Part shown: one piece after another, positions 1-21,676 of the stretch
Numbering within the stretch: the stretch's first letter is position 1
How the letters are laid out: every line of letters begins with the position of its first letter
IMG/VR virus record: IMGVR_UViG_3300033182_001315
Location: 1-21,676 of that record
Reading direction: 5' to 3' (one strand)
DNA from: a virus
DNA length: 21,676 bases
Translations under genes and position numbers: made by a program
Notes under the pieces: generated by a model
Databases searched by the model: none
What the model was told of the DNA's origin: nothing
The model's input: the letters and a program-made list of their open reading frames with translations, nothing else

Positions 1-2
1 AA

Positions 3-563
3 AAAATCACTAAAGGGTTATCAAAAATCAACAAACTTATGGAAAAAAGAAGTATGTTGAAAGGTGGTGCTGGTGAAGAAGGTACAGATGATCTTGTGAA
101 AAAATATAAAGAAGATACTCCTGGACAGACGGTCTCTGAAGGTAATATTGTTTATGATAATAATGATCCATACAGAATTTTTGAAAAAATGATACATTAT
201 AAAATGGGCATTTCTGTATATAATATTGATGATTTTACCGCATATAAGGAAAATGATACTATTGTTATTAGTCATGATGTTTTTGGTAATAAAGCAATAG
301 TTTCAGAAGATGATGTTAGAGCATTTTATGATTCATATAACTTTGATTTAAATGAGTTTTTAAACATCATTACACAGTTTGGTGTAAAATTTACATCCAA
401 AGAAAATGTTTTTTCGATAGGTGGAGACTCAATAGGGTTTGCATATGATTCTCTTAAAGAGAAAGAGTCAGAGATAGACGAAAATGCAAATATATTAAAT
501 TATTCAAACTTTATTACCAAAAACATGACCGTTCAAAAGAATGGTTTCGTAGTAGTTAAATAA
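3..563 (+). CDS. Hypothetical protein, 5' end beyond the window
   Basis: I do not recognise this protein. The frame is open from base 3, and the first ATG in the window (39) has no ribosome-binding site before it, so the gene very likely starts upstream. The visible part is 187 codons including the stop. It begins with a Lys-rich stretch followed by GGAGEEGTDDLVKKY and then an acidic, hydrophilic globular-looking region with no membrane segment or Cys. It is followed after 15 bases by the next small gene, which has a clear AGGAG. Its place at the head of a run of appendage and structural genes suggests a virion or virion-assembly role, but that is context only. Confidence 0.75.
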   Translation, partial: KITKGLSKINKLMEKRSMLKGGAGEEGTDDLVKKYKEDTPGQTVSEGNIVYDNNDPYRIFEKMIHYKMGISVYNIDDFTAYKENDTIVISHDVFGNKAIVSEDDVRAFYDSYNFDLNEFLNIITQFGVKFTSKENVFSIGGDSIGFAYDSLKEKESEIDENANILNYSNFITKNMTVQKNGFVVVK

Positions 564-578
564 TAGGAGAGTTTAAAA

Positions 579-791
579 ATGGCGGAAGAAATTATCCCGA
601 CAGAAACGGTTTCACAAATAGAAACTGCCGTAGCAGAAGAAATTCAAGAAGCACCAGCATTAGAACCAGTTGTTGATGCTCCAAAAAAAGTTAAAAAGAC
701 AACTAAAAAAGTTGTTGATAATGGAGAATGGAAAACCCTAGGGTTTGCCTCTCCAGAAAAATATGAAATTTATAAAAGAAAATTCAATTAA
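579..791 (+). CDS. Small Glu/Lys-rich hypothetical protein
   Basis: A 70-residue protein starting 10 bases after an AGGAG. It has two parts: an acidic, Val/Glu/Ala/Pro-rich N-terminal half that is probably disordered, and a basic linker (KKVKKTTKKVV, residues about 36-46) leading into a short C-terminal segment with WKTLGFASPEKYEIYK. Low complexity plus a compact C-terminal peptide would suit a linker or peptide that docks on another virion protein. No family is recognised. It is followed after 11 bases by the next gene, so the two are certainly cotranscribed. Confidence 0.7.
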   Translation: MAEEIIPTETVSQIETAVAEEIQEAPALEPVVDAPKKVKKTTKKVVDNGEWKTLGFASPEKYEIYKRKFN

Positions 792-802
792 GGAGAATAA
801 AA

Positions 803-1267
803 ATGGCTTCATGGGGAACAGTAGACGGGGCAATTCCTGCGTCATTTACGTCAGCAACATGCGATGCGGCTGGGGTGGTAACTGGAGTAGGAACTGCGTT
901 TTTAACAGATTTAAAAGTAGGTGATGTTTTGGTATTAGATTCAGCGGGTGCTGGAGACGGTCCTGAAGAACATTTTATCAAGTCAATTACTTCAGACACT
1001 GTATTGACATTAGTAACAGCTCCAACTGGAGATTTTACATCTGCTGCTGGTGCTGTATTGTATAGACAAGCACCTAAATATGTAAATGATTCTGATCTTA
1101 GCACAATTCTTGGCGCAGATACGACCGAAACATCGGTTGCTGGATCAAAATTTCATGCTGGTTGGCTACAGAAGCATACAAAAACAAGAGGCGGTGTCAC
1201 GTCAACATGGTATGAGACATTAGTTGCAAGTTCAAGTATTTCAGGAGATGCGCCAGATACCTTATGA
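803..1267 (+). CDS. Putative virion structural protein
   Basis: A 154-residue protein with a strong GGAG 7 bases before its ATG. It is rich in Gly, Ala, Ser, Thr and Val. Residues about 24-50 (GVVTGVGTAFLTDLKVGDVL) follow the G-T-x-F-x-x-x-L-x-x-G-D pattern common in beta-rich phage structural proteins. The C-terminal part has WLQKHTKTRGG and ends in a Ser/Asp-rich tail. The absence of charged coiled coils and its position ahead of the fibre genes favour a decoration, tail or baseplate-associated role. The exact function is not decidable from sequence alone. Confidence 0.75.
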   Translation: MASWGTVDGAIPASFTSATCDAAGVVTGVGTAFLTDLKVGDVLVLDSAGAGDGPEEHFIKSITSDTVLTLVTAPTGDFTSAAGAVLYRQAPKYVNDSDLSTILGADTTETSVAGSKFHAGWLQKHTKTRGGVTSTWYETLVASSSISGDAPDTL

Positions 1268-1281
1268 ACTTGCTGATGCGT

Positions 1282-1289
1282 AATAAATA
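1282..1289 (+). promoter_or_regulatory. Possible degenerate late promoter AATAAATA
   Basis: AATAAATA differs from the T4 late element TATAAATA only in the first base. It lies in the 42-base gap before the coiled-coil gene, 20 bases before its start. The exact element occurs at 18640 and 20617 in other gaps. In such AT-rich DNA a one-mismatch copy can easily be chance. Confidence 0.25.
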
Positions 1290-1309
1290 ATTTATAATGG
1301 AGATATATG

Positions 1310-1570
1310 ATGCCAAAAAAAATTGAAAATCCGAAACTTCGTTTGGTGGATGAAGATAACGAAGTAAATGAAATTAAAGCATTTGAGAAAATGCTCAATA
1401 AAAAGCTAAAAGAAGTTTCGGATTTATTTGATAATTATGTAAATGTATTAAAAGAAATAAATCTCAAGAGAGAAGAACTAAATAAACAAGAAGAAACTGT
1501 TCAAATTGAACTCAGCGGTTTGAATGGTGCAAAAGTAGTAATAAATCAATTACTTTTAGATTTAAAATAA
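1310..1570 (+). CDS. Small coiled-coil protein
   Basis: The 86-residue product is mostly charged helix. Residues about 22-75 show heptad-like spacing of Leu, Val and Ile among Lys and Glu, predicting a coiled coil. Two ATGs lie in tandem at 1307 and 1310; the second is chosen because GGAG at 1299-1302 is 7 bases before it. A second coiled-coil protein of similar size (6112-6327) sits directly after the large fibre gene, so the two flank the fibre genes. A chaperone or oligomerisation partner for the fibres is possible but not shown. Confidence 0.75.
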   Translation: MPKKIENPKLRLVDEDNEVNEIKAFEKMLNKKLKEVSDLFDNYVNVLKEINLKREELNKQEETVQIELSGLNGAKVVINQLLLDLK

Positions 1571-1599
1571 ATTTTTTATCTATCAAGGAGTTTTAAAAA

Positions 1600-2391
1600 A
1601 TGGCTGATAAAAAAATGACCCAGTTGGTAGCGTTAACGAGTGGATTACATCAAGATGATATTTTTCATCTAGTTGATGATCCAAATGGTGTTGACGGTGA
1701 TCCATCAAATAAAAAAATTACAACTGAAAATTTAGTTGGGCTTTTAAATTATGTGACAGATGGCGGTGATACAGTAGGTAAATCTTTCTTAAAAAGTTCA
1801 CTAACCGTCAATACCAACTTTATTACCGCGGGTAGTGTTGTTACCCCAGCAGAATTTGTTACAGAACATACCCCCGACTCTGGAGTCAGCAATACGGTTG
1901 TCAATTTGTATGGTACAAAAGTGACTATGAATGTTTCGAGTGCTGGTGCGAATGTAACTGGAGTACTTGCTGGTCAAGATATCTATATGAATATAACTGA
2001 TTCTATTGCTGATGACTCTGATGGAGCTATTAATAACATCTATTCTGGTGGTTCCGCAAGAGTTTATGGTCTACAGATCACAATTGATGATTCAGGAAAT
2101 AACAGAGCTGTGAAACCTGATGCGTTCATTTGTTTGAACGATGGTTCAGGATATTTAAATGATAACGAAGACGAAGAATATGGAGTAAATTATCTGATGG
2201 ACTTGGGCAATGGTTCTGAATATGTCGTGGCATCTGCAAATGGTGAATCTTGGGCAAATGGTCATGTTATGATTATAACGGGCAACACCGGTAATGATAA
2301 TGATCGTACGGCAGATACGAAAATTAAAATTAGGGTGAATGGTACGGAATATGCTTTATTGGCAACTTCAAACACGAACTATACCATTTAA
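1600..2391 (+). CDS. Virion appendage protein sharing the fibre N-terminal domain
   Basis: A 263-residue protein with AAGGAG before its ATG. Residues 1-50 carry MADK, then a VDDPNG and an NKKIT motif, the same domain that begins the 1231-residue protein after it. Many marine T4-like phage appendage proteins begin in a similar way (from memory), which suggests a common docking module on the baseplate or fibre hub. The rest is Asn/Asp/Gly/Thr/Val-rich and beta-like, with no membrane segment. It is probably a short fibre, or a tip or adhesin protein that uses the same attachment point as its larger neighbour. The paralogy of the N-termini is visible; the docking role is inferred. Confidence 0.8.
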   Translation: MADKKMTQLVALTSGLHQDDIFHLVDDPNGVDGDPSNKKITTENLVGLLNYVTDGGDTVGKSFLKSSLTVNTNFITAGSVVTPAEFVTEHTPDSGVSNTVVNLYGTKVTMNVSSAGANVTGVLAGQDIYMNITDSIADDSDGAINNIYSGGSARVYGLQITIDDSGNNRAVKPDAFICLNDGSGYLNDNEDEEYGVNYLMDLGNGSEYVVASANGESWANGHVMIITGNTGNDNDRTADTKIKIRVNGTEYALLATSNTNYTI

Positions 2392-2412
2392 CATGTAATA
2401 TAGAGTCAAAAA

Positions 2413-5400
2413 ATGGCAGATAAGAGAATATCCATTCTGCCTGCATTAGCATCTGCGGCGAAGGAAGATGTTCTCCTTGTCGTAGATGATCCTGCGGGCG
2501 CACCTACAAACAAAAAAATTACAATACAATCTTTCTTTTCTAATGTTGCTTCGGAAGTTGTATTAGCAAATACTAAAGATGCCGCTAATTCATCAGACGG
2601 TGCTTTGGTTGTCAGAGGTGGCGCAGGATTCTTGAAAAATGTTTATATTGACGGTAATTTAGATGTTGGGGGTTCTATAACCCTAGAAACTGTCCAAACA
2701 GATAAATTTACGTCATCTATTATACCTGATTCTTTGAATTTTACAGTAGGTAATACATCAAATTATTGGAAAGAATTATATACTAGACAAATTTTTAGTG
2801 GTTCGGGCACTTTGACTATATCGTCAAATACCACAATTGATGCAAATACAATATTTTCACAAAATGTGGATATTAATGGTGATCAAGTTAATATAAAAGG
2901 CAACACTTATTTAGATTCTAATTTATTCGTTAAATCAACGTCCGTGAATACATATATTGGATCTTCAGTACTATATGTTGATTCAGATGTATTTTTAATG
3001 GGTGATAATTTACAAATTGATGCTGATTTGGATCTAACTAATGGTTTGTTTATTTCAGGGCCGACTTTAAATGTTCAAACTGAAACTTTTCAGTCTAATG
3101 CAAACTCATACATTGTTTACAGCAATGTTCAAATTGGAGAATTTCTTTCAGAAGGAAATCCTAAAGGTAGCGATACTGATTATTTTAGAGTAAAGGCATC
3201 AAATTCTGCTTTTTATTCAAATAATAATTTTTTTGGAACCAAATCAGAATTCACATCAAATGTAAAATTTATATCAGCAAATGTTGATATATCTACTCAA
3301 AATACGTATATTACTTCTAATACAACATTTGAAAAAAATATACTAACTATAAAATCAAATTCTACATTTACTGGAGTGTATTCAAATCTTAATATTGATA
3401 CAACAAACACATTTATTACGTCTAATACAGTAATTAATAATGATTTGACTAACTTTAATAGTGGTAATGTTTATTTTCATGATACCCTAGTTTCTGCAAC
3501 AGCAAACGTAGAATTATTAGGTAGTAATACTCACATTGACGGAACTTTTTTTAATGTATTGTCTAATGTTTCTATTCTTTCCGATAGCACATCCACATCT
3601 GCCGCCACGGGTTCTTTAGTTGTATCAGGCGGTGTGGGAATAGCTAAAGATGTAAATATCGGCGAAGATTTGACAGTTGGGGGAAATTTTCACACAGTTG
3701 GTGATATCACATTTGATGGAGAAATAACACTCAGTGGTGTTGAAACCAATATCACTTCTTTGGCAGTGACCTTTACCGGTGATGATGCATCAATAGGTTC
3801 AAATGTATTAATTACTGGAGCGAACACCTATATTGCAGGAACAGAATTTAAAGTTTTATCAAATGTCATTATTGATTCAACAGTTTCTAATACATGGATT
3901 TCAGGCACGGATATTTCAATTCTTGCAAATGCCCATTTAACAGGCGCAAATACCTATGTAGAGGGTGATAAATTAGAGATATTGTCCAATGTATTTTTCA
4001 ATTCAGCCATTTCAAATACATGGATTGAGGGTGAATTAGTTACGGTAGTTGCAAATACTACTTTTTCGGGCGATGATGCAACAGTTGTATTTGTTTCAAA
4101 TGTTGATATTTCGTCAACAAATACATGGATGCAAGGTGAACAAGTAACTGTTAAATCAAATACTACTTTTTCGGGCGATGATGCAACAGTTACCTTCGTT
4201 TCAAATACTTATATTATATCTGCAAATACTTGGATTGATGGAACAGATCTAAAAGTAAAATCTAATGTAAATATTGAAAGTACAGATGTTTCTATATCAT
4301 CCAATACAAATATTACATCAACCACAGGATCTACATCATCTACATCAGGCGCGTTAATTGTTGATGGCGGTGTCGGTATAGCGGAAAACTTAAATGTTGG
4401 TGGAAATATACATGCAACCGGAAATATAACCGCTGATGGTAATATTAACATTGGAAATGAATCTACTGATACCGTATCAATTTCAGCATCATTATCATCC
4501 AGTATAGTTCCTGACACTGATAATTCATATGATTTAGGATCTGACGCCATTAGATATCAAGACGTATATTCACATAATATTACGGCAAATGCGGTTACTA
4601 TCGAAGAAACTTTAACTGCTGGTGTTATTGATGTTTCCGGTATTACTACAGCAACAAAAAATGTTTATTTAAATGGTACAGATGTTTATCTTAAATTTAG
4701 TGATGATTCTCATTTGAGAAGAAGTGCAGTAGGAACTTTATCATTGACTTCAAATGAAATGGTTTTCAGTTCCAATGTTGATTTAAATGGATCTAACACA
4801 AATATAACTTCTGCAAATACATTAATATCTTCAACTGGTTTGAATATATTTGGTACAGATTTAGATATATCTTCAAACGCAATAGCATCTGCAAACGTGA
4901 CATTTTCTGGTGCGAATGTTTATATGCATTCCGGTAAATTGGATATTGCATCAGATATAAACATCACATCACCTAATAATTACATCGCAGGATCTCAAAC
5001 AACTGTATTGTCTAATGTGCATATTGATTCTGCCGTGAGTAATACTTATATAGAAGGTACATTATTTACCATTGCCGCAAACTCTCTCTTTTCTGGGGAC
5101 GATGCAATAGTTACTATAGCATCAAATGTAGATATAACCAGTGATAATACTTATATCAACGGAACAAATTTAGAAGTATTGTCAAATACTTATTTCAATT
5201 CGTCAATGGCAAATGCTTGGATAGAAAGTGAAAAATTAACAGTTGTATCAAATACTATTTTTTCAGGCGGTGCCGATGCAGTGGTCACTCTTGCAACAAA
5301 TGTTGAGATAACAGCGGCAAACACATTTGTAAGCAGTCCAAAAATAGTTTTTGATGGTGGTGCGAGTTCAAATACTTGGATAGCGGGTGAAGATTTAGGG

Positions 5401-6108
5401 ATCACTTCAAACGCAACCTTTCAGGGAAATTTTACTTTAACTGGAGACCATTTTCATATTGGAGATATATCAAGCACTCCAGATTTAAAAATAATTAACA
5501 CTAATGTAACAAAATTACATTATGATCCTTTATCCGATGATTTTCATTTTTATTCACCTATAGAAGTTGAAGGTGATTTGAATGTTAATTATGCTGTGAG
5601 ATTGCACGATGAGGGGCAACTTAATTTTGGTGGTTATATGTCATTGGAAGATGGAACTGGATCTTTCTTGATAGAGACGCTTAACGAAGATGATAGATTA
5701 GGGTTAGAAGAGAACGCACAAGATAGAATAAAGGGCAAAGAATTGGGTATGGAGTTTCGTTCATTAAATTATGGATTTGGTGATGTAAATTTTAATACCG
5801 GAAGTAGAAATAATATTATTTTGGGGTTAGGTGAAGAACCAATAGATTTACCCGTTGATACTCAAGTGTATATGTGGACAGAAATGGCACAACATTCTGG
5901 TATTGATGAAGATGAACCTGAAGTTGGTCATTTATATATTATGGATGGTGGTGGAAATAAAACCCGATTTTCGCCCCATGATGAAAATAATGAATGGGTG
6001 TTTTATTCAGAAAATAAAAAAACTGGCAAAAAAATAAAAATAAATATGGAAAGTATGATTCGTAAATTAGAAAAATTTACGGGAGAAAAATTTATTGAAG
6101 AAGGATAA
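2413..6108 (+). CDS. Long repetitive tail-fibre-like protein
   Basis: A 1231-residue protein beginning with the same MADK...VDDPAG...NKKIT docking domain as the gene before it. The body is a long series of irregular repeats built on SNT-x-I, TFSGDDA and NTWI-x-G units, with Asn at regular turn positions, as expected of a beta-helix or beta-prism fibre shaft. A second repeat type, with SGALVV-x-GG-x-G followed by VGGN, occurs about three times (residues near 60, 400 and 650) and is common in phage fibres. The last 100 residues are different: a globular acidic region, then SPHDENNEWVFYSENKKTGK and a helical end, perhaps a trimerisation or tip domain. It probably contacts the host surface. The start has only a weak ribosome-binding site. 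Confidence 0.85.
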   Translation: MADKRISILPALASAAKEDVLLVVDDPAGAPTNKKITIQSFFSNVASEVVLANTKDAANSSDGALVVRGGAGFLKNVYIDGNLDVGGSITLETVQTDKFTSSIIPDSLNFTVGNTSNYWKELYTRQIFSGSGTLTISSNTTIDANTIFSQNVDINGDQVNIKGNTYLDSNLFVKSTSVNTYIGSSVLYVDSDVFLMGDNLQIDADLDLTNGLFISGPTLNVQTETFQSNANSYIVYSNVQIGEFLSEGNPKGSDTDYFRVKASNSAFYSNNNFFGTKSEFTSNVKFISANVDISTQNTYITSNTTFEKNILTIKSNSTFTGVYSNLNIDTTNTFITSNTVINNDLTNFNSGNVYFHDTLVSATANVELLGSNTHIDGTFFNVLSNVSILSDSTSTSAATGSLVVSGGVGIAKDVNIGEDLTVGGNFHTVGDITFDGEITLSGVETNITSLAVTFTGDDASIGSNVLITGANTYIAGTEFKVLSNVIIDSTVSNTWISGTDISILANAHLTGANTYVEGDKLEILSNVFFNSAISNTWIEGELVTVVANTTFSGDDATVVFVSNVDISSTNTWMQGEQVTVKSNTTFSGDDATVTFVSNTYIISANTWIDGTDLKVKSNVNIESTDVSISSNTNITSTTGSTSSTSGALIVDGGVGIAENLNVGGNIHATGNITADGNINIGNESTDTVSISASLSSSIVPDTDNSYDLGSDAIRYQDVYSHNITANAVTIEETLTAGVIDVSGITTATKNVYLNGTDVYLKFSDDSHLRRSAVGTLSLTSNEMVFSSNVDLNGSNTNITSANTLISSTGLNIFGTDLDISSNAIASANVTFSGANVYMHSGKLDIASDINITSPNNYIAGSQTTVLSNVHIDSAVSNTYIEGTLFTIAANSLFSGDDAIVTIASNVDITSDNTYINGTNLEVLSNTYFNSSMANAWIESEKLTVVSNTIFSGGADAVVTLATNVEITAANTFVSSPKIVFDGGASSNTWIAGEDLGITSNATFQGNFTLTGDHFHIGDISSTPDLKIINTNVTKLHYDPLSDDFHFYSPIEVEGDLNVNYAVRLHDEGQLNFGGYMSLEDGTGSFLIETLNEDDRLGLEENAQDRIKGKELGMEFRSLNYGFGDVNFNTGSRNNIILGLGEEPIDLPVDTQVYMWTEMAQHSGIDEDEPEVGHLYIMDGGGNKTRFSPHDENNEWVFYSENKKTGKKIKINMESMIRKLEKFTGEKFIEEG
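4052..4191 (+). repeat. Perfect 35-base direct repeat inside the fibre gene
   Basis: Bases 4052-4086 and 4157-4191 are identical, from CAAATACTACTTTTTCGGGC through GATGATGCAACAGTT. The offset is 105 bases, exactly 35 codons, so the reading frame is kept. The other fibre repeats are only similar at protein level, so this pair points to a recent tandem duplication or gene conversion. Confidence 0.9.
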
Positions 6109-6111
6109 AAA

Positions 6112-6327
6112 ATGAATATAGAAATGTTGAACGACGAATTGACAAAATTGACCCAAGATAAAACGACTATTGACGGTAAACTTTCACAATATAAAGATGA
6201 AATCGTCACACTGGAAAAAAATAGAGATTATTTGATGGGTGCGATACAGTTTTGTAATTATTTGATTAATTCCTCAAAAAATAATGAGCAAACAATAGAG
6301 GAATCAGACGAAGAAAATGTAAATTAA
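6112..6327 (+). CDS. Small coiled-coil protein after the fibre gene
   Basis: A 71-residue protein, preceded by GAAGGA and starting 3 bases after the fibre stop codon. Residues 1-40 form a charged helix with a heptad pattern, then a short hydrophobic stretch (LMGAIQFCNYLI) and an acidic tail rich in Glu. It resembles the protein at 1310-1570 in size and composition but not in alignable sequence. The tight spacing argues for translation coupled to the fibre gene, consistent with a fibre-assembly or capping partner. That role is an inference. Confidence 0.7.
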   Translation: MNIEMLNDELTKLTQDKTTIDGKLSQYKDEIVTLEKNRDYLMGAIQFCNYLINSSKNNEQTIEESDEENVN

Positions 6328-6330
6328 AAA

Positions 6331-6720
6331 ATGTTTGATGATTTGACTGAGGATAATTATATTCTCTATGCAATGAAATATTATGATAATCCTCAGTGTT
6401 TGTCGGAAAAAGATTTTTATTCTGATATGAATAGCATTAAATATATAAAAAGATTATTTAATCGTTATTTATCGACAGGTGAATTGAAGGAAAGATTATT
6501 ATTAAATCATTTGATAACTTTCTACAATATGTTTCCTATAGATGTAGGTAATCGCATTTTGTTTTTAAAAATGCCAGAAAATGTTCATAGCATATTAAAA
6601 ACGTTTTTAATACACCTAGACTACATGACAAATGTAATTGATAAAGTTAATGGAAAATATATTATTAGTAGTGATATCATGTTGGATATGAATGTTGTAA
6701 AAAAATTAAGAGAGATTTAA
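6331..6720 (+). CDS. Conserved T4-like phage protein of unknown function
   Basis: A 129-residue, largely helical protein beginning MFDDLTEDNYILYAMKYYDN. From memory, proteins with this N-terminus and the segment IKYIKRLFNRYLSTGELKER recur in marine T4-like phages next to virion genes, annotated only as hypothetical. There is no signal peptide, Cys cluster or obvious catalytic motif. Its stop codon shares a base with the start of the next gene, and it has almost no ribosome-binding site of its own, so translation is probably coupled to its neighbours. A role in virion assembly is likely from context. Confidence 0.75.
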   Translation: MFDDLTEDNYILYAMKYYDNPQCLSEKDFYSDMNSIKYIKRLFNRYLSTGELKERLLLNHLITFYNMFPIDVGNRILFLKMPENVHSILKTFLIHLDYMTNVIDKVNGKYIISSDIMLDMNVVKKLREI

Positions 6721-7466
6721 TGTCTATAACATCGACAATCGGAAATATATATTTTGTGTATCAATTTATAAAAAAATTGATCACTCCTTTTGATAAAACT
6801 AAAGCTTATGAACTCGGTATAATTGACGATACTGGAAAGGTCTTGAAAAAAAGACGAAGTTTAACTTCACGAGAAGAAAAGGAGGCTTATACAATAAGTG
6901 ATACCTTAATTTTTAACTTAAAAAAATTATTAGCAAAAGTTCCTGGTGGTAGTACACGCTTTGCAACATTTGCCGCTGCATTATTTTTAATAAAAGAAGA
7001 AAAAAATAAAGATGTAAATTGTTATTTAGATGAAGAATATCTTTTTTCTAAATTTAATGCATTTTTAAGAGAATGTACTTATAATAAAAATGAAATTGAA
7101 GTTTTAATGGAACAATATGACACACATTTAGAGCTTTTGGGTGAGATGACGGCAGTTGGGGGAGGTGCTATTCATGGAATTGGTGTCAATCCCCCAGGTT
7201 CAACAAATGCAGGCGAACCTCCAGGACCAAAAAAGAAAAGAGAAAAATTTGCAGGGGCTGATGTTTTTAAGGTAGATTATGAGACTTTTATGAAAAATAA
7301 ATTTGGTAAGAAAAAATATGCAAAATATGAAGATTATGTCGGCAATGATGAAACGGGACAAGAGATTCGTGAATACGGTTTGAAGAATCCTGAAAAACCA
7401 ATAATTATACAAGATAAATCGACTGGTGCAATGATGTATTTGAGAAGAGGTAAAAATGGAAATTGA
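6720..7466 (+). CDS. Conserved T4-like phage protein, likely structural or assembly
   Basis: A 248-residue protein. The N-terminal part contains FIKKLITPFDKTKAYELGII and later FNLKKLLAKVPGGSTRFATF, a pattern I associate with a conserved hypothetical protein of marine T4-like phages that follows the preceding gene. The middle (residues about 140-170) is a Gly/Pro-rich linker, and the C-terminal part is highly basic (KKKREKF, KFGKKKYAKY). Its first base is the last base of the preceding stop codon, and its end overlaps the next gene by 11 bases. The function is unknown; a basic tail could bind DNA or an acidic partner. Confidence 0.75.
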   Translation: MSITSTIGNIYFVYQFIKKLITPFDKTKAYELGIIDDTGKVLKKRRSLTSREEKEAYTISDTLIFNLKKLLAKVPGGSTRFATFAAALFLIKEEKNKDVNCYLDEEYLFSKFNAFLRECTYNKNEIEVLMEQYDTHLELLGEMTAVGGGAIHGIGVNPPGSTNAGEPPGPKKKREKFAGADVFKVDYETFMKNKFGKKKYAKYEDYVGNDETGQEIREYGLKNPEKPIIIQDKSTGAMMYLRRGKNGN

Positions 7467-7794
7467 AGATATTACAAATAAGATTGATACATTGGAGATT
7501 GATGAATCTTTTTTAGATAGCGAATTATTACTTGCTGCTGTTGGTGCAACTACGGGTCCAGCAGGTTTATTAGTTATAAACGCAATTAAAAAAACTATAG
7601 AGATGAAATCTTTATTATCAACAGTGTTTGGGGCTATCGATGATATATGTGATGATGAAAATAATAATGCGAGCAAATCTATGTTTGATGATAAATTTTT
7701 AGAAAAAATGAGTCCTGAACAATTAGAAGTCGTGAATAAAATAAAAAAACCAAATAAAACAGATGAAGAACTCTACATGGATGGGTGGTCATGA
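7456..7794 (+). CDS. Hypothetical protein with a hydrophobic central segment
   Basis: A 112-residue acidic protein with GAGG just before its ATG inside the end of the preceding gene. Residues 24-45 (ELLLAAVGATTGPAGLLVIN) are hydrophobic and Gly/Ala-rich and could be a membrane-active helix or a buried hairpin. The rest is Asp/Glu/Lys-rich helix ending in DEELYMDGWS. No family is recognised. Its stop overlaps the next start as ATGA, so it belongs to the same virion-gene operon. Confidence 0.65.
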   Translation: MEIEDITNKIDTLEIDESFLDSELLLAAVGATTGPAGLLVINAIKKTIEMKSLLSTVFGAIDDICDDENNNASKSMFDDKFLEKMSPEQLEVVNKIKKPNKTDEELYMDGWS

Positions 7795-8738
7795 GTATTT
7801 CACTTTCAGAATCTGCTATAATAAATCCAGATGGTGAACAGGGTGTTGCTGATTATGCTCGTAGATCTTCAATAATTTTTCAAGGTTATAGGGTTCAGGA
7901 TTTAGCCGCATTAGATGCATACACGGGCAAAATAACTAAGACATATACATCTGTATCTGGTCAAGACGATCTAATTGCGGAAGGGGCTTATAACGGATCT
8001 GCACTTGAAAAAACTTTTTATGTTGAAATAGATTCAGCAGGAACGACCGATACATTTAGTTGGTCTTTCAATTCTGATTTATCCAGTCCTGAAGAGACAG
8101 GTGTTGCGTGTGATATTGTTTCCCATACATTAGTGAATGGCGTTGCAATCAGATTTTCTTCCATAACTGGTCATTCAGTCGGAGATAAATGGCAATTAGA
8201 TTACAGTATTGATTTAGATAAAGCACATGATTTAGTTAGATTTACTGGTACTCATGGGGGTACTGTTGATGATGTTAAAGGAAGATTCGATCTTTATGTT
8301 AATAGTGCATCAATTAATGATATCACAATCACACAATTTTCGGGGTCTGGATTAGATGACATTTCTGCTGGGGGCTATCAATATAAATTATTACCACAAA
8401 CTTACTATATTAAAATTTATTATGCTGGCACAGGATCATTAGATCCAGATCAATTTGTTTGGTCATTAGACCCTACTTTTCCCGTCAATTCTACATCTTT
8501 ACCCATAGATATACAAAGCGGAACTAATTTGCAGTTGGAAGATGGTCTGACAGTTAGTTTTGTGAGTAATACGGGTCATACATTGAATGACATATGGAGG
8601 GTGGTTTATAAACCCGATATAGCAATGACAGTACATGCAAATAATCAAACAGAAATTCACGGCACCCTTGTCAATGATGGTGCTAAAATAGGCATAAAAG
8701 TATATAATTCAGCGGGAGTATTACTCAATGGAGCATAA
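7791..8738 (+). CDS. Putative virion protein with two internal beta repeats
   Basis: A 315-residue protein. The ATG at 7791 overlaps the upstream stop and is preferred over the GTG 6 bases earlier. It carries two divergent copies of a domain of about 75 residues: one with TFYVEID...DTFSWS...TGHSVGDKW, the other with TYYIKIYY...DQFVWS...TGHTLNDIW. Each copy ends in TGH-x-x-x-D-x-W. The composition (Thr, Ser, Gly, Asp, aromatic residues, no Cys) is typical of beta-sandwich virion proteins such as head decorations, whiskers or fibre knobs. It is the last large gene of the virion block before the sigma-70 promoter at 8889. Confidence 0.75.
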   Translation: MSISLSESAIINPDGEQGVADYARRSSIIFQGYRVQDLAALDAYTGKITKTYTSVSGQDDLIAEGAYNGSALEKTFYVEIDSAGTTDTFSWSFNSDLSSPEETGVACDIVSHTLVNGVAIRFSSITGHSVGDKWQLDYSIDLDKAHDLVRFTGTHGGTVDDVKGRFDLYVNSASINDITITQFSGSGLDDISAGGYQYKLLPQTYYIKIYYAGTGSLDPDQFVWSLDPTFPVNSTSLPIDIQSGTNLQLEDGLTVSFVSNTGHTLNDIWRVVYKPDIAMTVHANNQTEIHGTLVNDGAKIGIKVYNSAGVLLNGA

Positions 8739-8739
8739 T

Positions 8740-8892
8740 ATGAACGAAAACGAATTGAATTTATTAAAACTTGTTCAGTCGATGAAAATAAAAAATAAAG
8801 TTTATGATAAAACTTTGATTTATGAGTATGCGCTGAAATACAACATATCCGATGAATCGGTCAAAAAATGTTTACAGTATTTCGGGAATTGA
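8740..8892 (+). CDS. Small helical hypothetical protein
   Basis: A 50-residue ORF beginning one base after the preceding stop codon, with GGAG 10 bases upstream inside that gene. It is charged and helical (NELNLLKLVQSMKIKNKVYD, then a Tyr/Lys-rich part ending in KKCLQYFGN). The compact, hydrophobic-patterned sequence and perfect packing into the gap support a real gene, although it is short. Its last bases overlap the -35 box of the promoter that drives the next block. The function is unknown. Confidence 0.6.
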   Translation: MNENELNLLKLVQSMKIKNKVYDKTLIYEYALKYNISDESVKKCLQYFGN

Positions 8893-8917
8893 CATTGTAG
8901 TTTTATCTTGATATAAT
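8889..8917 (+). promoter_or_regulatory. Consensus sigma-70 promoter for the replication and nucleotide block
   Basis: TTGACA at 8889-8894, a 17-base spacer and TATAAT at 8912-8917 match the bacterial housekeeping promoter exactly. The expected start of transcription is near 8924. The leader would carry GAAAGAGG at 8933-8940, 6 bases before the primase ATG. The promoter sits at the junction of virion and replication/metabolism genes, as expected of an early promoter read by unmodified host RNA polymerase. Confidence 0.85.
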
Positions 8918-8946
8918 ATACATCTAACACTTGAAAGAGGTATATT

Positions 8947-9957
8947 ATGTCTATTTTTGTTGATGTTAAGTATTTGAATATGCTGTCTAATCGTCTTTTG
9001 CTATTCAAGCAAAAGCAAGAATTTCTCTGGAATTTTCGTTGCCCAATTTGTGGCGACTCTCAGAAAAAATTCACAAAAGCAAGAGGTTATGTTCATCGAA
9101 AGAAAAACGACCTCTTTTTCAAATGTCACAACTGTGGCGTCGGACTCACGTTCTCAAATTTTCTCAAGCAAATTGATGTGACACTTCATTCTGAATATGT
9201 CATGGAACGATATAGGAACGGTGAGAATGGTCACAGTAACTACAAAAAACCAACTTTTCATTTTGAAACTCCAAAGTTTAAAAAAGAAGCAAAACTTGAT
9301 CTAGGAATTCCATGCTTGACTGAACTGAATGATGAACATTTGTGCGTAAAGTATGTCCAGTCAAGACTTATAAAATCAGAGAACTATAAATATCTGTACT
9401 TTGCTCAAGACTTTAAAGAATGGGTTGAGAGTTTAAATCTTGACCATTCATTTGAACTTATCGATAACGATCCAAGATTGGTAATACCCTTTATAGATGA
9501 GCAAGGGAACCTGATTGCCGCACAAGGCAGGTCGTTAGACAAGAAATCCAAACTTAGATATATCACTATAAAGGTGATTGAAGATGCCCCTAAGATATTC
9601 GGATTAAATACTTTGGATCGTTCAAAAACAGCATATGTGGTTGAAGGGCCTATTGACTCATTATTTGTAGAAAATGCTATTGCTATGGCAGGAGCAGATT
9701 TATCTACAAGCATGAGATTTTTGAATGATGTTGATTTAGTTTTCGTTTATGATAATGAAAAACGAAATAGAGAAATTGTTAAAAAAATGGAAAACATTAT
9801 ATCGCAAAATCATAAAATCGTGATTTGGCCCAATACTATTCCGTTTAAAGACATAAACGATATGGTGATGAATGATATTGATGTGATGAAAGTGCTTGAA
9901 GAGAATACTTATAGCGGTCTTCAAGCAAAAATGAAACTCGTAGAATTTAAGGTATAA
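8947..9957 (+). CDS. 61: DNA primase, T4 gp61 type
   Basis: The 336-residue product makes RNA primers for lagging-strand synthesis, working with the phage helicase. A zinc-binding domain is near the N-terminus (C32-P-I-C35 and C60-H-N-C63). The TOPRIM-like core has YVVEGPIDSLFVENAIAMAG followed by DLVFVYDNEKRN, which supply the metal-binding Glu and Asp residues. The order and spacing fit the T4 gp61 family, and the length matches T4 gp61 at roughly 340 residues. It has a strong AAAGAGG and is the first gene behind the consensus promoter at 8889. It ends one base before the next gene. Confidence 0.92.
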   Translation: MSIFVDVKYLNMLSNRLLLFKQKQEFLWNFRCPICGDSQKKFTKARGYVHRKKNDLFFKCHNCGVGLTFSNFLKQIDVTLHSEYVMERYRNGENGHSNYKKPTFHFETPKFKKEAKLDLGIPCLTELNDEHLCVKYVQSRLIKSENYKYLYFAQDFKEWVESLNLDHSFELIDNDPRLVIPFIDEQGNLIAAQGRSLDKKSKLRYITIKVIEDAPKIFGLNTLDRSKTAYVVEGPIDSLFVENAIAMAGADLSTSMRFLNDVDLVFVYDNEKRNREIVKKMENIISQNHKIVIWPNTIPFKDINDMVMNDIDVMKVLEENTYSGLQAKMKLVEFKV

Positions 9958-9958
9958 T

Positions 9959-10753
9959 ATGTTAAAAATTTTGTTGATGGGTTTGCCTGGTGCTGGTAAA
10001 ACTACACTAGCGAATGAATTGAAAAAACATCTTACATTTAAGCATTTCAATGCTGATGAAATTCGTAAAGAATATGATGATTGGGATTTTACACCAACAG
10101 GTCGTTTGAGACAGGCAGTTCGTATGGGAACACTTGCCAATGAAGCACATGCTAGAGGTGAAATTGCCGTATGTGATTTTGTTTGTCCAACTATTGATTA
10201 TCGTGATGCGTTTAATGGTGATTTGATTGTTTGGGTTGATACAATTGATAAGAGTCGTTTTGAAGATACCAATAAGGTATTTCAGAAACCAGAAAATCCT
10301 GATTATGTAGTCAAACAACAAAAATGCGAAGTGGAAGCACCAAAACTTGCTGCTTTCATTATGAAAAAAGTGAAAGAAAAAAACTATCCAAATAAATGGA
10401 ACAATCAACATCCAACTGTTCAGATGCTTGGGCGTTGGCAACCTTGGCACAAAGGTCATCGTTGGCTGTTTGAACAAGCACTTGAAAAAACTGGTCAAGT
10501 GAATATTATGATTCGTGATGTAGCAGGTGTAGGTGAAAATATTTTTAACTTTACTAAAGCCGCACGAATGATTCATGAAGATTTAGAAGATGAATATACT
10601 GGAAAATATATTGTAACAGAAGTGCCTAATATTGTAGATATTTCTTATGGGCGTGGAGTAGGCTATTCGTTTACTGAACATGTTCCACCCAAAGAAATTC
10701 ATGATATTTCGGCAACTAAAATTCGTGAGGAGATGAAAAATAATGATCAGTGA
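9959..10753 (+). CDS. Bifunctional kinase-nucleotidyltransferase (APS-kinase-like plus HxGH domain)
   Basis: The 264-residue fusion has an N-terminal P-loop kinase (GLPGAGKTT, residues 8-16) with a segment resembling adenylylsulfate kinases (FNADEIRKEYDDWDF, DFVCPTIDYRDAF). The C-terminal half is a nucleotidylyltransferase with H164-K-G-H167 and the ISATKIR motif (residues 250-256) that binds the triphosphate, as in NadM/CoaD-like enzymes. The substrate is not determined. APS kinase is the usual annotation of the first half, but pairing it with an adenylyl- or cytidylyltransferase suggests phosphorylation then nucleotidylation of one small molecule. NadR has the same two activities in the opposite order. 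The end overlaps thyX by 11 bases. Confidence 0.85.
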   Translation: MLKILLMGLPGAGKTTLANELKKHLTFKHFNADEIRKEYDDWDFTPTGRLRQAVRMGTLANEAHARGEIAVCDFVCPTIDYRDAFNGDLIVWVDTIDKSRFEDTNKVFQKPENPDYVVKQQKCEVEAPKLAAFIMKKVKEKNYPNKWNNQHPTVQMLGRWQPWHKGHRWLFEQALEKTGQVNIMIRDVAGVGENIFNFTKAARMIHEDLEDEYTGKYIVTEVPNIVDISYGRGVGYSFTEHVPPKEIHDISATKIREEMKNNDQ

Positions 10754-11690
10754 AAAACAAGTACATAAGCATGGGTTTGTCAGACTACTTGAAGTAATGG
10801 GGTCTGATCAAACAATTGAAGAATCGGCAAGAATTAGTTATGGTGATGGTACACGAAAAACGAGTGAAACAAGAAATCTTCTCAGATATTTGATGCGACA
10901 TAAGCATACATCACCATTTGAAATGGCTGAGGTAAGATTTCATTTGAAGTTGCCTATTTTTGTGATGAGACAATTGATCCGACACAGAACTGCTAATGTG
11001 AATGAATATTCAGGTCGTTACTCTATCATGAGTGATGATTTTTATTTGCCAGCAGAAAGTTCTGTCAATGAACAATCTCCAGTAAATAATCAGGGTCGTG
11101 GAAAAGAAGTTGATGAATTTAATAAAATGCTTGTGCTAGGTTCTATGAGTGCCGTGAATGATATGGCTCATAGCACATATAAGCGAATTGTTGAACCACA
11201 ACCAACAGATGGTTTTGACGTAACCTTTAAAGGTGTTGCAAGAGAACTTGGCCGCACTATTCTTCCAGTTTCAAATTATACAGAAGTCATTTGGAAATCA
11301 GATTTGCACAACTTTTTTCATATGATCAAGTTGAGAATTGACCCACACGCTCAAGAAGAAATTCGAGATTTCGCAAATGCAATGTACGAATTGGTCAAAC
11401 CACATTTTCCTCTATCGTCAGAAGCATTTGAAGACTATTCATTGAATGCTGTCACATTTAGTGGTCCTGAAATGAAACTACTGAAAGAGTGGATTGTTGG
11501 AGATTTTGGTCATTCTGCCGAATGGGACGACATTTTGACAGATGGATATTATGACGAGTTGAGAGATGGTAATGAGAATCCTTCGGCAGAAGATTTGACA
11601 CCAGAAAAAGCAGAAAAATTGATGTGTAAAGAATATGGTCTCTCAAAGAGAGAACTAGCAGAGTTTAAGAGCAAAATTAGCAGAGAATAA
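10743..11690 (+). CDS. thyX: Flavin-dependent thymidylate synthase ThyX
   Basis: ThyX converts dUMP to dTMP with methylene-tetrahydrofolate, FAD and NAD(P)H. The signature is RHRTANVNEYSGRYS at residues 80-94 (family pattern RHR-x7-S-x-R), with an Asn where many members have Ser. MRHKHTSPFEM at 51-61 is the other conserved block. At 315 residues it is longer than many ThyX proteins (about 215-250). The extra length is an acidic C-terminal region from about residue 230 that contains a helical SKRELAEFK end. It lies between the kinase fusion and ribonucleotide reductase, so it supplies thymidine for phage DNA. Confidence 0.93.
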   Translation: MISEKQVHKHGFVRLLEVMGSDQTIEESARISYGDGTRKTSETRNLLRYLMRHKHTSPFEMAEVRFHLKLPIFVMRQLIRHRTANVNEYSGRYSIMSDDFYLPAESSVNEQSPVNNQGRGKEVDEFNKMLVLGSMSAVNDMAHSTYKRIVEPQPTDGFDVTFKGVARELGRTILPVSNYTEVIWKSDLHNFFHMIKLRIDPHAQEEIRDFANAMYELVKPHFPLSSEAFEDYSLNAVTFSGPEMKLLKEWIVGDFGHSAEWDDILTDGYYDELRDGNENPSAEDLTPEKAEKLMCKEYGLSKRELAEFKSKISRE

Positions 11691-11731
11691 ATAAAAAGTC
11701 ACTAAAAATTTTATAATTTATGGGAGTAACA

Positions 11732-13663
11732 ATGTCATTACCAACCGAGTATCAGTCCTTTATTCACTTGTCGCGCTACGCAAGATGGGACTACGCACAG
11801 AATAGAAGAGAAACATGGGAAGAAACAGTAGGAAGATATTTTAATTTTTTCGCAGAACACCTTGAAGAAAATCACAATTTTAAATTAGAAAACGGAACAA
11901 GAACTGAATTACAAAGAGCAGTTACAGAACTTAAAGTGATGCCGTCAATGCGATGTTTGATGACGGCTGGTGATGCTTTGAAAAAGGAAAACATTGCTGG
12001 ATATAACTGTTCTTATGTAAAAGTTGACTCTCCCAAGTCATTTGACGAGATTTTATACGTTCTGATGAACGGAACAGGTGTTGGATTCAGTGTTGAAAAA
12101 GATTATGTGGATAAACTTCCACCAGTAGCAGAAGAATTTTATTCAACAGATACATGTATTGTAGTAGCGGATAGCAAACTCGGTTGGGCTAAAGCATTGA
12201 GGGAATTAGTATCGTTATTGTATCAGGGATTAATCCCGACTTGGGATGTATCAAAGGTCAGACCAGCAGGAACTCCTCTCAAGACATTTGGGGGTCGAGC
12301 ATCTGGTCCCGAACCTTTGGAAGATTTGTTTCGTTTCATAACGGAGATATTCAAAAATGCCGCAGGTAGAAAACTCAAGTGCATCGAAGCGCATGACATT
12401 GTATGTAAAATTGCTGAAATCGTGGTCGTTGGAGGTGTTCGTAGGTCTGCTCTTATTAGTCTCAGTGATCTTACAGATGAGCAAATGCGCCACGCCAAAT
12501 CAGGAAATTGGTGGGAACATAACGCCCAGCGAGCCCTTGCAAACAACAGTGTTAGCTATAAAGAAAAACCAGATGTTGGAACTTTCATGCGAGAATGGCT
12601 CGCCTTATATGATTCGAAATCTGGAGAACGAGGTATTTACAATGCGATGTCTGCAATGAAGCAGGTAGAAAGTTTAAATGGAGAAGAACAAAGAAGAGAA
12701 CCTAGACCCGATTTTGGAACTAATCCCTGTTCTGAAATTATTTTGCGATCCAGAGAGTTCTGTAACCTCTCCGAGGTCGTTGTCAGGAGAGATGACAATA
12801 TCAAATCTCTTAAAGAGAAAGTTAGAGTTGCGACTATCCTTGGAACTTTCCAATCCACTCTTACCAACTTCAAATACTTGAGTAAAGAGTGGAAAAAGAA
12901 CTGTGATGAAGAAAGACTTTTGGGTGTAAGTTTGACAGGAATTATGGACAATGAACTGACAAACGGTAAAAAAGGTAAAGAAGCACTTGCTAAAGCACTT
13001 GAAGAGTTGAAAGAAGTAGCAGTGGCAACAAATAAAGAATGGTCAGAAAGATTGGGGGTCAATCAATCTGCCGCAATTACTTGTATCAAACCCTCAGGAA
13101 CGGTTTCACAGCTGGTTGACTCTGCCTCAGGAATTCACGCAAGACATAATCCATATTACATTCGTACCGTTCGTGCTGACAACAAAGATCCTCTCTGTAA
13201 GTTCATGAAAGAAGCAGAGTTTCCAAACGAAGCAGATGTAATGAAACCACAGCACACAACTGTATTCAGTTTTCCAATGAAATCTCCTGAAAATTCTGTT
13301 TTCAGAAACGATATGACTGCTATTGAACAAATGGAATTGTGGTTAGCATATCAAACTCATTGGTGTGAGCATAAACCGTCTGTGACTATTTCTGTCAAAG
13401 AACATGAATGGCCAGAAGTTGGCGCATGGGTATATGAGCATTTTGATAGAATTTCTGGTATTTCATTCTTGCCTTTCAGTGAGCATACCTACCGTCAGGC
13501 TCCGTATCAGGATTGCACAGAAGAAGAATATTTTGAAGCACTTGAGAGAATGCCAAAGAATGTTGATTGGAGCAAACTAGCAGACTTTGAAAAAGAAGAT
13601 TTTACTACGGGCGCGCAAGAATTGGCGTGTAGCGCAGGCGGCTGTGAAGTTGTAGATTTATGA
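11732..13663 (+). CDS. nrdJ: Class II (adenosylcobalamin-dependent) ribonucleotide reductase
   Basis: The enzyme reduces ribonucleotides to deoxyribonucleotides using a B12-derived radical. The start at 11732 is preferred to the in-frame ATG 12 bases upstream because GGGAG ends 5 bases before it. The 643-residue protein has the disulfide-forming Cys in YNCSYVKV (C93), NGTGVGFSVE, the active-site NPCSEI (Cys 333, Glu 335), and a C-terminal CSAGGC pair (C633, C638) that shuttles electrons. There is no effector-rich N-terminal cone or separate small subunit, so it looks like the compact monomeric form. B12 must come from the host or the environment. The nearby glutaredoxin gene (15084) is a natural reductant. 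The stop overlaps the pyrF start. Confidence 0.92.
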   Translation: MSLPTEYQSFIHLSRYARWDYAQNRRETWEETVGRYFNFFAEHLEENHNFKLENGTRTELQRAVTELKVMPSMRCLMTAGDALKKENIAGYNCSYVKVDSPKSFDEILYVLMNGTGVGFSVEKDYVDKLPPVAEEFYSTDTCIVVADSKLGWAKALRELVSLLYQGLIPTWDVSKVRPAGTPLKTFGGRASGPEPLEDLFRFITEIFKNAAGRKLKCIEAHDIVCKIAEIVVVGGVRRSALISLSDLTDEQMRHAKSGNWWEHNAQRALANNSVSYKEKPDVGTFMREWLALYDSKSGERGIYNAMSAMKQVESLNGEEQRREPRPDFGTNPCSEIILRSREFCNLSEVVVRRDDNIKSLKEKVRVATILGTFQSTLTNFKYLSKEWKKNCDEERLLGVSLTGIMDNELTNGKKGKEALAKALEELKEVAVATNKEWSERLGVNQSAAITCIKPSGTVSQLVDSASGIHARHNPYYIRTVRADNKDPLCKFMKEAEFPNEADVMKPQHTTVFSFPMKSPENSVFRNDMTAIEQMELWLAYQTHWCEHKPSVTISVKEHEWPEVGAWVYEHFDRISGISFLPFSEHTYRQAPYQDCTEEEYFEALERMPKNVDWSKLADFEKEDFTTGAQELACSAGGCEVVDL

Positions 13664-14274
13664 TTGATTATTCAAAAACGATTGTTGCTTTAGATAATTT
13701 TAGTGTGTCAATGACTGAAGAACTCATTGACACATTGGGGCATCAGGTGTATGGTTTTAAAATGAATCATACACTTTTTCCTTACATTGGAGGAGGCGGA
13801 TATAATATATTTTGTGATTACAAATTATTTGATATTCCGAATACAATGTGTAAAATTGTGGAGAAAGCAATTGATCAGCAAGCAGATATGATTACCATCA
13901 GTATGTTAAATAGTAGAAAAGCTATTGAATCGTTATCACAATATGCTGATCATATTAAGTTGCTTGGTGTAACTTATTTGACTTCTTGGGATATTGGTGA
14001 TGTATTTGAAATATGTGGCACAAGTCCATCCGTAGCATATATGCGAGCAATGGCAATCATGGAAGACAATGGATTCTATGGTATGATTTGTTCAGCACAA
14101 GACATACCAACTCTTAGACAATCAAAGTTAAAGAAGATTACACCAGGCATCAGATTGGGATCTGATACAAATGATGACCAAGTTAGAGTTATGACACCAG
14201 AAAAAGCCATTGAAAATGGTGCTGATTATTTGGTAATGGGAAGAAGTTTTTTTAATTATGCAAAAAATATTTGA
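13660..14274 (+). CDS. pyrF: Orotidine 5'-phosphate decarboxylase
   Basis: OMP decarboxylase makes UMP, the last step of de novo pyrimidine synthesis. The 204-residue protein keeps the catalytic charge network: D12 in VALD, K34 in FKMN, and D53-K55-D58 in FCDYKLFDIPNT. It also has the phosphate-binding end (TPGIRLG, then DDQVRVMTPEKAIENGADYL and GRS). It is slightly shorter than most bacterial enzymes (about 230-240). Its ATG lies within the last codons of nrdJ, so it is a fixed member of the nucleotide operon. A phage-borne pyrF is uncommon. It would raise UTP and CTP, and thereby dCTP and dTTP, during infection. Confidence 0.92.
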   Translation: MIDYSKTIVALDNFSVSMTEELIDTLGHQVYGFKMNHTLFPYIGGGGYNIFCDYKLFDIPNTMCKIVEKAIDQQADMITISMLNSRKAIESLSQYADHIKLLGVTYLTSWDIGDVFEICGTSPSVAYMRAMAIMEDNGFYGMICSAQDIPTLRQSKLKKITPGIRLGSDTNDDQVRVMTPEKAIENGADYLVMGRSFFNYAKNI

Positions 14275-15091
14275 TTGTTTTACTTTTTATAATGAAGCGG
14301 ATGTATTAGAATTTAGACTGCAAGAATATTACGATGTTGTAGATAAATTTATACTTGTGGAAAGTAATTTAACTCACAAGTTTAATGAAAAAGAACTGTA
14401 TTGGGCAAATAAATTTTCAAAAGAAAAAAGATTTCAAAAATATTTGGACAAAATAGATTCTTATGTGTTTGATGGTCATAGTATCGCAACAAAAAAATCT
14501 ATAATTATAGAAAATCATCAACGTAAATCTTTAAAAGAAGGTTGTTTACGCTCAGGAATAACTATTGGCGATTTGATCATTGTAGGAGATGTTGATGAAA
14601 TCTATAAAAAAGATAAATTAATTGATTTATTGAAATTAAGAAAAAAAGTCAAAAAACCAGTCAGAGCAGTGTTATTGTTTAACAGATATTTCGTTAATTT
14701 GTTTGTTTCTGAGAAAAACGATACTTTAAAACTTTGGACGGGTCCTTGGATTAATACATTTTATCCTACTATTGATTTTCAACAATCCAGAGATATTTTA
14801 GATGTTAATTATAATCCCAATAATACTTTTCATGTTAATGAAATATCTGGGTGGCACTTATCATCGTTGGTTGGTAAAGATTGGAAAATGGCAGTAAATA
14901 AGTTCAAAAATTATTTACATCATGATTGTGAGTATGAGATAAAATTTATAAACGATGTAAATAATAAAAATAAATATTATAATTTTTTAAAGAATGAGAT
15001 TGATGCAAAAAAATTGATATATACCGATCAACATTACTCTGAGTGGTGGAATGATAAAAAAAAATATATTTTTGGGAGAAACAATGATTAA
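14258..15091 (+). CDS. Glycosyltransferase family 17-like protein
   Basis: The 277-residue protein starts IFDCFTFYNEADVLEFRL, continues with YDVVDKFILVESN and has GDLIIVGDVDEIYKKDK. This is the layout of GT17 (beta-1,4-N-acetylglucosaminyltransferase-like) proteins, in which the Asp pair of DVDE would bind the metal and sugar nucleotide. No signal peptide or membrane helix is present, so it acts in the cytoplasm. Possible acceptors are a phage protein, modified DNA or host surface glycan; the sequence does not say which. It is more AT-rich and Lys/Asn-rich than thyX-nrdJ, hinting at a different origin. It overlaps pyrF by 17 bases and the glutaredoxin by 8. Confidence 0.8.
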   Translation: MQKIFDCFTFYNEADVLEFRLQEYYDVVDKFILVESNLTHKFNEKELYWANKFSKEKRFQKYLDKIDSYVFDGHSIATKKSIIIENHQRKSLKEGCLRSGITIGDLIIVGDVDEIYKKDKLIDLLKLRKKVKKPVRAVLLFNRYFVNLFVSEKNDTLKLWTGPWINTFYPTIDFQQSRDILDVNYNPNNTFHVNEISGWHLSSLVGKDWKMAVNKFKNYLHHDCEYEIKFINDVNNKNKYYNFLKNEIDAKKLIYTDQHYSEWWNDKKKYIFGRNND

Positions 15092-15341
15092 GTATGAATT
15101 AGATTTTAGTAAAGGTACATATATTATTGGTCATTTTATGTTTCCGACTTGACCTGCTTGTGAATCAGCAAAGGCTTTGTTGAAAGAACATAACATTCAG
15201 TACATGTATATTCAGGCCGACAAAAGAATGTTCGGTAAGATTTTACAGATTACTAATCAAAAAACTGTTCCGCAAATTTTTATGGACGGTGAATTTATTG
15301 GCGGTTTTCCAGAATTAGAAACCAAACTAAATAATGAGTAG
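15084..15341 (+). CDS. Glutaredoxin with in-frame TGA at the first catalytic Cys (probable selenoprotein)
   Basis: Read through TGA 15150-15152, this frame gives an 85-residue glutaredoxin from an ATG with GGGAGA 4 bases before it. Codon 23, in FPT-[TGA]-PAC, occupies the nucleophilic Cys of the CPxC active site. Downstream are the cis-Pro block KTVPQIFMDG and the GSH-binding-site motif FIGGFPEL. Every family hallmark except that one codon is present, and the frame is open to TAG. Sec at exactly this Cys is the classical pattern of selenoprotein oxidoreductases. A TGT or TGC to TGA mutation or sequencing error is the main alternative. Overlaps of 8 bases at both ends show it is a genuine operon member. 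It could reduce NrdJ. Confidence 0.85.
15153..15186 (+). promoter_or_regulatory. Candidate bacterial SECIS hairpin after the in-frame TGA
   Basis: The bases after the TGA can form CTTT (15175-15178), loop GTTG (15179-15182), AAAG (15183-15186). The loop starts with GT and lies 26 bases after the TGA, within the usual spacing of bacterial SECIS elements. Immediately after the TGA a second hairpin is possible (TGCT 15155-15158 with AGCA 15167-15170, extended by CC/GG around an AA bulge). Both stems are short and weak, so this is suggestive only. Confidence 0.35.
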
Positions 15342-15372
15342 TTCAAATATAACCATCTTAAAGCGAGGTAAA

Positions 15373-15573
15373 ATGTCCCAAGCACTCTCCCATGCAGATG
15401 AGCTTTATCAAACATTTCAATATTATGATGAAAAAGTGAGATATCTTGAAAGCGAAGACGCGATTCGTCATGATACAGCATATCTATATAACATGAAGAA
15501 ACAACGTGATTATTATAAAGATGAATATCAAGGGTATTTAAATGCCGCTAGAAGTACAGAGTCCGTGCATTAG
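15373..15573 (+). CDS. Small helical hypothetical protein
   Basis: This start gives 66 residues. It is preferred because GAGG lies 4 bases upstream. An in-frame ATG at 15334 overlapping the glutaredoxin stop would add 13 residues and cannot be excluded. The protein is a charged helix rich in Tyr, Asp, Glu, Lys and Arg (YYDEKVRYLESEDA, then YLYNMKKQRDYYKDEYQ). There is no Cys or membrane segment and no family is recognised. It overlaps the following DUF1289 gene by 32 bases. Confidence 0.65.
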   Translation: MSQALSHADELYQTFQYYDEKVRYLESEDAIRHDTAYLYNMKKQRDYYKDEYQGYLNAARSTESVH

Positions 15574-15730
15574 AAGATGTAGACTTGATGATTTCGAAGT
15601 TTGTGTTGGTTGCGGAAGAACATTAGAAGAAATAATGAATTGGACTAAATATGACGAAACGATTAGGAGCGAAGTCTATAGACGAGCAAAGTCAAGACTC
15701 TCAAAAAAAGTTGATTACTGGAATGAGTGA
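15542..15730 (+). CDS. DUF1289 family protein
   Basis: A 62-residue protein matching the DUF1289 signature SPCI-x2-C-x7-C-x2-C-x-R-T-x2-EI. Visible are SPCIRRCRLDDFEVCVGCGR and TLEEI, with Cys at 9, 13, 21 and 24. The four Cys probably bind zinc or an iron-sulfur cluster. DUF1289 proteins are widespread in alpha-, beta- and gammaproteobacteria and have no established function. It is followed by a basic helix. The presence of a host-like Cys4 protein ahead of the iron-sulfur genes is notable, although a link is only a guess. Confidence 0.85.
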   Translation: MPLEVQSPCIRRCRLDDFEVCVGCGRTLEEIMNWTKYDETIRSEVYRRAKSRLSKKVDYWNE

Positions 15731-15926
15731 AATTCTATATGTCTTGAAAGTAGAAATGGAAAAAGTGGAAATGACTATAGAAAATATTCGTAATAATCCT
15801 AAACCTGATGTTGATTACATGACTATGCCCGAGAGACTAAAGGCTTATCGTGATGGGCTAAAATTCGCTTTTAAGATTATACACAAATACAAACAAATAG
15901 AAGGTGTAATGGATAATGGAAAATAA
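15723..15926 (+). CDS. Small coiled-coil hypothetical protein
   Basis: The 67-residue version from 15723 overlaps the DUF1289 stop by 8 bases, as is usual in this operon. A longer form from 15651 would add 24 residues but overlap DUF1289 by 80 bases. The sequence is helical, with VEMEKVEMTIENIRNNPKPD, then YMTMPERLKAYRDGLKFAFK, and resembles a short two-helix hairpin. No motif or family is recognised. Its end overlaps the small zinc-ribbon gene by 11 bases. Confidence 0.6.
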   Translation: MSEILYVLKVEMEKVEMTIENIRNNPKPDVDYMTMPERLKAYRDGLKFAFKIIHKYKQIEGVMDNGK

Positions 15927-16062
15927 TTTAGAATTAGAATGCAACTTTTGTTCTTCCGCATATGAGTTGTTATATAATGGAAATCAAAGACCAAAGTATT
16001 GTCCTTTTTGTGGTGAGATTATAGATATAGAAGAAGAAGAGGATGACAACTGGGACAACTGA
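15916..16062 (+). CDS. Mini zinc-ribbon protein
   Basis: A 48-residue ORF with two CxxC knuckles: C9-N-F-C12 and C29-P-F-C32-G, separated by 16 residues, then a very acidic tail (IIDIEEEEDDNWDN). This is a zinc-ribbon fold like those of small rubredoxin-type or transcription-associated ribbons. It sits between two overlapping genes, with overlaps of 11 and 20 bases. The spacing and motif make it a real gene despite its size. A protein-protein or nucleic-acid adaptor is plausible; the acidic tail argues against direct DNA binding. Confidence 0.75.
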   Translation: MENNLELECNFCSSAYELLYNGNQRPKYCPFCGEIIDIEEEEDDNWDN

Positions 16063-16636
16063 CAAGAAATATATTGTCGGTATAGATTATTCGTTAACTA
16101 GTCCTGCAATTACGGAATATTATGGAACTGAGTGGAATTATAATAGCGGTGATATTTGCCATAGTTGTTTGGCTAGCACTGAACGACAATGGACCGGGTG
16201 GGCCGCCATCCCCAACATAATCGTTGACAAATACCCAGAATATAAAACTGATATAGCAAGATATAATGCTCTGGCTGATTGGGTCTTACATAAAATTATA
16301 AAGTTCAATCGCAGACCTGAAATGATTTACATTGAAAATTATGCTTATTCTGGAACAGGACGTGTTTTTAATATTGCCGAGAACATGGCAATATTAAAAA
16401 ACAAGTTGACTTATGCGGGAATGCGCTATATAATGATAGCACCAACTGCGATTAAAAAGTTCGCAACTGGTAAAGGAAACGCAAACAAAGAATTGATGTT
16501 TGAATCGTTTTTGTCTGACACAGGACGTGATTTAGAAACTGAACTGGAGGTAAAACGTGATAAAAATCCTGTGTCAGACATTGTAGATTCATATTGGATA
16601 TGTAAATATGGATACGAAAATGGCAACAATACCTGA
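16043..16636 (+). CDS. RuvC-like Holliday junction resolvase
   Basis: The 197-residue protein has an RNase H-fold nuclease arrangement: VGIDYSLTSPAI (D15), MIYIENYAYSGTGRVFNIAE (E98), a PTAIKKFATGKGNANKELM block (133-152), and a C-terminal VSDIVDSYWI (D179, D182). The same order of acidic residues and the KFATGKGNA segment are found in RuvC-like resolvases. T4 itself uses endonuclease VII for this task, so this is a replacement by a RuvC-type enzyme. It should cleave branched recombination intermediates before packaging. The start overlaps the zinc-ribbon gene by 20 bases. Confidence 0.85.
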   Translation: MTTGTTDKKYIVGIDYSLTSPAITEYYGTEWNYNSGDICHSCLASTERQWTGWAAIPNIIVDKYPEYKTDIARYNALADWVLHKIIKFNRRPEMIYIENYAYSGTGRVFNIAENMAILKNKLTYAGMRYIMIAPTAIKKFATGKGNANKELMFESFLSDTGRDLETELEVKRDKNPVSDIVDSYWICKYGYENGNNT

Positions 16637-16985
16637 AGAATACGATAGTTTTGATTTTGGTTTTTCTGCTGTTGATGATGAAGAGTATAAAGCAAAGACT
16701 GCTGAAGTTGAACAGAAAATTGTAGAGATTGAGACTAAATCAGAAAGCATTACAAACCTAGAAAAGAAGATTGATTCGGCAATCAACGAACTCAATTACA
16801 AAAAAGAATATCTGGAAGAAAAATATAAAATAGATATGAAAGAGATTGAAAAATTGGTACTGCCTTTATTATATAATCTCATGAAAAATCCAGAAAAAGA
16901 TTATATTTACTGGCCTAATCGTGAATCTATTATCACGAAACAAATTGAAAAAATAAAAGATATCACACAAGATATGGGAGAATAA
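16608..16985 (+). CDS. Conserved coiled-coil protein of marine T4-like phages
   Basis: A 125-residue protein; an ATG at 16620 is an alternative start. It opens with an acidic FDFGFSAVDDEEY stretch, then a long coiled coil (residues about 25-75), then KLVLPLLYNLMKNPEKDYIYW with PNR and a final helix. I recall the block NPEKDYIYWPNR from conserved hypothetical proteins of T4-like phages; the function is not known to me. The overlap with the resolvase and the absence of a gap to iscU place it in the same transcript. Confidence 0.75.
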   Translation: MDTKMATIPEEYDSFDFGFSAVDDEEYKAKTAEVEQKIVEIETKSESITNLEKKIDSAINELNYKKEYLEEKYKIDMKEIEKLVLPLLYNLMKNPEKDYIYWPNRESIITKQIEKIKDITQDMGE

Positions 16986-17363
16986 ATGGCTTATGCTGAA
17001 CAAGTTGTAGATCATTTCACCAATCCAAGAAATGTTGGTTCTTTTGATAAAAATGCTGATGATGTTGGAACTGGGCTTGTAGGAGCTCCAGAATGTGGTG
17101 ATGTTATGAAACTTCAAATACAGGTAGAAAATGATAGAATCGTGGATGCTAAGTTTAAGACGTTTGGGTGTGGCAGTGCCATTGCAAGTTCTTCACTTGC
17201 TACAGAGTGGGTCAAAAATAAAACGCTTGATGAAGCCATGCTCGTCAATAATATAGAAATTGTTGAAGAGTTATCATTACCACCAGTTAAGATACACTGT
17301 TCTGTCCTCGCTGAAGATGCAATTAAAGCAGCAATTGCAGACTATAGAAGTAAAAAGAAGTGA
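16986..17363 (+). CDS. iscU: IscU iron-sulfur cluster scaffold
   Basis: A full-length, 125-residue IscU (E. coli IscU is 128). All cluster ligands are present: C37 with D39 (GAPECGD), C62 (FGCGSAIASSS) and C105 (KIHCSVLAEDAI). The LPPVK sequence (98-102), which binds the HscA chaperone, is also intact. The protein would accept sulfur from a cysteine desulfurase such as IscS and pass nascent clusters to A-type carriers. No desulfurase or HscA is in this window, so host partners are expected. GGGAG precedes the start by 5 bases. It overlaps the first A-type carrier gene by 4 bases, so the genes are coupled. Confidence 0.93.
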   Translation: MAYAEQVVDHFTNPRNVGSFDKNADDVGTGLVGAPECGDVMKLQIQVENDRIVDAKFKTFGCGSAIASSSLATEWVKNKTLDEAMLVNNIEIVEELSLPPVKIHCSVLAEDAIKAAIADYRSKKK

Positions 17364-17722
17364 TTTCATTGACTGAAAAATCGGCTGATAAAATAAAAGA
17401 GATATTGATTGAACAAAAAATTTCAGAGCAACCAATGCTCAGAGTAGGTATAAAAGCAGGTGGTTGCTCTGGATTTACATACGTTCTAGATTTTGAGTCA
17501 AAACCTCATAAATTTGATAAACTTTTTAAGTCACAAGGTATTTCAATATTATGTGATAAAAAGAGTTTATTGTATTTAAAAGGTATTGAAATTGATTGGT
17601 CAGATAATTTGATGGATCGTGGATTTAGATTTAATAATCCAATTGCTAAATCAAGTTGTGGTTGTAGAACATCATTTATGCCGAATGTCGATTCACAACA
17701 AGCAACGCCATCTTGGATGTAA
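17360..17722 (+). CDS. iscA: A-type iron-sulfur carrier (IscA-like)
   Basis: A 120-residue A-type carrier starting at a GTG that overlaps the iscU stop. MISLTEKSADKIKEIL is a classic N-terminus, followed by AGGCSGFTY (C36) and SSCGCRTSF (C100, C102), the three Cys that hold the Fe-S cluster. It has Arg where many members have Gly in CGCG, but all ligands are retained. It probably receives clusters from the phage or host IscU and delivers them to apo-enzymes. The C-terminal dozen residues (Gln/Ser/Pro-rich) exceed the usual length. The gap to the next start is 20 bases. Confidence 0.92.
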   Translation: MISLTEKSADKIKEILIEQKISEQPMLRVGIKAGGCSGFTYVLDFESKPHKFDKLFKSQGISILCDKKSLLYLKGIEIDWSDNLMDRGFRFNNPIAKSSCGCRTSFMPNVDSQQATPSWM

Positions 17723-17742
17723 TAATAAAAGAAAGGATAAAA

Positions 17743-18072
17743 ATGTTTGATAAGATTATGGATTGGATTAAAAGTGTTTTAAATCATGAAAATCCAAAAT
17801 TAGATAAAGCAAAACTGACAACATCGCACGATGAAATAGCATTGAATCAAGAAATTCAACTTTTTGATCAACAAAAAGAGAAAGAATCAAAGGAAGAAAA
17901 ATCAACTGAAAACGTTGTTAAGGAAGAAAAAAAGAAATATCTTAAACAAGAATTGAATAAATTAACCAAAGCAAAATTATTTGATTTAGCAAAAAATGAA
18001 TTTGATTCTGAGCTTGATCCAAAATTGAAAAAAGCAGATTTAGTGGGTGTTATCTTAAAATTACAAGAATGA
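17743..18072 (+). CDS. Charged protein with a C-terminal Rho-N/SAP-like helix-extended motif
   Basis: A 109-residue protein from an ATG with GAAAGGA upstream; an earlier in-frame ATG at 17713 overlaps iscA and lacks a ribosome-binding site. The first 20 residues are an amphipathic helix (MFDKIMDWIKSVLNHENPKL), followed by a Lys/Glu-rich disordered linker. The C-terminal 35 residues (LTKAKLFDLAKNEFDSELDP, then KADLVGVILKLQE) resemble the short Rho-N/HeH/SAP-type helical motif found in nucleic-acid-binding proteins and in some phage head proteins. The function is unknown. Confidence 0.7.
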   Translation: MFDKIMDWIKSVLNHENPKLDKAKLTTSHDEIALNQEIQLFDQQKEKESKEEKSTENVVKEEKKKYLKQELNKLTKAKLFDLAKNEFDSELDPKLKKADLVGVILKLQE

Positions 18073-18212
18073 TTTATAAAATAAAAGTTAGCGATAAGAC
18101 AGTACATAAAACTTCTGATTGGAACGAAGCATTGAGAGTCGTAAAAGAAATTTTTAAAAGAGGACATGACGATATTTATTTGATAGGGGGTAAGATTGGC
18201 TACTGGAGATAA
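18069..18212 (+). CDS. Small hypothetical protein
   Basis: A 47-residue ORF whose ATG overlaps the preceding stop (ATGA) and whose end overlaps the next gene by 17 bases. It is a compact, folded-looking peptide (MIYKIKVSDKTVHKTSDWNE, ALRVVKEIFKRGHDD, ending IGGKIGYWR) with alternating beta and helix patterns. The strict overlap on both sides supports translation. No family is recognised. Confidence 0.65.
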   Translation: MIYKIKVSDKTVHKTSDWNEALRVVKEIFKRGHDDIYLIGGKIGYWR

Positions 18213-18567
18213 TCCGTATCAAATAACTGTGACTGAAAAAGCGAAAAAGATATTTTCTGGTGCGCCAGAGAAATTTATTCGCATCAGTGCTAATCCAAGA
18301 GGATGTTCAGGGTGGAGATGGACATTGGAGTCTACTAATGAAATTCATTTGAATGATGTTTCATTTGAAGATGGTTATATTATTGTTGATAAAGATATAT
18401 TGACAAATGTTATCGGATCTATTACGATAGATTATAAAGATGAAGATATGGTTAATCAAGGTTTCGTATTCATCACAAACTCTGGACAATGTGGATGTGG
18501 TGAGTCATTTCAACCTATAAATCCAAACTATAATAAATTTAATATGTTTCCAGTGAACAATGAATGA
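18196..18567 (+). CDS. Second A-type iron-sulfur carrier (SufA/ErpA/IscA-like)
   Basis: A 123-residue protein starting at TTG 18196 with AGGGGG 5 bases upstream; no ATG is suitable. It has VTEKAKKIF near the N-terminus, PRGCSGW (C37) and QCGCGESF (C99, C101), the three-Cys set of A-type carriers. It is clearly diverged from the carrier at 17360 (little identity outside the motifs), so it is not a recent duplication; it may have been acquired separately or serve different clients. The extension after CGCGESF is Asn/Pro-rich. Two carriers plus a scaffold in 1.6 kb make a dedicated Fe-S module. Confidence 0.9.
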   Translation: MATGDNPYQITVTEKAKKIFSGAPEKFIRISANPRGCSGWRWTLESTNEIHLNDVSFEDGYIIVDKDILTNVIGSITIDYKDEDMVNQGFVFITNSGQCGCGESFQPINPNYNKFNMFPVNNE

Positions 18568-18661
18568 AAATGCTATTTTTACGTTATGGTGTATTGCTAT
18601 GATAATTTTTATGTTTGTTGAAGTAAGTTTTGATTCACTTATAAATACTATAACGAAATAA
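18560..18661 (+). CDS. Tiny single-pass membrane protein
   Basis: A 33-residue ORF overlapping the preceding gene by 8 bases. Residues 5-22 are hydrophobic (AIFTLWCIAMIIFMFVEV), enough for one membrane helix, with a short polar tail. No ribosome-binding site stands out, so translation would rely on coupling. The late promoter TATAAATA lies inside its last codons. It may be a genuine small membrane peptide or a fortuitous frame. Confidence 0.45.
   Translation: MNENAIFTLWCIAMIIFMFVEVSFDSLINTITK
18640..18647 (+). promoter_or_regulatory. T4-type late promoter TATAAATA
   Basis: An exact match to the T4 late promoter element, which is read by RNA polymerase carrying the phage gp55-type sigma factor and the gp33/gp45 co-activator and clamp. 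Transcription would begin near 18653 and run through the structured leader into the ADP-ribosyltransferase-like gene and probably the tmRNA. It is followed by 150 non-coding bases. A second exact copy is at 20617. Confidence 0.7.
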
Positions 18662-18681
18662 ACGAATTCTGACGAGATGTT

Positions 18682-18771
18682 AGGTTCTGCGGCAACAGAA
18701 CTTTTGTGCTTTGACCAATGGCAATTATGCTGTCTAGTACAAGGGACATCAAGCCAACTTTGCCGAGTTGG
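18682..18771 (+). ncRNA. Structured leader RNA with complementary hexaloops
   Basis: The gap 18662-18812 has no convincing gene but is clearly richer in GC than its surroundings. Hairpin 1 pairs 18682-18689 with 18696-18703 (one G-T pair), loop CGGCAA. Hairpin 2 pairs CCAACT 18754-18759 with AGTTGG 18766-18771, loop TTGCCG. The two loops are exact reverse complements and could form a six-pair kissing interaction. A second CAGAAC at 18791-18796, just before the AAAGGA of the next gene, could pair alternatively with GTTCTG of hairpin 1. The element looks like a leader or cis-regulatory RNA for the late transcript; its class is unknown. Confidence 0.55.
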
Positions 18772-18812
18772 GAGTTCACTATGTAGCTTTCAGAACACAA
18801 TAAAGGAAATAA

Positions 18813-19604
18813 ATGATAGCATTCAAAGATTTTTTGCTAGAAGGTAGTGCTGAGGTTAACCTTTCAAAAAAATTGCTCAAAAATCTGAGTGATATTGCGC
18901 GATATTCTATTACAAATTGGGAATGGGCAAATTGGGATAAAGGTGATCTAAGTAAAGCGTACCGTGAAAAAAATGATATTTATGACGAAATAGAAGCACA
19001 AGCAAAAATTCTTAGAGATGCTATTCGTAAACGAGAAGGTAAAAGCATCACCTTGTATCGTGGAATAGTGAACAAAGATATTGATTCACAGAAATTTAGA
19101 GGCAGAATTCTCACGAGTTGGACAAGCAGAGCAAAAGTTGCTGCTTTGTTTGCTGGAATTACTATGGGTATGACTGGAAATAAAATTGTAATGAAAGGCG
19201 AAAACTCCTTCACTAAATTAGAGGGATTGACTAAATCTCAAGCACAAAAAATTCAAGATACAGTAAAACGCGATGGATACGCTAAAATTGGAAATTTTCT
19301 TTTCAAGCGTAAAACGGATAATCCAGAGTGGACAGTAATATTCATAAAAAGTAAATATGGAAATCGTAGATTACCTGATGATGATGCTGTTGAAACAGAT
19401 GACATTGCTCGATGGTTACTCGATAGAATTGAAGATGCTTTGAAATTAAATAGACCTTATGAAGATGAAGGATTTGTTATAAAGAAAGAAATATCAGTTG
19501 ATGATATTGTTTGGGTATTGAATGCTGGTGGGACTATGGAATATATAGTCAAAAATCATAGCAGCATTGACGGAATAAAAATTGGAATAGAAGAATTTTC
19601 TTGA
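18813..19604 (+). CDS. Putative ADP-ribosyltransferase, probably packaged in the capsid
   Basis: A 263-residue protein with AAAGGA before its ATG. The core resembles R-S-E ADP-ribosyltransferases: SITLYRGI (R83), then ILTSWTSRAKVAALFAG (101-115), the STS-type NAD-binding strand, and a C-terminal acidic YEDEGFVI/KKEI segment in which E217/E219 or E226 could be the catalytic Glu. The S-T-S and E-x-E motifs are not canonical, so the family call is moderate. The N-terminus MIAFKDFLLEG resembles the capsid-targeting peptides of T4 internal proteins (MKTYQEFIAEA), which direct proteins into the head for injection. A late promoter upstream fits such a virion effector, comparable to T4 Alt. Confidence 0.6.
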   Translation: MIAFKDFLLEGSAEVNLSKKLLKNLSDIARYSITNWEWANWDKGDLSKAYREKNDIYDEIEAQAKILRDAIRKREGKSITLYRGIVNKDIDSQKFRGRILTSWTSRAKVAALFAGITMGMTGNKIVMKGENSFTKLEGLTKSQAQKIQDTVKRDGYAKIGNFLFKRKTDNPEWTVIFIKSKYGNRRLPDDDAVETDDIARWLLDRIEDALKLNRPYEDEGFVIKKEISVDDIVWVLNAGGTMEYIVKNHSSIDGIKIGIEEFS

Positions 19605-19610
19605 TGACGC

Positions 19611-19841
19611 AGGAAAGTAATTGCTTGGACCTGGGGGCAGAACCCAGCATCTCCACCAAGGTTTCAGACGGGGATGATATAGAATTCGACAGGTTATGAG
19701 GATACTGAAGAGAGAAAATAGGGTTGCGACCAACGCTAAAATTATAATCGCAAATGACGTTGATTATACACCTGTTAGAGTAGCACTTGCTGTCTAATTA
19801 GGTCGGGGTTCGGGGACACCTTGTTATCAAAGTTCCCCTTT
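19611..19841 (+). ncRNA. ssrA: Circularly permuted two-piece tmRNA
   Basis: The acceptor piece comes first: T-arm CTGGG (19631-19635)/CCCAG (19643-19647), acceptor strand CATCTCC (19648-19654), discriminator A and CCA (19656-19658). After an 11-base spacer the coding piece starts with GGGGATG (19670-19676), which pairs with CATCTCC. The conserved AGAATTCGACAGG follows. GAGGATACT (19698-19706) can pair imperfectly with 19616-19626 as helix P2. The resume codon GCA is at 19750, after ATAATC. The tag is ANDVDYTPVRVALAV and the stop TAA is 19795-19797. CCT/TTAGA (19771-19779) pair with TCTAA/AGG (19793-19802) around the tag end. The T-loop GGCAGAA departs from TTCRANN. End positions are approximate. 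Confidence 0.9.
19812..19841 (+). terminator. Terminator-like hairpin ending the tmRNA
   Basis: GGGGA (19812-19816) pairs with TCCCC (19834-19838), with an inner CTTG/CAAAG stem around the loop TTAT, followed by TTT. It lies just after the tmRNA tag and its reverse face also covers the stop codon of the opposite-strand endonuclease, so it may end transcription from both sides. Its layout parallels the terminator at 20579-20609. Confidence 0.6.
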
Positions 19842-20444
19842 GCAATATTTTGGATGAAGACTTTTCATATATCCTGGATTATAATAATTGCCACATAATT
19901 CACATTTTTGTTTAATGATTTGTTTTGGCTTTCGTAATGCTTTTTTATGTTCTTCGGAAAGAGGTCTTCCTTTTTTTCTTGTTGGTTTATCATATGTGAT
20001 ACCTTTATTCCAAGGTGTTTGACCAATATGAGATTTACTCATTTTTTCACGAGATTCTTTAGAAAATTTGTAACCAACTTTGGAGTCAATTATTTTTTGA
20101 ATACTTTCTGGAGAATGTTTGAAATTTTTGGGTTGAATAAAACTTTTATTGTCAGTTTTGTTCAACCACTTATCATCCTTGACAACTTTTAATCGTTGAA
20201 GTACATTTTCTTCCCATTTGCGGGCAGCATCAGCGGTCTCAAAGGTTTTTCTGATTTCATAATCAAAAGCATCTTTACCGTGTTCTTCAATCAAAGATTT
20301 GACGACTTTACTGCTGGTAAAATAGGTTTCCCATAGGTCATCTGGTGAGCAACCTTTAGCAAAACGGACACCATAATAAACTTGACCTGTTGGTTTGAAT
20401 TTGATAAGATATGTATATGGGGTATGATATATAGATTTAGACAT
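19827..20444 (-). CDS. GIY-YIG homing endonuclease with NUMOD3 repeats (SEG-like)
   Basis: The only opposite-strand gene. The 205-residue protein has a variant GIY-YIG module: PYTYLI (9-14), VYYGVRF (22-28, catalytic R27), YFTSS, and E78/E79 in KWEENVLQRL. NUMOD3 DNA-binding motifs follow: HSPESIQKIIDSKVG with FSKESREKMSKSH (110-139), and GRPLSEEHKKALRKP (159-173). A C-terminal Cys cluster is present (C181, C184, H197, C201). GGGAG is 7 bases before its ATG. This is the architecture of the T4 seg endonucleases. Such genes spread by cutting related phage genomes lacking them and being copied in by repair. Its stop codon lies in the tmRNA terminator and a second tmRNA tag end lies beyond its start. 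Confidence 0.92.
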   Translation of the reverse strand: MSKSIYHTPYTYLIKFKPTGQVYYGVRFAKGCSPDDLWETYFTSSKVVKSLIEEHGKDAFDYEIRKTFETADAARKWEENVLQRLKVVKDDKWLNKTDNKSFIQPKNFKHSPESIQKIIDSKVGYKFSKESREKMSKSHIGQTPWNKGITYDKPTRKKGRPLSEEHKKALRKPKQIIKQKCELCGNYYNPGYMKSLHPKYCKGEL

Positions 20445-20476
20445 GACAGTCTCCCTGAAAGATTGTTGTGTTTAGA

Positions 20477-20507
20477 GTAGCAGAGAAACTGCGAATTTCT
20501 CTGCTAC
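20477..20507 (-). promoter_or_regulatory. Perfect 12-bp hairpin in the endonuclease leader
   Basis: GTAGCAGAGAAA (20477-20488) pairs perfectly with TTTCTCTGCTAC (20496-20507), loop CTGCGAA, extended by one A-T pair. It lies 33 bases before the endonuclease start on the minus strand. On that strand CATAAATA (20518 down to 20511), one base from the late element TATAAATA, lies just upstream. T4 homing endonuclease genes are often held back by leader hairpins and expressed late, so a similar control is possible. No T-run follows it on either strand, so it is not a typical terminator. Confidence 0.5.
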
Positions 20508-20524
20508 TTGTATTTATGTATTTT

Positions 20525-20609
20525 AGAATTTATACTCCAGCACGAATGGCAATTGCTGCCTAACTGCTGATGGGCTTGGGAAGTGCCTGGAAACAGAAAC
20601 TTCCTTTTT
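20525..20609 (+). pseudogene. Displaced second tmRNA tag end and terminator
   Basis: Reading from 20528, the codons give IYTPARMAIAA and a TAA stop at 20561-20563. This matches the intact tag's DYTPVRVALAV. Tyr, Thr, Pro, Arg and two Ala are identical, and ACA/ACT, CCT/CCA and AGA/CGA are synonymous swaps. The stretch after the stop ends in a hairpin laid out like the one that ends the tmRNA gene. No resume codon, pseudoknot or 5' piece is present, so this is a 3' fragment separated from its gene by the endonuclease. It retains the canonical ending Ala-Ala. Confidence 0.75.
20579..20609 (+). terminator. Rho-independent terminator
   Basis: GGAAGT (20579-20584) pairs with ACTTCC (20599-20604), with an inner CTG/CAG stem capped by the stable tetraloop GAAA (20590-20593), followed by TTTTT at 20605-20609. 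It would end plus-strand transcripts arriving through the tmRNA remnant and insulate the late promoter 8 bases downstream. Confidence 0.85.
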
Positions 20610-20616
20610 GTCTTGT

Positions 20617-20624
20617 TATAAATA
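20617..20624 (+). promoter_or_regulatory. T4-type late promoter TATAAATA
   Basis: An exact late element directly after the terminator and 31 bases before the holin-like gene. Transcription would start near 20630 and give a short leader with GCGGAAAT before ATG 20656. It marks the membrane and cytochrome-like genes as late genes. Confidence 0.75.
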
Positions 20625-20655
20625 TAATATAGACATTAAATTGGGCGGAAATTAA

Positions 20656-21015
20656 ATGAACGATTTATTTACATCATCGGATATCATTTTGGCAGCGATG
20701 GTGTGCTTTTCCTCGATTTTCGTTTTTCTCTTCAATTTCAGACATGATAGTTTGGCGATTGGAGACATTCATGATGAAAACGGAAATTATAGGTGGGGCA
20801 TGATTGCATTGGATGTAGTCATCAACCTTGGAATGGCATTCACAGGATATTTCTTTATTGTAGTTGTTTTTGGATCTATTCCTCAACTACAAGCACAGCA
20901 AGGGTTTAAATACCCAGTGGCATATCTGTTTGCACTCACTTCAAACGTAAGTATACCAATCGTATTGAAGTGGTTTCAGGCAGAGTTACAGAAACGAATC
21001 AAGAAGATCAAGTGA
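20656..21015 (+). CDS. Three-helix membrane protein, holin candidate
   Basis: A 119-residue protein with three hydrophobic segments: about residues 10-28 (IILAAMVCFSSIFVFLFNF), 48-72 (WGMIALDVVINLGMAFTGYF) and 85-104 (YPVAYLFALTSNVSIPIVLK). It ends in a basic tail (KRIKKIK). This size and topology fit a class I holin, which forms lesions in the inner membrane at the end of infection, and the late promoter upstream agrees. However, no endolysin is in view and the next gene looks like a cytochrome, so a role in an electron-transfer or other membrane complex remains open. It is 8 bases from its neighbour. Confidence 0.75.
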   Translation: MNDLFTSSDIILAAMVCFSSIFVFLFNFRHDSLAIGDIHDENGNYRWGMIALDVVINLGMAFTGYFFIVVVFGSIPQLQAQQGFKYPVAYLFALTSNVSIPIVLKWFQAELQKRIKKIK

Positions 21016-21023
21016 GATAGATT

Positions 21024-21455
21024 ATGGCACAGCAACCAAAACGTGAAATCACAACAGATGGAGATGTAGAAGTAGTCAAGCATGTCGAACAAGAAACACT
21101 GACTACTTCAAAATCAATAAAGACATTTATTTTCATTGTTCTTGGTATTCTGGCATACCTTACTTTTTTCATTATACCCGAAATCAATACCAGAACAGTC
21201 AGAATACAAAAAGACCTTACTTCAATTTTATTACAGAGTCAAAGATACGAGCGATCTGCCAGAGTTTTTTCTAATGATCATGTATGTGCAAGGTGTCATC
21301 TCAACCCCGATTATTTGCTTCACGGTCTTATGTCAAAGTTTAGGAATTTGAACGAGATGAAGGAATATCTCGCAAACGAACACCAAAATTTTTACACAAT
21401 GACTCAGCCCATGGAGGATGAGGAATTGATGGAGATTTTTCGCGGACTTAGATGA
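21024..21455 (+). CDS. Membrane-anchored protein with c-type haem motif
   Basis: The 143-residue protein has a charged N-terminus, one hydrophobic helix (about 32-52) that would anchor it in the inner membrane, and a periplasmic domain. That domain carries VCARCHLNP (C88-A-R-C91-H92), the CxxCH haem c attachment motif, with candidate Met axial ligands at 126 and 130 (YTMTQPM). A C-terminal helix (EDEELMEIFRGLR) resembles that of small class I cytochromes c. Haem would be attached by the host maturation system. A spanin-like function with a chance CxxCH cannot be excluded, since it lies in a late operon after a holin-like gene. Confidence 0.75.
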   Translation: MAQQPKREITTDGDVEVVKHVEQETLTTSKSIKTFIFIVLGILAYLTFFIIPEINTRTVRIQKDLTSILLQSQRYERSARVFSNDHVCARCHLNPDYLLHGLMSKFRNLNEMKEYLANEHQNFYTMTQPMEDEELMEIFRGLR

Positions 21456-21676
21456 AAACAGCAGTACTCATACTGTTCGTAATGATGTGCATGATACCTC
21501 TGATGACAATTGCTCATAAAGGAGTAGAACCCCACTGTAATGTAAATGATTATCAGTTACCTTGTTATGAAGATAAAACTGGTCAGATTCTTTACAAACA
21601 AGAGCCTGAAACAGTTATAGAGTTAGAAGAAGTAACTGAAAAAGTAGAAACAAAAAATAGAATAATTGGCAAAAAA
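21452..21676 (+). CDS. Secreted or periplasmic protein, 3' end beyond the window
   Basis: The ATG overlaps the preceding stop, and 75 codons are visible without a stop. The start MKTAVLILFVMMCMIPLMTI then AHKG is a good signal peptide with probable cleavage near Ala 21. No clear lipobox is present. The exported part has a Cys pair (C29 and C38 in PHCNVNDYQLPCYED) that could form a disulfide, then an acidic, Glu/Val-rich helix. Following a membrane-anchored haem protein, it could be a partner in the periplasm. An outer spanin is an alternative. No family is recognised. Confidence 0.7.
   Translation, partial: MKTAVLILFVMMCMIPLMTIAHKGVEPHCNVNDYQLPCYEDKTGQILYKQEPETVIELEEVTEKVETKNRIIGKK

Follow-up and report, generated by a model that had tools for sequence, protein, structure and literature searches.

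A predicted late leader RNA in a marine T4-like phage carries two hairpins with exactly complementary loops

A stretch between a T4-type late promoter motif and the ribosome-binding site of a downstream gene in a marine T4-like phage contains two hairpins whose six-nucleotide loops, CGGCAA in hairpin A and TTGCCG in hairpin B, are exact reverse complements at 6/6 positions. The promoter motif, the absence of a coding signal, the two hairpins and a loop complementarity far beyond chance are all firm. We tentatively read this region as the 5' UTR of a late phage gene, one that would act in cis through a kissing loop and affect mRNA stability or translation, an interpretation that we consider close to an even call but short of one. 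A bolder reading, in which the leader is the first representative of a novel class of kissing-loop RNAs that marine T4-like phages use to control a late effector gene, with the kiss serving as a sensor or timing element, appears improbable at present. Control of late genes in T4-like phages is usually thought to sit at the promoter, so regulation at the RNA level during the late stage is worth testing. A genuine and functional kiss would constitute a compact control element based on tertiary structure within a phage late mRNA; at present the leader is a single striking sequence without relatives. Overall, we describe a real and unusual non-coding structure of no known class, for which a switching function is plausible but unsupported.

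The window, by which we mean the whole stretch of DNA that was analysed, is a 21.7-kb virus record (21,676 nucleotides) with T4-like features that include late-promoter motifs, a RuvC-like resolvase and homologues of IscU and IscA; a primase-like protein is probably a further such feature. The IscU homologue (NifU_N, 1.6e-51) and the IscA-type protein (Fe-S_biosyn, 5.5e-19) are encoded at 16986-17722 and 18196-18567; a third protein is HesB-like by eye on the basis of a cysteine motif and is also found in related loci. Additionally, a freshwater-2 RNA (RF02980) occurs near iscU in related phage contigs (L009 5520-5602 and L022 4416-4497). Elsewhere in the window, a 143-aa protein at 21024-21455 contains a CARCH (CxxCH) motif of the type that binds haem in c-type cytochromes, and it is preceded by a hydrophobic 119-aa protein; relatives occur in L056, L057 and L072.

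The features of the leader and its surroundings are collected in Table 1. A reading of the sequence alone (hereafter the sequence-only reading) had pointed to a promoter at 18640, and a late-promoter motif, TATAAATA, is indeed present there. With the spacing taken from T4, transcription would start 3' of this motif at about 18653. The gap that separates the end of a 33-aa ORF from the ATG of the downstream gene spans 151 nt (18662-18812) and has a GC content of 41.7% versus 33.8% for the window, which agrees with the earlier remark that it stands above its AT-rich surroundings. The 33-aa ORF has a codon log-odds of 0.22, which is within the range of real genes.

Table 1. Positions of the leader, its predicted pairings and the flanking features in the window
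Feature	Position	Strand	Basis or remark
33-aa hydrophobic ORF	18560..18661	+	directly upstream of gap; 3' end overlaps late promoter
T4-type late promoter TATAAATA	18640..18647	+	sequence
Structured untranslated leader, 160 nt	18653..18812 (predicted)	+	folding, hairpin scan, codon scoring
Possible closing helix P1	18667-18672 x 18790-18795	+	fits with hairpin A; no better than shuffles
Possible helix P2	18676-18681 x 18745-18750	+	no better than shuffles
Hairpin A, GTTCTG-CGGCAA-CAGAAC	18684..18701	+	loop CGGCAA 18690-18695; perfect 6-bp stem
Alternative helix, GTTCTG x CAGAAC	18684-18689 x 18791-18796	+	minimum-free-energy fold; excludes hairpin A
Hairpin B, CCAACT-TTGCCG-AGTTGG	18754..18771	+	loop TTGCCG 18760-18765; perfect 6-bp stem
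Likely ribosome-binding site AAGGA	18803..18807	+	5 nt ahead of ATG; sequence
Downstream late gene, 263 aa	18813..19604	+	relatives found; ADP-ribosyltransferase-like motifs by eye

The leader does not encode a protein, a possibility that is ruled out by codon bias together with tblastn. All six frames on both strands score between -0.21 and -0.01 bits per codon as compared to 0.11 to 0.49 for the genes of this phage, and a 56-aa ORF that overlaps the region has neither a relative among the collected phages nor a PHROG match. Evidence of a decayed protein gene was one finding that the sequence-only reading had named as counting against a structured RNA, and no frame shows a coding signal. The leader could also not be placed in a known RNA class, in line with that reading: a search of positions 18630-18830 against Rfam 15 gave nothing above the gathering threshold and only chance-level hits below it, and the leader itself matched no Rfam family at E 10, riboswitch families included. 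A hammerhead-type CUGANGA motif is present as CTGACGA at 18669-18675; a hammerhead ribozyme, whose core also calls for GAA(A) and NUH at a three-way junction, was rejected given AAG instead of GAA after the next stem, a G at what would be the cleavage position and no Rfam hammerhead hit.

We surveyed the length of late leaders at 46 TATAAATA sites in the window and 80 loci, measured as the distance to the next ATG-started ORF of at least 60 aa. The median distance is 33 nt, with 14 distances of at least 100 nt, and six of these 14 are permuted tmRNA genes (L006 at 161, L008, L010, L025, L030 and L034). Several of the other long distances contain, by eye, shorter ORFs or coding-looking sequence, with not every case resolved. 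A long late leader that is neither coding nor a tmRNA is therefore unusual among the 46 sites, which form a small set.

The pair of hairpins with reverse-complement hexaloops that had been noticed in the sequence-only reading is borne out exactly, with perfect 6-bp stems in both, and hairpin A can be extended to 8 pairs, one of which is G-U. What would define a kissing-loop cis-regulatory RNA by sequence, namely two complementary-loop hairpins within a 5' leader, is thus present. When the 160-nt leader was shuffled 20,000 times with its dinucleotide content preserved, a pair of hairpins with 6-bp stems and complementary loops never appeared (0/20,000), and relaxing the requirement to 5-bp stems gave such a pair in only two. 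A and B are also the sole strict pair in the window when both strands are scanned, and strict pairs are rare in 2.28 Mb of other sequence. As the test was chosen after the pair had been seen, the significance of the loop match is lower than the raw shuffle count would indicate; even after scanning of the whole window, chance remains an unlikely source of the match. A simple duplex calculation gives about -7.6 kcal/mol for the loop-loop pairing, before any penalty for closing the kiss. These results support the proposed structured leader, non-coding and late, whose hairpins are capable of kissing.

Relatives of the leader were sought as a source of covariation, and none was found in the phage, plasmid, IMG/VR and GTDB sets, so the homologous leaders that the sequence-only reading had proposed to collect were searched for but could not be assembled. 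Specifically, blastn of the leader against phages and plasmids gave no homologue, and neither did a search of IMG/VR for the exact hairpins. A gapped loop pattern found 82 stretches in IMG/VR, none with both stems (0/82), and a longer pattern found 16 stretches in GTDB genomes, again none with both stems (0/16). The loci of relatives of the downstream protein, IscU and the HesB-like protein yielded no leader homologue, and a single-sequence covariance model run over nearly all fetched loci and 44 whole records returned one weak hit (E 0.43); this model is built on one distinct sequence and reaches close relatives only. The IMG/VR result is to be read with the caveat that records very near the window may be absent, such that relatives could still exist. 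As no relative was found, the role that we propose for the leader is an informed guess.

This lack of any relative that preserves the hairpin pair is also what would be expected if the complementary loops arose by accident in a neutral late leader, an explanation that we regard as unlikely but as the one that best survives among the alternatives. It is further favored by the ordinary folding of the rest of the leader, which, once A and B are constrained to form, pairs no better than shuffles do (z -0.85, 101/500 as good); the secure structural claim is thus limited to the two hairpins and their loops. Moreover, a single strict kissing pair, A/T-rich, of low complexity and seen from both strands, also turned up among other loci that total 2.28 Mb with both strands included. 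Against unselected structure stands the absence among the shuffles of any pair with the observed 6-bp stems, with only a small probability remaining after the scan of both strands of the window.

In the kissing-loop reading, a late mRNA would be made from the TATAAATA promoter at 18640, with a start near 18653, and hairpins A and B would form in this RNA such that their complementary 6-nt loops could kiss. Once kissed, the leader would form a compact domain immediately 5' of the ribosome-binding site for the gene at 18813, and it would most likely act in cis on the stability of the late mRNA or on its rate of translation. An RNA leader is supported by the location, with a late promoter on the 5' side, a ribosome-binding site on the 3' side and no strong terminator in the interval, as well as by a folding excess that is confined to the + strand. 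There the energy is modestly below that of shuffled sequence, at z -1.8 to -1.9, and the - strand, at z +0.1, folds no better than its shuffles. The lowest-energy fold (-39.4 kcal/mol) pairs the 5' arm of hairpin A with the CAGAAC at 18791 and loses this hairpin, while a second fold (-38.6 kcal/mol) keeps A and B together with closing helices P1 and P2. P2 encloses hairpin A plus an imperfect arm at 18703-18743 and leaves hairpin B outside. Once the loop duplex is counted, again before the kiss-closing penalty, the fold with both hairpins would be favored, and the kiss may thus hold the leader in the hairpin-A fold over its competitor.

The near equality of these two folds is the basis for a two-state translational switch: hairpin A's 5' arm would swap between its own hairpin and the CAGAAC near the ribosome-binding site, perhaps driven by a ligand or protein, and thereby turn translation on or off. 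Such a switch had been suggested from the repeated CAGAAC, and part of that suggestion stands: the motif is duplicated within the leader (18696 and 18791), and in a longer context the predicted pairing probabilities are 0.50 for hairpin A and 0.47 for the competing helix, with 0.99 for hairpin B. However, the ribosome-binding site has a predicted accessibility of 0.60 versus 0.62 in the two folds, and since it is 60-62% unpaired in both, a simple hide-and-reveal mechanism is not predicted. The repeat is weak evidence because CAGAAC occurs six further times in the window for a total of 8 copies, no riboswitch family matches, and the rest of the fold is ordinary. The switch is therefore plausible and unproven, and in our estimation improbable.

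It is still less probable that the structured RNA acts in trans or dimerises through its loops, or that the leader is processed into a small RNA. Complementary hexaloops could in principle pair equally well between molecules as within one, but low copy number should favor intramolecular pairing. Furthermore, a terminator scan found no strong terminator separating the leader from the downstream gene. Hairpin A with its flanks (18682-18703) does pass a loose terminator scan, with only 3 G-C pairs and the tail TTGTGCTTTG.

A role at the level of DNA, with the two palindromes serving as operator sites just 3' of the late promoter, seems quite remote. As operators might be, each hairpin is a perfect inverted repeat (6+6) around a 6-bp centre, but the arms differ between the two palindromes while the complementarity lies exactly in their centres. 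Indeed, the complementarity spans precisely both loops and ends at the closing pairs, as would be expected of paired loops more than of an inverted repeat in DNA, and the folding excess on one strand only likewise speaks for RNA. Finally, because related phages carry permuted tmRNAs directly behind late promoters, we tested the leader as a relic of a permuted tmRNA gene, either decayed or moved from its place, and this origin is largely refuted and barely credible. Over 23 nt the leader is similar to the duplicated tag end at about 20542-20562 (p 0.003 versus shuffles). A profile built from the coding pieces of phage tmRNAs (nhmmer --max), however, recovers the duplicated 3' end in the window at E about 1e-10 and has no hit in the leader, and the Rfam tmRNA models have no match there either.

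The permuted tmRNA of the window itself lies at 19596-19797 (RF04321, 89 bits) with a tag that reads ANDVDYTPVRVALAV. Next come a GIY-YIG/NUMOD3 homing-endonuclease ORF (- strand, 19827-20444) and then, at about 20529-20607, a duplicate of the tag end with its 3' hairpin that ends in ...YTPARMAIAA, with the whole region covering 19596-20612. The phage tmRNA profile scores the second tag-end copy at 30.0 bits versus 7.1 bits for the first, a pattern that would fit insertion of the endonuclease element into the tmRNA gene together with a new 3' end to replace the original. In ten related loci (L006, L008, L010, L011, L012, L034, L071, L252, L253 and L255), the spacer between the tmRNA pieces contains a 28-30 aa hydrophobic ORF that, in these marine phages, looks like a single membrane span. 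Its ribosome-binding site comes right after the CCA, and in most cases its TGA stop abuts the GGGG of the coding piece. A comparison of L006/L008 with L012 shows the most change at third codon positions and the least at second positions. We found no report of this spacer ORF in the literature searched; the tmRNA of the window lacks it, and homology of the spacer ORFs to the 33-aa ORF upstream of the leader is unsupported (p 0.06 to 0.69). The TATAAATA motif lies directly upstream of the permuted tmRNA in six loci (L006 161, L008 1192, L010 970, L025 37, L030 2537 and L034 2682), which suggests that these tmRNAs are expressed late; for the tmRNA of phage Melnitz, early expression was proposed instead (PMC9004378).

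The gene that the leader precedes encodes a protein with relatives in Sinorhizobium phage phiM9, Rhizobium phage RHph_I1_18 and two large IMG/VR phages. By eye only, its LYRG and SWTS resemble ADP-ribosyltransferase motifs. Neither Pfam and PHROGs nor an AlphaFold/Foldseek comparison (mean pLDDT 71, four-sequence alignment) gave an assignment, and as no library or fold search confirmed the ADP-ribosyltransferase reading, the argument for the leader is kept independent of it. Late promoters (ATAAATA motifs) are found directly upstream of two homologues of this gene, those of phiM9 and L086, with leaders of about 31 nt and 4 nt, respectively. As these leaders are short, the hairpin element is not part of the general regulation of the gene.

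In kissing-loop riboswitch aptamers, such as those for purine, lysine, cobalamin and guanidine-II, the paired loops of two hairpins lock a compact fold in a 5' leader. The phage leader shares with them two hairpins with complementary loops in such a position, and differs in that it has no Rfam match even at E 10, that hairpin A is nested with another arm in P2 while B lies outside, and that no metabolic gene is directly downstream. T4 itself uses structured leaders to control translation, for example the gene 32 pseudoknot and the leaders of genes e and soc. These likewise are structured untranslated RNAs 5' of a gene in a T4-like phage; unlike them, the structure in the window lies wholly downstream of a late promoter, and the ribosome-binding site is not hidden in the predicted folds. 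The OM43 phage Melnitz has a glutamine riboswitch that adjoins its tmRNA (PMC9004378). While the leader described here has no glutamine-riboswitch match and belongs to the gene upstream of the tmRNA, both cases bring together a regulatory RNA, here a candidate one, and a permuted tmRNA in a marine T4-like phage.

Follow-up and report, generated by a model that had tools for sequence, protein, structure and literature searches.

A homing endonuclease lodged between two tmRNA 3' ends in an uncultured phage: probable replacement of the end of an RNA gene

How does a homing endonuclease come to lie between two 3' ends of the same tmRNA gene? tmRNA is the ribosome-rescue RNA, and in the window (the whole stretch of DNA analysed, a 21.7-kb contig from an uncultured phage, the arrangement as a whole being a single instance known from assembly alone) a permuted, two-piece tmRNA gene at 19596-19841 is directly followed by an antisense endonuclease gene, beyond which a second tmRNA end is found. 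The reading we favor, with a probability of roughly 0.78, is that the resident ssrA was cut within its tag by a homing endonuclease, whose gene was copied in with the 3' end of a donor ssrA; the resident gene became a hybrid, and its native end was left stranded. The observations are the two ends (copy 1, attached, and copy 2, displaced; Table 1), the endonuclease, relatives in which the site is empty and a mosaic of sequence divergence.

Table 1. Features of the tmRNA locus, in window coordinates
Feature	Position	Strand	Evidence
Native part of permuted ssrA	19596..19764	+	RF04321, 89.1 bits; 62% (81% ungapped) identity to L001, 5' half
Copy 1, putative foreign ssrA 3' end, now attached	19765..19841	+	72/74 alignment columns identical to the intact ssrA end of L001
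GIY-YIG/NUMOD3 homing endonuclease, 205 aa	19827..20444	-	PF07460, SegE-type GIY-YIG, phrog_314, I-TevI fold
Strong hairpin, endonuclease leader	20476..20508	-	99-nt leader MFE -25.5 kcal/mol, z = -5.7
CATAAATA, similar to a late promoter of T4 type, ahead of the leader hairpin	20511..20518	-	Sequence match only
Copy 2, putative displaced native ssrA 3' end	20531..20604	+	nhmmer 34.8 bits, E = 1.5e-10; alpha_tmRNA best family; both pseudoknot helices pair
Gene flanking the displaced end	20656..21015	+	First 270 nt 75% identical to L001, identity then rises

The tmRNA gene is matched by the Rfam family tmRNA_permuted over 19596-19797 (E = 2.9e-16, its bit score lying above the gathering score of 47) and also by alpha_tmRNA, which extends through 19841, and was missed by ARAGORN run on the window. 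Its native part comprises the tRNA-like acceptor piece (CCA end at ~19660), the 5' end of the mRNA-like piece and the first five tag codons (AND V D), and the left junction with copy 1 may fall anywhere in 19750-19764. Copy 1 contributes the remainder of the tag (...YTPVRVALAV-stop) and a pseudoknot, so that the attached reading frame gives the tag ANDVDYTPVRVALAV-stop. This tag terminates at 19792-19794 in Ala-Val, not Ala-Ala; all 115 other phage tmRNA tags extracted, with a filter accepting AA or AV endings and no others, end in AA, and AV is unique to the window among the tags extracted. The sequence-only reading had the gene end at a terminator overlapping the endonuclease stop. The overlap holds, but the presumed terminator is the tmRNA 3' pseudoknot, which is common to ~110 other phage permuted tmRNAs and in copy 1 is of a minority type (CCTTGTTATCAAA). 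Copy 1 departs from the corresponding end of L001, a related phage, in two respects, an Ala-to-Val change of the last tag residue and one extra T in a pseudoknot arm. The hybrid of resident 5' part and copy 1 can be read as a tmRNA, and because of its AV ending and the one-base insertion in its pseudoknot its presumed function is uncertain.

Beyond the endonuclease, copy 2 encodes YTPARMAIAA followed by a stop, and has a pseudoknot whose loop is CCTGGAAACAGAA. A pattern for the T-arm of permuted tmRNAs yielded at least 100 phage tmRNAs, nearly all of which, among the matches listed, finish in the same kind of pseudoknot, and a profile of tmRNA ends built from 46 other phages, with the window and L001 excluded, finds copy 2 at 20547-20605 with the score given in Table 1; on the same profile copy 1 scores lower (10.9 bits, E = 0.004). 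The best Rfam family for 20445-20655 is likewise alpha_tmRNA (E = 5.8e-4), and both helices of the copy 2 pseudoknot pair. The second tag end previously reported past the endonuclease (IYTPARMAIAA-stop) is thus real, whereas the terminator said to follow it with the same layout is again a tmRNA pseudoknot. The two tags were also described as matching with synonymous codon swaps; they are indeed similar, six of 11 residues being the same (DYTPVRVALAV versus IYTPARMAIAA), and the differences are accordingly not all synonymous. A profile search of 111 other tmRNA-bearing loci gave no credible second tmRNA end, an apparent one in L096 being a chance match within a gene. No IMG/VR contig carries the exact YTPARMAIAA coding sequence, and a search of 50,697 phage records with the locus, the tmRNA and copy 2 gave no nucleotide match.

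The endonuclease between the two ends matches NUMOD3 in Pfam (4.5e-11), the Pfam SegE GIY-YIG family at E = 5.6e-5 (23.8 bits, just under the 25-bit cut-off) and the homing endonuclease family phrog_314 in PHROG (4.3e-20), and the best match of its predicted fold is the catalytic domain of I-TevI (probability 1.00, E = 0.009). In an alignment of 12-13 homologs Y12, Y24, G25, E78 and N95 are invariant and R27 is nearly so, and by these residues the GIY-YIG core appears intact. The stop codon (TGA, minus strand, 19827-19829) falls inside the copy 1 pseudoknot, past a conserved C-terminal Cys motif, and this merging of the endonuclease stop into copy 1 suggests that endonuclease and copy 1 move as a single unit. 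Reading the sequence without the extra T of the pseudoknot arm, the endonuclease frame would continue through the pseudoknot, so this base may mark the fitting of the endonuclease to its new end. The leader, in which the late-promoter-like CATAAATA is followed by a very stable hairpin, is reminiscent of the regulated leaders of T4 homing endonucleases.

Homology between copy 1 and copy 2 starts at a TATAC.CC repeat, at 19765 and 20531, respectively, and the DNA between the two repeats (19765-20530) constitutes an insert of 766 bp, a correction to the ~750 bases by which the original end had been proposed to be pushed downstream, the displacement itself being well supported. Removing the insert and joining 19764 to 20531 restores a clean 15-residue tag, ANDVDYTPARMAIAA, with the length and register of the tags of two phages with uninterrupted genes, L001 (ANDVDYTPVRVALAA) and L229 (ANNADYTPARMALAA). 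Integrative islands in tRNA and tmRNA genes also supply a 3' end that restores the gene and displaces the original end, using an integrase and att sites. Examined as such an island, the locus has no integrase gene and no att repeats, only TATAC.CC being noted across the insert ends, and unlike the islands the 766-bp insert holds the endonuclease alone. The analogy to such islands that the sequence-only reading had drawn, while pointing to the missing integrase, is looser than that to the mobile ORFs of fungal mitochondria discussed below.

L001, the sole close relative found, has one uninterrupted tmRNA and no endonuclease. Its tmRNA 3' end is 97% identical to copy 1, while identity to the window is 62% over the tmRNA 5' half, 70% over the RNR genes and 75% over the initial 270 nt of the gene that follows copy 2. 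Counted as substitutions relative to L001, copy 1 shows 1/73 (ungapped), the left flank in the tmRNA 5' part 27/139 and the right flank after copy 2 67/270; copy 1 differs from both flanks (Fisher p = 7e-5 and 6e-7, respectively), with no difference between the two flanks themselves (p = 0.26). In a set of 1559 phage tmRNA pairs whose 5' parts are 65-70% identical, the 3' ends are on average 62% and never >90% identical, whereas by the same pairwise measure the window and L001 share 68% of the 5' part and 92% of the 3' end. Since copy 1 is nearly identical to L001 and the tmRNA 5' half and the gene following copy 2 have diverged, copy 1 would be the foreign piece, an L001-type island, and copy 2 the resident end with its native flank. 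The opposite assignment, with copy 1 resident and a cassette of the endonuclease and a foreign ssrA remnant, copy 2, inserted behind it, would accommodate the facts that copy 1 is the attached end and that copy 1 is also the end in L001, with which the downstream genes are shared. We consider it unlikely, as the sequence following copy 2 has diverged from L001 to the same extent as the tmRNA 5' half, with copy 1 alone standing out; a resident of L001 type would moreover predict L001-like sequence immediately after the insert, where near identity is reached only from ~20930, and the similarity of copy 2 to gene ends starts exactly at the point where the tag is rejoined.

The copy-1 end was found elsewhere only on the contig of L001, and the proteins of the right flank are absent from GTDB genomes and from phage records. 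L229, also free of the endonuclease, has an uninterrupted tmRNA whose pseudoknot loop is of the common type and whose 66% identity in the end does not make it a nucleotide-level orthologue; by its tag and loop, L229 shows that the copy-2 type exists as a normal tmRNA end. The gene is thus uninterrupted in both empty relatives, neither of which represents the exact native allele. The earlier prediction of an uninterrupted ssrA ending in the sequence at 20528-20609 was not borne out: no uninterrupted ssrA with the exact copy-2 end was found in IMG/VR, and the close empty relative, L001, has the copy-1 end, which points to a putative donor lineage. This result and the failure to find an L001-like donor carrying the endonuclease both count against the favored reading. 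Insertion of the endonuclease together with a foreign ssrA 3' end, as first proposed, is well supported by the mosaic divergence, the clean rebuilt tag and the copy-2-like tag of L229.

Further downstream, L001 and the window are 91% identical over 20668-21676, rising to exactly 141 identical bases at 21536-21676, where both contigs stop at the same base; more than one exchange between the two has therefore happened, and the history is partly resolved. The shared contig end resembles a junction within a single assembly graph (expected at k = 141), which makes co-occurrence of the two phages probable. Ordinary mosaicism, in which the 3' end was exchanged by homologous recombination within the conserved resume region and the endonuclease was a passenger or arrived separately, would be in keeping with free recombination among phages, with this second near-identical tract (20930-21676) and with the combination of diverged 5' and similar 3' parts in some other tmRNA pairs. 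A simple exchange, however, replaces an end and would not retain both ends flanking an endonuclease, nor does it fit an endonuclease stop merged into copy 1, and we regard this explanation as improbable. That the assembler joined two co-occurring phages into a chimera is less credible still, even though the common contig terminus makes it probable that the genomes were mixed in one assembly: neither junction shows a long shared exact word, copy 1 and L001 differ at two positions, and the endonuclease frame ends naturally within copy 1, after the conserved Cys motif.

Under the favored reading, the element would be intronless, consisting of the GIY-YIG endonuclease gene and the 3' end of the ssrA of a donor phage. 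During mixed infection the endonuclease would cleave a resident ssrA of the copy-2 type within the tag, and an L001-like donor, with the endonuclease gene placed behind its ssrA, would serve as template for repair of the break. On the left, repair would rely on tmRNA homology in the conserved resume region GCAAAYGACGTTGAY, and on the right a short stretch of similarity within the tag, TATAC.CC, would be the joining point. The outcome would be a hybrid ssrA with the resident tRNA-like and 5' parts and a foreign tag end and pseudoknot, presumably expressed and perhaps functional, the native end being left stranded 766 bp downstream and the endonuclease and replacement end being inherited together. 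With a replacement end of its own, the element would need no intron and could insert into a useful RNA gene while leaving that gene intact.

Precedents for endonuclease ORFs that bring along a substitute 3' end for their host gene come from the mitochondria of the fungi Allomyces macrogynus (atp6) and Glomus (atp6, atp9, cox2 and nad3), where native ends are stranded downstream and, in Glomus, hybrid transcripts have been demonstrated (PMC3630166). The atp9 element of Glomus is itself of the GIY-YIG type (PMC3630166), contrary to the earlier statement that no GIY-YIG element so arranged had been described. As in these mobile ORFs (mORFs), the window has an apparently foreign gene end attached and the putative native end displaced past the endonuclease, and a hybrid gene and empty relatives complete the likeness (PMC3630166). 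The mORFs differ in residing in mitochondrial protein genes and in their demonstrated hybrid transcription (PMC3630166), the window presenting an antisense endonuclease at a non-coding, two-piece tmRNA of a phage, with a hybrid known from sequence. Among phages, the free-standing GIY-YIG endonucleases segA-segG of T4 type adjoin their target genes, SegB lying at tRNA genes, and are likewise intronless neighbors of RNA genes, inherited by double-strand break repair and co-conversion; unlike the window element, they are not described, in the accessible portions of these accounts, with a replacement gene end or a displaced native end (PMC2988022, PMC13096335). The methylophage Melnitz also has a permuted ssrA of the alphaproteobacterial type in an aquatic phage, for which the available part of the report describes neither an endonuclease nor a second 3' end (PMC9004378).

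In the literature on homing endonucleases and tmRNA or ssrA, with most subscription journals outside the scope of the search, no phage or RNA-gene example of an end-replacing endonuclease was found among the titles listed, and this seems to be the first report of mORF-like end replacement in a phage and in an RNA gene. A mobility strategy known from protein genes of fungal mitochondria would thereby extend to phages and to the gene of a non-coding RNA. Supply of the missing end also suggests how such elements can inhabit a gene without an intron. If so, a spare 3' end solves the problem of host damage with neither intron nor intein, and phages exchange their tmRNA tag, and with it the proteolysis tag in infected cells, here by swapping of tag ends between phages that probably co-occur. 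It is likely that phage homing endonucleases can act in this manner as end-replacing elements that settle in useful RNA genes by means of a spare 3' end and exchange the tmRNA tag between phages. The rebuilt tag ANDVDYTPARMAIAA offers a concrete candidate homing site.

Several further elements were noted around the tmRNA. A conserved structured element of ~110 nt lies upstream of it in both phages (window 18662-18780, L001 4540-4660), and a comparison of only these two sequences shows compensatory changes in five of 30 predicted pairs; the element has no match in Rfam and is a candidate non-coding RNA. Between this element and the tmRNA, a 263-aa ORF (18813-19604) that is absent in L001 has its stop overlapping the tmRNA leader, and appears ADP-ribosyltransferase-like by eye, with no match in Pfam or PHROG. 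A perfect T4-type late promoter motif, TATAAATA, occupies 20617-20624 in the spacer that separates the displaced end from the next gene; the shorter spacer of L001 lacks it.

Other members of the endonuclease family had no tmRNA end next to them in the homologs fetched and their flanks, and a search for duplicated gene ends around these homologs, by a method blind to the case of the window itself, gave weak or short repeats only. Families of 82 ORFs lying behind other phage tmRNAs included no endonuclease among the best 25 of 30. A terminase match in PX29/AsFcp_2 proved to be an annotated split intein with an endonuclease, a different arrangement. Contigs bearing members of the family do carry freshwater-2 RNA (L020 5705-5779, L021 5714-5788, and also L012, L017 and L018), in two cases within ~130 bases behind the endonuclease match, and in L202, L203 and L219 homologs of the endonuclease are located inside phage tRNA arrays.
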